Source: Gemmatimonadota bacterium | GTDB taxonomy: Bacteria; Gemmatimonadota; Gemmatimonadetes; Longimicrobiales; Gaopeijiaceae | DNA: 64,000 nt | Direction: 5' to 3' | NCBI GenBank assembly: GCA_022826005.1 | Contig: JAJDVT010000063.1 | Coordinates: forward strand, 124,001 to 188,000 | Shown here: positions 1 through 64,000 of the stretch, one piece after another | How the letters are laid out: each line of letters starts with the position of its first letter | Position numbering within the stretch: position 1 is the stretch's first letter | Made by a program: the position numbers and the translations under genes | Notes under the pieces: generated by a model | Told to the model about the DNA's origin: nothing | The model's database searches: none | What the model saw: the letters and a program-made list of their open reading frames with translations, nothing else

Positions 1-413
1 TTGTCTCCCACGTAGTAGGATCCGGCCAGCGCCAGTCCGAGATCGCGGGCGGCCCGGCGGTACAGCACCGGGCTGGGCTTGCGGCAGGTGGTTTCCGGGT
101 CGCCGCCGGGAGCGTCGGTGCAGAAGTACGTGGCGTCGATGGTGACTCCGGCCCGCTCAAGCTGAAGATCCGTCTCGGCGGCCACCCGCCGGTAGTCGGC
201 GAGGGTGTAGAGGCCGCGGCCGATGCCGGATTGGTTGGTGACCACGACCAGGGCGAACCCGAGGGCGCGCAGGCGGGTCAGCGCCTCCGGAGAACCCGGG
301 ATGAGGGTGACATCGGCAGGATCCGCAATGTAGTGCCGGTCTTCGATGATCGTGCCGTCGCGGTCCGCGAACACCGCCCGGCGACCACCTCGCACAACGG
401 GAGTTCCTCGCAC
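1..413 (-). CDS. gmhB: D-glycero-D-manno-heptose 1,7-bisphosphate 7-phosphatase-like HAD hydrolase (C-terminus cut off by window edge)
   Basis: HAD-superfamily phosphatase of the GmhB/HisB-N type, expected to remove the 7-phosphate of heptose bisphosphate in the cytoplasm during ADP-heptose synthesis for lipopolysaccharide. Reading leftwards from 413 I see the nucleophile motif FADRDGTI, the second motif VVTNQSGIGRG, a zinc-loop-like CRKPSP and the start of the last motif YYVGD, where the window ends. The remaining C-terminus is outside. Start candidates are GTG at 413 or GTG at 395 (shortly before FADRDGTI). The gene lies in the same frame as selA and just after its TAG stop, so the two are probably co-transcribed. 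The first HAD motif usually reads FLDRDGT, so FADRDGT is a mild deviation. A histidinol-phosphatase role is possible but less likely without histidine genes beside it. Confidence 0.85.
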   Translation of the reverse strand, partial: MRGTPVVRGGRRAVFADRDGTIIEDRHYIADPADVTLIPGSPEALTRLRALGFALVVVTNQSGIGRGLYTLADYRRVAAETDLQLERAGVTIDATYFCTDAPGGDPETTCRKPSPVLYRRAARDLGLALAGSYYVGD

Positions 414-419
414 GGGACG

Positions 420-1858
<1,439 letters not shown>

Positions 1859-1862
<4 letters not shown>

Positions 1863-3703
1863 CGGCCGGAAGAGCCGCGGCCCGGGCGGGAGCGGCGCCA
1901 GGGCGGACGGCTGCCACTCCGCGTTGCCAGAGCGTTCCCGCGTGACCGAGCCACTGGCGACACCCGGACCCTTCGTGGCGGGCCGGCATCCGGATTGGTC
2001 ATGGCACCCGGCGGGGGCTTGTCCGGAACGGCCAGCGCGTCCGGGGGTGTCGACGTATCCGGCCGCGTCGGAGTGTCAGGCGGCGCCAGCGGGTCAGGCG
2101 GGGTCAGAGTATCCGGCGGGGTTAGAGTATCAGGCGGCGTCAGCGTGTCGCCCGCGGCAGCGGAATCGCCGGGAATTCCGGGTTCCATCGCCTCTGCGGA
2201 ATCCCCGGCCTCGACCGTGCTGTCCTCCACCTCCTCCGGCGGCGGCAGCGGACGCATCAGGGTGTCCACCCCGTCGCCCCCGCCGGTCCCATGGATGTTG
2301 ACGGCCCCCGCCACGCTCGCCGCGTACCGGACGCCCTGCGGCAGCTCTTCGTCCAGTACGCCCACCAAAGTGCGTGACGGAATGATCAGCCCCGACAGTC
2401 CGACGGGGATATCCAGCGAGTCGGCGGCCGCGTCCCCGCCCGCTTCGGGCGCCTCGGGGTCCGGCGGCTGGGCCCCGGGATCCGGGGGGTCGGGCTGCTG
2501 CGGATCTCCGGCCCCCGCACCGGCAGCCGAGTCGGGCTCCTCGGCGGCCGCTTCCACCGAGTCCTCCCGGGCCGCCTGCCAGCGGGTGTACTCATGCTCC
2601 TGGAAGAAGCGGACGCCGATCGTGTCCCACATCACGATCACCGGCAGCGGCTCCATCAGCCGTTCGGCGAGGAGCGAATCCAGGAGCTGTGCGGCGCCGA
2701 GCGAATCCAGTTCCTCCGCCCCGGCAAGCGAGTCGGCCACCTGCGCGGCCGCGAGGGAATCCACGGCCCGGGCAATCGCCACGGAATCCGTGTACCGGGC
2801 GGCGGCCTCCGGGTCCAGCATCAGGAAGCGGGGTGGGCCGGCGGCCAGCGAGTCCTCCGCCGCCTCCGCCGTGTCCGGGTCCGGGGCGATGACCAGCTGC
2901 CCGGTGAAGGTTTCGCCGGAGACGGTGGGCTCGAGGTAGTCGTCGAACTCGAACCGGAGCGTCAGGGAATCGACGATGTCCACCCGGGCCAGCCGCGGCG
3001 GGGTGGTGTCGGGCTCGATCAGGCTGAGGATGCTGAAGCCGGTGTCCGGGGCAGTGGCCAGTTCGCCGGCCACGAAGGCGGCCTGCGGCTCGACCGAGCC
3101 CACCTCGCGGTCCCGGTTGCGGTCCTGCCAGCCACCGACCTCGTACGCGCCGCCCGGGACAAAGCGGAGCGAGAACACGCCGGCGGAATCGCTCACGTTC
3201 CAGTGGACCAGCGTGTCGCCGTCCTGGACGAAGCGCGCTTCCACCCGCACGTCCCGCACCGCCCGGCCGGTCACGCGGTCCTCCACCATCCCCGCCACCA
3301 CGTTGGGGACGAACTCCGGGCCGGTGGAGAGGACGAGGTCGAAGGCGTCGCGGAGGTTGTTGCCGAACATGTCGTTGACGACCGGCAGGATGGTGATGCG
3401 GTAGATCCGGTTCGGGAGCAGGCCTTCCTCCAGGTGGATGGCGATCCCGTCGCGGCGGTGCCGGACCCGGACCCGCCCGGCCGATGGCGATACGACCACC
3501 GCTTCGTTCAGCGTGCCGCCCGCCGCGCGTTCACTGATCCGTTCGCTGAAGCGGATGAAGATGTCGCGCAGGCCGGGCTCGACCACCGCGAAGGTGTCCG
3601 GCACGGTCTCGACTACGTACGGCGGGAAGCGGTCCTCGGGCCCGCCCGGTGGCATCTCGAGCTGGGCGCAGGCGGCAAGCAGGAGGGCGAGCAGGGCGGG
3701 CAT
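1859..3703 (-). CDS. Ig-like-domain lipoprotein (SbsA Ig-like / Big_5 type)
   Basis: Predicted outer-envelope lipoprotein. The chosen ATG at 3703 gives MPALLALLLAACAQ, a short lipoprotein signal with cysteine in a LAAC lipobox; open sequence further upstream has no start codon for some distance and overlaps the end of valS. After the signal come PPGGPEDRFPP and an Ig-like segment containing DIFIRFSERI and NRIYRITI, typical of bacterial Ig-like domains that read 'functional form of a parameter after loading'. A carboxypeptidase-regulatory-like fold (VAGMVEDRVTGRAVRDVRVE) follows. Residues in the centre are rich in Asp-Ser-Leu repeats, and near the C-terminus lies an 18-bp tandem repeat coding DTLTPP-like hexads. 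The last 45 residues are Arg-rich and look non-structural; an indel in the repeat cannot be excluded. Function unknown; likely an exported surface protein. It is followed directly by selA. Confidence 0.75.
2047..2154 (-). repeat. Six tandem 18-bp units inside the lipoprotein gene
   Basis: Six contiguous 18-bp units (2047-2064, 2065-2082, 2083-2100, 2101-2118, 2119-2136, 2137-2154) differ by a few bases each and encode degenerate hexads such as DTLTPP, DPLAPP and DTPTRP on the minus strand. The unit length is a multiple of three, so copy-number change would keep the frame. Likely a flexible Pro-rich linker that varies in length between strains. Confidence 0.85.
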
Positions 3704-3810
3704 GAGCCGCCGGTCCCGCCGAGAGCGGCGCGGGGCGGCCCGGACAGGTCGGCCTTCACGGATTCCGGCGAGGTGCCGGCCGCGATTCCACCGGGCGCCA
3801 CCGTCCGCTG

Positions 3811-6591
3811 TCACCCCTGGCTCCCCCGCAAGGATGTCAACTTCTCTTGTAATTTTGTAAACTGTACTTGACATGATGCGAGCTTTTCGCGCTCGCGTTC
3901 GACCACGGGAGCCGGCGCCCGGGTCACGAAGTTCTCGTTGGCCAGCTTCGCTCGCAGCCCCTTCAGCCGCCCCTCCAGCCGCCCGGTCTCGCGCTCGAGC
4001 CGCACCAGCTCGCGCTCAACGTCGATGACTCCGGCGAGCGGCAGGAACAACTCGGTGCCGTCGTGCAGGACCGCGCTCGCGCCGATCGTGCCCGCAGCCG
4101 GCGGCGCCGACTCGACCGTCCCGATCCGCGCGAGCCGCCTGAGCATCTCGCCGTGGCCGCGGGCCCGCGCCGGTCCCCCGCCCCCGGTCACGTGTACCGC
4201 CACCTCGCGCCCCTCGCCCACGCCGTACTCCTTGCGCATTCCGCGGACGCTGACGACCAGGTCGCGCAGCCAGTCGAAGTCGGCCTCGGCCCGGTCGTCC
4301 ACGAGCGCCGATGCTTCCTCCGGCCAGCGGGCGACGATGAGCGGAGTGTCGCGTCCATCGCCGTGGGCCGGCGTGCCCGCCCCCGGCAGCAACCCCCACA
4401 GCTCTTCGGTCACGAAGGGGACCATGGGGTGCAGGAGCCGGCAGATCGTATCCAGAACGTGCAGCAGCACCGCGCGGGCGGCGTCGCGGCCGGGACCGCC
4501 GGGGCGAAGGCGGTGCTTGACGCACTCCAGGTACCAGTCGGCGAACTCGCCGCGGAAGAAGTCGCGCAGCACCTCGGCGGCGCCGTGGATGCGGAAGCCG
4601 TCCAGCTCCTCGCCGGTGCGCCGGATCGCGCGCTGTTGCCGCGAGAGGATCCAGCGGTCCTCGAGGGCGAGGTCGCCGGTGACTTCGGACAGCGCGGGCA
4701 CCGGCTCGTCTCCCAGGCTCATCAGCGCGAAACGGCCGGCGTTCCAGAGCTTGTTGACGAAGTTGCGCCCCGGGGAGAAGGCGGCCTCCAGGTCCTCGTG
4801 GTCGAGGCGGATGTCGGCGCCCACCCCCGCGCTGGCGATCAGCGTGAAGCGCAGCGCGTCGGCCCCGTAGAGGTCCACCACCTCGAGCGGGTCGATCCCG
4901 TTGCCGAGCGACTTCGACATCTTGCGGCCCTGGATGTCGCGCACGGTGCCGTGCAGGTAGACCCGCCGGAAGGGCTCGGCGCCCATCGCGTGGTACCCCG
5001 ACATGATCATGCGGGCCACCCAGAAGAAGAGGATCTCGGGCGCGGTGGAGAGCGTGTGGCCCGGGTAGAAGGCCCCGAGGTCGCGCGTGCGCTCCGGCCA
5101 CCCGAAGACCGAGAAGGGCCACAGCCACGACGAGAACCAGGTGTCGAGCACGTCGGGGTCCTGCTCCAGTTCGGCGCTGCCGCACTCGTCGCAGCGGTCG
5201 GGGTCCTCCCGGCAGGCCATCACCGCGCCGCAATCGCCACAGTACCACACCGGGATCCGGTGGCCCCACCAGAGCTGCCGCGAGATGCACCAGTCGCGGA
5301 TGTTCTCCATCCAGTGCTCGTAGACGCGGGTCCAGCGGTCCGGGACGAAGGTGATGGTGCCGTCCCGGGAGCCTTGCAGCGCCGGACGCGCGAGCGGCCC
5401 CATGCGCACGAACCACTGCTCGCTGAGGCGCGGCTCGACGACCGTGTCGCAGCGGTAGCAGGCCGGGACGGCGTGGTCGTGGTCGTCGGTGCCCGCCAGG
5501 AGTCCGAGGCGGTCCAGCGCGGCCACCACCGCCGTGCGGGCGTCTTCGCGCGGGAGTCCCCGGAAGGCGGCGGGCGCGTTCTCGTTCATCACGGCCCGAT
5601 CCGTCATGACGTTGAGGAGCGCGAGGCCGGTGCGCGACGCGATCTCGAAGTCGTTGGGGTCGTGGGCGGGCGTCACCTTCACCATCCCCGTCCCGAACTC
5701 GGCGCTCACGTAGCGGTCGGCGACGAGGGGGATGGTGCGCCCCGTGAGGGGGAGGTCGACGGTGGCGCCGATGAGGGAGCCGTAACGGGGGTCTGCGGGG
5801 TTCACGGCCACCCCGGTGTCGCCGAGCATCGTCTCGGGACGCGTGGTCGACACGGTCAGGTGCCAGCGGCCGTCGGGGAGCTGGCCCACCGCTTCGGCGC
5901 CGGCAGCGCGGGCGGCCGCGGCGGCCTCCTCGTGCCCGGGCGCCAGCGGGTAGCGGATGTGCCAGAGGGATCCGCGCACCTCCGCGCCTTCGGCCTCCTC
6001 ATTCGACAACGCGGTCAGGCAGCGCGGACACCAGTTGATGATGTACTCGCCCCGGTAGATCAGGCCGTCCTCGTAGAGCCGGACGAAGATCTCGCGCACC
6101 GCGCGCGACAGCCCCTCGTCGAGGGTGAACCGGGTCCGGCCCCAGTCGCAGCTGCAGCCGATCGACTTGAGCTGGTTCAGGATGCGGTCGCCGGTGTCGC
6201 GCACGTGCTCCCACACGCGCTCGACGAATGCTCCCCGGCCGAGGTCGTGGCGGGTCTTCCCCTCGGCGGCCAGGCGCTTCTCGACGACGTTCTGGGTCGC
6301 GATCCCGGCGTGGTCCGTGCCCGGGACCCACAGCGTCACGCGCCCCTGCATCCTGCGCCAGCGGATCAGCACGTCCTGGATGGTGTTGTTGAGGCCGTGA
6401 CCCATGTGCAGCACCGAGGTCACGTTGGGCGGAGGAATCACGATCACGTAGGGATTCCCGCCCTGCTCCACGTCGCGCGCCGCAGCCCCGAAGTGGCCGC
6501 CCTCCTCCCATATGCGGAGGATGCGTGACTCGACCGACCGGGGGTCGAAGGTCTTGGGGAGCGATCCTCCCCGCGAACGTTCGGGCTGCAA
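3811..6591 (-). CDS. valS: Valyl-tRNA synthetase
   Basis: Class I aminoacyl-tRNA synthetase that charges tRNA(Val) in the cytoplasm. PPPNVTSVLHMGHGLN holds the HIGH motif (HMGH, about residues 62-65) and GRKMSKSLGN the KMSKS motif (about residue 555). Between them is the editing CP1 domain (TTRPETMLGDTGVAVNP) and a four-cysteine insert (CGDC ... CDEC, about residues 450-470) seen in many bacterial ValRS. The C-terminal coiled-coil arm (VDVERELVRLERETGRLEG) is present. Total 926 residues is usual. The start is TTG at 6591, directly after the TAG of the TonB-like gene. The last about 20 codons (SCQVQFTKLQEKL) are coded by an AT-rich island quite unlike the rest of the gene, so the C-terminus may be element-derived. 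Confidence 0.97.
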   Translation of the reverse strand: MQPERSRGGSLPKTFDPRSVESRILRIWEEGGHFGAAARDVEQGGNPYVIVIPPPNVTSVLHMGHGLNNTIQDVLIRWRRMQGRVTLWVPGTDHAGIATQNVVEKRLAAEGKTRHDLGRGAFVERVWEHVRDTGDRILNQLKSIGCSCDWGRTRFTLDEGLSRAVREIFVRLYEDGLIYRGEYIINWCPRCLTALSNEEAEGAEVRGSLWHIRYPLAPGHEEAAAAARAAGAEAVGQLPDGRWHLTVSTTRPETMLGDTGVAVNPADPRYGSLIGATVDLPLTGRTIPLVADRYVSAEFGTGMVKVTPAHDPNDFEIASRTGLALLNVMTDRAVMNENAPAAFRGLPREDARTAVVAALDRLGLLAGTDDHDHAVPACYRCDTVVEPRLSEQWFVRMGPLARPALQGSRDGTITFVPDRWTRVYEHWMENIRDWCISRQLWWGHRIPVWYCGDCGAVMACREDPDRCDECGSAELEQDPDVLDTWFSSWLWPFSVFGWPERTRDLGAFYPGHTLSTAPEILFFWVARMIMSGYHAMGAEPFRRVYLHGTVRDIQGRKMSKSLGNGIDPLEVVDLYGADALRFTLIASAGVGADIRLDHEDLEAAFSPGRNFVNKLWNAGRFALMSLGDEPVPALSEVTGDLALEDRWILSRQQRAIRRTGEELDGFRIHGAAEVLRDFFRGEFADWYLECVKHRLRPGGPGRDAARAVLLHVLDTICRLLHPMVPFVTEELWGLLPGAGTPAHGDGRDTPLIVARWPEEASALVDDRAEADFDWLRDLVVSVRGMRKEYGVGEGREVAVHVTGGGGPARARGHGEMLRRLARIGTVESAPPAAGTIGASAVLHDGTELFLPLAGVIDVERELVRLERETGRLEGRLKGLRAKLANENFVTRAPAPVVEREREKLASCQVQFTKLQEKLTSLRGSQG
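3838..3877. other. AT-rich island with TGTCAAGTACAGTTTAC core, inside the 3' end of valS
   Basis: A sharply AT-rich stretch in a high-GC window. On the minus strand, 3873 to 3857 reads TGTCAAGTACAGTTTAC, matching 14 of 17 positions with TGTCATGTCCAGTATAC at 43653-43637 inside the dispersed repeat. It codes for the end of ValS and lies about 140 bp upstream of the Ig-like lipoprotein start, so it could also carry a promoter for the lipoprotein-selA-gmhB genes (it contains TTGACA on the minus strand). Confidence 0.55.
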
Positions 6592-6599
6592 GAGTGCTT

Positions 6600-7457
6600 C
6601 TACCGTGGACCCGGCCGGCTGAAGGTCGTGTCCGGTTTTGCCGTGGGCGGGGCCTTCGCCCTGGCTGCCTCCTCCTCCGCGCGCCGCTCCTCACGGCGCT
6701 TCCGCATGGCCTCCATGCGCTCGCGCCAGCTCTGCCGGGCCGCCAGCGTACCCGCCGCGCGCTGGATGTCGTTCATGCGAAAGGCCATTTCGGCGCGCTC
6801 GCCGCTGTAGTCGTAGGGAACGCCGAAGCTGAAGGGCAGCGGGACGGAGATGTCGCCGAGGTGGATCATCCCCGGGGACAGTCCCCAGCGCTTGCCGTCC
6901 TCGTCGGTGTAGGTCCAGTCCATGGCCCGCGAGAGGGCCTGGGCCTCCGCCAGGGCGGAGTCGTTCCCCTCCGCGATCAGCGTAGCGATCCGGATCGCGA
7001 GGATCTGCTCGGGGGCCGGCTCCAGGAGCTGTGGATCGACAGGCTCCCAGAGGCGCGGGTCGCCGGCGCCGAGCCTGAGGCGCTCCACCGCGCTGCGGTA
7101 ACGATCCGGGAGGAACAGGTCGATTTCGGGCGCGATTTCGGGCCCGGTCACGTCGACTTCCGGCGCGGAGACCTCCTCGGCGGGCGTCGGTTCTTCCGGG
7201 GTGGAGGTCTCCGGGGTCTCCACGGTAATGATCTGGACGACCTCCATGACGTCGGGTTCGATAGCCGGCGGCGAAACCGGGACCATGATCACATCGGGAA
7301 CGGAGACCCGGACCAGCGAAGAGTAGAAGAGGATCACCAGGAGGTGCAGGGCCAGTGACACGCCCAGCCCGGCCAGTACAGGCACCGGCCTCAGCCCGCT
7401 GCGGGGGCGTCTGGCCTCCGGAGGTGCTGCATGCTGTTGTCGTGCGATTGGCGTCAT
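6600..7457 (-). CDS. TonB-like single-pass membrane protein of unknown function
   Basis: 285-residue protein with an N-terminal Arg-rich cytoplasmic stretch, one membrane helix (VPVLAGLGVSLALHLLVILF, about residues 25-45) and an acidic Pro/Glu/Thr-rich segment (TPETSTPEEPTPAEEV), an N-terminal plan seen in TonB-type energy transducers. The C-terminal half is not a recognisable TonB domain; it ends in an Arg/Glu coiled coil (RMEAMRKRREERRAEEE). ATG 7457 is chosen because AGGAG lies 8 bases upstream and the reading would otherwise overlap the FAH gene. It sits between the FAH gene and valS with gaps of 19 and 8 bases, so co-transcription is likely. I do not recognise a specific family; periplasm-spanning structural or transducer role is only inference. 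Confidence 0.7.
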   Translation of the reverse strand: MTPIARQQHAAPPEARRPRSGLRPVPVLAGLGVSLALHLLVILFYSSLVRVSVPDVIMVPVSPPAIEPDVMEVVQIITVETPETSTPEEPTPAEEVSAPEVDVTGPEIAPEIDLFLPDRYRSAVERLRLGAGDPRLWEPVDPQLLEPAPEQILAIRIATLIAEGNDSALAEAQALSRAMDWTYTDEDGKRWGLSPGMIHLGDISVPLPFSFGVPYDYSGERAEMAFRMNDIQRAAGTLAARQSWRERMEAMRKRREERRAEEEAARAKAPPTAKPDTTFSRPGPR

Positions 7458-7476
7458 CCGGTTTCTCCTGGGCGCC

Positions 7477-8115
7477 TCACCGGTCGGGCGCGAGGGTGTC
7501 TCCTCCTTCGACCGGATTGCGTACCGCGGAGCCGCAGGAGAGCGCCACTTCGACGACATCTCCGGGGGACACGGGTCCGACGCCCTCCGGCGTTCCGGTC
7601 GCGATCAGGTCTCCGGCCTCGAGGGTCATGACGTGGGATATGAAGCTCACCAGGTGACGCGGCGAAAACACCATCTGCGAAGCGTCAGCCCGCTGGCGCA
7701 CCTCCCCGTTGACCCTCGTGGTCACGGTCAGCCTTTCTGGTAGGACAGCCGATGCATCGACAACGTTGCCTACCGGGCAGAACGTATCGAACCCCTTGGA
7801 CCGGGTCCACTGGCCGTCGCTGCGCTGCAGGTCGCGCGCGGTCACGTCGTTGAGCGCGACCACTCCGCTCACATGCGACCACGCTTCGCTCTCGGCGACG
7901 CGGCGGCAACGGTTCCCGATGACCAGCCCGATTTCGCCCTCGTAGTCGACACGGCCCGCATCCGGGGGAACGCGGATCGGCTCACCGTCCGCCACAAGGG
8001 CCGAGGGCGGCTTGAGAAAGATCAGGGGCTCGGCGGGAACGTCGTTGCCCAGTTCGGCGGCGTGATCCGCGTAGTTGCGCCCCACGCAGACGATCTTGCC
8101 GGGCGCGGGAGTCAA
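7477..8115 (-). CDS. Fumarylacetoacetate hydrolase (FAH) family protein
   Basis: Compact 212-residue member of the FAH superfamily (acylpyruvase / 2-keto acid hydrolase or oxaloacetate decarboxylase type, like YcgM/FAHD1). Seen: IVCVGRNYADHAAELGN at the N-terminus, the metal-binding YEGEIGLVIG (two Glu), the ALNDVTARDLQ aspartate, SKGFDTFCPVG with the catalytic Lys, and the C-terminal GDLIATGTPEGVGP signature. All expected metal ligands (E, E, D) are present. The start is TTG at 8115, four bases after the stop of the small membrane gene, and the alignment to family N-termini supports it. Substrate cannot be told from the sequence. Confidence 0.9.
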   Translation of the reverse strand: MTPAPGKIVCVGRNYADHAAELGNDVPAEPLIFLKPPSALVADGEPIRVPPDAGRVDYEGEIGLVIGNRCRRVAESEAWSHVSGVVALNDVTARDLQRSDGQWTRSKGFDTFCPVGNVVDASAVLPERLTVTTRVNGEVRQRADASQMVFSPRHLVSFISHVMTLEAGDLIATGTPEGVGPVSPGDVVEVALSCGSAVRNPVEGGDTLAPDR

Positions 8116-8118
8116 ACC

Positions 8119-8316
8119 CTACCCGGCCTTCCGGGTGTGGATCCAGGTGCCGATCACCGTGCCCAGACCCGCGATGGCGAGGAAGCCCGTGATCACCGAC
8201 CACCAGAACCCGACATCCGAGTGCCCTTGCGACCACCCCAGCAACGCTGTCTGCGAGGCGCGCGCGGCCAGGGAAAGGAGGAAGATTCCAGCCAGAAAAC
8301 CGAGTGCCTTCTTCAT
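8119..8316 (-). CDS. Small two-helix membrane protein (65 aa)
   Basis: 65-residue protein beginning MKKALGFLAGIFLLSLAARA, a helix or signal-like segment, followed by a second hydrophobic helix (FWWSVITGFLAIAGLGTVIG) and a short basic tail (WIHTRKAG). Lys-Lys after Met and clean hydrophobic blocks argue it is a real gene. ATG at 8316 has GGGAA just upstream. Probably co-transcribed with the FAH gene. No family recognised. Confidence 0.6.
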   Translation of the reverse strand: MKKALGFLAGIFLLSLAARASQTALLGWSQGHSDVGFWWSVITGFLAIAGLGTVIGTWIHTRKAG

Positions 8317-8438
8317 GCCTGTTCCCGGGTCAGGTTGGGGTTGTGGTGGAGCGGACCTCGGATGTCCGCCGAGGCGCTGTTATGAATCTACCGGCATGGT
8401 GCCCGGGAACAAGACGGGCGGCGCGCGGCCGCGCCGGT
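8317..8438. other. Intergenic region with a hairpin and a long-range inverted repeat
   Basis: 122 bp between the dinG stop and the small membrane gene. CCTCGG (8356-8361) and CCGAGG (8369-8374) can form a 6-bp hairpin with a 7-base loop, without a T tract. TGTTCCCGGG (8320-8329) is an exact inverted copy of CCCGGGAACA (8402-8411). Could hold the dinG terminator or an operator for the downstream gene; neither is proven. Confidence 0.35.
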
Positions 8439-11108
8439 TCAATAGAACTCCCCGGTCCGCCCGCGCACCTCGTTCCAGGGCCCCCTGTACAGGGGCATCG
8501 GCGGGAGTGCTTCGCGGATGATGCGGCCGTACTTCCGCGTCACCAGACGGTCGTCCAGGAGGATGACGGCACCCCTGTCGGTCCGCGACCGGATGAGGCG
8601 CCCGATCCCCTGCTTGAGGCGAACGGCGGCGTCCGGGACCATCAGTTCCCAGAAGGAATTCTCCCCGCGGGCGGCCATCGCCTCGAGACGGGCCTCCGTG
8701 AGCGGCTCGGTGGGAACCCGGAAGGGCAGCTTCTGGATGACCAGTGCGCGGAGCGGCCGGCCCGGCACGTCCACGCCCTCCCAGAACGACGAGGTGCCGA
8801 GGAGCACGGCGTCGCCGGCGCGGGCGAAGCGGCGGAGCAGCGCCGACCTGCCGGCTTCGCCCTGGACGTGGAGCGGCCAGCTGGCGTCCGCGCCCATCTC
8901 CCGCAGCCTGGCGGCGACGGCGCGCAGCGCGGAAAACGAGGTGAAGAGCGCGAAGAGGCCGCCGCCGCTTATCCGCGCCATCTCGAAGACGACCCGCGCG
9001 GTGGCGTCGTTGTAGGCGGCGGGGCCGCCGGGGCCGCGCGCACCCGGCAGGTCGGTGGGAACGATCAGCGCACTCTGGTGTTCGTAGTCGAACGGCGAGC
9101 CGAAGACGGCCTCGTCGACCTGCAGGCCGACGTCGGGGCGAGCGAGCACCTCGGCTGAGAGGGCCGGATCGCGGAGAAGGGCGGAGGCGGCCGCGGGGTG
9201 GTCGCCGGCCGCGGCTTCGCCGAGCCCCAGCCGGCGCTTCAGGTAGCCGAAATCACCCTTCACCGCCATCGTGGCCGAGGTCAGCACGGCCGTGTCGAGG
9301 TTTGCGAAGAGGTGCTCGGCCAGGACGGGGCCCAGCTCCACGGGAGCCGCCGAGAAGACGACGTTGGCGGCCGGGGCCCCGCGGCGGGAAGAGCGCCGCA
9401 CATCCAGCCAGCGCACCGTCGTGTGATCGGCGGCGGGGGGCAGGAGGCATAGCCGGAGCGCGCGGCCGACGCGCCCGAGGCGGCCCGCGGAGCTGCGCAG
9501 GTCGAGGAGGCGGCCCTCCAGCGCGGAGCGGATGTCCTCGTCGTCCGCCAGCTGTTCGGCGACGAGTTCCAGTTCGCGCTGGAGGTCGCCCAGCGCGACG
9601 AGCAGGTTTTCGAGGGCTTCGCCGATCCCGGGATCTGCCGCGGGTTCCGGGCCCGCCGCCGTGCCGGGGTGGGTGGGGGCGGGGGTGCGGTGGCCTGCGC
9701 CGGCACGGTGGGCATCGGCGGAGTGGCCGGCCTGTTCAGGGCGGCCGAGGCGCACGCTTCCCCGCCCTGCGTGCTCGATCGCCCAGGGTTCCATCAGCTC
9801 GAAGAAGGCGGTGAGCGCTGTGCGCGCGCTGGCGACGAGGGGGCGGGCGCGCTGGCCGATGCGTTCGCGCAGCCGGCGAGCCACGACGGAGGTGCCCAGC
9901 TTGCCCAGCGTGGCCGAGGCGGAGGCCAGGATTCCCTTGCCTCCCCGGTCGAGGCGCGACAGCGTCCGGTACATGCCGATCCGCGTGACCTCGGAGCCGA
10001 GCCGGGGGGTGGCCGCGTCCTCCAGGTGGTGGGCCTCGTCGAAGACGACCCGCTTGTAGGGGGGCAGCACGGCCGCGTCGCGGTAGTTCTCGGTGAGGAT
10101 CCGGATCGCCAGGTCGGAGAAGAATAGCGCGTGGTTGACGATCACGAGGTCGGCCGCGGCGCCGGCCCTGCGGGCGCGCTGGTAGTGGCACTGCTGGAAG
10201 AACGGACACTTGGCGCGCAGGCACGCATCGGTCTCGCTCCTCACCTCTTCCCACACGTCCTCGCTCGGGGCGAAGGGGAGGTCGCTGCGGGAGCCGTCCT
10301 CCGTGCGGTCGATCCACTCCAGCAGGTTATCGAGCTCCGCCGAGCGGTCGTCCGGGAAGAGGTCGGGGGCCGTTTCGGCCGCCAGACGCGCCCTGCGGAT
10401 GGAGATGTAGTTCGCCCTTCCCTTCACCAGCGCCCACCGGAGCTCCTCGCCGAGGATCCCGCTCACGATCTCGAGGTCCTTCCGCACAAGCTGTTCCTGC
10501 AGGTTGATGGTGTTGGTCGACACCACCGTCCTCTGGCCGTTGCGAACCGCCCAGCGCGCGGCGGGCACGAGGTACGCGAGCGACTTGCCCGTGCCGGTCC
10601 CCGCCTCCACCAGCCCAACTCCGCCCTCGTTGAACCGGGCGGCCACGAAGCGGAGCATTTCCCGCTGGCCACGCCGGTCCTCGTAGCCGGGGAGGCGCTC
10701 CAGGGGACCGCCGGGCGCGAGCAGCGCGGAGAGTTCTCCGGGCTCCAGCGGTTCGATCCGGCGCGGCTCGGGCGGCTCGACCACGACGTACATGGCGTCC
10801 GCTGCATTGGTGACGATCGCCGTGCCCACACCCTCCTCGAACAGGCGGCCCGCCACAGCCAGGTCGGCATCGGACGGTTCGAGGAGCCCGGAGGGATGGT
10901 TGTGGATCATCACCCCGCCCTCCGGCGCATCCCTGGCCACCGCCAGCACGGCCGCACGGTTGCCACGCGCCACCGCCCGCGGGCTGACGATCACGCGGTC
11001 GCGGGTGACGTCCGCCAGGAACGAGACCTCGCGGCCCCCGGCCCGGCTGACTTCGTCCCGGATGGCCCCCGCGGCCTCCGGCGACAGCCGAAGGGGCAGC
11101 AGGGTCAC
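8439..11108 (-). CDS. JAMM-domain / DinG-type XPD helicase fusion
   Basis: 889-residue fusion. Residues 1-115 are a RadC/JAMM-like domain with the metal motif HNHPSGLLEPSDAD (H69, H71, S79, D82; spacing H-x-H-x7-S-x2-D), fused to a DinG/XPD-family superfamily 2 helicase: Walker A EAGTGTGKS (about 168-176), STNTINLQEQL, DEAH box (357-360), LTSATM, LGTSSFWEGVDVPG and QGIGRLIRSRTDRG near the end. Three cysteines (296, 301, 307; C-x4-C-x5-C) match the last three Fe-S ligands of E. coli DinG, but the first, normally in KGRxNYxC, is Ser236. A Pro/Ala/His-rich linker sits near residues 480-510. The GTG start overlaps the upstream stop as GTGA. Expected role: DNA or R-loop unwinding in repair; the JAMM domain could be a peptidase or only a DNA-repair accessory domain. 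Confidence 0.88.
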   Translation of the reverse strand: MTLLPLRLSPEAAGAIRDEVSRAGGREVSFLADVTRDRVIVSPRAVARGNRAAVLAVARDAPEGGVMIHNHPSGLLEPSDADLAVAGRLFEEGVGTAIVTNAADAMYVVVEPPEPRRIEPLEPGELSALLAPGGPLERLPGYEDRRGQREMLRFVAARFNEGGVGLVEAGTGTGKSLAYLVPAARWAVRNGQRTVVSTNTINLQEQLVRKDLEIVSGILGEELRWALVKGRANYISIRRARLAAETAPDLFPDDRSAELDNLLEWIDRTEDGSRSDLPFAPSEDVWEEVRSETDACLRAKCPFFQQCHYQRARRAGAAADLVIVNHALFFSDLAIRILTENYRDAAVLPPYKRVVFDEAHHLEDAATPRLGSEVTRIGMYRTLSRLDRGGKGILASASATLGKLGTSVVARRLRERIGQRARPLVASARTALTAFFELMEPWAIEHAGRGSVRLGRPEQAGHSADAHRAGAGHRTPAPTHPGTAAGPEPAADPGIGEALENLLVALGDLQRELELVAEQLADDEDIRSALEGRLLDLRSSAGRLGRVGRALRLCLLPPAADHTTVRWLDVRRSSRRGAPAANVVFSAAPVELGPVLAEHLFANLDTAVLTSATMAVKGDFGYLKRRLGLGEAAAGDHPAAASALLRDPALSAEVLARPDVGLQVDEAVFGSPFDYEHQSALIVPTDLPGARGPGGPAAYNDATARVVFEMARISGGGLFALFTSFSALRAVAARLREMGADASWPLHVQGEAGRSALLRRFARAGDAVLLGTSSFWEGVDVPGRPLRALVIQKLPFRVPTEPLTEARLEAMAARGENSFWELMVPDAAVRLKQGIGRLIRSRTDRGAVILLDDRLVTRKYGRIIREALPPMPLYRGPWNEVRGRTGEFY

Positions 11109-12460
11109 GTCTTCAGCTTCTTCTTGCGGGCGGCCGGGAAGAGGACGTTGTTGAGGATGAGCCGGTACCCGGGGGAGTTGGGGTGGAGCTCGAGGTCGGT
11201 GTGCGGGTCGCCGATCTGGTGCTCGGGATCCTCCGGGTCGTGGCCGCCGTAGTAGGTCCACGTCCCCTCGCCGAGGGTCCCGTGGATATACTTGGCCCAG
11301 TTGCCCTCGATCCCCAGCTTCACCACGCCCGGCTTCAGACGGTCGATCAGGAAGGAAGTCGTCAACCCGTAAAAATCGGGCAGCACCGACTCGTGGCTCT
11401 GGGTGAGCATGGCCGGGACCGGATCGAACTTGGCCGAGAAGTCGAAAAGGGTGAACGCGCCCAATTGCTTCCGCCAGGGGGTGTTGACCTGGTGCCCGTC
11501 GATGTCCGAGAAGGAATTCACCGACGGGGAGACCTGGATCTCGGCGTTCTCGAAGGCCATCGCCAGCCCCCAGTCCATCCTGGATCCGGCGTCGGGGTCC
11601 GGCGGCGTGCCGTCCGAATAGGCCGCGGCGATGTCGACCGAAGCGGCCGCCAGCGCCAGTTCGAGCGTCTCGGGGGCCGAGCACATGGCGAAGAGGAATC
11701 CGCCCTGCTCCACGTAGTCCCGGATCGCGCGGCTGACCGCCTTCTTGAGCGACGGCACGTTCGGGTACCCCAGCGCCGCGGCCGCTTCCTCGTTGCGGGC
11801 CACCTCCTCCTCGAGCCAGGCCGCGCCCGCGTAGGTGATGTAGAACTTGGAGTACTGCCCGGTGAAGTCCTCATGGTGCAGGTGGAGCCACTCGTACTCG
11901 CCCAGGTCTCCTTCCAGCACATCCTGGTCCCAGATCTTCTCGTAGGGTATCTCGGCGTAGTCGAGCGCCATCGTGACGGCATCGTCCCAGGGCGCGCTGT
12001 TGGGAGGCGTGTAGATGGCGATCCGGGTCGCCTTCTCCAGAACCACCGACTCCATGTTGGACGCTGCGATGATCCCGCGGATGCGGGCCTCCTCCGCCGG
12101 CCCCGCGGGCTGGACGGTCACGCCCATCAGCGCAGCCTGCCGCCGTGTGTTTTCGGTGTCCGGCAGCAGGAACGATCCACCCTGGAAATTGAGGAGCCAC
12201 TCCGCGCGGCCTTCCAGCTCCAGGACCCGGTAGGTCAGGCCGTATGCCTTGAGGTGGTTGGCCTGGGTGCGGTCCATGGGGACGAGGAGCATCTGCGCGG
12301 CGGCGGGATCACCGCCAGGCGGGACCAGCACCTGCAGAGCGGCCGCCAGCACCGGAAGGACGGCGGTCCGCGCCGGACGGGCGCCCGTTCCGGCCATACA
12401 TATGGCTTGCTTTACCATACGTATGGCTGGCATGAGGGCCTGCCGTGCCCTGGTCTTCAC
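11105..12460 (-). CDS. Secreted conserved protein of the kind often labelled 'asparagine synthetase B'
   Basis: 451-residue exported protein. The mature part begins after an Ala-rich signal (AVLPVLAAALQVLVPPGG...AAAQ) with MLLVPMDRTQANHLKAYGLTYRVLELEG, a block I remember from Bacteroidota and Gemmatimonadota proteins labelled asparagine synthetase B, although no glutaminase or ATP-pyrophosphatase motif is visible and that label looks wrong. Later blocks include RIAIYTPPNSAPWDDAV, GGFLFAMCSAPETLELAL and YYGGHDPEDPEHQIGD. The GTG at 12460 makes a GTGA overlap with the TPR gene, like every other junction in this operon; the alternative ATG at 12397 gives a shorter signal peptide and lies inside a palindrome. 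Being in the operon with DUF4159, DUF4175 and a TPR protein suggests an envelope role; function unknown. Confidence 0.75.
   Translation of the reverse strand: MKTRARQALMPAIRMVKQAICMAGTGARPARTAVLPVLAAALQVLVPPGGDPAAAQMLLVPMDRTQANHLKAYGLTYRVLELEGRAEWLLNFQGGSFLLPDTENTRRQAALMGVTVQPAGPAEEARIRGIIAASNMESVVLEKATRIAIYTPPNSAPWDDAVTMALDYAEIPYEKIWDQDVLEGDLGEYEWLHLHHEDFTGQYSKFYITYAGAAWLEEEVARNEEAAAALGYPNVPSLKKAVSRAIRDYVEQGGFLFAMCSAPETLELALAAASVDIAAAYSDGTPPDPDAGSRMDWGLAMAFENAEIQVSPSVNSFSDIDGHQVNTPWRKQLGAFTLFDFSAKFDPVPAMLTQSHESVLPDFYGLTTSFLIDRLKPGVVKLGIEGNWAKYIHGTLGEGTWTYYGGHDPEDPEHQIGDPHTDLELHPNSPGYRLILNNVLFPAARKKKLKT
12394..12426. promoter_or_regulatory. Two CCATACrTATGG palindromes 21 bp apart
   Basis: CCATACATATGG (12394-12405) and the perfect palindrome CCATACGTATGG (12415-12426) lie 21 bp apart centre to centre, two DNA turns, on the same face of the helix. 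They sit between the upstream stop and the possible ATG 12397 of the secreted protein. They look like a dimeric operator for an internal promoter, but if translation begins at GTG 12460 they are inside the coding region. Confidence 0.4.
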
Positions 12461-14268
12461 CGGCCGCCTCCGCCGGGCCGCGAACTCCCCGTCCGCATGC
12501 GGCGCAGTTCCCGCCGCGCGCCCGGGACCACGGGGCTGTCGGGGCGGGCGACGATCAGCGCCTCCAGTATGCGCACCGCCTCGTCCCGGCCGCCCGGCTC
12601 GGCGGCGAGCGCGAGGGCGAACCGCAGCGCGGCTTCGGGATACTCGCGTGAGTCCGGGTGTTCGGCGACGATTCGGCGCCGGAAGGTGATGGCGTCTTCG
12701 GCGGGACCGGCCTCGTCGGCCAGGCGGGCTCCCAGCGCGAGGATGGCGGGGCGGTCGGGGGCGGGGAGTTGGTCGACGCCGTCGCGAACAAGGGCGACGG
12801 CGTGCCCGGGGTCGCCGCGGTGGCTGGCGACGGCGGCCCGGGCGGCAAGCGAGGCGCCAGATGCGGTGAGTTCGCTCAGCGCGAGGGTCAGCTCCAGGAT
12901 CTCGGTCGCGTGGGACGGCTCCAGATCGGGCAGGGCTGCCTGCAGTGCGGCGATCGCGTCCGCCGCCGCACCGTTCTCGAGGAGCAGGAAAGCACGTTCC
13001 AGCGCGGCCCCCGGCCCCTCGATGCCGCTCAGTACGGCCATGGCCTCGTCACGCTTGCCCCGGCCGAGCAGACCGGAGGCAAGCGTGGCCGAGAGGGCAT
13101 CCAGATCGTCCGCGCCGGGGAATTCCTCCTTGAAAGCTGCCAGTTGCTCCATGGCGGCTTCGGTGTCGGACGACCCGACAAGGACGCCGAGTGCGCGCGC
13201 CCAGGCCGTGCGCCTCTCCGCCGTGCCACCCGGGTAGGACAGCGTGATCCGGCGCATTGCCTCGAGCGCGGTCGCCGTATCGCCGGCAGCGAGTGCCTGG
13301 ACCGCGAGCATGTCATCGGCTTGCCGCGCCTCCTCGCTGTCGCCCGCGAGTTCGCGGAGTTCCGCGTAGGCCCACATTGCGCTCCCGTGCAGTCCCGCTT
13401 CCTCCGCCTGCCCCGCGAAGCCGTTGAGGAAGCCCCGCGCCTCCCGCTTCCCGGTGCGGGCCAGCACCGCCGCCGCCAACCGGTGCGCCTCACTCTCGAT
13501 ACCCTCGCGCAGCGCGAGCTCCGCCCCGGCCGCCAGACGGGCCACGGTTGTCGGCTCCGTCCCCATTGCGGCGACGATCTGTTCGGCGACCACCTCACGC
13601 TCATCCCCCAGCTCCCCGACCCTGCGCAGCACCTCGGCGTCACGGGCCCGATCCCGGCCCAGCGCACGGGCCCAGGCCGTGGCCGCCTCCCCGGGCCGCC
13701 CGGCGGCCAGCTCTATCTCGCCCAGCTCCACAAGCAGCAAGGGAAGATCCCCGAGTGCCTCCACCCCCTCTTCGATCAGCTCGGCCGCCCTCGCTTCCCC
13801 GGCGACCTCCACAAGGGCCCGCGCCCCCCCGCGATACGGGTCCGGCGAGCCCGGTGCGGCCCGGATCCAGTTCTCCACGGTGGTCTCAACCGCCGCCAGC
13901 GAATCGACCTCGGTCAGTACGGCCAGCTTGTGCTGCCAGACCAGGCTCGTCTGCGGGTACTCGGCGATGTAGCGATCGAAGAGGGGCAGAACCTCGGTCA
14001 GCCGCCCATCCGCCCTGAGCACCCGTTCGAGCGCCAGAACGGCCGCCGACGACCCGGACTGCATTTCGAGCAGCTCCCTGAGCGTCGCCTCCGCCTCCTT
14101 CAGCTCACCGCGCGACTCCTGCGCCGACGCCTGCCTGAGCATGCGGTTCTCGAGCCGGAGGCCGGAGCGGTTCTGGAGTGCGGCGATCGGCGGCGCGGCC
14201 GCCGCGCCGAGAGCGAGCACGGCCAGGGCGACCACAAACCTCTCCCCAGCCGGCAGCCCCGCTGTCAC
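12457..14268 (-). CDS. Exported TPR-repeat protein
   Basis: 603-residue protein with an N-terminal membrane/signal segment (FVVALAVLALGAAAAPPIAAL) and a long array of Ala/Leu/Glu-rich helical repeats of TPR type (for example GELKEAEATLRELLEMQSG, GRPGEAATAWARALGRD, GDTATALEAMRRITLSYPG, GKRDEAMAVLSGIEG), ending in a Gly/Arg tail. Probably a periplasmic scaffold that binds partner proteins. The GTG start makes a GTGA overlap with the DUF4175 gene and the stop makes another with the next gene, so it is translationally coupled on both sides. No enzymatic motif seen. Confidence 0.85.
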   Translation of the reverse strand: MTAGLPAGERFVVALAVLALGAAAAPPIAALQNRSGLRLENRMLRQASAQESRGELKEAEATLRELLEMQSGSSAAVLALERVLRADGRLTEVLPLFDRYIAEYPQTSLVWQHKLAVLTEVDSLAAVETTVENWIRAAPGSPDPYRGGARALVEVAGEARAAELIEEGVEALGDLPLLLVELGEIELAAGRPGEAATAWARALGRDRARDAEVLRRVGELGDEREVVAEQIVAAMGTEPTTVARLAAGAELALREGIESEAHRLAAAVLARTGKREARGFLNGFAGQAEEAGLHGSAMWAYAELRELAGDSEEARQADDMLAVQALAAGDTATALEAMRRITLSYPGGTAERRTAWARALGVLVGSSDTEAAMEQLAAFKEEFPGADDLDALSATLASGLLGRGKRDEAMAVLSGIEGPGAALERAFLLLENGAAADAIAALQAALPDLEPSHATEILELTLALSELTASGASLAARAAVASHRGDPGHAVALVRDGVDQLPAPDRPAILALGARLADEAGPAEDAITFRRRIVAEHPDSREYPEAALRFALALAAEPGGRDEAVRILEALIVARPDSPVVPGARRELRRMRTGSSRPGGGGR

Positions 14269-17200
14269 CGACTCCCGCCCGGGCCCGGCTGCCCTCCGGA
14301 GCCCCGCGCTGTGCCGTTCAGCCTCTCGAAGTAGCGGACGACCAGTGCACGCTGGGCAGGGGGCAGCGCACGCAGCGCGGCCGCGCCCGGCAACTCGAAG
14401 CGCAGGGCGTCGAGCGATCCGGCCGTCAGCGCGCCGACCGCGTCCCGCGTGAAGCCGCCCGGCTGCTCGGATTCGCGCTCCTCGGACTCCTCGTCGCGTT
14501 CCAGGGTGCGCCCGGCGTCGAGGAGACGGTGGAAGAGCTGTTCCTGGCGCCGGATCACCTCGGGATCGAGCCGGCCCTGGGCGAGTGCCTCGGCGAGCTG
14601 CCGCGCCTCTTCCGCAAAGGCAGAGAGGTCTCCGAGCGGGTTGCCCTCCTCGCCTCGCTGCTCACCCTCCTCGGCCATGTCGCGCAGCTCGCCGGCGACC
14701 TCGTCCTGGCGGTTCGCCATCTCCTCGATCTGCTCCTTCATGGTCTCCTCGCCGAGTCGCATCGGGGTCAGCGCGGAAGCGTCCTGCATGATCTCGCCCT
14801 GCTGCTGGGCGAGCTCCTGCATCTGCTGCATCATCTGCTCCGACGCCGACGCCATGCTCTGGGCCTGTCCCTGCTGCCGGCCCGAGGCCATGGCCATGCG
14901 CGCCACCTCGTTAAGGGTGCGGACCACCTTCTCCGCCTCGGCAGTCGGCGACGGCCCCTGCGAGCGCGGATTCTCCATCGCCGCAATGGTTCCGTCGAGC
15001 TCCTCCATGGCACGTCCGACCGCGGTCAGCAGGTCCCTTGCGCCGGGGGCGGCCATCTCGGTTCCCTCGGCGTAGTTGTCGGCCAGGTTGCGGAGCCCCT
15101 GCGCGATCGCCGCCTCGTCGGCGCGCAACGCGACCAGCTCCGACGCGCTCGCCCTCGCCATCTCGTCCCGCAGCTCCGACTGGCGGCGGGCCAGCGCGAG
15201 CGCGTCGGCCGCGGTCCGGCCGAGCGCCGCGCGGATCGCCTCCATCTGCTGCATCTGCATCTGCATGTGGGCCTGGTTCAGCTGCTGCGAGACCTGGGAC
15301 ATGTCGCCCGCGGCCTGCTGCGCCTGCTGGCCGGCGCTCTGCTGCTGGCCCTGCATCGCCATCTGCGCCGCCTGCCGCATCTGCTGCCGGGCCTGGGAGA
15401 GCTGGTGGCGGGCCTCCTGCACACCCGCTCCCGCACTCTGTTCGCCAGCCTGTTCAAGCGCCTGCTGCAGCTCCTCCAACCGCTGTTGCAGCGCCTCGGC
15501 ATCCGCCTCCAGGCCGGCCTGCTGTTCCGCGCGGAGTTCGGGGTCCCCTCCCTCCGCCATGGCGCGCGCGAGGAGTTCCTGCTGCTCCGCGAGCTCCTCC
15601 GCCTCCTTGCTGGTGGCGCGGAAGTCCTGATCCAGTGCGGCCTCCCTGAACTGTTCGAGCGAGTCCTCGATTCGCTGTCGGAGGCGCTCCCGGTCGATCG
15701 CTATCTGCTCCAGCGCCTTCGCCAGTTCCTCGGGATCCATCTGCGAGAGCTGCTCTTCGAGCTCCGCCAGTGCCTCCTGCTCCTCCTCGGGCGCCACCCG
15801 TTCCAGGAGCTGCTCCAGCTCCCTGATCCGGTCCTCCAGCTCCTGGTCGGCCAACCCCGCATCCCGCAGGGCGTCCCGCAGCTCCTCGAGCTCGCGCCGG
15901 AGCGAGTCGACCTCCTGCATCATCTGTTCCTGCTGCTCCAGCGCCTGCGCGATCTGCTCCCGGTCCTCGAACTGCGCCTGCCCCTCGCGGTTGCCCTCGC
16001 GTCCCGCCTGCGCCTCGGAGCGGGCCTGCAGGTCGCGGGCCTCCTCCTCGGCCCTGCGGGCCTCCTCGGCAAGCTCCTCCATGTCCTCGGCCGCGCGGTC
16101 CAACTCCTCCTGGGCGGCCCGCTCCAGCTCGGTCACGCCACCGATCCAGAGGAGGTACTCGGCGCTCTCGCTCGTCTGCGGCGAGGGATTGTTGTCGACC
16201 GCCCGTGCCCGGTAGCGGATCGTGTCGCCGGGCGAGAGCGTCCAAGCCGACATGTCCAGCACCGGACGGACGATGGCCCCCGCCGATCCGGCGAGCTCGA
16301 CCCCGTGCACCACCGGCTCACCCGCATCCCCGGCAGCGCTGATCCGGCGGACGACGATCTCCACCCTGGCCACCCCGTAGTCGTCCTGCGTCCGGATGAC
16401 GAGGGGCTGGCGGAGATTCACCGGCATGATCGTGTCCACGCCCGGGTAGACGATCGCGATCGCCGGCGGCAGGTCGGGAATCACTTCGATCTCCAGCGGG
16501 GGCGGTTGCACCGCTGCCTCGCCGCCAGCCGCGTCGGTGAAGGTCCAGGTATAGCTGCCGCTGCGCGCCGGGACCCAGCTCCCCTCGAAGCGGGCGCCCT
16601 GGAGTTCGAAGCGCATCGCCGTGCGTCCGTCGGCGCCGGTCAGCGCACCTGTGCCGATTTCGCGGCTCCCCTGGCCTCGCACCCTGAAGTGCGTCCCCGC
16701 CGGGATGGTGAGCGGCGGGACCTCGTTCTGGAACTCCCCGGGCGGAAAGCCGGTGTGGGGCGGGTAGGTCACCTCCAGGGTGAAGGTGTTCACGAAGAGC
16801 GGGTCCACCGGGGTGAGGGTGTGCACCGCGCTGCTCGCCCCGTCCGGCGCCTCGATCCAGTAGCGCGTCTCGGCGGCGATTGGGGGGAGCGATGCGGTGC
16901 CGGAACCGCCCGCGAGCACGATCGTGCGCGACCGGGTCACCTGCCCGGTCACGTCCCAGCGAAGCATGACGCTGTCCCGGAGCGGGGCATCGGCGCGAAC
17001 CTCCACGACCGCCCCGCGCGCCACCTCGGTGGTCCCAGGCTCCAGCGTGACGGGGGGAAGCGCCGGCTCGACGAGAACGGCCAGCGGGTGCAGCAGCCCG
17101 TCCCATGCGGTGAAGGTGCGCGCGGGCGCGAATCCCATCAGCAGCAGCGCGGCGGGCGCCGCCACGAGGAACGCGATCAACCCGCGGCGACGATCCATCC

Positions 17201-17645
17201 CGACCCGTTCCCCCAGTGCGCCGGAGAGGGAGCGGGAGTCCCCCGAGAGGCGCTTGCCGACGCGCGCCAGCGCCAGCTCGCGCAGACCCGGAGACGTCCC
17301 GGGCGGGGCGAATCGCGAGAGTTCCAGGCCCCCCAGCACCGCACCCTCCTCAAGTCCGGCGGTCCCGTCCATAGCGCGGGTGACGCGGTGCTCGGCGCAC
17401 CAGTGCCGGCCCAGGCGCCGCCAGTACCAAACGCCTCCCGGGACGAGGGTCACGATGAGCGCCGCGAGCAGGAGCGGCACCGGGCTTCCCGGATTCCACC
17501 CGTCGCCGCCGGCAAGCGCAGCGGCCAGGATGAGGAGCGCAAGAATACCCGTTCCGCACCAGGCGGCCACCGTGAGTGCGAGGGAGCGCGACAGGTGCCC
17601 GCGGACCCCGTCGACGGCGCGCGCGATCCGGGAGGCAGCGGTCAC
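14265..17645 (-). CDS. DUF4175-family membrane protein with long coiled coil
   Basis: 1126-residue protein of the DUF4175 type. Two membrane helices near the N-terminus (SLALTVAAWCGTGILALLIL and VPLLLAALIVTLVPGGVWYW), a third around residue 160 (LIAFLVAAPAALLLMGFAPA), then an Ig-like periplasmic part (PPVTLEPGTTEVARGAVVEV; PAIAIVYPGVDTIMPVN; IRTQDDYGVARVEIVVRR) and a very long Glu/Gln-rich coiled coil from about residue 545 to 1040. Gln/Met-rich stretches (QMQMQQMEAIRA) occur inside it. In other genomes DUF4175 proteins sit beside MoxR ATPases, DUF58 and DUF4159 proteins; only DUF4159 is here. Start GTG with a GTGA overlap on the upstream fusion gene. Likely envelope-associated; exact job unknown. 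Confidence 0.85.
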   Translation of the reverse strand: MTAASRIARAVDGVRGHLSRSLALTVAAWCGTGILALLILAAALAGGDGWNPGSPVPLLLAALIVTLVPGGVWYWRRLGRHWCAEHRVTRAMDGTAGLEEGAVLGGLELSRFAPPGTSPGLRELALARVGKRLSGDSRSLSGALGERVGMDRRRGLIAFLVAAPAALLLMGFAPARTFTAWDGLLHPLAVLVEPALPPVTLEPGTTEVARGAVVEVRADAPLRDSVMLRWDVTGQVTRSRTIVLAGGSGTASLPPIAAETRYWIEAPDGASSAVHTLTPVDPLFVNTFTLEVTYPPHTGFPPGEFQNEVPPLTIPAGTHFRVRGQGSREIGTGALTGADGRTAMRFELQGARFEGSWVPARSGSYTWTFTDAAGGEAAVQPPPLEIEVIPDLPPAIAIVYPGVDTIMPVNLRQPLVIRTQDDYGVARVEIVVRRISAAGDAGEPVVHGVELAGSAGAIVRPVLDMSAWTLSPGDTIRYRARAVDNNPSPQTSESAEYLLWIGGVTELERAAQEELDRAAEDMEELAEEARRAEEEARDLQARSEAQAGREGNREGQAQFEDREQIAQALEQQEQMMQEVDSLRRELEELRDALRDAGLADQELEDRIRELEQLLERVAPEEEQEALAELEEQLSQMDPEELAKALEQIAIDRERLRQRIEDSLEQFREAALDQDFRATSKEAEELAEQQELLARAMAEGGDPELRAEQQAGLEADAEALQQRLEELQQALEQAGEQSAGAGVQEARHQLSQARQQMRQAAQMAMQGQQQSAGQQAQQAAGDMSQVSQQLNQAHMQMQMQQMEAIRAALGRTAADALALARRQSELRDEMARASASELVALRADEAAIAQGLRNLADNYAEGTEMAAPGARDLLTAVGRAMEELDGTIAAMENPRSQGPSPTAEAEKVVRTLNEVARMAMASGRQQGQAQSMASASEQMMQQMQELAQQQGEIMQDASALTPMRLGEETMKEQIEEMANRQDEVAGELRDMAEEGEQRGEEGNPLGDLSAFAEEARQLAEALAQGRLDPEVIRRQEQLFHRLLDAGRTLERDEESEERESEQPGGFTRDAVGALTAGSLDALRFELPGAAALRALPPAQRALVVRYFERLNGTARGSGGQPGPGGSR

Positions 17646-19225
17646 GAGGCGGCCTGCGTCATCGCGAAGACGAAGATGTTGACTCCCATTCGCAGCGCTT
17701 CCTCTCTGACCTCGGGCGGATCCTCGTGCACACCGGGGTCCTCCCAGCCGTCCCCCAGGTCCGTCTCGTAGGTGTACATCACGACGAGTCTGCCCTGGTG
17801 GAATATACCAAACGCCTGCGGCGGCGCACCGTCATGCTCATGAATCTTGGGGAGTCCGTCCGGGAATTCATAGGGGGAATGGAAGACGGGATGCTCCGGC
17901 GGGAGTTCGACGAGCTCCCGGTCGGGGAAGATGCGCGCGATCTCCTCGCGGAAGGATTCGTCGAGCCCGTAGTTGTCGTCGGCGTGGAGGAAGCCGCCGC
18001 CGAGCAGGTACCGGCGCAGCGCCAGGCGTTCGTCGGGCGTGAAGCGCACGTTGCCGTGTCCGGTCATGTACAGGAAGGGGTAGTCGCGCAGCGAGGGGTC
18101 CATCGGCCGGACCGCCACCTCCCGCTCCGCAGTGGGAATCCCCGTGCGCGCCTCCACCTCGGCCAGCAGATTGGGCAGGGAGGACGGATTCGCGTACCAG
18201 TCGCCGCCCCCGTCGTACTGCAGGCGGGCGATCGTGACCGGGCCGCTGCCCTGCGCGAAGGCCGCATCCACGGGGACCAACCCCGGGAGGAAGGACAGCG
18301 CCGCCGCGAGCACCACCCCACCCCGCACCCGCCCCCCACCCCCCTTCCGCACCCCCATCACGGCCTCGTAGGCCACGCCCCTCGGCACACCCGCGCGGCG
18401 CGCCACCTCCCGTGCGGCGGCGGTCGGGGCCATCCCGGCCTCCACCGCCTCCCGGGCCAGCGCCTCCACCGCCTCCGCGCTCGCCGCGCCATCATCATCG
18501 CCGCGCCCCGCCACGACGACCGTCACCTCGCCGCGCGGCGGGCGCTCGCGGAAGTGGCGGGCAACCTCTTCCGGCGCTCCCCGCACCACCTCCTCATGCA
18601 CCTTCGTCATCTCCCGGCACACGGCGACGCGCCGCCCGGCCCCCGCCACCCGCGCCGCAACAGCCTCCGCAGCCCCCGCCGCCCCCACACCGCGCGCCCG
18701 CTCCGCCAGCTCCTCCAACAGGGCCACCAGACGCGCCGGCGACTCGAACAGCACGGTCGTCTCTCTCGCGTCGATGATCCGCTCCAGCGCCCGGGTCCGC
18801 TTCCCCGCCTTGCGCGGCAGGAAGCCCACGAAGGTGAACGGCACGCAAGGTAGTCCCGAGGCCGCCAGCGCCGCGAGAACCGCGGAGGGTCCCGGAACCG
18901 GCACCACGTCGCACCCGTCCTCGATGGCGCGGCGCACCAGGCGCTCCCCCGGGTCGGAGAGGAGCGGCGTGCCCGCGTCGGAGATCAGCGCCACGTCGTC
19001 GCCGCGCGCGAGCCAGCGTGCCGCCTGCTCCACCCGGGCGGCCTCGTTGTGCGCATGCAGAGAAGCGGGCCGCTTCGGGACGCCGATGTGCGACAGCAGC
19101 ACCCGCGCGCGCCTGGTGTCCTCCGCGAGGATGTGGTGGGCGGCGGCGAGGGTCTCCCGCGCGCGCGGCGACAGATCGGCCAGGTTCCCGATCGGGGTCG
19201 CCACGACATGGAGCCTTCCCGCCAC
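17642..19225 (-). CDS. rsmI: In-frame fusion: RsmI 16S rRNA 2'-O-methyltransferase + secreted DUF4159 domain
   Basis: One open frame of 527 residues. Residues 1 to about 290 are RsmI (methylates C1402 of 16S rRNA with SAM): HVVATPIGNLADLSPRARE, LAEDTRRARVLL, LISDAGTPLLSDPG, VVPVPGPSAVLAALAASG, FVGFLPRKAGKR and a C-terminal helix ending YEAVMG, the normal end of the family. From Met290 (ATG at 18358) the protein reads like a signal peptide (MGVRKGGGGRVRGG, then VVLAAALSFLPG...AAFAQ) and a DUF4159 domain (FLYMTGHGNVRF, GGGFLHADDNYGLDESF, LVVMYTYETDLGDGWED). GAGG lies 5 bases before ATG 18358, so a separate exported DUF4159 protein may be made from an internal start. The junction lies in poly-C/G runs (18315-18356), where an assembly indel is conceivable. 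GTG start at 19225; GTGA overlap with the DUF4175 gene. Confidence 0.85.
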   Translation of the reverse strand: MAGRLHVVATPIGNLADLSPRARETLAAAHHILAEDTRRARVLLSHIGVPKRPASLHAHNEAARVEQAARWLARGDDVALISDAGTPLLSDPGERLVRRAIEDGCDVVPVPGPSAVLAALAASGLPCVPFTFVGFLPRKAGKRTRALERIIDARETTVLFESPARLVALLEELAERARGVGAAGAAEAVAARVAGAGRRVAVCREMTKVHEEVVRGAPEEVARHFRERPPRGEVTVVVAGRGDDDGAASAEAVEALAREAVEAGMAPTAAAREVARRAGVPRGVAYEAVMGVRKGGGGRVRGGVVLAAALSFLPGLVPVDAAFAQGSGPVTIARLQYDGGGDWYANPSSLPNLLAEVEARTGIPTAEREVAVRPMDPSLRDYPFLYMTGHGNVRFTPDERLALRRYLLGGGFLHADDNYGLDESFREEIARIFPDRELVELPPEHPVFHSPYEFPDGLPKIHEHDGAPPQAFGIFHQGRLVVMYTYETDLGDGWEDPGVHEDPPEVREEALRMGVNIFVFAMTQAAS

Positions 19226-19231
19226 GCGGTC

Positions 19232-20242
19232 CTACCCCGGCGGGCGAATGACCCGGGCTACCCGGAAACCGAGCCCGTTGTCCCGGCGGCCAGGCTGGAA
19301 CGGCAGCCGGTAGTCCACCCGGAGCATCTCCGTGGTGTAGCCCCAGGTGCCCCCGCGCAGCACCCGTCGTTCGCACCCCGATGGACTCCAGGCACCACCA
19401 TCGTCCGGCGCGTCGGCGTAGTTCGCGTTCCAGCAGTCCTCCGTCCACTCGGCCAGGTTCCCGATCACGTCATACAGCCCGAACGCGTTCGGTTCGTAGG
19501 AGCCCACCGGCGCCGTGCCCTCACCCTGTCCGTCCGAGCAGGACGCCGTCGTCAGGCCGAACTGCTCCCTGAGCTGCCTGCCCCGCGGCGTCCCCCCATA
19601 CTCCCGGTCCCACCCGTTCGCATGGCGGCACTGCTCCGCTTCGCTGTCCCCCCAGTAGCGGGGCGTCCGGGTTCCCGCCCGGGCCGCGTACTCCCACTCC
19701 GCCTCGGTGGGGAGCCGGTAGGTCTCTCCCGTCTCCGCCGATAGCCAGCGCGCGTAGACGTGCGCATCGTCCCAGCTCACTTCGGTCACCGGACGCCGCC
19801 CCCGGCCCCATCCATGGTCGGGGGGCACCCGGCCGCCACAGCCTCCTCCATCGGTGCACGCCTGCCACTCGTCGAAGGTCACCTCGTACACTCCGATGGC
19901 GAAGTCGTAGGCGATCGTGACGAACCGCGGCGGTCCGTCGCCATCGAAGGGTCCCGCGTTCCAGGTCGGCGAGCCCATGACGAACCTTCCCGCCGGAATC
20001 ACCGCCATCTCCGGACAGTGCGGGCAGTCGCGGAAGACTCTGCTGCCGGGGCCCGGAACGGCCGCGGGATCCGGGCTGGTACTCGGGCGCGGAACGGCCG
20101 CGGGATCCGGGCTGGCACTCGGGCGCGGCAGGGCTGCGGGATCCGGGCTGGCGCCGGGGTCTTGTCCCCGCGATCCGGATCCCGGGGAGGCGCACGCGGC
20201 CGCGGCGCATGCGGTCAAGACCCATAGCGCGCGGGTGCACAT
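19232..20242 (-). CDS. SUMF1/FGE-like lipoprotein, paralogue 1 (no catalytic Cys pair)
   Basis: 336-residue secreted protein. The chosen ATG at 20242 gives MCTRALWVLTACAAAACASPG, a lipoprotein-like signal; longer starts (20320) are possible but sit in the trxA-proximal spacer. After a Pro/Ala/Asp repeat linker comes a formylglycine-generating-enzyme (SUMF1) fold: FRDCPHCPEMAVIPAGRF, VTFDEWQACTD, RRPVTEVSWDDAHVYARWLS, YRLPTEAEWEYAARAG, FGLYDVIGNLAEWTEDCW and RRVLRGGTWGYTTEMLR. True FGE has two cysteines in the last motif; here they are absent, so sulfatase activation is unlikely. Several other cysteines are shared with the two paralogues downstream, suggesting disulfides. It ends just before the rsmI fusion and its TAG overlaps that gene's ribosome-binding region. 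Role unknown: binding, or a non-FGE oxidoreductase-like activity. Confidence 0.82.
   Translation of the reverse strand: MCTRALWVLTACAAAACASPGSGSRGQDPGASPDPAALPRPSASPDPAAVPRPSTSPDPAAVPGPGSRVFRDCPHCPEMAVIPAGRFVMGSPTWNAGPFDGDGPPRFVTIAYDFAIGVYEVTFDEWQACTDGGGCGGRVPPDHGWGRGRRPVTEVSWDDAHVYARWLSAETGETYRLPTEAEWEYAARAGTRTPRYWGDSEAEQCRHANGWDREYGGTPRGRQLREQFGLTTASCSDGQGEGTAPVGSYEPNAFGLYDVIGNLAEWTEDCWNANYADAPDDGGAWSPSGCERRVLRGGTWGYTTEMLRVDYRLPFQPGRRDNGLGFRVARVIRPPG
20054..20161 (-). repeat. Three 36-bp tandem units coding a Pro/Ala/Ser linker
   Basis: Units begin at 20054, 20090 and 20126; the first two are nearly identical and the third has drifted. They encode SPDPAAVPRPS-like 12-residue repeats between the lipoprotein signal and the SUMF1 domain. 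A whole-codon unit length permits in-frame expansion. Confidence 0.85.
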
Positions 20243-20327
20243 CCCCGGGGCACGCGATGCCGGGGCCGTCACCGCGTGGGGCCCCGTCATCCCGGCGGTC
20301 ACAGGTTCGGCCTTCCGCATGCCAGCC

Positions 20328-20660
20328 CTACAGGTGCTCTTCGATCTTCTGCGCCAGCTGGGCCTTCGGCACCGCGCCGATGACGGTGTCGACATGCTCC
20401 CCGCCCTTGAAGAAGAGGACCGTGGGGATCGACCGCACCCCGAAGCGCATCGAGGTCGACATGTTGGCGTCCACGTCCAGCTTGCCGACCCGGACGCGCC
20501 CCGCGAAATCGTCGGCCAGTTCGCTTACGAAGGGCGCGATGATCCGGCAGGGTCCGCACCACGCGGCCCAGAAGTCCACCATCGAAAGGCCATCGTAGTC
20601 CTCGATCTGTTCCTTGAAGTTGTCGTCGGTGACCGTGACGAGATTCGTGCTGTCCGCCAT
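20328..20660 (-). CDS. trxA: Thioredoxin
   Basis: 110-residue cytoplasmic disulfide reductase. MADSTNLVTVTDDNFKEQI starts the family pattern; the redox motif is WCGPC in DFWAAWCGPCRIIAP, with the cis-proline in RSIPTVLFFKGG. ATG 20660 has GGAG 8 bases upstream. Length and motifs match bacterial Trx1. It diverges from the methylmalonyl-CoA epimerase gene; the 88-bp spacer should hold both promoters. It is upstream of the first SUMF1-like gene, which has many cysteines, but Trx as cytoplasmic reductant need not be related. Confidence 0.95.
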   Translation of the reverse strand: MADSTNLVTVTDDNFKEQIEDYDGLSMVDFWAAWCGPCRIIAPFVSELADDFAGRVRVGKLDVDANMSTSMRFGVRSIPTVLFFKGGEHVDTVIGAVPKAQLAQKIEEHL

Positions 20661-20748
20661 TATTGTTCTCCAGTTGAAGGTGACTCGGCGCGGCCGGATG
20701 GGTGGTCCGCCCGGGACCGCCGCGCGCCGCCGCTGCGACCCCGCCGGC

Positions 20749-21276
20749 ATGGGGAATCTCCTGCATGTATTCTACACACACGGACCCGCGAAGTTGAACA
20801 GTCGGGAACCCGCCGAGCCCGGCGCAGCACGAGCCCACGTCCGCGAGGCGAGCCGCCCGGCCCGGCGCCCGCCCACCCGGGAACCCGCCGAGCTCGACCA
20901 CACGGCCCTCGCCGTCCGCTCCTTCGACGCGTGGGTCCCTCTGCTGGAGCAGCTGTCGGGCGCAAGGGCGACCCGGCCGGAACGGGTCGAGTCGCAGGGC
21001 GTGGAGGTGTGCTTCGTCGGCAATGTGGAGCTGATTCGGCCCATCGCGGCCGACAACGGTGTGGCCCGCTTCCTTGAGCGGCGTGGCCCGGGGCTCCATC
21101 ACATCGCCTACCGGGTGCCGGATGTGGACCGCGCGGTGGAGGCGCTGGCCGCACAGGGATACCGCTTCACGTCTGACGGGCCCATGGCGGGCGCGGGGGG
21201 ACACCGGATCGCCTTCATGCATCCGCGATCGACGGGAGGCGTGCTCGTGGAACTCGTCGAGAGAGCTCGCAGGTAA
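20749..21276 (+). CDS. mce: Methylmalonyl-CoA epimerase (VOC family)
   Basis: Interconverts (2R)- and (2S)-methylmalonyl-CoA between propionyl-CoA carboxylase and methylmalonyl-CoA mutase. The VOC-fold core runs from LDHTALAVRSFDAWVPLL through VELIRPIAADNGVARFL, GPGLHHIAYRVPDVDRAVEAL and GVLVELVER; the His of LDHTAL, the His of GLHHIAY and the terminal Glu of VLVELVE are the expected metal ligands. The start is uncertain: ATG 20749 gives about 45 extra residues of low-complexity sequence before LDHTAL, and a TTG near 20795 is the other candidate. TATTCTACAC at about 20768 resembles a -10 box, which would favour the later start. One of few plus-strand genes here. Confidence 0.85.
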   Translation: MGNLLHVFYTHGPAKLNSREPAEPGAARAHVREASRPARRPPTREPAELDHTALAVRSFDAWVPLLEQLSGARATRPERVESQGVEVCFVGNVELIRPIAADNGVARFLERRGPGLHHIAYRVPDVDRAVEALAAQGYRFTSDGPMAGAGGHRIAFMHPRSTGGVLVELVERARR

Positions 21277-21282
21277 AGCGGG

Positions 21283-21310
21283 CATTACAAGTTGTAATGT
21301 AAACACGACA
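21283..21310. promoter_or_regulatory. Palindrome CATTACAA-G-TTGTAATG plus AT-rich core between convergent genes
   Basis: 21283-21299 is an odd palindrome with 8-bp arms. It merges into GTAAACACGACA (21299-21310), the reverse complement of TGTCGTGTTTAC, which matches TGTCATGTTTAC at 61429-61440 in the dispersed repeat at 11 of 12 bases. It lies between the ends of mce (+) and SUMF1-like gene 2 (-), where a promoter would be unexpected. May be a remnant of the repeat core or a binding site acting as a bidirectional roadblock. Confidence 0.5.
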
Positions 21311-21339
21311 TTTGGGCGGTTCTGTCCGGTCCCGCTCGC

Positions 21340-22689
21340 TCAGTTCAGGTCCCGGGCGACCCGGAACCCGATTCGCCCGTAATCGATCGCCTGGACTGAG
21401 CGGGCCGCCGCGCGCAGGGCGGCGGGCGGGGTTCCCGAGCCACCCCCGCGCACCACCCGGACGCCACAGTTTCCCGTCTCCCAGGCGCTGCCGTCGGTCG
21501 GTGCTCCCGCGTAGAGCGGGTTCCAGCAGTCCCGGGTCCACTCGGACCGGTTGCCCAGGATGTCGTGCAGCCCGAAGGCGTTCGGCACATACAGTCCCAC
21601 CGGCGCCGCCCCGGCGTAGCCATCGGAACAGGCCGCCGCGCTCTCCGACGGCCGCTCCGTCAGATACACCCGGTCCTGGGCGTTCGCGTGTTCGCACTGC
21701 CCCGCCTCGCCGTCTCCCCAGTACCGCATCCCCGGCGTACCGGCACGCGCCACGTACTCCCACTCGGCCTCGCTCAACAGCCGGTACCGCTGCCCCGTCT
21801 CCGCCGACAGCCACGCCACGTAGGCCTGCGCCTGCACCCAGGTCACGCCGACGGGATACCGGTCCCGGCCTTCCACCCCGTCATCCGGGCGGACCACTTC
21901 GCAATCACCCGCCAGCTCGCACGCGGCCCATTCGGCGAAGGTCACCTCGTAGGCGCCGACCGCGAACGGGGCGCCGATCGTCACCTGGTGGAGCGGCTGC
22001 TCGTTTCTCTCGCGGCCCTCCTCCGAATCCGGGGAGCCCATGGTGAAGGTCCCCGCCGGAACGACCACCATCCCCGGACATGCGTCGCAGTCACGGAACA
22101 GACCCTCGGGCTCCGGGCGCGGGACCACGGGACGATCCGGGTCGGCTTCGACCTCCCCCCATCGCAGCTGCAGGAACTTCCCGTAGCTGCTTCCGTCGTT
22201 GTAGGTGGTGAAGCGTTCGTTGAGGGTGGTCGCGCGGGCTTCCGCGTCTCCCCAGCTCGCTCCGAACCCGATCGCGAAGTTCGTGAACCTGGGATCCTCC
22301 GGGCCCACCTCGTCGTCCCGGCGGACGACCGCCGAGAACCGGACGACCACCACGTGCGTATCCCCCGGGCCCGACCGGGCGCACCGGATGAGGGGGTAGC
22401 CGGCAAGCTGCTCGCGGACCGCCTCTTCCGCCTCCTGCATGTAGACCGTATCGACATCGGTGACGTACCCGAATTCCTCGTCCCGCGGGATTGTCCGATC
22501 CGGGTCCCCGCCCGCCACGACCCCGGGCTCGCTGCCGATGCATACCACGGCCCCCAGGCCGGGCTGGGCGGTCGCCGGTTGGGGAAACGCGGTTGAAAGC
22601 GGCGCGAGGGCGAGCACCGCCGGGAGGAGCCGGCACCATCGTGGGGGACAGGGGACTCGCGTCCGGGAAGCGGACCAGCGCGGACGCAT
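21340..22689 (-). CDS. SUMF1/FGE-like secreted protein, paralogue 2, with extra N-terminal domain
   Basis: 449-residue protein from ATG 22689. Signal segment about residues 22-42 (LLPAVLALAPLSTAFPQPAT). A unique domain of about 140 residues follows (VVCIGSEPGVVAGG...DTHVVVVRFSAVVRRDDE...SSYGKFLQLRWG) that I do not recognise. The C-terminal SUMF1 domain has LFRDCDACPGMVVVPAG, EVTFAEWAACELAGDC, YRLLSEAEWEYVARAG, FGLHDILGNRSEWTRDCWN and VVRGGGSGTPPAALRAAAR; the FGE catalytic cysteines are missing. ATG 22689 lies inside a partial copy of the dispersed repeat, so the start region may be recently acquired; ribosome-binding sequence there is weak. Transcribed after paralogue 3 with a 56-bp gap. Confidence 0.8.
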   Translation of the reverse strand: MRPRWSASRTRVPCPPRWCRLLPAVLALAPLSTAFPQPATAQPGLGAVVCIGSEPGVVAGGDPDRTIPRDEEFGYVTDVDTVYMQEAEEAVREQLAGYPLIRCARSGPGDTHVVVVRFSAVVRRDDEVGPEDPRFTNFAIGFGASWGDAEARATTLNERFTTYNDGSSYGKFLQLRWGEVEADPDRPVVPRPEPEGLFRDCDACPGMVVVPAGTFTMGSPDSEEGRERNEQPLHQVTIGAPFAVGAYEVTFAEWAACELAGDCEVVRPDDGVEGRDRYPVGVTWVQAQAYVAWLSAETGQRYRLLSEAEWEYVARAGTPGMRYWGDGEAGQCEHANAQDRVYLTERPSESAAACSDGYAGAAPVGLYVPNAFGLHDILGNRSEWTRDCWNPLYAGAPTDGSAWETGNCGVRVVRGGGSGTPPAALRAAARSVQAIDYGRIGFRVARDLN

Positions 22690-22736
22690 CGCCGCTCGAA
22701 CGCCGCAGGGGTCTCGTCTACGGGCCGCCGGGGCGA
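22668..22736 (+). repeat. Partial copy (right end) of the dispersed repeat
   Basis: About 70 bp that align with the right end of the repeat at 43517-43754 and 61328-61574, including GCGGACCAGC, CGGACGCATCGCCG, CGAACGCCG and CTACGGGC. Lies between SUMF1-like paralogues 3 and 2 and covers the ATG of paralogue 2. Orientation is the same as the copy at 43.5 kb. Confidence 0.65.
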
Positions 22737-22745
22737 TGCCGAGCG

Positions 22746-23651
22746 TCAATCCACGGTCCTGGCAACGCGGAGACCGATCACGAAGTACCGGTTTTCCGCG
22801 GGCCATCCGAGGCGGAAGGCCGAGCGCAGGACGCGCGCTCCGCCGAACCAGCCCCCGCCACGCATCGAACGAGATGAACAATCCCCCGCCTCCCAGGCGC
22901 TCCCATCCGTCGGGGCGCCATCGTATCTCTCGTTCCAGCAGTCCTGGGTCCACTCGTTCACGTTCCCGATCACGTCGTACAGTCCGAACATGTTCGCCGT
23001 GTAGCTTCCCACCGGCGCGGTGCGGCCGTGTCCGTCGGCACACTGCGCGGGGTTCGTCCGGTTGTATTCCGCCATCCACGCCCTCCCCTCGCCGGTCCGG
23101 GCGAGATCCTGGTCCAAACCGTTCGCATTCCGGCACTGTGCCGACTCACCGCCTTCCCAGTATCGCGCGGTCCGGGTACCCGCCCGCGCCACGTACTCCC
23201 ACTCCGCTTCGCTCAGCAGGCGGTAGTTCTCCCCAGTCTCCCGCGACAACCATTGCACGTAGCCTTGCGCGTCCTCCCAGCTCACGTTGATCACCGGCCG
23301 GCGGCCCCGGCCCCACCCCTCGTCCCCCGGACGGTATCCCGCGCATCCCCCCGCGCTCACACACGCATCCCACTCCTCGAAGGTTACCTCGTAGACCCCG
23401 ACCGCGAGCGGCGCCCCGATCGTCACCTCGTGTTGCGGATCCTCCAGCGGGAACCGCCCTTCCTCGTCCGCAGCGGACCCCATCGCGAAGCTCCCGCCCG
23501 GAACGATCACCATCAGCGGACACGCCGCACAGTCCCTGAACGTCTCGCCGGTCTCCTGGGCCGCCATGGGCCCGGGGACCGTCATCACGGCGAGGGCCGC
23601 CCCGAGGGACAGCGCAGCGCACCACCCGATTCCCTGATTCCGGACAACCAT
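22746..23651 (-). CDS. SUMF1/FGE-like secreted protein, paralogue 3
   Basis: 301-residue exported protein. ATG 23651 has a strong GGAGGT upstream and starts a signal peptide (MVVRNQGIGWCAALSLGAAL, cleavage probably after PMAAQ). The SUMF1 domain follows at once: TFRDCAACPLMVIVPGGSF, VTFEEWDACVSAGGC, RRPVINVSWEDAQGYVQWLS, YRLLSEAEWEYVARAG, FGLYDVIGNVNEWTQDCWN, SMRGGGWFGGARVLRSAFR. No catalytic Cys pair. It shares with the other two the pairs DCxxCP, CxxxGxC, a Cys before an SDG/ADG turn, and DCWN..DG.AW....C, so the three form one subfamily made by duplication. Confidence 0.85.
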   Translation of the reverse strand: MVVRNQGIGWCAALSLGAALAVMTVPGPMAAQETGETFRDCAACPLMVIVPGGSFAMGSAADEEGRFPLEDPQHEVTIGAPLAVGVYEVTFEEWDACVSAGGCAGYRPGDEGWGRGRRPVINVSWEDAQGYVQWLSRETGENYRLLSEAEWEYVARAGTRTARYWEGGESAQCRNANGLDQDLARTGEGRAWMAEYNRTNPAQCADGHGRTAPVGSYTANMFGLYDVIGNVNEWTQDCWNERYDGAPTDGSAWEAGDCSSRSMRGGGWFGGARVLRSAFRLGWPAENRYFVIGLRVARTVD

Positions 23652-23771
23652 CTCGTAGAAGACCTCCGCACGCAAAAGACCGATCGGTTGGCACCGGGGC
23701 CACAGCAGCCTGCCGCCACGGCAACCCGTCCGGAAACGTTAGCACAAACCCGGCCGGGGAGCATCCGGCGG

Positions 23772-24287
23772 CTACCGCACCAGCTCCGCCAGCCCCACCT
23801 CCCCCACCAGCCACCGCCCATCGTCGGCGCGGATCACCACAAAGGGCACCACCACCCCCCGCCCCCCCGTCACGACCTCCACCTCGACGCGGGCCGCGGG
23901 CCGCCCCCGCCCCACCACCCCCTCCTGCTTCCCTACGCGGTACGATTCGTGCGCGAGGACCACGGCAATCACGTCCATGCGCAGCTCCACCTCCTCCCGG
24001 CGGAGACACCGCTCGCCCAGCCCGATCCAGGCGCCCAGTCTCCGGAACGCGCACCCGACCGGTCCGCCCGTCTCGCCGATCGGCCCCCCACCGGTGCCGA
24101 ACCGCGAGGCCATGGCCGCGTGGTCGCGCTGTCTGGCGGCGTCGAGGAACTCCGCCACGACGCCGACCGGGCCGGGCCGGGAATCCGGCCCCGGCGGCAG
24201 ACCGGAGCCGGACGCACCCGCACTCCCGCAACCGGTCACCCCCACCAGCAGCACGCCGGCCATCAGCCTTGCGAATGGCTTCCTCAA
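23772..24287 (-). CDS. Small lipoprotein of unknown function
   Basis: 171-residue protein with n-region RKPFAR, hydrophobic stretch and lipobox VTGC (MAGVLLVGVTGCGSAG). A segment AEFLDAARQRDHAAMASRFGT resembles the first helix of NTF2-like/DUF4878-type lipoproteins; the C-terminal part has beta-like strands (PFVVIRADDGRWLVGEV). The start is TTG at 24287, overlapping the clpB TGA as TTGA. The 120 bp between it and SUMF1-like paralogue 3 show no clear feature. Function unknown. Confidence 0.7.
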   Translation of the reverse strand: MRKPFARLMAGVLLVGVTGCGSAGASGSGLPPGPDSRPGPVGVVAEFLDAARQRDHAAMASRFGTGGGPIGETGGPVGCAFRRLGAWIGLGERCLRREEVELRMDVIAVVLAHESYRVGKQEGVVGRGRPAARVEVEVVTGGRGVVVPFVVIRADDGRWLVGEVGLAELVR

Positions 24288-26938
24288 CCCCGCGCCTCCT
24301 CCGCGCCCACGAACGCCAGCCCGTCGCCATCCGCCGCCCTGTCCAGCCGCACCGCACCCCCCGGCACCACCCGGCCCTCGAGAATCGCCATCGCCAGCGG
24401 ATCCTGGACCAGACGCTGCACGGCCCGCTTGAGCGGCCGCGCGCCGAAGGCCGGGTCGTACCCCTCGCCTGCGATCACCCGCCTGGCCGGGTCCGAGACC
24501 GACAGCGCCACGTCCTGCTGTTCGGCCAGCTTCGCCACGCGCGCCAACTGAATGTCGACGATCTTCTCCAAGTCGTCTTTGGACAATGGCTTGAATACGA
24601 CAACCTCATCTACCCTATTAAGGAACTCGGGACGGAAGTGCTCCTTCAGCCGCCCGTGGACGAACGCCTCGACCTCGCGCCAGGCGGCAGGATCGGGCTG
24701 CTCCGCGCCATCCCGCCGCGCCCGCCCCACACCGGCCCGCTCGGCGTGCGCCAGGATCTCCGGCCCCGCGATGTTCGAGGTCATGATGATCACCGTGTTG
24801 CGAAAGTCGACCGTGCGGCCCTGCCCGTCGGTAAGGCGGCCGTCGTCGAGGATCTGCAGGAAGACGTTGAAGACCTTGGGGTGCGCCTTCTCGACCTCGT
24901 CGAAGAGGATGACCGCGTGGGGGCGCCGCCGGACGGCTTCGGTGAGCTGGCCGCCCTCGTCGTAGCCGACGTAGCCGGGAGGAGCGCCGAGCAGCCGGGA
25001 GACGGCGTGCGCCTCCATGTACTCGGACATGTCCATGCGGACCATCGCGCGCTCGTCGTTGAAGAGGAACTCGGCCAGCGCGCGTGCGGTCTCGGTCTTC
25101 CCCACCCCGGTGGGCCCGAGGAAGAGGAAGGATCCGATCGGACGGTTGGGATCCTGGATTCCGGCCCTCGCCCGCCTTACGGCACGGGATACCGCACTGA
25201 GAGCCCGGTCCTGGCCGATCACCCGCCTGCCAAGCAACTCCTCCAGCCCGGCGAGGCGCCGGCGTTCGGAGGCCATCAGCCGCGTCACCGGGATCCCCGT
25301 CCACTCGGCCACCACCTCCGCGATGTCCTCGGACGTCACCTCCTCCTTCAGGAACTTGCCCTCCGCCTGCAGCACGGCCAGCCGCTCCTCCGCCCTTTCG
25401 ATTTCGGCCTGGGCCTGCGGGATCTCCGAATACTGTACCTCCGCGGCGCGGCCCAGCTCGCCGCTCCGGGTGGCGCGCTCGGCCTCGGTGCGCAGCCCGT
25501 CCACGCGCTCCTTGAGCTCCTGGATGCGGGCGATCTGCACTTTTTCGGCCTGCCAGCTCGCCTTCATGGCCTGGCTCGACTCGCGCGCCGCGGCGAGTTC
25601 CTCCTCGATGCCGCCCAGGCGTTCGAGCGCGCCCGGGTCGTCTTCGCGTGCCAGCGCCTGCTTCTCGATCTCGAGCTGGATGATCTTGCGCTCCACTTCG
25701 TCGATCTCCTCCGGAAGGGAGTCGATCTCGATCCTGAGCCGGCTCCCCGCCTCGTCCATCAGGTCGATGGCCTTGTCGGGCAGGAACCGGCCCCCCACGT
25801 ACCTGTCCGACAATCTGGCGGCGGCGATCAGCGCCCCGTCATTGATCCGTACGCCGTGGTGCACTTCGTAGCGCTCCCTAATCCCGCGCAGGATGGTGAT
25901 CGTGTCCTCGACCGAGGTCGGCGCCACGTAGACCGGCTGGAAGCGCCGCTCCAGCGCCGGATCCTTCTCGACGTGCTTGCGGTACTCGCCGAGCGTGGTG
26001 GCGCCGATGACGCGGAGGTCGCCCCGCGCCAGCGCAGGCTTGAGCATGTTGCCGGCGTCGACCGCCCCCTCGGCGGCCCCGGCCCCCACGACGGTGTGCA
26101 GCTCGTCGATGAAGAGGATGTAGAGCCCGTCCGCCTCGGTGACCTCCTTGAGCACCGCCTTCATCCGCTCCTCGAAGTCGCCGCGGTACTTCGCGCCCGC
26201 GAGCATGGCGGAGATGTCGAGCGACACCAGCTTCTTGCCGGCCAGCGAGGTGGGGACGTCTCCCGCGACGATGCGCTGGGCCAGTCCCTCGGCGATCGCG
26301 GTCTTGCCGACGCCGGGCTCGCCGATCAGCACGGGGTCGTTCTTGGTCCGCCGGGCCAGGACCTTCATCACGCGCCGGATCTCGTCGTCGCGGCCGATCA
26401 CGGGGTCCAGCCTGCCGCGGCGGGCCCGCTCGGTGAGGTCCAGGGAGTAGCGGGCCAGCGCCTGGAACTTGTCTTCCGGGGTCCGGTCAGTGACCCGGTG
26501 GGAGCCCCGGATGGAATCGAGTGCGTCCCGGAGGCGGCCGGGCGAGGCGCCGGCTTCGCCGAGGACGCGCCCGGCGTCTCCCTTCCCCGCGGCGAGACCC
26601 AGAAGGAGGTGCTCGGTGGAGACGTAGGCATCGCCGAGTTCGCGGGACTCCTCCTCGGCCGCGCTCAGTGCCCGGCTCAGGTCCCTGGAGGCGCGCGGCG
26701 CGGATCCGCCGCTGATCCTGGCGCGCCGGCCCAGCTCCGTCTCCACCGCACGCACCACCTGCTCGGGCTGGACCTCCATCTTGCGCAGCACGGGCACGAC
26801 CACACCGCCCTCCTGTTCAAGGAGGGCCTTCAGCAGATGGACCCCGCCCACATCCGGGTGCTCCGCCCGGAGCGCCTCCCTGACGGCGGCGGCGACGGCC
26901 TCCGCGGCCTTCACGGTCATTCGGTTCGCGTCCAGCAT
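24284..26938 (-). CDS. clpB: ATP-dependent disaggregase ClpB
   Basis: 884-residue Hsp100 AAA+ chaperone that works with DnaK to rescue aggregated proteins in the cytoplasm. N-terminal Clp-N repeats ([22 protein letters not shown]), first AAA domain with [27 protein letters not shown] and [16 protein letters not shown], the coiled-coil middle domain (about residues 400-520), second AAA domain with [27 protein letters not shown] and [11 protein letters not shown], and a D2 small domain ([17 protein letters not shown]). ATG 26938 has AGGAG 9 bases upstream. The middle domain distinguishes it from ClpA/ClpC. Upstream operators suggest stress repression. Confidence 0.97.
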
Positions 26939-26974
26939 ATCTCTCGGCTCCTGTTGCAATTCGTTCGTCCAGGC

Positions 26975-27006
26975 TGCCACTTTGGCAGGGTGCTGCCACT
27001 TTGGCA
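26975..27006. promoter_or_regulatory. Operator pair TGCCACTTTGGCA x2 upstream of clpB
   Basis: Two identical palindromes TGCCA-CTT-TGGCA at 26975-26987 and 26994-27006, 19 bp apart. They end about 36 bp before the clpB start, where a repressor would block the promoter. Not the CIRCE (HrcA) or HAIR (HspR) consensus. Confidence 0.65.
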
Positions 27007-27037
27007 GGGTCCGGGTGCGCCGCGCGGCCATCGGTTC

Positions 27038-27069
27038 GGCCAAAATGGCAGGAAGCGGCCAAAATGGCA
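27038..27069. promoter_or_regulatory. Operator pair GGCCAAAATGGCA x2 on the transporter side
   Basis: Two copies at 27038-27050 and 27057-27069, again 19 bp apart; reverse complement TGCCATTTTGGCC fits the clpB-side motif (consensus TGCCAyTTTGGCm). They form a mirror pair to the clpB-side sites, with 31 bp between pairs, so the two divergent genes may be under one regulator. Confidence 0.6.
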
Positions 27070-27188
27070 GAAGTCGTCCGGTCCCGGCACCGCGCCCTCC
27101 CCCATACATGAAAGATCCGGGCCAGCCCGTGACGCCCCGCGTCGCGTGCCGGCCAAACCCGAAAAAACCCGCGAACTGGAGCCTCCGC

Positions 27189-29201
27189 ATGGCATCCGTC
27201 GACCCCCCGGCCCGCAGGGGCCTGCCCCCAGAGGCGTACGAAGTCGTCCCCGGCAGCGAGTACAAGCCCTACGTGCCCGCCGGCAAGTCGCTGCCGGAAT
27301 TCACTGTCAAGGCGGTCTTCGTCGGCCTGCTGATGGCGGTGGTTTTCGGCGCGGCCAACGCCTACCTGGGGCTGCGGGTGGGCCTGACGGTGAGCGCCTC
27401 GATCCCGGCTGCGGTGATGGCGGTGGCGATCTTCCGCGCGCTGCGCCGCGGCACGGTTCTCGAAACCAACATGGTGCAAACGATCGGGTCGGCGGGAGAA
27501 TCGGTGGCCGCGGGGGTGATCTTCACCATCCCGGCTCTCTTCATCTGGCAGCGCACGGACCCCACGATCGCGGTGGACCTGCTGGAGGTGTCCGTGATCG
27601 CGGCCTTCGGCGGGCTCCTCGGGGTCCTCTTCATGATCCCGCTGAGGCGCTATCTGATCTCGCGCGAGCACGGGAAGCTCCCCTACCCCGAGGGCACGGC
27701 CTGCGCCGAGGTGCAGGTGGCCGGCGACATGGGCGGCGGCAAGGCGCGGCTGCTCTTCTCGGGGCTGGGGCTCGGCGCCCTCTACCAGGCGATGGCGAAC
27801 AGCAACGGACTGGGCCTGTGGAACGAGGGGCCGAGCGTGGGCCTCCCGGCCAAGGCGCGGATCGGGGGCGACTTCACCCCTGAGCTGCTGGGCGTGGGGT
27901 TCATCATCGGGCCCCGGATCGCGGCGATCATGTTCGGGGGCAGCGCGCTGGCGTGGCTCGTCCTGATCCCCGCGATCAACCTCTGGGGCGGCGACGGCGT
28001 GGTCTACCCGGCGACGGCGACGATGGCGTCGCTCACTTCGGGCGAGATCTGGAACAACTACATCCGCTACGTGGGCGCGGGCGCGGTCGGGTGCGCCGGG
28101 ATCATCACCCTGATCAAGTCGCTGCCGACGATCGTGGAGTCGATTCGGCTGGGGGTGGGCCAGGTGGGCGGAGGCGAGCTGGCGGCCGGCGTGCCGCGCA
28201 CCCAGCAGGACCTGCCGATGAAGCTGGTGCTCGGCCTGGCGGTCCTGATGGCCGTCGCGCTGTGGCTCTGGCCGGGAGTGCCGGTCGGGCCGCTGGGGGC
28301 GATCCTCATCGTGATCTTCAGCTTCTTCTTCGTGACGGTGTCGAGCCGGATCGTGGGGCTGATCGGATCTTCGTCGAACCCGGTGTCGGGAATGACGATC
28401 GCCGCGCTGATCCTCACCTCGCTGATCTGGGTGGCGCTGGGGCTGAACGACGGCAGCAGCGCGGCCAAGGTGGCGGTGCTCGCGGTCGGCGCGGTGGTGT
28501 GCATCTCGGCGGCCGCGGCCGGCGACACGTCCCAGGACCTCAAGACCGGCTTCCTGGTGGGCGCGACCCCGAAGCGCATGCAGGTCGGCGAGATGCTCGG
28601 GGTGCTGGCGTGCGCGGTGACGATAGGCGGGGTGCTGATCGTGCTCAACGAGTCGTACGGGATCGGAACGGTGGACGGCCTCGCGGCGCCGCAGGCGACG
28701 CTGATGAGCCTGGTGATCGACGGGGTGCTGGAGCAGTCGCTGCCCTGGGGCTTCGTGGCCATCGGGATGCTGCTCGCGATCGTGATCGAGTTCGTCTTCA
28801 AGCTGCCGTCGCTGGCCTTTGCGGTGGGCGTCTACCTGCCCGTCTCGCTGATGACGCCGATCCTGGTCGGCGGCCTGATGCGGCTGGCGCTGAACCGCAG
28901 GTACAAGGACGAGGACGAGACCGAAGACGGCGTGAGCGTCCTGGCCGAGCGGCGCGAGCAGGGCGTGCTCTACGCATCGGGGATGATCGCCGGGGCGGCG
29001 CTGCTGGGCGTGCTGATCGGGGGCGCCATCTTCGCGGTGACGCAGATCACCGGCAACCCGGAGGCGGCGTCGATGTGGCAGGTCGGGCACGAGCGGCTGG
29101 ACGAGGTGGTGCCGTATGCGTCTTCGGTGGTCGGCACCCTGGCGTTTGCCGGGCTGTGCTGGATGCTGTGGCGCGCAGCGAACCGGGGAGAGCGGGCGTG
29201 A
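27189..29201 (+). CDS. OPT-family oligopeptide/metal-complex transporter
   Basis: 670-residue inner-membrane protein with about 14-16 hydrophobic helices. Family marks: SLPEFTVKAVFVGLLMAVVF, AANAYLGLRVGLTVSASIPA, TNMVQTIGSAGES, KLPYPEGTACAEV, GFIIGPRIAAIMFGG, SSNPVSGMTIAAL, GDTSQDLKTGFLVGATP and FAVGVYLPVSLMTPILVGG. OPT transporters import oligopeptides or peptide-like chelates with protons. ATG 27189 is chosen because GGAG lies 7 bases upstream and the family N-terminus begins here. It diverges from clpB across the operator array and overlaps the next small lipoprotein gene as GTGA. Confidence 0.95.
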   Translation: MASVDPPARRGLPPEAYEVVPGSEYKPYVPAGKSLPEFTVKAVFVGLLMAVVFGAANAYLGLRVGLTVSASIPAAVMAVAIFRALRRGTVLETNMVQTIGSAGESVAAGVIFTIPALFIWQRTDPTIAVDLLEVSVIAAFGGLLGVLFMIPLRRYLISREHGKLPYPEGTACAEVQVAGDMGGGKARLLFSGLGLGALYQAMANSNGLGLWNEGPSVGLPAKARIGGDFTPELLGVGFIIGPRIAAIMFGGSALAWLVLIPAINLWGGDGVVYPATATMASLTSGEIWNNYIRYVGAGAVGCAGIITLIKSLPTIVESIRLGVGQVGGGELAAGVPRTQQDLPMKLVLGLAVLMAVALWLWPGVPVGPLGAILIVIFSFFFVTVSSRIVGLIGSSSNPVSGMTIAALILTSLIWVALGLNDGSSAAKVAVLAVGAVVCISAAAAGDTSQDLKTGFLVGATPKRMQVGEMLGVLACAVTIGGVLIVLNESYGIGTVDGLAAPQATLMSLVIDGVLEQSLPWGFVAIGMLLAIVIEFVFKLPSLAFAVGVYLPVSLMTPILVGGLMRLALNRRYKDEDETEDGVSVLAERREQGVLYASGMIAGAALLGVLIGGAIFAVTQITGNPEAASMWQVGHERLDEVVPYASSVVGTLAFAGLCWMLWRAANRGERA

Positions 29202-29584
29202 GGGCCGTGGCGGGGGCGAAGGCGGACATGAGGGCGCGGGCACGCGACAGGGTGGCCCCGGGTGCGAGCGCGGCGGCTCGAGCGCTGGCACTGGCGCTCG
29301 CGGCCCTTGGTGCGGCGGCGTGCGGGGCCTCGCCGGACACCATCTCGCGCGACGAGTTTGTGGCGAGCTACGTGGCGCTGCGGGTGGCCGAGCTGGAGGA
29401 GGCCGGCAACGTCATCCCGGATGAGGTTCGCGACAGCGTGCTCGCCGCCCGGGGCGTCACCGAGGAGGATCTGGACGCCTTCGTGGAGGCGCATGGGAGG
29501 GACGTGGTCTTCATGCAGGGCGTCTGGACCGAGGTGGACAGCCTGATGAGCGAGCGGGCCGGCGGGCCGGAACCGGAGCCTTGA
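29198..29584 (+). CDS. Small lipoprotein downstream of the OPT transporter
   Basis: 128 residues from GTG 29198 (GTGA overlap with the OPT stop) or 118 from ATG 29228. Ala/Leu-rich signal with lipobox-like GAAAC, then SPDTISRDEFVASYVALRVAELEEAG, PDEVRDSVLAARGVTEEDLDAFVEAHG and WTEVDSLM, a helical domain reminiscent of short DUF4296-type lipoproteins, though I cannot assign it. Coupling to the transporter suggests a helper role. Confidence 0.7.
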   Translation: MRAVAGAKADMRARARDRVAPGASAAARALALALAALGAAACGASPDTISRDEFVASYVALRVAELEEAGNVIPDEVRDSVLAARGVTEEDLDAFVEAHGRDVVFMQGVWTEVDSLMSERAGGPEPEP

Positions 29585-29611
29585 TGGGGCGGGGGGGGCG
29601 CCCGGCGTCCC

Positions 29612-31171
29612 CTACTCCCACTCGATCGTCGCGGGCGGCTTCGAGCTGACGTCGTAGGTGACGCGGTTGACGCCCTTCACCTCGTTGATGATGCGGGTGG
29701 AGACGCGGGCCAGGAAGGCGGACTCGAAGGGGTACCAGTCGGCGGTCATGCCGTCCCGGGAGGTGACGGCGCGTAGCGCGACCACGTGCTCGTAGGTGCG
29801 GCTGTCCCCCATTACGCCGACGGACCGCACCGGGAGCAGCACGGCGAAGGCCTGCCAGATGTCGTCGTATAGCCCCGCCGCCTCGATCTCCTCGAGGTAG
29901 ATGGCATCGGTGAGGCGCAGGATGCGCAGCCGCTCGGGCGACACCGGGCCGATGACGCGGATGGCGAGGCCCGGTCCGGGGAAGGGATGGCGGCGGATGA
30001 ACGCGTTGTCGAGGCCCAGCGTGCGGCCGACGCCGCGCACCTCGTCCTTGAAGAGCTCGCGCAGCGGCTCGATGAGCTCGAAGGACATGTCGTCGGGGAG
30101 GCCGCCGACGTTGTGGTGGGTCTTGATGGTCGCGGCGGGACCGTGGACCGCGAGCGATTCGATCACGTCCGGGTAGAGCGTGCCCTGCACCAGGAAGCGG
30201 GCGTGGGTGCCCAGCTCGCGGGTGGTGCGCTCGAAGACACGAATGAAGGTCTCGCCGATGATCCTGCGCTTCCGCTCGGGGTCGGTGACGCCCTCGAGGG
30301 GCTGCAGGAATTCCCTCTCGGCCTCCACCACCTCCAGGCGGATCCCCATGTGCTCGCGGAAGGCGCGCTCCACGCTGCGGCGCTCGTTCATCCGCATGAG
30401 ACCGGTGTCTACGAAGACGCAGGTGAGCTGGTCGCCGACCGCCCGGTGCACCAGCGCCGCCGCCACCGACGAGTCGACCCCCCCGGAGAGGCCGCAGAGG
30501 ACCTGCTCGCCGCCCACCGCGAGGCGGATGCGTTCCACCGATTCGGCCACGAAGGCGCCGGGCGTCCAGTCGGCGGCGCAGCCGCAGATGCGGAAGAGGA
30601 AGTTGTCCACGATCTCCTGCCCGCGCGGCGTGTGCGCCACCTCGGGGTGGAACTGGACCCCGTACAACGGCTCGGTGCGTGACCGGAAGGCCGCCACGGA
30701 GAGGTCCTCGGTGGCGGCGACGGTGACGAAGCCGGGCGGGGGCTCGTCGACATGGTCGCCGTGGGAGCACCATACCGTGACTTCCTCGCCGGGCTCGAAG
30801 CCGTGGAAAAGGCCGCCGTGGGTGTCGGCGGCGATGCGCAGTCCCGCGCGGCCGTATTCGCGCTTGCCCGCGACCACCCGGCCACCACCGTGCTGGGCAA
30901 GGAGCTGCATGCCGTAGCAGATGCCCAGGATGGGGACGCCCAGGCCGAGGAGGCCGGGATCGAGGCCGGGCCCGCCGTCGCCGTACACCGATGACGGCCC
31001 GCCCGAGAGGACCACGCCGCGGGGCGCCCACTGCCGCACCCAGGCCAGGGAGCGCATGGGGGGATGGATCTCGCAGTACACCCCGGCCTCGCGGATGCGG
31101 CGCGCGATGAGCTGCGTGAACTGGGAGCCGTAGTCGATGACAAGGATGCGGCTGCGGGAATCTTCGGTCAT
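29612..31171 (-). CDS. guaA: GMP synthase (glutamine-hydrolysing)
   Basis: Converts XMP to GMP with ATP and glutamine. N-terminal class I glutaminase domain: [41 protein letters not shown] (nucleophile Cys) and [10 protein letters not shown] (catalytic His with Glu). ATP-pyrophosphatase domain with PP-loop [14 protein letters not shown]-terminal dimerisation domain ends PPATIEWE, the normal end of the family. 519 residues is usual. ATGA overlap with the lysA stop; its own stop is 27 bp from the convergent small lipoprotein gene. Confidence 0.98.
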
Positions 31172-32493
31172 GGGAACTGGCCGCGGACGAGGTCGCTGTA
31201 GCGCTCGCGGCGGCGGACGAGGGTGGCGCGGCCGCCGTGCACCAGCACCTCGGCGGGACGCGGCCGCGAGTTGTAGTTCGAAGCCATCGTGAAGCCGTAG
31301 GCACCGGCCTGGTGCACGCAGAGGAGCGCGCCCGGAGACGGCACGGGGAGGAGCCGGTCCCGGGCCAGGAAATCCCCCTGCTCGCAGACCGGCCCGACGA
31401 CGTCCACGACTTCCGCGTCGCCCTGGCCATTCTCGTTCACCGGCGATACCTCGTGTACGCCGCCGTAGTGGCTCGGCCGGATGAGCTCGGTCATGCCGGC
31501 GTCGGTGACGACGAAGGTCTTGGGGCCGCTGCGCTTGAGGTAGAGGACGCGCGTGACCAGCGCGCCCGCGTCGCCGACCAGGAACCGGCCCGGCTCGATG
31601 ATGAGTTCCATGCCGCGGCCCTGGAGCCGGGCCGTCACGTCGCGGCCGAGCGCGTGGACATCCAGCTCTCCGGCCTCGGCGTCCTGGATTCCGAAGCCGC
31701 CTCCGAGGTCGGCGTAGGTGAGTGCGATTCCCAGCTCGCGGCGGACGCGGCCGGCGACTTCGAGCATGACGTCGAGGGCGCGCAGGAACGGGCCGCCTTC
31801 GCGGAGCTGCGAGCCTATGTGCACGTCCACTCCCGCGGCGCGCAGGTTGCCGTGCTCCGCTACGCGCCGGTACAGCTCGAAGGCCTCGTCCGGAGGCACC
31901 CCGAACTTGGCAGCGGCGTGCCCGGTGCGGGTGAACTCGTGGGTGGGGCTTTGCACATCCGGGTTGACGCGGATGGCGACGGGAGCTTCCCGCCCCAGCT
32001 CGGCGGCCACCCGTGCGAGCGCCTCCAGCTCCTGAGCGCTCTCGACATGGAAAGCGCGGATACCGGACCTGAGCCCGTCGCGCATCTCGCCGGTGGTCTT
32101 GCCCACGCCGGCAAAAACGATGCGGCCGGGGGGAAACCCCGCGTGCAGGGCGCAGTACAGTTCGCCGCCGCTGACGATGTCGGCGCCGGCGCCCGCGCGC
32201 GCGAAAAGCCGGAGCAGCGCGAGGTTGGGGTTGGCCTTCACGGAGTAGGCGACGAGGAGGCGACGGGGGGCGTGGAGCGGGGTGTCGGTGAGGGCGGGCG
32301 AGGGCGCGCCGGCCGCGGGGGCGAAGGCCTCCCGCAGGGTGCGAAACCGCTCCAGGGCGCGGTCGGCGTCGTAGACATAGAGGGGAGTTCCGTGTCGTTC
32401 GGCGAGGTCGTCCAGCGAGTGGGCTCCGCAGTGGAGGACGCCGCCTACGCGCAGAAAGGATGGCCGCGCGGGGTTCAGTACGCCCTTGCCCAT
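31168..32493 (-). CDS. lysA: Diaminopimelate decarboxylase
   Basis: Last step of lysine synthesis (meso-DAP to lysine plus CO2), PLP-dependent, alanine-racemase fold. PLP lysine in [29 protein letters not shown]; Gly-rich phosphate loop [26 protein letters not shown]; substrate Cys region [15 protein letters not shown] and [19 protein letters not shown] near the end. 441 residues. The ATG at 32493 overlaps the end of proS by 19 bp; its stop overlaps guaA as ATGA. Confidence 0.97.
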
Positions 32494-33950
32494 ACCACTT
32501 CCATGCGGGCTTCGGTGCCGCCCATGCAGCGCGAGGGAGCGATGGCCGAACGGAACTCCTCGCCGGGGATGACCCGGATCGTGGCTTTCGTGGCTTCCTT
32601 CACCCGCTCCTCGACCGCGGATTCGCCGCTCCAGCCCGAATAGACGAATCCGGCGCCGCCGTCCAGGAGTTCGCCGAGTTGCTCCACCGAGGAGACCTCG
32701 CCCCGGTGCGTCATGCTCTCCCGGCGCTCCCGCGCGACCGCCAGCAGCCGTGCCTGCAGCGCCTCCAGCCGGTCCCCGATGCCGCCCACCGCTTCGGCCT
32801 CCGGCACCGCCTGCTTGCGAGCCCCCGAGTCATCCGTCACGCGCGGCACTACCACGACCTCCCCCCGCTCCACGTCCCGCGGCCCGATCTCCACACGCAG
32901 CGGCACGCCCTTGCGCTCCCACTCGAAGAACTTCGCCCCGGGCGAAAGGTGGCGCCGGCGGTCGGCGTCAGCCCGCACGCCCCGGTCCCGCAACGCCCGC
33001 ACGATTCCGTCGGCCTTCTCCATTACCACGGCCGCCTGCTCGTCGCTGCGCGCGATCGGCGTCACGATCACCTGGGTCGGCGCCAGCTTCGGAGGGACCA
33101 CCACGCCAACGTCGTCGCCGTGCGTCATCACCAGTCCTCCCACCAGCCGGGTCGAAACCCCCCAGGAGGTGTTCCAGGCGTACTCTTCCCTGCCCTCCTC
33201 GCTCTGGAAGGTCAGGCCGAACTGCCGCGCGAAGTTCTGCCCCAACATGTGCGATGTCCCGGCCTGGAGCGCTTTGCCGTCCTGCATCAGCGCCTCGCAG
33301 GCGTAGCTCCGGTCCGCCCCCGCGAAGGTCTCGGATCTGCTCTTGAGCCCGGTGAGTGGAGGCATCGCCATCCAGTCCTCCATGAAGCGGCGGTAGATCC
33401 CCAGGATGAGCCGCGCCTCCTCTTCGGCTTCCGCCTCCGTGGCGTGGGCGGTGTGCCCCTCCTGCCAGAGGAATTCGGCCGTCCGCAGGAAGAGCCGGGT
33501 GCGGAGCTCCCAGCGCATGACGTTCGCCCACTGGTTCAGGAGCACGGGAAGGTCGCGGTAGCTCTGCACCCACTTGGCGTACATCGAGTAGATGATCGTC
33601 TCCGAGGTGGGGCGCACCACGTAGGGCTCCTCCAGCTCCTTCCCTCCAGCGTGGGTGACGACCGCCAGCTCGGGTTTGAACCCTTCGATGTGCTCCTTCT
33701 CACGTTCGATGAAGCTCATGGGGATGAGCAGCGGGAAGTACGCGTTCTGATGCCCCGAAGCCTTGAACATGTCGTCCAGGGCACGCTGCATGTTCTCCCA
33801 GATGCCGTATCCCCACGGCCGGATTACCATGCTGCCCCGGACCGGGGAGTAGTCGGCGAGCTCCGCCTGCTGGACGACCTCGTTGTACCAGGCGCTGAAG
33901 TCCTCCGACCTGGGCGTCAGTCCCTTCCTGCTCGTCTTTTTAGCGTTCAT
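32475..33950 (-). CDS. proS: Prolyl-tRNA synthetase, archaeal/eukaryal-like short type
   Basis: Class II synthetase of the type without the bacterial editing insert (about 490 residues). Seen: [54 protein letters not shown] (motif 2 region), [49 protein letters not shown] and [21 protein letters not shown] (motif 3). The C-terminal zinc domain typical of this class has lost three of its four cysteines: only SRCMGG remains. The stop/start junction with the preceding membrane-protein gene is TGA directly followed by ATG. The protein ends WARAY, as in relatives. Confidence 0.95.
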
Positions 33951-34388
33951 TCAGCCGTCACGGTCTCCAGTTGGGTCTTCGTGGGCCGCCGCGTCCGCCT
34001 CCGCGCGTGACTGGCGGCGCCTGCGTTTTTCCATCGTCCAGGCCAGCACTCCCGGGATCACGAACAACAGCAGTGACAGGACCATCCAGGTGGTCCTCAC
34101 GGGCAGGCCCACGACGCTGTGGGCCAGGAGGGCGCCCAGCCAGCCCCCGGCCAGCGCAATCACCACCGCGGCGCCCAGGATGAGCGTCTCCAGCACGTTC
34201 AGGCGGCGGATGGCGCGGGAAACGACCTGGCGAACCTCCTCCACATCCTCCGGGGTCGGATTGCGCCGATTCACGGCGGCTTCCAGGGCACGCTTCCGCG
34301 CCGAACCTGCGGCCCCCGCGTCCTGCCGCCGGGGTGACCGCGCCGCGCGACTGGCGGACTTCCGCGGCGGACGCCTCGTCGCCGTCAC
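33951..34388 (-). CDS. Small membrane protein with basic N-terminus
   Basis: 145-residue protein, GTG start at 34388 in a GTGA overlap with hisS. The first 45 residues are Arg/Ala-rich (RRPPRKSASRAARSPRR); EDVEEVRQVVSRAIRRLNVLE is an amphipathic helix; two membrane helices follow (LILGAAVVIALAGGWLGALLA and TTWMVLSLLLFVIPGVLAW) and a charged tail. Position between hisS and proS suggests only co-transcription. No family recognised; could be a membrane tether. Confidence 0.7.
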   Translation of the reverse strand: MTATRRPPRKSASRAARSPRRQDAGAAGSARKRALEAAVNRRNPTPEDVEEVRQVVSRAIRRLNVLETLILGAAVVIALAGGWLGALLAHSVVGLPVRTTWMVLSLLLFVIPGVLAWTMEKRRRRQSRAEADAAAHEDPTGDRDG

Positions 34389-35749
34389 CGCCCGCCCACT
34401 TCCGTGCTGCCGGGGACTGTGGAGCGCCTCTCGGCCGGGTTGGCACCGGCCTCGGACCCCCGCCCGCCCAGCAACGCCTTCAGCGTAGTGGTCTCCTGCC
34501 GGCCGGACGCAAGACAGCGGACGGTCACGGTCCCGCTCGCGGCTTCGTCGGGCCCGATGATCAGGACGCGGGCGGCTCCCAGCCGGTTCGCGCCGCGCAG
34601 CTGTTTTCCGACCCCCAGGGTCTTGAGTCCGTAGAGGACCGCCCTGCCTTCGCGCCGGAGTCCGCGGGCCAGGTGCATCCCGAGAGAGCGCTGTTCCGGC
34701 TCCACCCAGATCACATAGTCGTCGCACTGCGCACCCGCGCCCGGGGCGATCCCCCGGTCCCTGAGCAGCTCCCCCAGGACCACGTCTCCCATGCCGAAAC
34801 CCACGGCGGGGAGCGGTTCGCCGCCGACGAGCTCCAGCAGCCGGTCGTAGCGCCCGCCACCGCAAATCGCGCGCATCTCGCCCGCGCGGTCGAAGAGCTC
34901 GAAGACGATGCCTGTGTAGTAGGCGAGCCCCCGCACCACCGTGAAGTCGAAGCGAAGGTAGCCACCGAGTCCCATGGCCTCCAGGATCTCCCGGTGCTCT
35001 GCGAGGGGCTGCATGGCGGCCAGCACCGCGTGGCTCGACCGGAACCGGTCGCGCAGGCGTTCCCACGAGCCATCGGCCACCAGATCGGAGAGCGCACCGG
35101 TCGCCGCGTCCCCGATCCGCAGCGCCTCCAGCCCGGCGCGCGTCTTCGCCGGCCCGGCGCGGCCCGCTTTGTCGATCACCGCGAGGCATGCCGCTCGGCG
35201 GCCCTCCGCCACCCCGAGCTCGTCGAGGACGGCGTTCACCAGACGCCGGTCGTTCACCCGCGCGACAAAGTCCTCTTCCCCCAGCCCCAACGCCCTCACC
35301 CCGTCGATCGCGACCGCCGCGACCTCGGCGTCCGCACCGATCCCCGCCTCGCCCACGATGTCGGCGTTGAGTTGGAAGTGCTCCCGCAGCCGGCCCCGCT
35401 GGCTGCGCTCGTAGCGGAAGAGCTGCGGGATCGAGAACCAGCGAATCGGCTTGGCCATCCCCCGGCTGCGCTCCGCCAGGATCCGCGCGAGCGTCGGGGT
35501 CATCTCGGGGCGCAGCGCGACCTCGCGCCCACCCTTGTCCGCGAAGGTGTAGAGCTGCTTGACGATCTCGGGGCCGCTCTTCTCGACGTACAGCCCGAGT
35601 GGCTCCAGCGGTGGCCCGTCGTACTCCATGAATCCGTACCGTCCGCAGACGCGGCGCCAGGCGTCGAAAATGCGGGTGCGGAGAGCGAGATCCGCGGGTA
35701 CGAAATCCCGAAAACCGGGGAGCTTCGCGAAGGACTTGTCTGAGGACAT
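34385..35749 (-). CDS. hisS: Histidyl-tRNA synthetase
   Basis: 454-residue class II synthetase. LPGFRDFVPADLALRTRIFDAW; motif 2 region EVALRPEMTPTLARIL and FSIPQLFRYERSQRGRLREHFQLNADIVGE; the two histidine-binding motifs RFDFTVVRGLAYYTGIVFE (HisA) and AICGGGRYDRLLELVGG (HisB), followed by GFGMGDVVLGELL; C-terminal anticodon domain ending VLIIGPDEAASGTVTVR. ATG 35749 is the family-consistent start, 10 bp after folC; no good ribosome-binding site is visible. TAGATT just upstream may be a -10 box. Confidence 0.97.
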   Translation of the reverse strand: MSSDKSFAKLPGFRDFVPADLALRTRIFDAWRRVCGRYGFMEYDGPPLEPLGLYVEKSGPEIVKQLYTFADKGGREVALRPEMTPTLARILAERSRGMAKPIRWFSIPQLFRYERSQRGRLREHFQLNADIVGEAGIGADAEVAAVAIDGVRALGLGEEDFVARVNDRRLVNAVLDELGVAEGRRAACLAVIDKAGRAGPAKTRAGLEALRIGDAATGALSDLVADGSWERLRDRFRSSHAVLAAMQPLAEHREILEAMGLGGYLRFDFTVVRGLAYYTGIVFELFDRAGEMRAICGGGRYDRLLELVGGEPLPAVGFGMGDVVLGELLRDRGIAPGAGAQCDDYVIWVEPEQRSLGMHLARGLRREGRAVLYGLKTLGVGKQLRGANRLGAARVLIIGPDEAASGTVTVRCLASGRQETTTLKALLGGRGSEAGANPAERRSTVPGSTEVGGR

Positions 35750-35759
35750 GGCCGCGAAT

Positions 35760-37055
35760 CTAATGCGGAAGGTTGAATTGGCAACCCCGGTCGGGGGAGA
35801 AGGGGCTGAGTCCCATGAGCAGGAGTACGTCGCCCACGGTGTGGCAGGAACCCGTGACAACGACCGTCCCGGCCCGGCAGAGCTCGGTGGCGCGCCCCAG
35901 CGCCGCCCTGACATCGGCGACGACCTCCACCGGCGTGCCCCGCGCCACGCGGGCCGCGACCTCGGCGGGGTTCCAGCTGCGTCCGGCCGGTGCGGATGCG
36001 GGATTCGTGAATACCGCCCGGTCGGCGAGGTCCACCAGCGGCGGCAGCATCCGCGACCAGTCCTTGTCGCCCAGGATCCCGGTGAGGAGCACGAGCGGCC
36101 GGGGGGGCGCGAGGTCGGCCAGGACTCTCACCAGCGCCTCCACGCCTGCGGTGTTGTGTGCCACGTCGAAGACGAAGAGCCGTTCGCCCACCCGCCGGAT
36201 CTGCCCCCGTCCCGGCCAGCGGACGGCGGCGACGCCTTCGCGCATGGCGGTGGCGGGGGGGGTAGGGCGCAGCAGCTCCAGGGCGCGCACCGCGAGAGCG
36301 GCGTTGACGGCCTGGTGCGCGCCGGGCAGCGGGGTCTCCAGCTCCAGTGAGCCGTCGGACGCGGTGCGGAATCGGAACCGCGTGCCGCGCGGGCCGAGCC
36401 GGAGCCTCGAGATGTCGTGCCAGGGGTCGACGCGGTGGAAGGGGGCCCCGGCGGCCGCCGCGCGGGCCTCCAGGACGGCAAGCACCGCAGGCCGCCCCTC
36501 GGCGGTGACGCACGGCACACCGGGCTTGATGATCCCCGCCTTCTCGCGCGCGATCTCCTCGAGAGTGTCGCCGAGGTACTCCTGGTGGTCCAGCGCCACG
36601 TTGGTGATCGCGGTTACCTCGGGGGTGATCACGTTGGTGGCGTCAAGGCGCCCGCCGAGCCCGACCTCGATGCACGCGCACTCCACCCCCTCTTCGGCGA
36701 AGACGTGCAGGGCGAGGAGGGTGGTCGCCTCGAAGAACGACATGCGCAGCCGGTGGGCGAGGGGGCGCAGCCGTGTGGCGGCGGCGGTGAGGAGGGAGGC
36801 CGCGACGGGGCGGCCGTCGATCATGATGCGTTCCCGGAAGGAACAGAGATGGGGCGAGGTGTAGAGGCCGGTGCGGTGGCCGTGCCGGGTGAGGATCGAC
36901 GACCAGGTCGACGCGACGGAGCCCTTGCCGTTCGTGCCGCCGACGTGGAGGCAGCGGTAGCGATGCTGCGGATTCGCCAGTTCTTCCAGAGCCGCCTCCA
37001 TGCGCTCCAGGCCCCAGTCGACCACGGCGGGAGCCCCCGGAAAGAGGGCGTCCAT
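35760..37055 (-). CDS. folC: Bifunctional dihydrofolate synthase / folylpolyglutamate synthase
   Basis: Mur-ligase-family enzyme that adds glutamate to dihydropteroate and folates. GLERMEAALEELANPQHRYRCLHVGGTNGKGSVAS holds the P-loop; TGLYTSPHLCSFRERI; CACIEVGLGGRLDATNV; ITNVALDHQEYLGDTLEEIAREKAGIIKPG; FVFDVAHNTAGVEAL; LLTGILGDKDWSRML. 431 residues from ATG 37055 (a TTG codon lies directly before it). Ends 10 bp before hisS and begins 30 bp after accD in the same operon-like run. Confidence 0.96.
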   Translation of the reverse strand: MDALFPGAPAVVDWGLERMEAALEELANPQHRYRCLHVGGTNGKGSVASTWSSILTRHGHRTGLYTSPHLCSFRERIMIDGRPVAASLLTAAATRLRPLAHRLRMSFFEATTLLALHVFAEEGVECACIEVGLGGRLDATNVITPEVTAITNVALDHQEYLGDTLEEIAREKAGIIKPGVPCVTAEGRPAVLAVLEARAAAAGAPFHRVDPWHDISRLRLGPRGTRFRFRTASDGSLELETPLPGAHQAVNAALAVRALELLRPTPPATAMREGVAAVRWPGRGQIRRVGERLFVFDVAHNTAGVEALVRVLADLAPPRPLVLLTGILGDKDWSRMLPPLVDLADRAVFTNPASAPAGRSWNPAEVAARVARGTPVEVVADVRAALGRATELCRAGTVVVTGSCHTVGDVLLLMGLSPFSPDRGCQFNLPH

Positions 37056-37084
37056 CAACGGATCGGGACCGGGAGCGCGGCCCG

Positions 37085-37942
37085 TCAGCCCCAGGGTCTC
37101 CAGCCTTCCCGGGAGTGGCGCAGCAGCTGCGCGATGGCGCCCTTCAGTTCCCTGCGGTCGACGACGCGGTCCACCATACCGTGCTCCTCCAGGAACTCGG
37201 CGCTCTGGAAGCCGGGCGGCAGCTCCTGCTTGATCGTCTCGCCGATCACCCGCGGACCCGCGAAACCGATCAGGGCGCCGGGTTCGGCGAGGTTCACGTC
37301 GCCGAGCATCGCGTAGGACGCGGTCACGCCCCCGGTCGTGGGATCGGTGAGCACGGAGATGTACGGGAGGCCTCGCTCGTGCAGGCGGGCCAGCACCGCG
37401 GACGTCTTGGCCATCTGCATGAGCGAGAAGATCCCCTCCATCATCCTGGCCCCTCCCGACGCGCTCACCACGATCAGGGGAAGCTCGCCCGCCAGCGCAT
37501 CCCTGCCCGCGCGCGCGATCTTCTCGCCGACCACGGACCCCATGGAGCCCCCGATGAAGCTGAAATCCATGACGGCCAGCACCACCGGAATGCCCTCTAT
37601 CCGGGCCCTGCCGGTGACGACCGCCTCGTTGCGCCCCGTCCGGCGCCGCGCCGCCTGCAGCCGGTCCCCATAGTCCTTCAGGTCGGTGAACCCGAGCGGA
37701 TCACCGCTCTCCATCCCGGCGTCCCGCTCCTCGAACGAATCCGGATCCGCCAGGATCTCCAGGTAGCGGGCAGCCGAAATCCGGAAGTGGCTCCCGCATT
37801 CGGGACACACTCCCAGGTTGCGCGCCAGGCGTTCGCTGTAGAGGATCTCGCCGCACGCGCCGCACTTCTCGAAGACATCGCGCGGCAGATCGCGCCTGTC
37901 CTCCGAGGTAAGCCTCTTCTTCTGTTTTCGAAACCAGGTCAA
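37085..37942 (-). CDS. accD: Acetyl-CoA carboxylase carboxyltransferase subunit beta
   Basis: 285-residue subunit that with AccA transfers the carboxyl group from biotin to acetyl-CoA. N-terminal zinc ribbon with CGACGEILY and LGVCPECGSHF (two CxxC pairs about 20 residues apart); carboxyltransferase core with VVLAVMDFSFIGGSMGSVVGEKI, LIVVSASGGARMMEGIFSLMQMAKTS and ISVLTDPTTGGVTASYAMLGDV. The start is TTG at 37942 (LTWFRKQKKR), typical family N-terminus. accA is not in the window. Confidence 0.97.
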   Translation of the reverse strand: MTWFRKQKKRLTSEDRRDLPRDVFEKCGACGEILYSERLARNLGVCPECGSHFRISAARYLEILADPDSFEERDAGMESGDPLGFTDLKDYGDRLQAARRRTGRNEAVVTGRARIEGIPVVLAVMDFSFIGGSMGSVVGEKIARAGRDALAGELPLIVVSASGGARMMEGIFSLMQMAKTSAVLARLHERGLPYISVLTDPTTGGVTASYAMLGDVNLAEPGALIGFAGPRVIGETIKQELPPGFQSAEFLEEHGMVDRVVDRRELKGAIAQLLRHSREGWRPWG

Positions 37943-37963
37943 TTCAACGCCCGTTTCCCGGGA

Positions 37964-39202
37964 TCAGGATTTGTCGCTCGCCATCGCCACCACGATCGCC
38001 GCGGCCAGCCACGAGGTGAGGAGGAAGGATCCCCCGTAGCTTATGAACGGAAGCGGGATGCCGGTAATGGGAACGACGCCGACGGTCATGCCGATGTTGA
38101 CGACCACGTGCGTCAGCCAGACCCCCATGATACCGAACACGAACAGCCCGGCAAAGAGGTTTCGGGACTCCTCCGCAATCTGAATCATCTTGAAGAAGAG
38201 GTAGCCGAAGAGCAGTAGCGTCAGCGAAGTGCCCACGAATCCGAGTTCTTCGCCCACGACGCTGAAGATGAAGTCGGTATGCTGTTCCGGCAGGAAATCC
38301 AACCGCTTTTGCGTGCCTTCGGTGAACCCCTTGCCGAGAATGCCGCCGCTCCCCACCGCCACCTTGGACTGGATCAGCTGCCACCCGTCACCGTGCGGGT
38401 CCATTTCCTGGTCCAGGTAGACCAGCACGCGGTTCTTCTGGTAATCCGGCAGCGAGTTCCAGAGGGGCCGGGCAATGGCGCCCGCGGCCAGGTTGGCCGC
38501 CACCACGCTCAGCGACTCGACCAGATAGAGGCGGTAGCGGTAGAGGTAGAGGCCGACGAGCACGAGAATGAAGCCGGCGGACCAGGCGATCGTATTGAAG
38601 GAGAGGATCAGCGCCAGGCCGGGCGAGGCCGCGAACGCGATGAGTGGCCACGGGGTCCGCGCCCAGTAGATCACCGCGAAGAAGATGCCCACGAACGCCA
38701 TGGCGGTGCCGATGTCCGGCTGGAGAAGCACCAGCAGGAGCGGCAATCCAACCAGGACACCCGGAATCAGCAGGTCCCGCAGGTACTGTGGGGGTGACTC
38801 GCGGCCGGCGAGCAGCTTGGCAACGACAAGAACGGTGGCCAGTTTGGCGGCCTCGGCCGGCTGAAAGCGAAAGCCGGGGATGGCCAGGAAGCTCCGCACT
38901 CCTTCGGCGGTTCCGGCGCCGGTGCCGATCACCAGCGTCGCCGCCAGGACCCCCACGGCAACGATGTAGACCGGCATGGCGGTCCAGTCGAACCATCGGG
39001 CCGGAACCCTGGAAACCGCGAACAGAATCACGATACAGCCGCCGAGGACGATGCTCTGGCGGACCCACAGGCCCTGCGTGACCGGACTGGGGATGTTCAG
39101 CACTCCGGCGGAGTAGATCATGGCGACGCCGAAGATCGACAGCATGAGGACCGGGGCCAGGAAGGGGAGGTGCCCCAGCCAGGGAAGGAGCGCCTTTTTC
39201 AC
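37964..39202 (-). CDS. rodA: Rod-shape peptidoglycan glycosyltransferase RodA (SEDS)
   Basis: 412-residue polytopic inner-membrane SEDS polymerase that makes glycan strands with PBP2 in the elongasome. About ten helices; FRFQPAEAAKLATVLVVAKLLAG, LLLLVLLQPDIGTAMAFVGI (catalytic Asp region), GDGWQLIQSKVAVGSGGILGKGF, LPEQHTDFIFSVVGEELGFVG and GIPLPFISYGGSFLLTSW are the family marks. GTG start in a GTGA overlap with mrdA, so expression of the pair is coupled. Confidence 0.97.
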   Translation of the reverse strand: MKKALLPWLGHLPFLAPVLMLSIFGVAMIYSAGVLNIPSPVTQGLWVRQSIVLGGCIVILFAVSRVPARWFDWTAMPVYIVAVGVLAATLVIGTGAGTAEGVRSFLAIPGFRFQPAEAAKLATVLVVAKLLAGRESPPQYLRDLLIPGVLVGLPLLLVLLQPDIGTAMAFVGIFFAVIYWARTPWPLIAFAASPGLALILSFNTIAWSAGFILVLVGLYLYRYRLYLVESLSVVAANLAAGAIARPLWNSLPDYQKNRVLVYLDQEMDPHGDGWQLIQSKVAVGSGGILGKGFTEGTQKRLDFLPEQHTDFIFSVVGEELGFVGTSLTLLLFGYLFFKMIQIAEESRNLFAGLFVFGIMGVWLTHVVVNIGMTVGVVPITGIPLPFISYGGSFLLTSWLAAAIVVAMASDKS

Positions 39203-41043
39203 CGGCCCTCGCGAATGACCCAGGGCTGCGTGCTGCGTCCCGCGTTGTGATACTCATGGAGCGTCTGGATGGTGTCCCTCGGGATTCCGTATTCGCCGCG
39301 CAGGAAGTAGTCGGCCGTCTTGGTGGCGAGCGGGGCCGCGACAGTCGAGCCGCTGCCGCCGTATTCCACGAGGGCCACGACGACGATCTCCGGAGCTTCG
39401 CCGAACCTCCCCGCCATACCCGTGAACCACGCGTGGGTCTCTCGTCCGGGCATGCTCTGTGCAGTGCCCGTCTTGCCGAGTACTTCGAAATGTTCCAGCG
39501 ACGACAAGTATGCCGTGCCGCCGGGTCCCATGACCCGCCGCAAGCCCTCGCGAATCGCGCCCAGGTTCTCCTCGGAGATTTCGAGGCGCCAGGCTTCTTC
39601 GGCGGGAGCCGACTGATACAGCGTTGGCGACGGCGCGGAGCCGTCGCGGGCGAGCGCGACGATGAACTGGGCCATCTTGAGCGGCGACTGGTCGTTCGGT
39701 CCCTGGCCGATCGCGAGGTTGAGCACCTCGCCTTCGGTCGCGCGCGCGCCGTACCGTTCCTCCCAATACGACACGTCTTCGGGGAAGGTGCCGGTCGCCT
39801 GGTTGGGCAGGTCGATCCCGCACCGGTCTCCGAATCCCATACGGTTCGAGCGTTCCAGCAGCTGTTCCAGACCGACTTCGAGGCCCGCCTGGTAGAAGAA
39901 GACGTTGCAGGAATGCTGGATGGCCCCAGCGAGGGTCAGGGACCCGTGTCCCTCTTCGTCCCAGCAGCGAGCGACGCGGTTGCCGTACCGAAAACTGCCC
40001 GTGCAAGGCACCGGCATCCGCTCGGTGGGGGTGATCGCTCCGGTCTCCAGGGCTATTGCGGCGGTCGCCAGCTTCCAGGGCGAGCCCGGGGGGTAGGTCC
40101 CCATCACCGCCCGGTGGTAGAGCGGTGTGAAGGGATCCCTGGAGAGCCGATCCCAATCGGCGGGATCGACCACCCCGGCAAAGACGTTCGGGTCGTAGGC
40201 GGGGGCCGAGTAGAGCGCGAGCACCCCCCCCGTCTCGACATCCAGCACGACCACCGATCCGCTCTTCTCCTCGGGAAAGATGTGGTGGATCCACTCCATC
40301 AGCTCCATATCCACATTGAGATCGATGTCCGATCCCGGCTCTTCCGTAAGCGTGCGAATGCCCCCGAACGACCCCACGATCCGCCCCGATGCGTCCACCT
40401 CCACATAGCGGAGGCCGGGTGTACCCTGAAGCAGCGTGTCGTATTGCGCTTCGAGCCCGGACCGCCCGACGATCCGCCCCGGCTCCACGCCACTGTACTC
40501 CGGCAAATCCAGCTCTTCCTCATTGATCTCCCCCACGCTGCCAACGACATGCGCCCCGACCCGGCCCGCCGGATACCGCCGCTTGGGGCGGGTCTCGATC
40601 AGGAGTTGGGGGAACGCCGTCCGGCGCACCTCCATGGCCGCGACCTCGTCGAAAGAGGCGTCCATGGAGACGATCAGGGGCCTCGTATCCCGCACGCGCG
40701 CCTGCTCCTCCAGCCATCGGAACCGCTCGTCGCTGATCTCAATGTGTTCACGCAGCCGGTTCAGCGTAGCGAGCATCGAATCCACCTGCGCCGGCAGGAT
40801 CGAGACCGAGTATCCCGGGACGTTGTCGGCCATCGGCCGTCCCGTTCGATCCCGAATGATCCCCCGCGGGGCGGTCAGCGTCAGCGAGCGAAGGCGGTTC
40901 GATTCCGACCGCAGCAGCCAGTCCGATGAACGGGACACCTGCGCCCGGAAGAACGCCGCGACCAGCAGTCCCATCAGTGCGAACACAATTACGCGCGCGC
41001 GGTTGGCCAGCGTCTTCTGCCTTTGCTGATCGTAGCCTTTCAT
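39199..41043 (-). CDS. mrdA: Penicillin-binding protein 2 (transpeptidase)
   Basis: 614-residue class B PBP, partner of RodA. Membrane anchor ARVIVFALMGLLVAAFFRAQV near the N-terminus; pedestal domain with TAPRGIIRDRTGRPMADNVPGYSVS; transpeptidase motifs SxxK in GTYPPGSPWKLATAAIAL, SxN in QHSCNVFFYQAG and KTG in LGKTGTAQSM. ATG 41043 makes an ATGA overlap with mreD; the longer reading upstream lies inside mreD. The elongasome block mreB-mreC-mreD-mrdA-rodA is complete here. Confidence 0.97.
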   Translation of the reverse strand: MKGYDQQRQKTLANRARVIVFALMGLLVAAFFRAQVSRSSDWLLRSESNRLRSLTLTAPRGIIRDRTGRPMADNVPGYSVSILPAQVDSMLATLNRLREHIEISDERFRWLEEQARVRDTRPLIVSMDASFDEVAAMEVRRTAFPQLLIETRPKRRYPAGRVGAHVVGSVGEINEEELDLPEYSGVEPGRIVGRSGLEAQYDTLLQGTPGLRYVEVDASGRIVGSFGGIRTLTEEPGSDIDLNVDMELMEWIHHIFPEEKSGSVVVLDVETGGVLALYSAPAYDPNVFAGVVDPADWDRLSRDPFTPLYHRAVMGTYPPGSPWKLATAAIALETGAITPTERMPVPCTGSFRYGNRVARCWDEEGHGSLTLAGAIQHSCNVFFYQAGLEVGLEQLLERSNRMGFGDRCGIDLPNQATGTFPEDVSYWEERYGARATEGEVLNLAIGQGPNDQSPLKMAQFIVALARDGSAPSPTLYQSAPAEEAWRLEISEENLGAIREGLRRVMGPGGTAYLSSLEHFEVLGKTGTAQSMPGRETHAWFTGMAGRFGEAPEIVVVALVEYGGSGSTVAAPLATKTADYFLRGEYGIPRDTIQTLHEYHNAGRSTQPWVIREGR

Positions 41044-41513
41044 TCTCGCACCGTTTCCTTGAGGAACAGGTAGCGGACGCACAGTCCGGCGGCGGCGACG
41101 TACAACGCCGCCAGGGGTGATTGCATGAGTACGCTATCGACGAAGGCGTCTCGACTGTCGGGATTGGATACGAGCCAGGCCAGCAGGTCACGAATCCACT
41201 TGCCCAGGAAGAAGTACGTGGACTGGAACAGGATCGAGCGACCCACGAACAGACCCTGGGCCTGTGCCCCCGCCGTGCCAACCAGCGTAAGTGCGAAGAC
41301 GCTCGCGCCGAATGAGAGCATCGAAAAGGCGTCCTCCAGCAGCCCGAGGCCGAAGCCGAGCAGGGCTCCGCCTCCCGGGCCGAGTGAGCGACTCGCCAGC
41401 AGGAGGGCCAGCACCATAAGGTCCGGAGCCGCGTTCTGAAGGCCGAACCCGATTCGCAGCAGGAGGTGCACAACGACCAGGCCCACAACGACGATCCCAT
41501 CCCGAATGCTCAC
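41040..41513 (-). CDS. mreD: Rod-shape determining protein MreD
   Basis: 157-residue inner-membrane protein with about five helices: DGIVVVGLVVVHLLLRIGFG, APDLMVLALLLASRSL, GGALLGFGLGLLEDAFSM (the typical G..dalS segment), FGASVFALTLVGTAG and a C-terminal helix (LAALYVAAAGLCVRYLFL). GTG 41513 overlaps the mreC stop as GTGA and gives the family length; a longer frame upstream is a shadow of mreC. Confidence 0.93.
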   Translation of the reverse strand: MSIRDGIVVVGLVVVHLLLRIGFGLQNAAPDLMVLALLLASRSLGPGGGALLGFGLGLLEDAFSMLSFGASVFALTLVGTAGAQAQGLFVGRSILFQSTYFFLGKWIRDLLAWLVSNPDSRDAFVDSVLMQSPLAALYVAAAGLCVRYLFLKETVRE

Positions 41514-42388
41514 CTTGATCCGCCAGTCGCCTCCCCGGGCCCGCCAGTGTCCACGACCGTCTGAAGCGTGTCTTCCGGCAGCTCGATGTGCACTTGCGCG
41601 TACGTGGCGGTGCCGGGATAGACCGCCGGCTCCACGTAGTAGCTGATGTCCCAGCCGGCGGAAGCCTCGGCCACCTCCCCGACCCACCCGATGAGGATGC
41701 CTCGCGGATACGCTCCCCCCCGTCCCGACGTCACAACTTCGGCTCCACGCTGCAGGTCCGACAGGTAGGCGGTTCCCCGAAGCACCAGCCGGTCCTGCTC
41801 CCGGTACCGCCCCCGGGCGGCCTCGACGAGTCCATGCGCCTGTCCGTCGGCTGTCAGGGTCATTGCGGATACGCGGAAATCCGGGTGGGACCAGTCGTAT
41901 CCCATGGAACTGCCCGGCCCCACCTCCTGGACCTGGCCCAGAAGGCCGCGATCGGTGACGACGGCATCGAACGGCCGGATGCCGTCCTCGGAGCCGGCGT
42001 CCAGCCGGAAGACGCTCGCGGAGCCGGTGGTGCCGGACCGGATCACCCAGGCTGCCACCAGCCGGCTGGGAGACCTGCCGTCGAGAGCCAGAAGGTCCCG
42101 GAGCTGGCGGTTCTCGTCGGCGAGCGTCGTTGCCGAGGCGACGAAGGTCAGCGCCGAGTCCAGCTGGTCCCGCACGACCAGATAGTCACGCGCCCGCGCC
42201 CGGGTTCGCACGACGATCCGCTGAACCTCGATGAACGGCCTCAGGATGGACTCCCTGAGACCGTTTCCGATGACACGCTGCGATTCGACCGGCAGGTTGA
42301 TCGTGATCAGAGAGAGAAGAACCAGACCGAGGACGACGTGAAAGTCCCTTCGCCGCCGCTTCCGGCCCCCTTGCGCCTGGCCCGCCAT
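41510..42388 (-). CDS. mreC: Rod-shape determining protein MreC
   Basis: 292-residue single-pass protein that links cytoplasmic MreB to the periplasmic wall machinery. Basic N-terminus (GGRKRRRRDFHVVLGLVLLS) with one membrane helix, a coiled coil around LADENRQLRDLLAL, and the beta-rich MreC core with GSEDGIRPFDAVVTDRGLLGQV and RGAEVVTSGRGGAYPRGILIG. ATG start; 64 bp separate it from mreB, and a G/C-rich hairpin (GGCCGGCAGGCCGG on the minus strand) lies in that gap. Confidence 0.95.
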   Translation of the reverse strand: MAGQAQGGRKRRRRDFHVVLGLVLLSLITINLPVESQRVIGNGLRESILRPFIEVQRIVVRTRARARDYLVVRDQLDSALTFVASATTLADENRQLRDLLALDGRSPSRLVAAWVIRSGTTGSASVFRLDAGSEDGIRPFDAVVTDRGLLGQVQEVGPGSSMGYDWSHPDFRVSAMTLTADGQAHGLVEAARGRYREQDRLVLRGTAYLSDLQRGAEVVTSGRGGAYPRGILIGWVGEVAEASAGWDISYYVEPAVYPGTATYAQVHIELPEDTLQTVVDTGGPGEATGGSR

Positions 42389-42452
42389 CTCCGCTCACCC
42401 CCTGTCCTGCTCCGGTTTGGTCCCCCGGCCCACCCTGCCCGGCCTGCCGGCC

Positions 42453-43496
42453 TTACGCCATCAGGACCGTCCGGTATTTGTTGAAGTCCTGCAAGATCGT
42501 ATTGGCACCCCGCACTACGCACGTCATCGGCTCGTCGTCGACACGGATCGGCAGGTTAGTCTCGAGTTCGAGCAGCCGGTCGAGACCCCGGATCAGCGAG
42601 CCCCCACCGGTCATCACGATCCCGAAATCGAAGATGTCCGAGGCCAGTTCGGGGGGCGTGATCTCCAGGGCCGAGCGAACGGCTTCGACGATCGAACGGA
42701 TCGGCTCCTGGATACACTCCCTGATCTCCTGGGAGTGAATCAGGACCAACTTTGGAATCCCCGAGACAAGATCCCGGCCCTTCACCTCCATCTCGCGTTC
42801 GTCGTCGGTCTCGATCGCCGACCCGATCTGCATCTTGATCGCCTCGGCGGTCGGGTCGCCGATAAGGAGGTTGTAGTTCTTGCGCAGGAACGCGACGATG
42901 CACTGGTCGAGTTCGTCGCCACCGATCCGGGTCGAGGTGTCGGACACGATGCCCGAAAGCGAGATTACGGCGATCTCGGTGGTGCCGCCCCCGATGTCGA
43001 TCACCATGCTGCCCCGCGGCGTTTCGATCGGGAGACCGACGCCGATCGCGGCCGCCATCGGCTCGGCGGCCATGTAGACGTCGTTCGCGCCGGCGGCCTG
43101 CGCCGACGAGCGGACCGCCCTGCGTTCCAGCTCCGTGATCCCCGACGGCACCCCCACCACCACCCTCGGTTTGATGCGGAAGATCCGCTTCGACATCACC
43201 TGCTTCAGGAAGTGGCGCAGCATCAGTTCCGTGATGTCGACATCGGCGATTACGCCGTCCTTGAGCGGGCGGACCGCCTCGATGCCCTCCGGAGTGCGTC
43301 CCAGCATCCGCTTCGCCTCGAGTCCGACGCTCATGATTCGCCTGGTACCACGCTCGACCGCCACCACGGAAGGCTCGTTGAGTACGACACCCTCGCCCCG
43401 GACGCATATGAGGGTGTTGGCGGTTCCCAGGTCTACGCCGATGTCGCTTGTGGGCACCAGGCGTCTTGAACTGAACCAGCTGGATAGAGGAGACAA
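42453..43496 (-). CDS. mreB: Actin-like cell-shape protein MreB
   Basis: 347-residue bacterial actin. IGVDLGTANTLICVRGEGVVLNEPSVVAV (phosphate 1), VVVGVPSGITELERRAV, AAEPMAAAIGVGLPIETPRGSMVIDIGGGTTEIAV (phosphate 2), RIGGDELDQCIVAFLRK and GIVMTGGGSLIRGLDRLL (adenosine) are all present. The start is TTG at 43496 with GGGG 8 bases upstream; no better start fits the family N-terminus. The promoter is expected in the AT-rich core of the repeat upstream (minus-strand TTTACA 43662-43657 and TATACA 43641-43636, spacer 15). Confidence 0.97.
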   Translation of the reverse strand: MSPLSSWFSSRRLVPTSDIGVDLGTANTLICVRGEGVVLNEPSVVAVERGTRRIMSVGLEAKRMLGRTPEGIEAVRPLKDGVIADVDITELMLRHFLKQVMSKRIFRIKPRVVVGVPSGITELERRAVRSSAQAAGANDVYMAAEPMAAAIGVGLPIETPRGSMVIDIGGGTTEIAVISLSGIVSDTSTRIGGDELDQCIVAFLRKNYNLLIGDPTAEAIKMQIGSAIETDDEREMEVKGRDLVSGIPKLVLIHSQEIRECIQEPIRSIVEAVRSALEITPPELASDIFDFGIVMTGGGSLIRGLDRLLELETNLPIRVDDEPMTCVVRGANTILQDFNKYRTVLMA

Positions 43497-43516
43497 GGTC
43501 AGTACCCCGAACTAGC

Positions 43517-43754
43517 AGTCCGCGGATGAAGCCCCGCGAGCGGCGAGGCGCCGGACCGGCAAGGCGCGACGCGGGGCCAATTGCACCGCTATTGGGCTGA
43601 GGAGCAACGCAGAGCGCAGCCGTGGAGTCGTCAAATGTATACTGGACATGACATAATGTAAAGTTGTCTTTACCTTTTCGAAAGGTGGGGCGAAGCGTCC
43701 AGGCCGGATGCATCGCCGGTCGAATGCCGGGGAGATTGCGTCCACGGGCTTGCG
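43517..43754 (+). repeat. Dispersed intergenic repeat, copy A (about 238 bp)
   Basis: Fills most of the gene-free stretch 43497-43925 between mreB and the ald-dut gene. Shares, in the same order as copy B at 61.3-61.6 kb, the blocks CCCCGCG, CGGCGAGGCGCCGG, GGCAAGGCGCGACG, GAGGAGCAACGCAGAGCG, the AT-rich core with ACATGACA and GTAAAGTT, CCGGATGCATCGCCG, CGAATGC and TCCACGGGCTTG. No transposase and no clear target duplication. The remaining 43755-43925 has no feature I can support. Confidence 0.85.
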
Positions 43755-43925
43755 AAACCGGCGGTATGTCGGGGTTGTTGAATCCATGGTCGCCACCAAG
43801 GTAACCTACCGCGGAAGGCCGCTCAATTCACGACGCCGGCGCCGGGCCCCGAAGGACCCCGCAACGCGCCGACGATTCGGTCCGGTCGCCGCCGGGCCGG
43901 CCATCGGGACGGCAGGGTTCCGGGC

Positions 43926-45497
43926 TCAATCGACACCGGTGCTGCCGAAGCCTCCGGATCCCCTCGACGTGGCAGAGACGCTGGAGACATCCTCCAGACG
44001 TGGAGCCACGTAGCGGCTGAAGACGAGTTGCGCGATCCGGTCGCCCCGGCGGATTCCGACCGTCTCCGGACCCAGATTCTGCACCAGAATCCGGAGTTCC
44101 CCGCGGTAGTCCGGATCGATCGTCCCCGGACTGTTCGGCAGGGTGACCCCGTGCCGGAATGCCAGTCCCGACCTGGGCCGAACCTGGCATTCCACGCCTT
44201 TGGGAAGCTCCATGACCAGCCCCGTGGCGATCGCGTGTATAGCACCCGGGTGAAGTTCGAACTCCTCGCAGCTGCGAACGTCGTGCCCGGCCGCTCCCGG
44301 CGTCGCGCGCTCCGGCAGCGGAAGATCCGGGTTCGAAGCCAGGCGCAGGAACCTCACCGCATCCGGCGCGTCCGCCACACGGGTGGAGGCCTGCGGATCG
44401 GCCGGAGAGCATTCGATCCCGAACGCCTCCGCCACGCCGGGGTGCGTCACCTTGCCGCGGGCGACGTTGATTCCCCGCGCCAGGTCGGGGTCCGCCGCGC
44501 AGGCCTGGTGCCACCCGAGCCCGGCGAGTTGCAGACCGTACGGCAGGGTGGCGTTGGTGAGTGCGAGGGTGGATGTGCGGGGCACCGCGCCGGGGATGTT
44601 CGCCACGCCGTAGTGAACGATGCCATCGACCTCGTACACGGGATCGCTGTGCGTCGTTGGCCGGACAGTCTCCACGCATCCCCCCTGGTCGACTGCCACA
44701 TCCACGATGACGGACCCGGGTCGCATGGTGGCCAGGTCCTTCCGCATCACCAGCTTCGGCGCCTTGCCTCCGGGCACCAGAACCGCCCCGATCACCAGGT
44801 CGGCGTCCCTGAGCTGCTTGCGTACCGCGTACCGGGTGGAGTATAGCAGGTTCACGTTGGCGGGCATCACCTCGGCCAGCTCCCTCAGGCGTGGGAGCGA
44901 GATGTCCATTACGGCCACCCGCGCGCCGAGCCCGGCCGCCATCCGCGCCGCGTTGGTTCCGACGACACCGCCGCCCAGCACGAGGACCTTCGCCGGAAGC
45001 ACCCCGGGAACCCCCCCGAGAAGGATGCCGGACCCGCCGGAGGGCCGCTCCAGGTACTTGGCGCCCTGTTGGACCGCCATCCGCCCGGCGACCTCGCTCA
45101 TTGGCGTGAGAAGCGGGAGCTCTCCGTGTTCGGGCCCCACCGTTTCGTAGGCGATGGCCACCGCGCCGCTCTCGATCACGGCCCGGACAAGGGGCTCGGA
45201 GGCGGCAAAGTGGAAGTACGTGAAGAGGATCTGCCCCTCGCGCATGAGCGGCCATTCGGCGGCCACCGGCTCCTTGACCTTCATGATCATCCCTGCGCGG
45301 GCCCACACCTCTTCGGGCGTCTGCACCATCCGGGCACCCGCCTGCTCGTAGAAGTCGTCGGTGAAGCCGCTGTGGTGGCCCGCCCCGGCCTGCACGAGCA
45401 CGCCGTGCCCGGATCGCGTGAACGCTTCCGCTCCGGCCGGGGTCAGCGCGACCCGGTATTCACTATCCTTCAACTCAGCGGGGATACCTATGAGCAT
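43926..45497 (-). CDS. ald: In-frame fusion: alanine dehydrogenase + dUTPase
   Basis: Single open frame of 523 residues. Residues 1-373 are alanine dehydrogenase (L-Ala + NAD to pyruvate + NH3): MLIGIPAELKDSEYRVAL with R15, VKEP with K75, YFHFA with H96, and the NAD loop VLVLGGGVVGTNAARMA (G175-G180); the domain ends VTHPGVAEAFGIECSP, the normal Ald C-terminus. Residues 374-523 are a complete dUTPase with all five motifs: PGAAGHDVRS, RPRSGLA, NSPGTIDPDYRGELRI, RRGDRIAQLVF and RGSGGFGSTG. GTG 44378 would yield a 150-residue dUTPase, exactly the usual size, but no stop codon separates the two and no strong ribosome-binding site precedes the GTG. The ald ATG overlaps the M16 gene by 10 bp. Either a genuine fusion or two proteins from nested starts. 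Confidence 0.9.
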   Translation of the reverse strand: MLIGIPAELKDSEYRVALTPAGAEAFTRSGHGVLVQAGAGHHSGFTDDFYEQAGARMVQTPEEVWARAGMIMKVKEPVAAEWPLMREGQILFTYFHFAASEPLVRAVIESGAVAIAYETVGPEHGELPLLTPMSEVAGRMAVQQGAKYLERPSGGSGILLGGVPGVLPAKVLVLGGGVVGTNAARMAAGLGARVAVMDISLPRLRELAEVMPANVNLLYSTRYAVRKQLRDADLVIGAVLVPGGKAPKLVMRKDLATMRPGSVIVDVAVDQGGCVETVRPTTHSDPVYEVDGIVHYGVANIPGAVPRTSTLALTNATLPYGLQLAGLGWHQACAADPDLARGINVARGKVTHPGVAEAFGIECSPADPQASTRVADAPDAVRFLRLASNPDLPLPERATPGAAGHDVRSCEEFELHPGAIHAIATGLVMELPKGVECQVRPRSGLAFRHGVTLPNSPGTIDPDYRGELRILVQNLGPETVGIRRGDRIAQLVFSRYVAPRLEDVSSVSATSRGSGGFGSTGVD

Positions 45498-46852
45498 GTC
45501 TCGCCGCCTCCAGGTTGAACTTCCGCCCGCACCGATGGACCCGCGCCCTCCGGACCCAGGCAGAGAACGAATTGGCACTCCGGATCCATCACATCGGCGG
45601 CCACGCGCAGGATGTCGCTCTCGGAAACGCAGTCGATCCTGCGGGTCACTTCGTCCACCGGGATGAAGGCTTCGCCCACCAGCGCAAAGCCGGCCAGACG
45701 GTGGAGGCGCGCCACCGGGGACTCGAGAGACAGCACCACCTCTCCCTTGACCTGTTCCCGGGTCCTGCGGAGTTCCCCGCCGCCCAGACCATCGCTCGCC
45801 AGCGCGCCGTACACCTCCCGCACTGCCCCGAGCGCAGCGGAGACACAACCGGGGCGGGTGCCGAGATACGATCCGCAGACCCCGGCCCGCCGATAGAGGG
45901 ACTGGTAGGAGTATACCGAGTACGCGAGCCCCAGCTCTTCCCGGATCCGCTGGAAGAGCCTTGAGCTCATTCCCCCGCCCAGGGCCGCCGACAGGAGGAT
46001 CAGCGGATACCGGTCGGGGTGGGACTGTCCCCGGGTGGGGTGGCCGAGCACGATGTGAACCTGCGCCGAGCTCCGCGAAACGGTTGCGGTTCCCCGTGCC
46101 GGCGGAGGCGGCGGGTCAACGGCCGCAACCTCTTCGCCCGGCTCCATGTTCCCGAAGCACCGCTCGGCCAGCTCGACGAACTCCGTATGCTCGACGGCTC
46201 CCGCGGCCGCAACCACCAGATTCGCTCCCGTATAGGTGCGATCGTGGAGCCTGGCGAGGTCGGTGCGGGACACCGCGGCCACGCTGTCCCGGCTTCCCAG
46301 GATCGACCGGCCGTACGGGTGCCCCCCCCACAGTCCATCCCCGTGCATCTCGAAGACGAGGTCGTCGGGCGTGTCCTGCACCGCCGCGATCTCCTCGCAA
46401 ACCACCTCCTTCTCGTGGTCGACATCCGTTTCGCGAATCAGCGGGTGTCTGACCAGATCAGCGAGCACGTCCAGCGCCTCCGGCAGGTGGTGGCCCAGGA
46501 CCCTGGCCTCGAACCCGGTGTGCTCCCGGGCGGTGTATGCGTTGAGCGATCCCCCGATGCCCTCGATTGCCAGCGCGATGTCGCGGCCCGAGCGGCTCTC
46601 CGTGCCACGAAACACGACGTGTTCGAGCAGGTGGCTCGCCCCTGCCAGTCCGGCCGGATCCAGCGCTGCCCCCTGGCGGACCCAGACTCCGGTGGCAACC
46701 GAGCGGACCCCTGCCATCGCCTCGGTCACGACCTCGACGCCGTTGTCCAGCCGGGCGGACCGGTGTCCGCCTAGCGTGGCGGCGTCCCCGGAGAGCGTCG
46801 TTCCGGCCGCCTGGGAGCCCGCCGGTCCCCGTTCGCGGGGGCCGAGGCTCAA
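45488..46852 (-). CDS. M16-family zinc metallopeptidase (processing-peptidase-like)
   Basis: 454-residue single-unit M16 peptidase. Zinc motif HxxEH in AGASHLLEHVVFRGTESRS, distal Glu in EKEVVCEEIAAVQD, then GHPYGRSILG, and the second domain with HIVLGHPTRGQSHPDRYPL, LGGGMSSRLFQRIREELGLAYSVYS and a C-terminal helix. Resembles PqqL/mitochondrial processing peptidase beta and the YmxG protein encoded next to pnp in Bacillus. No signal peptide seen, so cytoplasmic. TTG start in a TTGA overlap with the pnp stop. Confidence 0.95.
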   Translation of the reverse strand: MSLGPRERGPAGSQAAGTTLSGDAATLGGHRSARLDNGVEVVTEAMAGVRSVATGVWVRQGAALDPAGLAGASHLLEHVVFRGTESRSGRDIALAIEGIGGSLNAYTAREHTGFEARVLGHHLPEALDVLADLVRHPLIRETDVDHEKEVVCEEIAAVQDTPDDLVFEMHGDGLWGGHPYGRSILGSRDSVAAVSRTDLARLHDRTYTGANLVVAAAGAVEHTEFVELAERCFGNMEPGEEVAAVDPPPPPARGTATVSRSSAQVHIVLGHPTRGQSHPDRYPLILLSAALGGGMSSRLFQRIREELGLAYSVYSYQSLYRRAGVCGSYLGTRPGCVSAALGAVREVYGALASDGLGGGELRRTREQVKGEVVLSLESPVARLHRLAGFALVGEAFIPVDEVTRRIDCVSESDILRVAADVMDPECQFVLCLGPEGAGPSVRAEVQPGGGETCS

Positions 46853-48987
46853 GAGTGCGCCGGGGCGGCCCGTCTCCGCCCCTGCCGGGACTCATCCTCT
46901 TCGGCCGCGGCAGCCCGCATGGACAGCCGCATGCGGCCCTTTTCGTCGATCGACAGCAGCTTGACGCGCACGAGGTCGCCGCGGTTCACCACGTCCTCCG
47001 TCTTCCCCACCCTGTGGTCGGCGAGTTCGGAGATGTGGCAGAGCCCCTCGACGCCCGGCATGATCTCCACGAAGGCGCCGAAGGTCGTCGTATTCTTGAC
47101 CGGGCCCTCGTAGATGATCCCGACCTCCGGCTCCTGGACGATGGCCTCGATCATCTCGCGCGCCCTCGCGCCGGCCTCGCCCGAAACGGCGGCGATCTTC
47201 ACGACCCCGTCGTCGTCGACCTCGATGGTGGCGCCCGATTCCTCCTGGATCGCGCGGATGGTCTTGCCCTTCGGGCCGATGATCTCGCCGATCTTCTCGG
47301 GGTTGATCCTGATGGAGACGATGCGCGGGGCGTATTCCGACAGGTCGTCGCGGGGAGCCTGGAGCGCGGCGTCCATGCAGTCGAGGATGTGCATGCGGCC
47401 CTTGTGGGCGCGCTGGAGCGCCTCGTCGAGCAGCTCCACGGTCAGGCCGTCGATCTTGATGTCCATCTGGATGGAGGTCACGCCTCTGCGCGTTCCGGCC
47501 ACCTTGAAGTCCATGTCCCCGAGGAAGTCCTCCAGGCCCAGGATGTCGGTGAGGACCGCGGCCCGCTCGCCGTCGGTCACCAGTCCCATCGCCACGCCGG
47601 CGCACGCCGCCTTGATCGGCACGCCGGCGTCCATGAGCGACAGCGACGCCGAGCACACCGACGCCATCGAGGACGAGCCGTTCGACTCGAGGATGTCCGA
47701 CACGATGCGGATCGTGTAGGGGAAGTCGTCGTACTCGGGGAGCAGCGGCTGGATGGCCCGCTCGGCGAGCGCCCCGTGCCCCTTTTCGCGGCGGGAGGTG
47801 GACCGGATCGGCCGCGCCTCCCCCACCGAGAAGGGCGGGAAGTTGTAGTGCAGCATGAAGGACTTGGTGATCTGTTCGGCGGAGTCGATCGAGTCGATCC
47901 GCTGCTCGTCCCGGGAGGTGCCCAGCGTCACCACTCCCAGCGACTGGGTCTGGCCGCGCGTGAACAGCGCGGAGCCGTGCGTTCTGGGCAGCACGCCCGT
48001 CTCGCAGTCGATGGCGCGGACGTCGTCCATCGCACGCCCGTCGGCGCGCACGCCGTCGTCCAGGATGCGAGCCCGCATGCACTTCTTCTCGATCGACCGG
48101 ATCACGTCCGAGATGTGGCTCTCGGCGGCGGCTCCGTCGGGATCCTCGCTCTGCAGGGTGTCGCCGATGTCGGCGGCGATCGCGGCCATCGCCGCGGACC
48201 GCTCCTGCTTGTCCCCAATCCGGAGCGCCTCGGCGACCCGGTCCCCCGCGAGCTCCTCCACCCGGCTCCTGACCTCGGCCGGAGCCTCCCGCGGCTCCCA
48301 GGCCATCTCGGGCTGCCGGCGGGGCGCGATCAGCACCTCCTGGATGTCGATGAGCTCCCTGATCGCCTTGTGGGCGATCACCAGGCCCTCGAGGATCTCC
48401 TCTTCGGGGACCTGCATCGCGCCGCCCTCGACCATGACGATGGCCTTGGCCGTGCCCCCGACGACGATGTCGACGTCGGCGTACTCGAGCTGCGTGAAGG
48501 TCGGGTTGACCACCCAGTTGCCCTGAATGCGGCCGATGCGGACCGACGCGACCGGGGTCCGGAAGGGGATCACGGAGGTGTTGAGGGCGACCGAGGCTCC
48601 GATCAGCGTCAGGACGTCCGCGTCGTTCTCCTGGTCCGCGCTCAGAACCTGCGCGTGGACCTGGGTCTCATTGTAGAAGCCGTCGGGGAACAGCGGCCGG
48701 AGGGTCCGGTCGGCAAGCCTGGCCGAGAGGACCTCCTTTTCCTGGGGCGCGCCCTCCCGCTTGAAGAAGCCGCCGGGGATCTTTCCGGCCGCGTAGGATT
48801 TCTCCCGGTACTCCACCGTAAGCGGGAAGAACGGGAGGTGGGTCTGCTTGTCCTGGACCGTCGCGGTCACGAGGACTACGGTGTCACCGTATTGTACGAG
48901 GCAGGCTCCATGCGCGAGACGCGCCATCCGGCCCGTTTCCAGGACCAGACGCCTGCCGGCGAATTCACGTTCGATTCTCTCTGTCAT
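46849..48987 (-). CDS. pnp: Polyribonucleotide nucleotidyltransferase (PNPase)
   Basis: 712-residue phosphorolytic 3'-5' exoribonuclease of the RNA degradosome. Two RNase PH domains (LETGRMARLAHGACLVQYGDTVVLVTATV; GVLPRTHGSALFTRGQTQSLGVVTLGT; PFSVGEARPIRSTSRREKGHGALAERAIQPLLP), KH domain IGPKGKTIRAIQEESGATIEVDDDG and S1 domain TTFGAFVEIMPGVEGLCHISEL. ATG 48987 has GGAAGAG upstream. Sits after rpsO as in many bacteria, with a hairpin between them. Confidence 0.98.
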   Translation of the reverse strand: MTERIEREFAGRRLVLETGRMARLAHGACLVQYGDTVVLVTATVQDKQTHLPFFPLTVEYREKSYAAGKIPGGFFKREGAPQEKEVLSARLADRTLRPLFPDGFYNETQVHAQVLSADQENDADVLTLIGASVALNTSVIPFRTPVASVRIGRIQGNWVVNPTFTQLEYADVDIVVGGTAKAIVMVEGGAMQVPEEEILEGLVIAHKAIRELIDIQEVLIAPRRQPEMAWEPREAPAEVRSRVEELAGDRVAEALRIGDKQERSAAMAAIAADIGDTLQSEDPDGAAAESHISDVIRSIEKKCMRARILDDGVRADGRAMDDVRAIDCETGVLPRTHGSALFTRGQTQSLGVVTLGTSRDEQRIDSIDSAEQITKSFMLHYNFPPFSVGEARPIRSTSRREKGHGALAERAIQPLLPEYDDFPYTIRIVSDILESNGSSSMASVCSASLSLMDAGVPIKAACAGVAMGLVTDGERAAVLTDILGLEDFLGDMDFKVAGTRRGVTSIQMDIKIDGLTVELLDEALQRAHKGRMHILDCMDAALQAPRDDLSEYAPRIVSIRINPEKIGEIIGPKGKTIRAIQEESGATIEVDDDGVVKIAAVSGEAGARAREMIEAIVQEPEVGIIYEGPVKNTTTFGAFVEIMPGVEGLCHISELADHRVGKTEDVVNRGDLVRVKLLSIDEKGRMRLSMRAAAAEEDESRQGRRRAAPAHS

Positions 48988-49053
48988 CTTCTCTTCCGAT
49001 TACTGCCGCTGATGTCCCGCGGCGGGGGTGGTCTGCGGCACTACGGAAGAATC

Positions 49054-49069
49054 ACGGCCGGGAGGCCGT
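49054..49069 (-). terminator. Hairpin between rpsO and pnp
   Basis: ACGGCC and GGCCGT (49054-49059 and 49064-49069) make a 6-bp stem with a 4-base loop, 15 bp after the rpsO stop on the minus strand, followed by a weak T-rich stretch (GATTCTT). Position matches the partial terminator / RNase III region between rpsO and pnp in E. coli. Confidence 0.45.
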
Positions 49070-49084
49070 CTTCGCTCTCGTCCG

Positions 49085-49345
49085 TCAATGGCGCAGTCCG
49101 AGGTCCTTGATCAATTCCCTGTACCCGTCGACGTCTTTTCGCTTCAGGTACTCGAGGAGCCGCCGTCTGCGGCCCACCATCTTGAGGAGGCCGCGGCGAC
49201 CGTGATGGTCGTGCTTGTGGGCATCGAAGTGACCCCGGAGGTGATTGATCCTCGCGGTAAGGAGGGCGATCTGGACCTGGGTGCTCCCACTGCCGTTCTC
49301 GTGGGGCTGATACTTCCTGACGATCTCTTGTCTGTCGATACCCAT
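49085..49345 (-). CDS. rpsO: 30S ribosomal protein S15
   Basis: 86-residue ribosomal protein that binds 16S rRNA early in 30S assembly. [58 protein letters not shown] and [11 protein letters not shown] are the conserved blocks. Slightly shorter than the usual 88-89. ATG 49345 with GGGA 7-8 bases upstream. Often autoregulated through its leader. Confidence 0.97.
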
Positions 49346-49430
49346 CACTGTTCCCGTATTTTCGTATCTCCGCAGTGGATTGGAGCCGCGCGGGAAGGCG
49401 CTGCTGCAAGCGGATGTTCGCCGGTGTCTC

Positions 49431-49466
49431 CGGGCGGCGGACCGCCGCCGAAGAACTCGCCGCCCG
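49431..49466 (-). promoter_or_regulatory. Structured leader between ribF and rpsO
   Basis: CGGGCGGCG (49431-49439) and CGCCGCCCG (49458-49466) can form a 9-bp stem; alternatively GCGGCGG-A-CCGCCGC (49434-49448) pairs with itself. Two mutually exclusive folds 86-120 bp upstream of rpsO in a 236-bp spacer that otherwise holds nothing. May be the S15 autoregulatory structure or the ribF terminator. Confidence 0.35.
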
Positions 49467-49581
49467 AGGGAATCCGGCCACCAGACGACACAGCCCTTAA
49501 TCATAGCGGCGTTCGCCGGGAACACAAGTTCCGGGCCTCGGCCCCGTGCAGCGGCCTGCCGGCCCCGGCGTTCGTCCGGGT

Positions 49582-50541
49582 TCATACGGGGGCTGCCAGG
49601 ATCGCCCGGGTCCGCTCCACGTCCGCCCGCATCTGCTTCTTGAGCGCCTGCACCTTGTCGAACGCAGCGACCGGCCGGAGGAATTCGACGAGTTCCAGAC
49701 GGATTTCGTGGCCATACAGCTGGCCATCGAAGTCCAGCAGGAAGACCTCCACCGTGGTGCCGGCCCCGGGGAAGCTGGGCCTGGGTCCTATGTGGAGGGC
49801 GCCCATGTACCGGCCCCCTGCAACCGAGGCATGGCACGCGTAGATTCCCGCCGCTGGAACCAGCTTGTCCACGCCGGAGACGCGGATGTTGGCCGTGGGG
49901 AATCCCAGCTCGCGGCCGCGCCCGTCGCCGCGCACGACGATTCCCGTCAGGGGGTAGGGCCGGCCCAGGCCGCGGTTCGCGTCGGCGAGCCGTCCCTCCT
50001 GCAGCGCCCGGCGGATCGAAGTCGAGGAGATGGCCGCGTCACCGGCCTGGACGGCGTCCACCACGTCCAGCGCGAACCCGCATTCTGCCGCGATGATGCG
50101 GAGCGTGTCCACGTCACCGGATCTTCCCTTTCCGAACCCGTGATCGTAGCCGATGACCAGTTCGCTCATGCCCAGCCGCGACAGCAGCAATTCGGTGACA
50201 AACCTGCGGGGCGAGTACTCCCTCAGCTCGGGAGTGAAGGCCACAAACGCGACGTAGTCCAGAGGGCTCTCTGCGAGCACGGTCTTCTTTTCGTCGGGGG
50301 TCGTGAGGAGCGGTGGGGCCGCTGCCGGCCGGACGATGCGCAGCGGGTGCGGGTCGAAGGTGACCAGCACGCTCCGTCCATCCACGGCGGCCGCGCGGGC
50401 TCCGATCTCCTCCAGCACCCTCCAGTGGCCCAGATGCACACCGTCGAAGGTCCCTACCGTGACGATCACGGGACGGTTGTCGCGTGGCAGCCCCGACGGA
50501 CCACCATGGAAGACGGTGGGACCGCGCTCGGACTCAGACAC
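49582..50541 (-). CDS. ribF: Bifunctional riboflavin kinase / FAD synthetase
   Basis: 319-residue enzyme making FMN and then FAD. N-terminal nucleotidyltransferase: [19 protein letters not shown] (GxFDGxHxGH), [23 protein letters not shown] and [12 protein letters not shown]-terminal kinase: [48 protein letters not shown] and [29 protein letters not shown] 50541 overlaps truB by 8 bp and gives the family length; longer frames upstream are truB shadow. Confidence 0.96.
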
Positions 50542-51439
50542 GCAGAAACACCTTGCCGGGTTCGATGAGGCCGTCGCGCATCCCCCCAACCGCGACGAGT
50601 TCACCCCCGGGGAGGACGAACGCCACCGGGCCGTGAGCAGGAGCCGTGCGCGTGCGGGACTCACCCGCGGGTATGCGCCGGCCCTGAGCCAGCAGCGCCG
50701 CCTCCTCCGGGAGCACTTCCACCGTGCCGAGGTGTGTCAGCGCCGATCGCGGCTCCACCCAGGCGTTGGCGGCCCACGCGCCTGCGCGCAGGGCGGAGGC
50801 CGGGGCCGCGTCGCGAAGATGGAAGGAGCCGACCCGGGTTCTCCGCAGCGCCGTGAGGTGGCACCCGGTGCCGAGTCGCCCTCCCAGTTCGGCGGCGAGG
50901 CTGCGCACGTAGGTACCACTCGAGCAGACGACGCGAAATTCCACCTCGGGAAGGTCGGCGCCGAGCACCTCGAAGCGCCGTACGCGGACCTCGCGGGGCG
51001 ATATCTCCACCCCTTCCCCGCGACGCACCCGCCGATGGGCCGGTACGCCCCGCACCTTTACCGCCGAGTACACCGGCGGCGTCTGCATGATGATCCCCTC
51101 CATCCCGGCCGCCTCGGAGCGGATGCGCTCGGCCCGGATTCGCCGCCAGCGGTCGTCACGCGCAACGCACGTGCCCTCCGGGTCAAGCGAATCGGTGGTG
51201 ACGCCCAGGCGAGCAGTGCCCTCGTATTCCTTGTCCAGCCGCACCAGGTACTCCAGCAGGCGCGTCGCACGTCCGATGCCCAGCACCAGCAGGCCGGTCG
51301 CGAAGGGGTCCAGCGTGCCCGCGTGACCGATCTTCCGGACGCCGAGGGCACGCCGCGCGTCCGCCACCACATCGTGCGAGGTGACTCCGCCCGGCTTGTC
51401 GACCAGCAGGAACCCCATGCGCTCCGCGCGCCCGCTCAC
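50534..51439 (-). CDS. truB: tRNA pseudouridine-55 synthase
   Basis: 301-residue enzyme that makes pseudouridine 55 in the T-loop. GFLLVDKPGGVTSHDVVADARR, the catalytic Asp in KIGHAGTLDPFATGLLVLGIG, EYEGTARLGVTTDSLDPEG, QTPPVYSAVKVRGVPAHRRVRRGE and CSSGTYVRSLAAELGGRLG are present; a short PUA-like tail follows. GTG start in a GTGA overlap with rbfA. Confidence 0.97.
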   Translation of the reverse strand: MSGRAERMGFLLVDKPGGVTSHDVVADARRALGVRKIGHAGTLDPFATGLLVLGIGRATRLLEYLVRLDKEYEGTARLGVTTDSLDPEGTCVARDDRWRRIRAERIRSEAAGMEGIIMQTPPVYSAVKVRGVPAHRRVRRGEGVEISPREVRVRRFEVLGADLPEVEFRVVCSSGTYVRSLAAELGGRLGTGCHLTALRRTRVGSFHLRDAAPASALRAGAWAANAWVEPRSALTHLGTVEVLPEEAALLAQGRRIPAGESRTRTAPAHGPVAFVLPGGELVAVGGMRDGLIEPGKVFLRV

Positions 51440-51834
51440 CGGTCCCCCGCCTTCGAGCCGGGCTCGGGATCGCCTCCCTCTCCGCCCCGGTCACCGGGCA
51501 GCACCTCCCGCAGGATCGCCTCGATCCTCTGTCCCGCCTCGATCGATTCGTCCCGGTGGAAGCGCAACTCGGGCATCCGCCGGATGTGCAGTTCGCGGCT
51601 GATCACCGAGCGGAGAAACGGGGCCGCGCGCCTGAGCGCCGCCATCGACTCGGCCTGCTCCTCGGCGGAGCCGTGCACCTCCACGAAAACGCGCGCCAGC
51701 CACAGGTCGGCGGTCACATCGACCCCGGTGACGGTGACGGCTCCCAGCCCCGGGTCGCGCACCAGGCTGTCGATCTTGAGCGACAATTCGCGGCGCAACT
51801 GCTCTCCCAGGCGGGAGCGGCGATGCCGCGACAT
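51436..51834 (-). CDS. rbfA: 30S ribosome-binding factor A
   Basis: 132-residue cold-shock assembly factor with KH-like fold. MSRHRRSRLGEQLRRELSLKI, DPGLGAVTVTGVDVTADLWLARVFVEVHG, AAPFLRSVISRELHIRRMPELRFHRDESIE are typical. An acidic/Gly tail of about 25 residues is extra. ATG 51834 shares a TGATG junction with the DUF503 gene. Confidence 0.95.
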   Translation of the reverse strand: MSRHRRSRLGEQLRRELSLKIDSLVRDPGLGAVTVTGVDVTADLWLARVFVEVHGSAEEQAESMAALRRAAPFLRSVISRELHIRRMPELRFHRDESIEAGQRIEAILREVLPGDRGGEGGDPEPGSKAGDR

Positions 51835-52112
51835 CAGAGCCGCTCACTGGTGTTCGCGATCACCACGGCGTCCCGCGCGCCCGCCACCAGCCGGTCGACC
51901 GAAGCGAGGATCGAGTCGGCCTGAGCGGAGTGGGCCGCCAGGAAGACCACCGAGATGCGTGCCCGCCCGCGCTGATCCTGCAGTCCGGACTCGGCAACCG
52001 ACACGTTCAGGCGGGAAAGCCGGTCCTTGAGCGACCGCAGCACGGAACGCTTTTCCTTGAGAGAGCCGGAACCCGGCAGCACCAACTCCCAGGTGGACAG
52101 CGTCACGACCAT
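51834..52112 (-). CDS. DUF503 (YlxP-like) protein
   Basis: 92-residue protein of the DUF503/YlxP type, found between infB and rbfA in many Gram-positives. STWELVLPGSGSLKEKRSVLRSLKDRLSRL and NVSVAESGLQDQRGRARISVVFLAAHSAQADSILASVDR match the family. Thought to take part in ribosome maturation; exact function is not known. ATG 52112; 53 bp after infB. Confidence 0.88.
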   Translation of the reverse strand: MVVTLSTWELVLPGSGSLKEKRSVLRSLKDRLSRLNVSVAESGLQDQRGRARISVVFLAAHSAQADSILASVDRLVAGARDAVVIANTSERL

Positions 52113-52165
52113 TGCCGACCTGCCGGCTTCATGCTGCAGCTTTTTCCACGGGCCGCCCGCCCTCG

Positions 52166-55033
52166 TCAGACCGCCTCGGCGCCCGCCAGCGTTCGCGCAA
52201 CTTCCTCGACGTCGTAGGTCTCGATGATGTCGTCCGTCTTGAGGTCGTTGAAGTTGGCGATGCCGATGCCGCACTCGTACCCTTCCTTCACCTCCCGGGC
52301 GTCGTCCTTGAATCGCTTGAGCGAACCGATCTCGCCGTCGTAGACGACCACGCCGTCCCGGATCACCCGTGCAAGCGCGCCCCTGCGGATCGAGCCGTCC
52401 ACAACGTAGCTGCCGGCGATCGTACCGACGCCGCGGATCTTGAAGACCACCCGTACCTCGGCCGCCCCCACAACCTGCTCCTTGCGCTCCGGCGCCAGGA
52501 GTCCCTCGAGGGCGGCCCGCACGTTGTCGACGGCCTCGTAGATGATGTCGTAGGTCTGGATCTCGATCCCTTCGCGGGAGGAGGCCTGCCGCGCGCCTCC
52601 ATCGGGACGCACGCGGAAGCCGATGATGACCGCGCCCGCCGCGAGCGCCAGCATCACATCGGACTCGTTCACCGCCCCGACGCCCCGGTGGATGATCTCG
52701 ACCTGGACCTCGGAGGTGGAGAGCTGCTCCATGGCGTCGCACAGAGCCTGAACCGACCCGTCCACGTCGCCCTTGACGACCAGGCGAAGCGAACTGGTCT
52801 CCCCCGCAGCCAGGAGCTGCGTGAAATCGCCCAGCTTGATGCCGCGCTCCTTGATCCTCAGCTGCTTCTCCCGGTCGAGCCGCTGCCGGTTGGCTGCAAT
52901 CGACACCGCCTGGTCCGCGTCCATGACCTGGAGAACATCGCCCGCCTGGGGCACGCCCGCGGTTCCGAGCATCTGAGCGGGCACCCCCGGACTCACGGCG
53001 TCGACGTTCTGGCCACGTTCGTCGAGCAGCGCCCGCACGCGGCCGCTGTGCAGGCCGACGACATAGTTGTCGCCGACCTTGAGCGTACCGCTCTGGACGA
53101 GAATGGTCGCCACCGGCCCCTTCCCGATGTCCAGTTCCGCTTCGACCACCGTCCCGTTCGCGTCCCGGGAGGGGTTCGATTTGAGTTCGAGCAGTTCGGC
53201 CTGGAGCAGGATCTTGTCCAGAAGGTCGTCCATACCCTGGCCGGTCTTCGCCGACACCTCGGCGACCAGCGTCTCGCCGCCGAAGTCCTCGACCGTGACC
53301 TCGTGACGCAGGAGGTCCTGCTTGACCTTGCCGGCATCGGCTGTCGGCAGGTCGATCTTGTTGATGGCCACGACCATGGGCACGCCCGCGTTGCGAGCAT
53401 GGCTCACGGCTTCGACGGTCTGGGGCATAACGGCATCGTCGGCCGCGACCACGAGCACGACGAGGTCGGTGACGTCCGCTCCCCGGGCGCGCATCGCGGT
53501 GAAGGCAGCGTGACCCGGCGTGTCCAGGAAGGAGATCGTGCGCCCGTCGTCCAGCGCTACGTGGTAGGCTCCGATATGCTGGGTGATTCCCCCGGCCTCG
53601 CCCGCGACCACGTTCGTGTTGCGAATCCAGTCGAGGAGCTTCGTCTTGCCGTGGTCGACGTGGCCCATGACCGTGACGACCGGTGGCCGGGGACGCAGGT
53701 CCTCGGGGTCGTCCTCCGGAAGGGCGTCCGCGGCCGGGAGGTAGTCGGCCTCGCGGACGGCGGTAAACCCGAACCCCTCCAGCAGGAGTTCGATCTGATC
53801 GAAGTCGAGCCGCTGATTGATGGTCAGGGGCAGGCCCATGTCTCTGAAGGCGGTGCCGATAATCTCGGTCGCGCTCACATCCACCAGATCCGCGAGCTCT
53901 GCAACGGTCAGGAACTCGTTGACCCGAACCGTGCGCGCCTCGGCGGCGCTCTTGCGGGCAGCTTCCTCGCGCGCCGCCACCTTCTCTTCCTTGGCGGCGG
54001 CCACCGTCGCCTTGCCCTTGCGGCGCTTCTTGCCGCCGCTCTTGATCTCGGCCATCACCCGCTGGATGTTCTCCCTGGCCAGATCACGGTTGGTGCCGCG
54101 GCGGCGCCTGCCCTTCCTGCGATCCTTCTTTCGGCGGCCATCCGAAGTATACCCTTCGGCCTGGATGCGGACCTTCCCGCCGGGACCGGCGCTGGCGGCG
54201 GGTGCCGGCCGGGAGCGGACCGGCTGGCCAGCGTCCCCGAGACCCTGGCGAACCGAGGTGGGCGGAGCGAGACCGGCCCTCGCGGAGGTCGGCGGCCTGG
54301 CGGACGGGGGCGTGTCCCCCGCGGGTGCCGGCACACCCTCCTGCACGGGCGGCGTGCTCTCCGCCACGGGGCCCGCGGACCGCGGGTCCTCCCCGGCAAC
54401 CTCCACTCCTGCGACGGGCCCGGCGGTCTCCTCTCCGGCGGATGGCGGTTCAACGGGCGCCCCCGGCGCGGTCGTGGACTCCGGCGAGGCGGCGGTCCGA
54501 ACGGCTGGTGCCGAGTCGGCGCCCATCCCGGCAGTACCGTCGCGGACGGGGGACCCGGCCTCACCCGCGGTGCCGGGCACGCCATCCGCAACACCAGCTT
54601 CGGGGACGCGGAGGGCTTCCGCCTCGGCCGAAGGCGCGGTGTCCCCGGCGGACGCGGCGGCAGGGGCAGCCCCTTCGGCGGCCACGGCGGCGGGAGCCTC
54701 GTCGGAGGGAAGTCCTGCCGGCTCGGCGCCCTCTTCGGCACTCGTGTCCGGCGCAGCGTCAACTCCCGGGGCCGGAGCCGCCGGGGCCTTGCGCCTGCGA
54801 ACCCGGCGGCGGCGGCTGACCGGCCTCTCGCGCTTGAGATCGGCCCGCATGACATCGGCCGGATTCCCCTTGCCGGCCCGCCGCTCGCGCTCCAGCCTCA
54901 TCCTGACGCGGGCCACATCCGAATCCCTGATCGGCGCGTCCGGAGTCCCCACGCGCACGCCAGCCTTCCTCAGGAAGCGGACGAGGATGTCCGGAGACAC
55001 CCTCAGGTCGGCGGCGAGATCGCGAACCTTCAT
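52166..55033 (-). CDS. infB: Translation initiation factor IF-2
   Basis: 955-residue GTPase that brings fMet-tRNA to the 30S subunit. N-terminal IF2-N helices ([21 protein letters not shown]), then about 200 residues of low-complexity Ala/Pro/Glu linker, a basic patch ([13 protein letters not shown]), a second IF2-N, and the G domain with [20 protein letters not shown] and AINKIDLP, followed by domains II-IV ([45 protein letters not shown]). ATG 55033 shares TGATG with nusA. Confidence 0.98.
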
Positions 55034-56370
55034 CAGCCGGGACCCGCTCCAGCCTCGGATGTGCCGGGCTCCGCCCCCTCCGAATCCGGCACGGTGAGGT
55101 CTTCGATCAGGGACAGCAGGCTGGTAGCCGCGTCTTCGGTGACCCCTTCGACAGCCAGAAAGTCCGTCCTGTCGAGGTCGATGATGTCGAGAAAGCTGGT
55201 GTATCCGGCAGTCGAGAGCGCCGCGAGGATGTCGGCGTCAAGCGACAGTTCGCTCAGGGGGAAGTCCGCCGTCTCGTATCCATCGCCTTCCCCCTCCACG
55301 AAGACCGCCATGTCCTCTCCGCGTTCCAGCCATTCGCGGGAGCCGTAGAGGTCGATCTGCCAGCCGATGAGCTGGGACGCGAGGCGAACGTTCTGTCCGT
55401 TCCGGCCGATCGCAAGCGACAGCTGGTCTTCGTCGACGATGGCAGTGATGACCTGGCGCGCGGAGTCGGACATGACCTTGGCAACACGTGCCGGGGCCAG
55501 CGCGCGCCGGGCGAAGATCTCGGGGTCGGGGTGCCAGGGCACGATGTCGATCCGCTCCCCACCCAGTTCGGACACCACCGCCTGAACCCGGGAGCCCTTC
55601 AGACCCACGCACGCGCCGACGGGGTCGATGGAGTCGTCCCGGGAGTGCACCGCGATCTTGGTGCGCCCGCCCACCTCCCGAGTCAGCTCCTTGATCTCCA
55701 CGATGCCCTGGTAGATCTCCGGCACCTCGAGCTTGAAGAGCGCGGCCACGAAGAGCGGATCGGCGCGGGAGAAGATGAGCCTGGGGCCCTTCGGGGTCTC
55801 CTCCACCTTCTTCAGCACGCAGCGGATGGACTCGCCCTGCCGGAAGCGCTCGCGCGGGTTCTGCTCCTTCCAGGGGATGATCGCCTCCGCGTCGCGAGAC
55901 CGGTTCAGGATGAGCACCAGCTTGCCCCGCTCGATCTGCTGCACTTCGCCCGAGAGCATGTCACCGACGCGGTTCGAGTATTCGTCGCGGATCCGCTGCC
56001 GCTCGCCTTCGCGCACGAGCTGCACGATGCGCTGCTTCGCCGCCATCACGGCGTTGCGCCCGAACTCCGAGAAGTCGACGGGGATCTCCATGACGTCGCC
56101 CACCTCGTAGGTGGGGTCGTCCCAGCGCGCCTCCTCGAGCGACACCTCGGCGGACTGATCTTCCACCTCGGCAACCACGCGTTTGAGCACCACCATGTCG
56201 ATGTCGCCCGCCACGTCGTCGATCGTGATCTCGGCGTCGACGTTGGGACCATAGATGCGCGCCAGTCCGGCATGGATCCCGTCCTGGATGAGCGTATTCA
56301 CCTCGTCAGGCTCAAGACTCTTGCTCTTGGCGATGTCCTTGAAGGCCGCGATGATCAAACCCGTATTCAT
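55033..56370 (-). CDS. nusA: Transcription termination/antitermination factor NusA
   Basis: 445-residue RNA polymerase factor. N-terminal domain (MNTGLIIAAFKDIAKSKSLEPDEV), S1 (VGDMLSGEVQQIERGKLVLILNRSRDAEAIIPWKEQNP), KH1 (IAVHSRDDSIDPVGACVGLKGSRVQAVVSELGGERIDIVPW) and KH2 (SLAIGRNGQNVRLASQLIGW), plus a C-terminal helix-hairpin acidic domain (LAALSTAGYTSFLDIIDLDRTDFLAVEGVTED). ATG 56370 makes an ATGA overlap with rimP. Lies in the usual rimP-nusA-infB order. Confidence 0.98.
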   Translation of the reverse strand: MNTGLIIAAFKDIAKSKSLEPDEVNTLIQDGIHAGLARIYGPNVDAEITIDDVAGDIDMVVLKRVVAEVEDQSAEVSLEEARWDDPTYEVGDVMEIPVDFSEFGRNAVMAAKQRIVQLVREGERQRIRDEYSNRVGDMLSGEVQQIERGKLVLILNRSRDAEAIIPWKEQNPRERFRQGESIRCVLKKVEETPKGPRLIFSRADPLFVAALFKLEVPEIYQGIVEIKELTREVGGRTKIAVHSRDDSIDPVGACVGLKGSRVQAVVSELGGERIDIVPWHPDPEIFARRALAPARVAKVMSDSARQVITAIVDEDQLSLAIGRNGQNVRLASQLIGWQIDLYGSREWLERGEDMAVFVEGEGDGYETADFPLSELSLDADILAALSTAGYTSFLDIIDLDRTDFLAVEGVTEDAATSLLSLIEDLTVPDSEGAEPGTSEAGAGPG

Positions 56371-56864
56371 TGGATGGCCTGGCTCCAATCATGGACGAGC
56401 CTGGCGTCCCGCACCTCCGTGCGCGGCACCTCGACCTCGTCGCCCTCGTTCAATCGGAGCCGGATCGCGGATCCGTCCCCGCCCCGCACCAGACCGAGCA
56501 GTTCCCCTTCAAGGCGCGACGCCCGGCCGCACAGCATCCTGGCACCCCGCACCGCCACGCGCCGGCCCCGGAAGCGGTGGAAGTCCCTGTCGCGCGTCAG
56601 AGGCCGGTCGAAGCCGGGTGAAGAGACCTCGAGCACGTAGCGCTCGGGCAGGCGGGCCCCCTGGTCCAGCCACGCCTCCAGCCGGCGGCTCACCAGCGCA
56701 CAGTCGTCGAGCGAAACGGGGCGGTCCGGGGTCCGGTGCTCGACCCGCAGGCGGACGACCGGCCGCTGGGCGTTGCCCGCCCACTCCAGCTGAACGATCT
56801 CGAAACCGAGATTCGCGAGCTGCTCTTCGAACCCCTGCTGGAGTTCCGCCCGGTTTGTTTTCAC
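56367..56864 (-). CDS. rimP: Ribosome maturation factor RimP
   Basis: 165-residue 30S assembly factor. GFEEQLANLGFEIVQLEW, RPVVRLRVEHRTPDRPVSLDDCALVSRRLEAWLDQG, YVLEVSSPGFDRPLTRDRDFHRFRGRRVAV and a C-terminal SH3-like domain (LEGELLGLVRG) are the family signature. GTG 56864 with AGGGG about 6 bases upstream is preferred to the GTG at 56870. The start is 25 bases after a terminator-like hairpin with a T7 tract. Confidence 0.94.
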   Translation of the reverse strand: MKTNRAELQQGFEEQLANLGFEIVQLEWAGNAQRPVVRLRVEHRTPDRPVSLDDCALVSRRLEAWLDQGARLPERYVLEVSSPGFDRPLTRDRDFHRFRGRRVAVRGARMLCGRASRLEGELLGLVRGGDGSAIRLRLNEGDEVEVPRTEVRDARLVHDWSQAIQ

Positions 56865-56888
56865 GTCCACCCCCTGGCGACTGCCGAC

Positions 56889-56940
56889 AAAAAAAGCGGG
56901 GGACACCATCCCCCACTCGAAAAAGGCCACCGCGGCGGCC
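56889..56940 (-). terminator. Tandem intrinsic terminators between murA and rimP (possible attenuator)
   Basis: On the minus strand, hairpin 1 (56940-56920): GGCCGC-CGCG-GTGGCC then TTTTT. Hairpin 2 (56914-56889): GGGGGA-TGGTG-TCCCCC then GC and TTTTTTT. Both look like factor-independent terminators; hairpin 2 lies only 25 bases before the rimP start. TATATT at about 56956 (minus strand) could be a -10 box upstream of both, which would make them an attenuator of the rimP-nusA operon. Confidence 0.75.
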
Positions 56941-56979
56941 CGGCCACACCACCAATATAGCGGTGGCCCCGGCCGGCGG

Positions 56980-58257
56980 TCAATCGATCCGCTCGATCTT
57001 CGCCCCCAGCGCGGCAAGTCGTTCGTCGATCCTCTCGTAGCCCCTTTCGATCTGCGCAGCGTTCCGGATCCGGCTTTCGCCCTTCGCACCGAGTGCCGCG
57101 ATAAGGATCGCCATCCCCGCCCGTATGTCCGGACTCTCCACCCTGGCCCCGTGCAGTTCCGACGGCCCGACCACCACGACCCTGTGGGGATCGCAGAGAA
57201 TGATCCGCGCGCCCATGGAGACCAGCTTGTCGGTGAAGAACATTCGTGACTCGAACATCTTCTCGTGCACGAGGACCGAGCCACGGGCCCGGGTGGCGGT
57301 GACCACCGCGATGGAAGTAAGATCCGCCGGGAAGGCGGGCCAGGGACCGTCGTCCACCTTGGGCAGGTGCCCGAAGGCGTCCATCTGGATGACCGGCTCG
57401 GTGCGCCCGTCCACGATCAGGTCCCTCCCCTCGACGCGGCAGTCGACGCCGAGGCGGCGAAACCCGATCAGGATCGAGTCCAGGTGCTCGACCGGGGCGC
57501 GTTCGATGACGAGGAGGCTGCGGGTAAGGACGGCAAGGCCGATGAACGACCCCGTCTCGATGTGATCCGGCCCGATCGCGTAGTCGGCGCCGCCGAGCGA
57601 GGAGACGCCGTCGATCACGAGCGTGGAGCTGCCGATGCCGCGGATCCGGGCCCCCATCGCGTTCAGAAGGTGGCACAGATCCTGAACGTGCGGCTCGCAG
57701 GCGGCGTTGCGGATGGTGGTCTCGCCGCCGGCCATGGAGGCGGCCATCACCGCGTTCTCCGTCGCGGTGACGGAGGGTTCGTCGAGAAACATGTTCGCGC
57801 CGCTCAACGACGATGCGTCGATCTCCAGGCCGCGCGAAAAGCCGACCTTCGCTCCGAGCGCCTGGAAGGCCAGGATGTGCGAATCCAGCCGGCGGCGGCC
57901 GATGACGTCTCCCCCCGGCGGCGGCAGCGACAGCGATCCGAAGCGCGCGAGCAGCGGGCCGGCCAGGAGGATCGAGGCCCGGATGCGCTCCGAGAGGGCC
58001 GGGTCGAGGTTGCCCGCGTTGACGCCTTGCGCGTCCACCACCACCGTGCTCGGCCCCCTCCACGTGGCCACCGCGCCCAGCGATTCCATGATCTCCAGGA
58101 GGGTGTGCACGTCGCGGATGCGCGGCACGTTGCGCAGCGTGACCGGTTCAGCCGACATGAGGGCCGCGGCGAGCGCGGGAAGCGCCGCGTTCTTGTTGCC
58201 GGCGGGCCGGATTGTGCCGGAGAGTTCGTGGCCGCCGGTCACGAGCAGTGTGGGCAT
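56980..58257 (-). CDS. murA: UDP-N-acetylglucosamine 1-carboxyvinyltransferase MurA (Cys-to-Asp variant)
   Basis: 425-residue first enzyme of peptidoglycan precursor synthesis, adding enolpyruvate from PEP to UDP-GlcNAc. SGTIRPAGNKNAALPALAAAL holds the conserved Lys-Asn (K22, N23); RIRASILLAGPLLARFG; the catalytic loop reads PPPGGDVIGRRRLDSH, where the Cys of E. coli (C115) is Asp117; AFPADLTSIAVVTATRARGSVLVHEKMFESRMFFTDKL and DIRAGMAILIAALGAKGESRIRN follow. The Asp form is known from Mycobacterium and Chlamydia and is insensitive to fosfomycin. ATG 58257, divergent from the DUF948-like gene. Confidence 0.95.
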   Translation of the reverse strand: MPTLLVTGGHELSGTIRPAGNKNAALPALAAALMSAEPVTLRNVPRIRDVHTLLEIMESLGAVATWRGPSTVVVDAQGVNAGNLDPALSERIRASILLAGPLLARFGSLSLPPPGGDVIGRRRLDSHILAFQALGAKVGFSRGLEIDASSLSGANMFLDEPSVTATENAVMAASMAGGETTIRNAACEPHVQDLCHLLNAMGARIRGIGSSTLVIDGVSSLGGADYAIGPDHIETGSFIGLAVLTRSLLVIERAPVEHLDSILIGFRRLGVDCRVEGRDLIVDGRTEPVIQMDAFGHLPKVDDGPWPAFPADLTSIAVVTATRARGSVLVHEKMFESRMFFTDKLVSMGARIILCDPHRVVVVGPSELHGARVESPDIRAGMAILIAALGAKGESRIRNAAQIERGYERIDERLAALGAKIERID

Positions 58258-58324
58258 GACCGAAAGCTACCGCTGGATCGCACCGCGCTGAAGTCCCATA
58301 TTCGAATCTCACAGGAGATCACTC
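58258..58324. promoter_or_regulatory. Divergent promoter region murA / DUF948-like gene
   Basis: 67-bp spacer, the only place for both promoters. CATATT near 58300 could be a -10 box for the plus-strand gene, followed by AGGAGA, its ribosome-binding site. No clear motif on the murA side. Confidence 0.35.
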
Positions 58325-58954
58325 ATGCCAGGCGGTGCCCACCACATGTCGTTCACCGGTTCACCGGCCCCGCAGGACACGACCGTGCTTACGCTCGCAA
58401 GCGACAGCCTGACCCTGGTTCCGGGATGGGCGGCCGCGCTGGCCGCCGTGGCGTTCGCCGGCGTCCTGGTCGTCCTGCTCCTCCTCCTGGCCGAGATGCG
58501 GCGGATGTCGAGCACCTGGACCCGCTTTCTGTCGTCGGCCGAGGAGCGCTCGCGGCCCCTGGTCGAACATGCCAACGCGGCGGCGCGCAACCTGGAGCAC
58601 ATCACCGAGGTCGCCCGCGCCGACATCGACCGGGTGAACAAGGCCTTCACCGGGCTGGCCAGCGGCATCGCGGACGCCTCGGGGGAGCTGCAGAACCGTC
58701 TGAAGGACCTCGTTGCGCTGCTCGACCTGGCTCAGGCGGAGGCCGAGGACGCGGTTCTGGAAGGGGCGTCCAGGCTGCGCTCGCTGCGGGCCGGGCTTGG
58801 GAACCTGCCGTGGCCGCTGTCCCGCTCGGCGCGGGCCCCGGATGCGGAGGAGCGTCCTCCGGTGGAGGTTGCCGAGGGCGACGGGAGTCCTGAAGGGGAC
58901 CCGGCCGGCGAGCCGGACGGAACGCCCGAGCGGGCCCTCCCCTCCGAGGAATAG
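58325..58954 (+). CDS. DUF948-like membrane protein with coiled coil
   Basis: 209-residue protein. One membrane helix (AAALAAVAFAGVLVVLLLLLA, about residues 36-56), then a cytoplasmic helical region (STWTRFLSSAEERSRPLVEHANAAARNLEHITEVARADIDRVNKAFTGLA) with the chemotaxis-receptor-like heptads seen in DUF948 proteins, and an acidic Pro/Glu tail. ATG 58325 has AGGAG 8 bases upstream. Likely bitopic scaffold; function unknown. Confidence 0.8.
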   Translation: MPGGAHHMSFTGSPAPQDTTVLTLASDSLTLVPGWAAALAAVAFAGVLVVLLLLLAEMRRMSSTWTRFLSSAEERSRPLVEHANAAARNLEHITEVARADIDRVNKAFTGLASGIADASGELQNRLKDLVALLDLAQAEAEDAVLEGASRLRSLRAGLGNLPWPLSRSARAPDAEERPPVEVAEGDGSPEGDPAGEPDGTPERALPSEE

Positions 58955-58967
58955 CCCGGCGACGCCG

Positions 58968-58985
58968 CGGTCCCGCGCGGGACCG
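58968..58985. terminator. 18-bp perfect palindrome between convergent genes
   Basis: CGGTCCCGCGCGGGACCG in the 61-bp gap between the DUF948-like gene (+) and uvrD (-). Placement suggests a shared bidirectional terminator stem, though no T tract follows on either side. Confidence 0.5.
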
Positions 58986-59015
58986 GCCGTCTGCCCGGCC
59001 TCTGCCCGGACCCGT

Positions 59016-61253
59016 TCAGAAGTAGTCCTTCTCCAGCCCCGCGTACCGCACCACCAGCTTCTTGCGCCCTGCCTCCTCGAAGTCGACGGTGACCTTGAGG
59101 TCGGGACCGAATCCGGAGAGTTCGACGATCGTCCCCGAGCCGAAGGTCTGGTGCACGACCCGCTCCCCCTTCGTGTAGGCGGGACGGTCCTGATTGAAGT
59201 CCGGCTCGTCCCGGATGGCGGCACGCGACCGCGTTCTCCGCTCGCCGCCACCGACCCACCGCGCCGAACCGGCCCGGCCGGTGGTCCTGGTCTCCATATC
59301 CCTCCGGATCGCGTCCAGGAACGACGACGGACCGGACCAGGAAACGTCCCCGGCCCTGCGGCGCGAACGTGCCCAGGTCAGGTACACCTTCCGCCGCGCC
59401 CGGGTCAGCCCCACGTAGAAGAGACGCCGCTCCTCTTCCAGCAGGTGCTCCTCGTCGTAGGCGCGCCCCAGCGGGAAGAGTCCCTCCTCCATGCCGCTGA
59501 TGAAGACGACAGGGAACTCCAGCCCCTTGGAGCTGTGCAGGGTCATCAGGGTGACGGCGTCGGCTCCCGGGTCGTGGCGGTCGATGTCGGCAACCAGCGC
59601 CACGTGCTGCAGGAAGAGTCCCAGATCGGTGAAGGCGTCGCGTTCGTCGTCCTCCAGATCCGGCAGCGACTCGGCCTCGAACTGGCTGGCCGCCGCGACC
59701 AGCTCCCGGACGTTCTCGGCCCGGTCATCCCCCTCCGGACCCTCCTCGCGCAACAGCCGCGTGAGCTCCAGTTCCCGGATCAGTGCCTCCACAACCTCGC
59801 CGACCGTCTGGGTCGCCGCGACGGCCGAGTACCTGCGGACCAGCGCCGCCAGATCGAGGAGCCCGCCACGCGCCATCCGGTTCAGTCCGGGCACCTCCGC
59901 TGCCCGTTCGGCGGCCTCCAGCGGCCCGATGCCCTCCTCAAGCGCGAACCCGAAGAGCCGCCCCAGCGAGACGCTGCCCACCCCCCGGCGCGGGTAGTTG
60001 ACGACCCGTTCAAAGGCGTCCACATCGCGCGGGTTCGCGATCAGGCGCAGGTAGGCCAGCACGTCCTGGATCTCCCGGCGCTCGTAGAAGCGCACGCCGC
60101 CCACGATCTGGTACGGCAGTCCGCGCCGCCAGAAGCGGTCCTCCAGAGCCCGCGCCTGCGCATTGGTACGGTACAGCACCGCGAAGTCGCGGTGGTCCAG
60201 ACCGGGGTCGGCGAGCATCCGGTGCTCGATCTCCTCGACGATCCAGCGCGCCTCGCCGGTCTCGCTTCCCGCCTCGACGCCGGTCACGGGGTCGCCGCCC
60301 GCGAGGTCGGTGCGGAGCCTCTTGGGCTTGCGGTGCACGTTCTGCGAGATCACCGCATTGGCCGTGTCCAGGATCACCTGGGTGGACCGGTAGTTCTGCT
60401 CCAGCCGCACCACGCGCGCGCCCCGGAAGCTGCGTTCGAAGTCGAGGATGTTGCGGATGTCGGCACCTCGCCAGCCATAGATGCTCTGATCGTCGTCGCC
60501 CACCACCATGAGGTTGCGGTGCTCGCGCGCGAGCAGTTCCAGGAACCTGAACTGCGCCCGGTTCGTGTCCTGGTATTCGTCGACGAGCAGGAAGGCGAAC
60601 CGTTTGCGGTAGCTCTGCCGCAGCCGTTCGCTGCCTTCGAGGAGGCGCACCGGCTGCATGAGCAGGTCGTCGAAGTCCATGGCGTCCTGCTCCCGCAGCG
60701 CCTGCTGGTAGACCGGATAGACCCGCGCGGCCTGCCTCAGCAGCAGATCCGGCCCGTCCCCGTATTCCCGGGAGAACGCCTCCGGACCCATCAGAAGGTT
60801 CTTGGCATCCGAAATGCAGCCGCGCATGGCCTTCGGCTGCCAGCGCTTCGGACTCACCTCCGCGGCGGTCTGCGCCCGCTTGATCTCCCGGAGCGACTGC
60901 TCCGCGTCACGGATGGCGAAGCTCCGGGTCCAGCCCAGTTCGGGTGCGTGGCGGCGGAGCAGGCGGGCGCCGAGGGCGTGGAACGTCCCCATCCAGATCC
61001 CCCTGGGCTCCCCGCCCAGCATCGATGTCACGCGCTCGCGCATCTCTCCGGCCGCCTTGTTGGTGAAGGTGACCGCCATGATCCGGTCCGGGGGCACGCC
61101 GTGCTCGCCGATGAGCCGGCACACGCGGGTGGTCAGGACGCGGGTCTTGCCGGACCCGGCTCCCGCGAGGACGAGGCAGGGACCCTCGAAGTGCTCGACT
61201 GCGTCGCGCTGCTCAGGGTTGAGGGATTCGAGAAGCGACTGTATCCGCTGCAC
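59016..61253 (-). CDS. uvrD: UvrD/PcrA-type superfamily 1 DNA helicase
   Basis: 745-residue 3'-5' helicase of repair and replication-fork clearing. LESLNPEQRDAVEHFEGPCLVLAGAGSGKTRVL (Walker A 31-37), VTFTNKAAGEMRERV, DFDDLLMQPVRLL, LLVDEYQDTNRAQFRFLELL, VVGDDDQSIYGWRGADI, LEQNYRST, YRTNAQARALEDRF, VTLMTLHSSKGLEFPVVFISGMEEGLFP, EERRLFYVGLTRARRKVYLTWA. The C-terminal Tudor-like tail (GERVVHQTFGSGTIVELSG) is that of PcrA/UvrD. GTG 61253 is chosen: the open frame goes on to 61397, but those 48 codons are repeat B sequence and the family length fits the GTG. Confidence 0.95.
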   Translation of the reverse strand: MQRIQSLLESLNPEQRDAVEHFEGPCLVLAGAGSGKTRVLTTRVCRLIGEHGVPPDRIMAVTFTNKAAGEMRERVTSMLGGEPRGIWMGTFHALGARLLRRHAPELGWTRSFAIRDAEQSLREIKRAQTAAEVSPKRWQPKAMRGCISDAKNLLMGPEAFSREYGDGPDLLLRQAARVYPVYQQALREQDAMDFDDLLMQPVRLLEGSERLRQSYRKRFAFLLVDEYQDTNRAQFRFLELLAREHRNLMVVGDDDQSIYGWRGADIRNILDFERSFRGARVVRLEQNYRSTQVILDTANAVISQNVHRKPKRLRTDLAGGDPVTGVEAGSETGEARWIVEEIEHRMLADPGLDHRDFAVLYRTNAQARALEDRFWRRGLPYQIVGGVRFYERREIQDVLAYLRLIANPRDVDAFERVVNYPRRGVGSVSLGRLFGFALEEGIGPLEAAERAAEVPGLNRMARGGLLDLAALVRRYSAVAATQTVGEVVEALIRELELTRLLREEGPEGDDRAENVRELVAAASQFEAESLPDLEDDERDAFTDLGLFLQHVALVADIDRHDPGADAVTLMTLHSSKGLEFPVVFISGMEEGLFPLGRAYDEEHLLEEERRLFYVGLTRARRKVYLTWARSRRRAGDVSWSGPSSFLDAIRRDMETRTTGRAGSARWVGGGERRTRSRAAIRDEPDFNQDRPAYTKGERVVHQTFGSGTIVELSGFGPDLKVTVDFEEAGRKKLVVRYAGLEKDYF

Positions 61254-61327
61254 CGGACTGGCCGAAGGTGGACGCTGGTGGGGCCGGGAGCCGCTGCGGA
61301 CGGCGAGCCCGCCGGGACCGCTCCCCG

Positions 61328-61574
61328 CACAAGCCCGTGGAATAGGTCCCCGCTGCATTCGGGCGGCGATGCATCCGGGCTGGTCCGCGGTGCTCACGCG
61401 CTCCAGATGTCAGGAGAACTTTACGAATTGTCATGTTTACTGCACTTTCCGGGCTCTTGGAGCACCGCTCTGCGTTGCTCCTCGGGCGAATAGCTCCCGC
61501 CATGCACCCTTCGTCGCGCCTTGCCAGCCCGGCGCCTCGCCGCCTTCGGTGCGACGCGGGGATTATTCACGGAC
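61328..61574 (-). repeat. Dispersed intergenic repeat, copy B (about 247 bp)
   Basis: Fills most of the gene-free stretch 61254-61581 between the uvrD start and the histidine-kinase stop. In minus orientation it carries the same ordered blocks as copy A at 43517-43754. Its AT-rich core (61418-61445) includes TGTCATGTTTAC (61429-61440). Relative to the neighbouring gene start it is inverted compared with copy A, so it is not simply a conserved promoter. Confidence 0.85.
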
Positions 61575-61581
61575 TTCCAGG

Positions 61582-62802
61582 TCAGGACTCGGCAGCCTGG
61601 GGGAGCCGAGCCTGGAATGTAACACCCCGCTCGCCCCGATCGAGAAGCTCGATGCGGCCACGATGGACCACTTCGATGATGCGGCGGGTCAGGGTGAGGC
61701 CGACTCCCCATCCTCCCGACTTGGTGGTCACCCCGGGATCGAAAAGCCGGTCGCGGATTTCGAAGGGCACGCCGGGCCCGGTGTCCCTGATCCTCAGGAT
61801 GACCCACCGGGAGTCGGGTGCCCGCGCGGAGATGGTGATCGATCCCCCGGTTCCCGCCATCGCGTCCAGCGCGTTCTTGACGACGTTCTCAAGGGCCCAG
61901 GTCAGGAGCACATCGTGGCCCTGGACATCCGGCAGGTCGTCCGGAACGTCGACGTGAAGCGCCACACCCGGCCCCAGCCGTGGTAGCCGGATCTCCATGT
62001 ATGAGCGCAGTTCGTCCACGACCTGCTTGAGCGACACCCGTCGCAGCGCCGGATCCCGTCCTATCAGTTCGAACCGGCGGCTGACCCGCTCCAGCCTGAC
62101 CAGGTCGTCGCCGATGGCGGTCGCGATCTCGGTCTGGGCCATCTTCTCCGGACGCTGGTCCGGCGCCATTCCGAGCAGTTCGACCCACCCCTGGAGCGAG
62201 CTGATCGGTGTGCCCAGCTGATGCGCCAGTTCCCTTGCCATCCCCGTCCAGGCCTGCTCGGCTGCGGTCCGGCGCTGATACCGGAAGACGGACACCGCCA
62301 GTAAAACCGTAAGCAGCATTCCGGCCCCCCAGAGGAAGGGGATCCTCCGCAGCCTGGCCTCTTGGGGCGTGATGCCGTAGTGGACCAGCGCTCCCCCCGG
62401 AGTCGCGACGGGCTCATTGCGGGCGTCGAGTTCGGAGGAGGTATAGCGGAGGATGCGAGCGGTATCCTCCGGGGTCGGTGGATCGGAAATCGCGAACGGA
62501 AGGTTGGCCGAGCCCGTGTAGCGCCGGTCGGCCGAGGTGAGCACGAACGGTACACCGCGACCGATCAGGAGCAACTGCAGATCGGTGAGTGCAGCCAGCT
62601 CGGCATCCGGGTCCTGGCTCGCGATCCCCTCCTGCACGGTCGCGTAGATGCGCGCGGTGATCTCGACGTCGGCATCGCGGGAGCGGACGATCGCGGCCGT
62701 GTAGACCATGTACCAGACCAGCAGCGCGACGAAGACCATTGCGAGCGCGGTGGGCCAGGTCCGCGACGCGTTCCGGTTGCGCTTTGCCTTTTTTCCGTTC
62801 AT
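61582..62802 (-). CDS. Orphan sensor histidine kinase
   Basis: 406-residue inner-membrane kinase. Basic N-terminus (MNGKKAKRNRNASRTW), first helix (PTALAMVFVALLVWYMVY), a periplasmic domain of about 115 residues, second helix (GAGMLLTVLLAVSVFRY), H-box MARELAHQLGTPISSLQGW (phospho-His about 194), N box (WALENVVKNALDAM), G boxes RIRDTGPGVP and GGWGVGLTLTRRIIEVV. No HAMP is obvious and no response regulator is adjacent. ATG 62802 follows a G-rich stretch. Stimulus unknown. Confidence 0.93.
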   Translation of the reverse strand: MNGKKAKRNRNASRTWPTALAMVFVALLVWYMVYTAAIVRSRDADVEITARIYATVQEGIASQDPDAELAALTDLQLLLIGRGVPFVLTSADRRYTGSANLPFAISDPPTPEDTARILRYTSSELDARNEPVATPGGALVHYGITPQEARLRRIPFLWGAGMLLTVLLAVSVFRYQRRTAAEQAWTGMARELAHQLGTPISSLQGWVELLGMAPDQRPEKMAQTEIATAIGDDLVRLERVSRRFELIGRDPALRRVSLKQVVDELRSYMEIRLPRLGPGVALHVDVPDDLPDVQGHDVLLTWALENVVKNALDAMAGTGGSITISARAPDSRWVILRIRDTGPGVPFEIRDRLFDPGVTTKSGGWGVGLTLTRRIIEVVHRGRIELLDRGERGVTFQARLPQAAES

Positions 62803-62884
62803 AGCCCCCCCGCCATGCCTGGAGGAGAACACTCGCCAGCCGTCAAAACGCGGGCGTCAGGCCGGAGCCGTCAAGCCGTGGCCA

Positions 62885-64000
62885 TCAAGCTCTGGCCGTG
62901 ATGCCGGTAAAGCCGAGCACCGGAGCGAGCACCCCGGGGAGCCGCACCGATCCGTCTTCCTGCTGATACGTCTCCAGCAAGGCCACCATGAGCCTCGGCA
63001 GCGCCAGCCCCGAGCCGTTCAGCGTATGCAGAAAGGCGGTCGCCGCGCCCGGTTCCGGCCGGTACCGTATTCCGGCCCGCCGCGCCTGAAAGTCGCGGAA
63101 GTTGGAGCAGCTTGAAACCTCCAGCCACTTTGCGACGCCGGGCGCCCACACCTCCAGATCGTAGGTCAGTGCGGAGGAAAAGCCCAGATCCCCGGCGGCC
63201 AGCAGAACCACCCGGTAGTGCAGCCCGAGCAGCTCGAGGATGCGGGCCGCCTCGCCGGTCAATTCCTCCAGGGCGGCCGCGCTGGCCTCGGGGCGCTCGA
63301 AGCGGACGAGCTCGACCTTGTCGAACTGGTGCACCCGCAGCATGCCCCGCGTATCCCGCCCGGCCGCCCCCGCCTCCCTTCTGAAGCACGGCGAGTAGGC
63401 GACGTACTTCAGCGGCAGGGAGATCCCGTTCAGGATTTCCTCGCGGTGCAGATTGGTCACGGGCACTTCGGCCGTCGGGATCAGCCAGAGGCCGTCCGGC
63501 TGCGTCACATAGGATTCCTCGGCGAACTTCGGCAGCTGCCCCGTGCCGGTCATGGTCCGGGCCGTGACCAGGTACGGCACCCGCACCTCCTCGTAACGGT
63601 GCTCGGCGGCGTGCAGCCCGATCATCCAGTTGATCAGCCCGCGCTGGAGCGCGGCGCCCCGTCCGCGCAACACCGTGAATCCCGACCCCGACACCTTCGC
63701 TCCGGCGCCGAGGTCGAGGATCCCGAGCGATTCCCCCAGCTCCCAGTGGGGTCTGGGCACGAAGGGAAACTCCGGAGGGATGCCCCACTCCCGGACGATC
63801 CGGTTGGCTTCGACGCCCCCGCGGGGGACGGAGTCGTCCGGGAGATTGGGGATCGTGACCAGCGCCTCGGCCAGCCAGCTGTCCGCCTCCGAGACGACCG
63901 CATCCAGACCGGCAATCTCCGCCCTCACCTCGCGCATCACCGCGATTTGCTCGCTCGCGTCCCCTCCCTCGCGCCTCACGGCCCCGATCTCCTTCGAGGC
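62885..64000 (-). CDS. serS: Seryl-tRNA synthetase (N-terminus beyond window edge)
   Basis: Class II synthetase that charges tRNA(Ser) and tRNA(Sec). The visible part starts in the N-terminal coiled-coil arm (ASKEIGAVRREGGDASEQIAVM) at the right edge; the start lies outside. VTIPNLPDDSVPRGGVEANRIVREWG; FPFVPRPHWELGESLGILDLGAGAKVSGSGF; EVRVPYLVTARTMTGTGQLPKFAEESY; LIPTAEVPVTNLHREEIL; SPCFRREAGAAGRDTRGMLRVHQFDKVELVRF; KWLEVSSCSNFRDFQARRAGIRYR; LHTLNGSGLALPRLMVALLETYQQEDGSVRLP are the family motifs. It supplies the Ser-tRNA(Sec) substrate for SelA. Confidence 0.97.
   Translation of the reverse strand, partial: ASKEIGAVRREGGDASEQIAVMREVRAEIAGLDAVVSEADSWLAEALVTIPNLPDDSVPRGGVEANRIVREWGIPPEFPFVPRPHWELGESLGILDLGAGAKVSGSGFTVLRGRGAALQRGLINWMIGLHAAEHRYEEVRVPYLVTARTMTGTGQLPKFAEESYVTQPDGLWLIPTAEVPVTNLHREEILNGISLPLKYVAYSPCFRREAGAAGRDTRGMLRVHQFDKVELVRFERPEASAAALEELTGEAARILELLGLHYRVVLLAAGDLGFSSALTYDLEVWAPGVAKWLEVSSCSNFRDFQARRAGIRYRPEPGAATAFLHTLNGSGLALPRLMVALLETYQQEDGSVRLPGVLAPVLGFTGITARA

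Follow-up and report, generated by a model that had tools for sequence, protein, structure and literature searches.

Can a cytoplasmic rRNA-modifying enzyme and a protein with an export signal be made as one polypeptide, and if so, how might the two be parted afterwards? This question is raised by a locus in the window studied here (the whole stretch of DNA analysed, 64 kb in length), whose ORF listing contains a single stop-free frame of 527 codons with a GTG start, in which a complete RsmI is followed by a 35-residue signal-peptide-like stretch and then by a complete DUF4159 domain (Table 1).

Results

The N-terminal half of the frame matches TIGR00096, the NCBIfam equivalog model of RsmI, over nearly its full length (residues 5-287, model positions 2-269 of 275) with 198.6 bits against a cut-off of 167.9, and Pfam TP_methylase at residues 4-220 (1.3e-29). 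Judged by these profiles it is RsmI, the predicted 16S rRNA C1402 2'-O-methyltransferase, and 5hw4 and 9pzg are its solved relatives. The C-terminal half covers the whole of Pfam DUF4159 (PF13709, model 1-202 of 202) at 1.3e-69 and 234.3 bits against a cut-off of 25.9; a literature search found no paper with DUF4159. The description of RsmI and DUF4159 as joined in one frame, given in an earlier sequence-only reading of this DNA, is thus borne out by both matches and by the lack of any internal stop. Close together upstream of the fused gene lie three FGE-sulfatase (formylglycine-generating enzyme-like) genes (19232-20395, 21340-23136, 22746-23675 (-)).

Table 1. Positions of the fused gene, its parts and the following gene in the window
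Feature	Position	Strand	Remarks
Fused ORF RsmI-signal peptide-DUF4159	17642-19225	-	527 aa, GTG start, TGA stop; stop-free arrangement also in G005, G020, G016, G019
RsmI part, codons 1-289	18359-19225	-	TIGR00096 equivalog; sole copy found in the G000 genome
Junction, codons 290-324	18254-18358	-	Last Met of RsmI and basic tail as n-region, hydrophobic core, AFA/Q cleavage motif; sequence features
DUF4159 domain, residues 331-522	17660-18235	-	Pfam match; relative in PDB 4i66
ATG proposed earlier as nested start	18356-18358	-	Codes Met290 in the last predicted helix of RsmI
Following gene; DUF4175 match weak, under the Pfam cut-off	14265-17645	-	4-nt overlap between its GTG start and the TGA stop of the fused ORF

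The RsmI profile matched exactly once in each of eight genomes checked, all five with the fusion included, and as no second rsmI copy was found among them, the fused gene must supply RsmI. Nei-Gojobori omega values of RsmI amounted to 0.14-0.26 in pairs within the fused groups versus 0.17-0.36 in seven pairs not both fused, so that relaxed selection on RsmI after fusion was not seen, and DUF4159 yielded 0.04-0.10 within the fused groups. By these ratios, both halves of the fused gene remain under purifying selection. The junction evolves fast, with rough omega values of 0.4-1.1 obtained from short alignments of about 30 codons.

Among 23 genomes searched in the genus, which belongs to the Gemmatimonadota, 22 matched the RsmI-DUF4159 query; a 2.8 Mb member with a listed completeness of 96% (G011) gave no match. 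The stop-free arrangement occurs in five members, each from a separate assembly: G000, the genome of the window, together with G005 and G020 (clade A), and G016 and G019 (clade B), the two groups having different junctions. Unfused members carry two genes, which in most cases occupy different frames and overlap by 4 nt (GTGA or ATGA), and their RsmI extends past YEAVM by a variable tail. Outside the genus, some family members (e.g. G023, G032 and G033) have both genes in one frame with a stop between, which confirms the existence of relatives with separate genes that the earlier reading had raised. No stop-free fusion was found outside the genus among the matches listed from 121 family and 394 class genomes (class listing with E up to 1e-100), ruling out the fusion as a widespread architecture within that scope. 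G008 groups with G000 in clade A and was left out of the fused count because its assembly breaks at the junction, rsmI and DUF4159 lying on different contigs and the rsmI contig ending there. Its DUF4159 contig opens with an AT-rich stretch of ~80 bases that gives a stop in the DUF4159 frame. In G012 and G015, too, rsmI and DUF4159 are found on different contigs; the GTGA overlap can still be recognised at the G015 junction. AT-rich stretches with TATGG- or ATATGG-like words stand at the rsmI-DUF4159 junctions of G021, G007 and G012 (L018, L024 and L065), in a lineage of roughly 70% GC.

A missing base in a G/C-rich run could imitate such a fusion, as had been feared for this locus, and both the homopolymer runs at the junction and the G008 assembly, which breaks exactly there, would fit an error of assembly or sequencing. 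Against this, five species with two junction types share the stop-free state in separate records (a coverage of 461 is stated for the G016 contig), and the junctions differ in length by whole codons, comprising 35 codons in G000 and 32 in G005 and G020. Since the same arrangement recurs in G005, G020, G016 and G019, chance and a local sequencing error can both be dismissed, and we consider an artefact extremely improbable.

A tree of RsmI and DUF4159 together requires two switches between the separate and the fused state. Forcing all fused members into one clade cost 129 log-likelihood units (p-AU 8.75e-38), by which a single origin was rejected; the phylogeny indicates that the fusion arose twice independently within one genus. 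G022, the sister of clade A, is unfused, and so are G004 and G001, the neighbours of clade B. Relative to G004, about 100 bases are missing from clade B, among them the RsmI tail with its stop and the start of DUF4159, and the junction of clade A is G-rich and of a different make-up. Ancestrally, the genes would have been adjacent, mostly with a 4-nt overlap in different frames, and the in-frame fusion would have come about through indels that eliminated the stop of RsmI and the start of DUF4159.

The ATG at 18358 is codon 290 (YEAV-M) and is preceded by TACGAGGCCGTG; from it, the fused frame reads MGVRKGGGGRVRGGVVLAAALSFLPGLVPVDAAFA, followed by the putative cleavage point and then QGSGPVT. 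In all five fused species, the segment beginning at this codon has the features of a Sec signal peptide, namely 23-35 residues with a basic n-region (3-4 K/R), a hydrophobic core and small residues at -3 and -1 in an A-x-A/Q motif, of which AFA, ALA and AVA are the variants, and the signal-peptide-like segment reported earlier is hence seen in each of them. The hydrophobic core is short, its best 12-residue mean on the Kyte-Doolittle scale being 2.1-2.7. In an AlphaFold2 model, the last helix of RsmI (residues 282-294) contains Met290 and junction residues 295-327 have a pLDDT under 50; at a mean pLDDT of 72.6 and a pTM of 0.43, the relative placement of the RsmI and DUF4159 domains is not interpreted.

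Start strength was expressed as one simple duplex energy between the upstream region and an assumed anti-Shine-Dalgarno sequence, CCUCCUUU, with 261 internal ATG and GTG codons from eight ORFs of the window as background. The presumed DUF4159 starts of 15 unfused relatives ranged from -7.8 to -11.9 kcal/mol, a value of -7.8 being reached by 7% of the background codons. The fused ATG gave -5.2 kcal/mol in clade A, as do 31% of the background codons or better, and only -1.1 and -0.7 in clade B, so that no start signal above background was found at ATG 18358. Moreover, this YEAV-ATG (or YDAV-ATG) site occurs in nine unfused relatives as well, with pairing values that span the same range, and GAGG...ATG is identical in unfused relatives whose DUF4159 appears to start elsewhere. 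The site therefore simply encodes part of the last RsmI helix and does not indicate a start.

These values bear on the nested start, which the sequence-only reading placed at ATG 18358. On this explanation, most DUF4159 would arise from internal initiation, either there or at a different codon of the frame, and would have an ordinary N-terminal signal peptide, the read-through fusion being a by-product. The ATG and its GAGG exist as described, all five fused species retain the Met, and the likeness of the following segment to a normal signal peptide would suit such a nested start, as would GTG 18328 of G000, which has a strong G-rich upstream match (-10.0 kcal/mol). However, unfused relatives carry the ATG and GAGG too, as normal RsmI coding sequence, the pairing at the fused ATG is unremarkable in clade A and close to nil in clade B, and GTG 18328 is replaced by CTG in G005 and TCG in G020. 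In addition, ribosomes translating RsmI meet no stop, so the fusion would be made anyway. We thus regard the nested start as unlikely. Programmed frameshifting to release RsmI was likewise rejected, since the other two frames of the fused genes share no nearby stop (first stops 1 to 488 nt downstream, with no common pattern). With neither a stop codon nor a shared frameshift exit, ribosomes that reach the end of RsmI all have to go on into DUF4159. Internal initiation might supply a certain amount of free DUF4159 in addition but, by the sequence, could not prevent the fusion product.

Discussion

Our preferred reading, to which we assign a probability of about 55%, is that one RsmI-signal peptide-DUF4159 precursor enters the membrane in N-in/C-out orientation and that signal peptidase cleaves it after A-x-A. 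All RsmI would then be made as part of this precursor. The internal signal would insert through Sec while RsmI folds in the cytoplasm, and signal peptidase I would cut after AFA, ALA or AVA (before Gln325 in G000) to deliver DUF4159 to the periplasm. The hydrophobic tail left on RsmI would be either tolerated or trimmed, e.g. by a site-2 protease; genes for signal peptidase I and an M50 site-2 protease are present in the G000 genome. In favour of the precursor we count the disappearance of the strong Shine-Dalgarno pairing of the separate starts from the fused genes. Against it stand the short hydrophobic core, the fast-evolving junction and the GTG 18328 of G000, and export may be impeded by a folded domain of 290 residues ahead of the signal peptide.

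Many membrane proteins are single-pass with N-in/C-out topology, and the same open frame with its hydrophobic segment would allow an uncleaved membrane protein that tethers RsmI to the inner membrane with DUF4159 outside. Conservation of A-x-A/Q in all five fused species speaks against permanent anchoring, as does the hydrophobicity of the segment, whose best Kyte-Doolittle mean over 19 residues (1.5-1.9) falls in the low to middle range for a stable anchor. We hold this topology to be rather improbable. Alternatively, housekeeping proteases rather than signal peptidase might split the precursor within the junction, whose low pLDDT suggests disorder. Against such processing stand the retention of the export motif in every fused species and the strong purifying selection on DUF4159, and we consider it highly improbable.

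An internal signal peptide within a fused gene is known from Bradyrhizobium japonicum FbcH, where cytochrome b and c1 are separated into two proteins after translation. Its likeness to RsmI-DUF4159 lies in the gene architecture and the internal signal. The proteins joined in FbcH work together in a single membrane complex, whereas RsmI and DUF4159 are not known to be partners.

The precursor we favour has a further counterpart in the anti-sigma factor RsiV of Bacillus subtilis, in which a signal-like segment likewise lies inside the protein, between a cytoplasmic N-terminal domain and an extracellular one. Signal peptidase cuts RsiV behind the cytoplasmic domain before the site-2 protease RasP acts (PMC6066255), a route like the one proposed here. 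The objection that RsmI-DUF4159 makes little sense as one polypeptide therefore no longer holds. In contrast to the fused protein, which joins two proteins separate elsewhere, RsiV is one functional unit and its cleavage is regulated by lysozyme. As for the cytoplasmic product, purified E. coli RsmI ended at Pro258 (PMC5053481), from which we infer that the C-terminal end of RsmI is tolerant of change.

In bacteria, overlapping stop and start codons couple genes by termination-reinitiation (PMC6728339), and 4-nt overlapping pairs of this kind are the rsmI/DUF4159 arrangement of most unfused relatives. The fused species, by contrast, have lost both this stop and this start, which makes termination-reinitiation impossible at the junction, and the fusion would replace such coupling by covalent 1:1 synthesis. 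Of what defines a polyprotein processed by signal peptidase, the fused genes show the stop-free frame and the A-x-A motif, and cleavage of the internal signal is predicted from sequence. Tentatively, and with clearly less confidence than in the precursor itself, we speculate that this lineage twice turned a termination-reinitiation pair into a polyprotein, in which the downstream signal peptide would carry RsmI to the membrane and signal peptidase would free it, so that the amount of RsmI produced would be linked to export.

Automated annotations of frames fused in this way, whether as one product or two, should not be accepted unchecked. With the fused gene, one can test whether a signal peptide functions deep within a bacterial precursor, and the genus offers a natural experiment showing that a cytoplasmic enzyme and a secreted protein can lose the boundary between them. 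This happened twice, and selection has maintained both halves.

Follow-up and report, generated by a model that had tools for sequence, protein, structure and literature searches.

Heat-shock control in bacteria is usually described through sigma-32, HrcA/CIRCE or HspR/HAIR. Sigma-54 has also been connected with genes of this kind. In Flavobacterium psychrophilum, mapped transcription start sites place -24/-12 promoters of sigma-54 (SM4) at groESL, lon, dnaK, grpE-dnaJ, htpG, clpB and a rhomboid protease gene, and three PF00158 proteins are named in the part of that paper considered here, none of them being assigned there as the activator (PMC9723704). A survey of sigma-54 regulons predicted a heat-shock enrichment in Planctomycetota and Bacteroidota (PMC12316311, in the part considered); the terms gemmatimon and Gemmatimonadota have 0 occurrences in its main text. 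In Myxococcus xanthus the NtrC-like HsfA of the HsfBA system directly controls the heat-shock gene lonD (PMC9109919, in part), and a tandem promoter with a sigma-54 member was reported before hrcA-grpE-dnaK in Chlamydia (PMC8762339, in part). The considered parts of two further papers, PMC3162934 and PMC4641369, hold nothing bearing on sigma-54 heat-shock control. Our literature search, which covered the best-ranked and mostly open-access titles, did not meet sigma-54 heat-shock control in Gemmatimonadota.

We analysed a stretch of 64,000 nucleotides, called the window here, from a genome of the little-studied phylum Gemmatimonadota. It encodes clpB on the minus strand (24284..26938, with the ATG at 26938, i.e. 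C3:150938; Pfam domains Clp_N, AAA lid, AAA_2 and ClpB_D2-small) and, divergent from it on the plus strand, an OPT oligopeptide transporter (27189..29201, with the ATG at 27189; PF03169, E 6e-98). Four palindromes, to which no strand is assigned, lie between the two genes with start-to-start spacings of 19, 44 and 19 bp. Palindromes 1 (26975..26987) and 2 (26994..27006) are exact copies of TGCCACTTTGGCA, and palindromes 3 (27038..27050) and 4 (27057..27069) read GGCCAAAATGGCA, with one mismatch each. The original prediction of a four-copy array is thus borne out in both pairs and in the 19 bp within each, two copies being exact and two having one mismatch. Palindrome 1 is the one next to clpB that is kept in relatives, and it is a proposed site of the candidate activator that we call B. 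A promoter-like element, TGGCCCGGATCTT (27112..27124, minus strand), lies upstream of the clpB palindromes. Elsewhere in the window, at 19232-23675 on the minus strand, three adjacent ORFs show by eye a pattern like that of the formylglycine-generating enzyme (FAMGS ... LLSEAEWEY).

Taken within the window only, the count of these sites is weak, with four at no more than one mismatch vs a mean of 1.55 in shuffled sequences, and 6 of 100 shuffles reach four. A chance origin of the palindromes is ruled out by the genome-wide count and by conservation, both given below. CIRCE and HAIR are ruled out as the site type of the array as well, neither being detected there in a scan of the window, just as had been predicted. 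No CIRCE site (TTAGCACTC-N9-GAGTGCTAA) was found at five mismatches or fewer in the window or in six further loci, and an hrcA gene is present elsewhere in the same genome. The HAIR pattern CTTGAGT-N7-ACTCAAG has no match in the window at three mismatches or fewer; its sites with four mismatches are scattered, none of them at the array.

The array belongs to something larger than had been proposed from the window. In the genome that holds it (4.85 Mb), the exact palindrome TGCCA-N3-TGGCA occurs 27 times per strand vs 3 for the reversed pattern, and sites occur in pairs 9 times vs 0 for the reversed control. Across the phylum, paired sites were found in 28 of 395 genomes (the reversed control in 1 genome). 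Most of the 28 belong to the window's genus or to one of three further genera in the family, and one, G226, comes from a different family. The clusters in the window's own genome lie upstream of dnaK (C105), lon (C71) and clpB (C3), while one adjoins a permease-like gene named by eye (C51) and two adjoin a conserved element-end sequence (C37 and C52). Arrays in relatives precede dnaK, lon, clpB, hsp20, OPT, a deiminase of the HutF type and two further amidohydrolases, one of which has a rhomboid gene next to it; here the names dnaK, lon, hsp20 and most of the clpB names were assigned by eye from translations. Several arrays have no clear target gene. A search for copies near other stress genes had been set as a check beforehand, and it found them upstream of dnaK and lon in the own genome and of hsp20 in relatives. 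We also observed arrays of the genus g4 at a formimidoylglutamate deiminase-like gene of the hutF type (L063, L064 and L069) and beside other amidohydrolases (L066 and L058, the latter adjoining a rhomboid protease gene), in both cases with no recognisable sigma-54 promoter. In G070 an array precedes a gene of the Fic/DOC family (L082), and in G161 one precedes a similar ORF (L097).

The spacings between neighbouring palindromes are restricted. The 99 spacings in 52 arrays take only values of 19-24, 30-32, 39-44, 60 and 64 bp. Their resultant length is 0.727 at 10.5 bp (n=99), with a best period of 10.4 bp. Using each of the 17 distinct spacings once gives a resultant of 0.561, a value reached by 0.0004 of random draws, and this is the safer figure because orthologous arrays are not independent. 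Such helical phasing would place the palindromes on one face of the helix, and the dyad sites therefore appear to be arranged as expected of a regulon of sigma-54 and an enhancer-binding protein.

Promoters of the matching kind are found at several of these genes. In all ten array-bearing dnaK promoters that we displayed, a -24/-12 promoter such as CCGGCACGCCCCTTGCC lies between the last palindrome and dnaK. We scored such promoters by GG-N10-GC plus eight further positions, using the sigma-54 consensus and a score devised after the first dnaK promoters had been seen. A score of 6 or more was reached on one side of 17 of the 52 arrays: nine at dnaK, four at hsp20, two at lon, one at the clpB of G226 and one with no assigned target. 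In the control with altered spacers, spacers 7 and 13 gave one such side-score each and spacers 8, 9, 11 and 12 gave none. The remaining 35 of the 52 arrays, including those at OPT, hutF and the other amidohydrolases, have no promoter scoring 6 or more within ~140 bp.

We then scored 78 dnaK loci, taken as 30 + 28 + 20 from three sets and covering 11 families, one of them from another class; the first 30 are the best-scoring loci, not a random sample, some genomes of the family gave no match, and a second dnaK-like locus (L227) was excluded. With the N10 spacer, 70 of the 78 reached 6 or more; the controls did so in 0-3 of 78 with spacers of 7-9 or 11-13, and in 9 of 78 when the reverse strand was scored. 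At least one dnaK locus reaches this score in 10 of the 11 families. The exception is family f5 (0 of 5), whose loci L203, L208, L213, L218 and L220 all score 4 or 5. The f5 promoters retain GG-N10-GC and have a weaker -24 box (GGCCC or GGTCC). Outside the window's genus, 68 promoters were left of 71 after dropping three that scored less than 5 or whose upstream sequence was too short; these must be the f5 loci L208, L213 and L218 (score 4). Upstream of the -24 box in these 68, the best TGYCA-N3-TGRCA has no mismatch in 22, one in 29 and two in 17, so that 51 of 68 have a palindrome at one mismatch or fewer vs 0.9 in shuffled sequences, and 68 of 68 at two or fewer vs 7.8. Given the promoter scores in 70 of 78 loci and the palindrome in 68 of 68, the sigma-54 promoter with its palindrome at dnaK appears to span nearly the whole phylum as sampled. 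The dense arrays of exact copies look like an elaboration in a few genera. A search with the combined pattern of palindrome and promoter used N6 where the real distance is N5; its nine listed matches (5 of 9 genomes) are a wrong-spacing control at best and were left unused.

RNA polymerase with sigma-54 requires an activator of the PF00158 family. The gene for rpoN (PF04552) gave one match in each of the three genomes searched for it (G000, G070 and G226). Five strong PF00158 proteins are encoded in the window's own genome and three in G070. One of the five, B (C105:17953-19668, minus strand), is encoded on the strand opposite to dnaK, at a distance of ~13 kb. It has a PF00158 domain (E 2.7e-69) with the loop GSFTGA and a Fis-type helix-turn-helix (HTH_8, E 5.9e-15). 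Its closest named relatives are from metagenome-assembled genomes (MAGs) of Gemmatimonadota, and it has 72% identity to a protein of the isolate RHO3_bin_72. In 29 pairs of B and dnaK on the same contig, which were hand-picked and are not all possible pairs, the two genes are on opposite strands in 29 of 29 and 7-59 kb apart (median 11 kb); G125, left out of this set, is an exception with B 1.6 Mb from dnaK. A query with B gave strong matches in 389 of 390 genomes, a count that includes paralogs and scores the best three candidates per genome.

Some genomes seem to leave little choice of activator. Exactly one strong PF00158 match was found in 11 of the 14 genomes searched for this (G034 and ten of the genus g73), and it is the ortholog of B. 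As the polymerase needs such a protein, B is the candidate in these genomes. The dnaK promoters in five of the eleven score 7, 7, 7, 7 and 8, and their palindrome is exact in three and has one mismatch in two. These assemblies are 90-98% complete, which leaves room for a second activator that they do not contain.

The predicted structure of B (mean pLDDT 68.8 for the whole model) has a receiver-like N-terminal region with strands and helices over residues 10-124, mostly at high confidence, followed by the sigma-54 AAA+ domain, a long helix (396-433) and a helix-turn-helix of the Fis type. The phospho-acceptor Asp at the end of strand 3 is replaced by a Thr (T56) that is nearly invariant in 22 orthologs, so that B does not have the residue expected there of a two-component response regulator. 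The helix-turn-helix is near-invariant in the same 22 orthologs, its segment GIGERTLYRKI being nearly constant. Very similar terminal segments, e.g. GISERTLYRKIKEY, are present in homologs of B from Bacteroidota, Chlorobiota, KSB1, Latescibacterota and Marinimicrobia, and the end segments of activators from Desulfallas, Geomonas and Nitrospirae differ from that of B. The combination of promoter and palindrome was not found near B homologs in 19 loci (18 of other phyla and one of a Gemmatimonadetes MAG), which had not been picked for chaperone genes.

At clpB the palindrome itself is well conserved. Its conservation had been set as a further check, and 25 of 30 clpB loci of the family, which are the best-scoring ones and not a random sample (some family genomes had no match), have the palindrome at one mismatch or fewer within 120 bp of the start, vs ~0.5 expected. 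For 23 of these 25, the distance between the clpB start and the best palindrome is 24-68 bp; for the other two it is 105 bp. The divergent transporter does not follow: OPT is in the flank of only 7 of the 30 clpB loci, and it is absent from the ~1.5 kb flank in 18 of the 25 that bear the palindrome. Conservation hence does not support the original idea that peptide uptake is controlled together with clpB. As the palindrome is kept at clpB mostly without OPT beside it, clpB would be the conserved partner, and whatever factor reads the palindrome appears to have clpB as a conserved target.

The weakest link of our reading is clpB, since no sigma-54 promoter was found there. The best sigma-54 score upstream of the window's clpB is 3; nothing reaches 5 on either side of the array, and no site in the window reaches 7. 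A score of at least 6 was found in only 1 of the 30 clpB loci of the family. TTGCAAC before the ribosome site of the window's clpB was rejected as part of a sigma-54 promoter, since no GG stands at the required distance from it, and a reading as GG-N11-GC was rejected because it is not conserved. An element of the type TGGYCCG (TGGYCCGRATCTTgaa, a regular expression written after the sequences had been seen) lies upstream of the clpB palindromes in 18 of the 30 loci, TGGCCCGGATCTT being its match in the window. Its form TGGYCCGRATCTTGA might be taken as a -24/-12 promoter with GA for GC, but in the genus of the window this place reads TTTC or TTCC, and we therefore did not count it as sigma-54.

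The reader of the palindromes at clpB, and also of those at OPT and hutF, might be a second protein, or B without sigma-54, acting as a repressor or roadblock of another promoter, possibly TGGCCCGGATCTT; the enhancer role seen at dnaK would then not apply in the window. We regard this as a serious possibility, although a somewhat improbable one. It would account for the missing sigma-54 scores at 29 of the 30 family clpB loci and for the position of the palindrome, close to the clpB start and downstream of the conserved element where the element is present. The genus g4 may point the same way. Its dnaK palindromes (L338-L342) read TGCCATTTTGTCA or TGCCATTCTGTCA, i.e. TGCCA-N3-TGTCA, while its clpB keeps TGCCA-N3-TGGCA; the half-site change is specific to one promoter, and two readers are possible since the palindromes of the two genes differ. 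However, the clpB palindromes share their core with those of dnaK, lon and hsp20, and the clpB of G226 has the full arrangement, with two exact palindromes and a good sigma-54 promoter, CGGCATGTCGGTTGCA; nor did a candidate for a second reader emerge, short of a systematic search. Another enhancer-binding protein could also read the sites in place of B, as the own genome encodes four other strong PF00158 proteins, namely the NtrX/NtrC-like one on C113 and those on C14, C33 and C133. This is unlikely given that B is the sole strong match in eleven genomes, that all five of these examined retain the dnaK promoter and palindrome, and that B keeps its place near dnaK in the hand-picked pairs.

Mobile elements were also found at the palindromes. 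Two conserved element ends occur at fixed distances from them. The first, endA, has the palindrome at +52 or +53 in five of five places (two in the own genome, one at hsp20 of G128, one at clpB of G061 and one in G139), and the second, endB, has it at +33 in five of five, including dnaK of G394 and clpB of G017. The loci with element ends are C51 (L007), C52 (L008) and C37 (L004) of the own genome and L040, L052, L232, L036, L042, L055 and L077. An integrase (PF00589) is encoded near endA in G128 and an integrase-like ORF in G061, which suggests that integrative elements use the palindrome as an insertion site. In the complete genome G017, one element end lies beside clpB; another palindrome follows after 3.3 kb, and OPT is at a distance of 7.8 kb. 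A second element end was not found there within 100 kb. One could suppose from the ends and integrases that the arrays are primarily integration sites with no regulatory role, but we consider this very unlikely, since most arrays have no such flank and the palindromes of dnaK and clpB are kept across genera with unrelated flanks. It is more likely that the mobile elements exploit palindromes that already existed.

Our analysis therefore favours an enhancer role. The palindromes are probably the binding sites of B, an NtrC-family enhancer-binding protein of sigma-54, which would drive dnaK, hsp20 and lon, and the palindromes in the window most likely belong to the enhancer set of such a sigma-54 proteostasis regulon. 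In the proposed mechanism B would bind the helically phased arrays at the three genes. From there it would contact RNA polymerase with sigma-54, poised at a -24/-12 promoter some tens of bp further downstream, and would use ATP hydrolysis to open this promoter. As its receiver-like domain has no usual phospho-acceptor Asp, B may be controlled by other means than phosphorylation, e.g. by chaperone titration. The gene clpB would belong, as a conserved member, to the set of genes that carry these sites, together with dnaK, lon and hsp20. We infer the binding and activation by B, a heat signal and any action at clpB from the sequence features above. Of the original proposal, an unnamed stress repressor or activator, the assignment of the sites to a regulator of stress genes holds, now narrowed to an activator that binds sigma-54 enhancers.

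We speculate further that B might be the founding member of a proteostasis activator that spans a superphylum, defined by TGYCA-N3-TGRCA enhancers, sigma-54 heat-shock promoters, the segment GI[GS]ERTLYRKIK and a receiver-like domain that cannot be phosphorylated. Its homologs in Bacteroidota, Chlorobiota, KSB1, Latescibacterota and Marinimicrobia would then supply the activator still missing from the sigma-54 chaperone regulon described in Flavobacterium, and mobile elements would have come to insert at the enhancers. This extension is tentative, quite possible but short of probable. It makes B a candidate for the activator left unassigned in that regulon. Sigma-54 depends on an activator driven by ATP, and it appears to control dnaK across most of the phylum. 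An enhancer and a candidate activator can now be named for this control, so that it can be tested directly in a cultured strain of the phylum. The palindrome is also a searchable motif for proteostasis genes in uncultured genomes.

Among the known systems, a sigma-54 chaperone regulon is already on record for Flavobacterium, with no activator assigned to it; as far as we searched, the enhancer, the candidate activator and the phylum are new. As in the considered part of the F. psychrophilum report, dnaK and lon have -24/-12 promoters here, and a g4 array lies beside a rhomboid gene; unlike there, the phylum is another one, we propose both a palindrome as enhancer and a candidate for the activator, and clpB of the family mostly has no recognisable sigma-54 promoter (PMC9723704). 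The regulon survey likewise predicts DnaK, DnaJ, GrpE, GroES/EL and IbpA under sigma-54, but the part of it considered names neither an enhancer nor an activator for its heat-shock cluster (PMC12316311). HsfA is a precedent for an NtrC-like regulator of a heat-shock lon gene; it is phosphorylated by the hybrid kinase HsfB, whereas B does not have the usual phospho-acceptor Asp (PMC9109919, in the part considered). In Foldseek alignments, which covered structures of FleQ, ZraR, NtrX and NtrC1, the AAA+ domains of FleQ and ZraR are ~50% identical to that of B, while the long linker helix (396-433) and the receiver-like domain without the Asp set B apart from all four.
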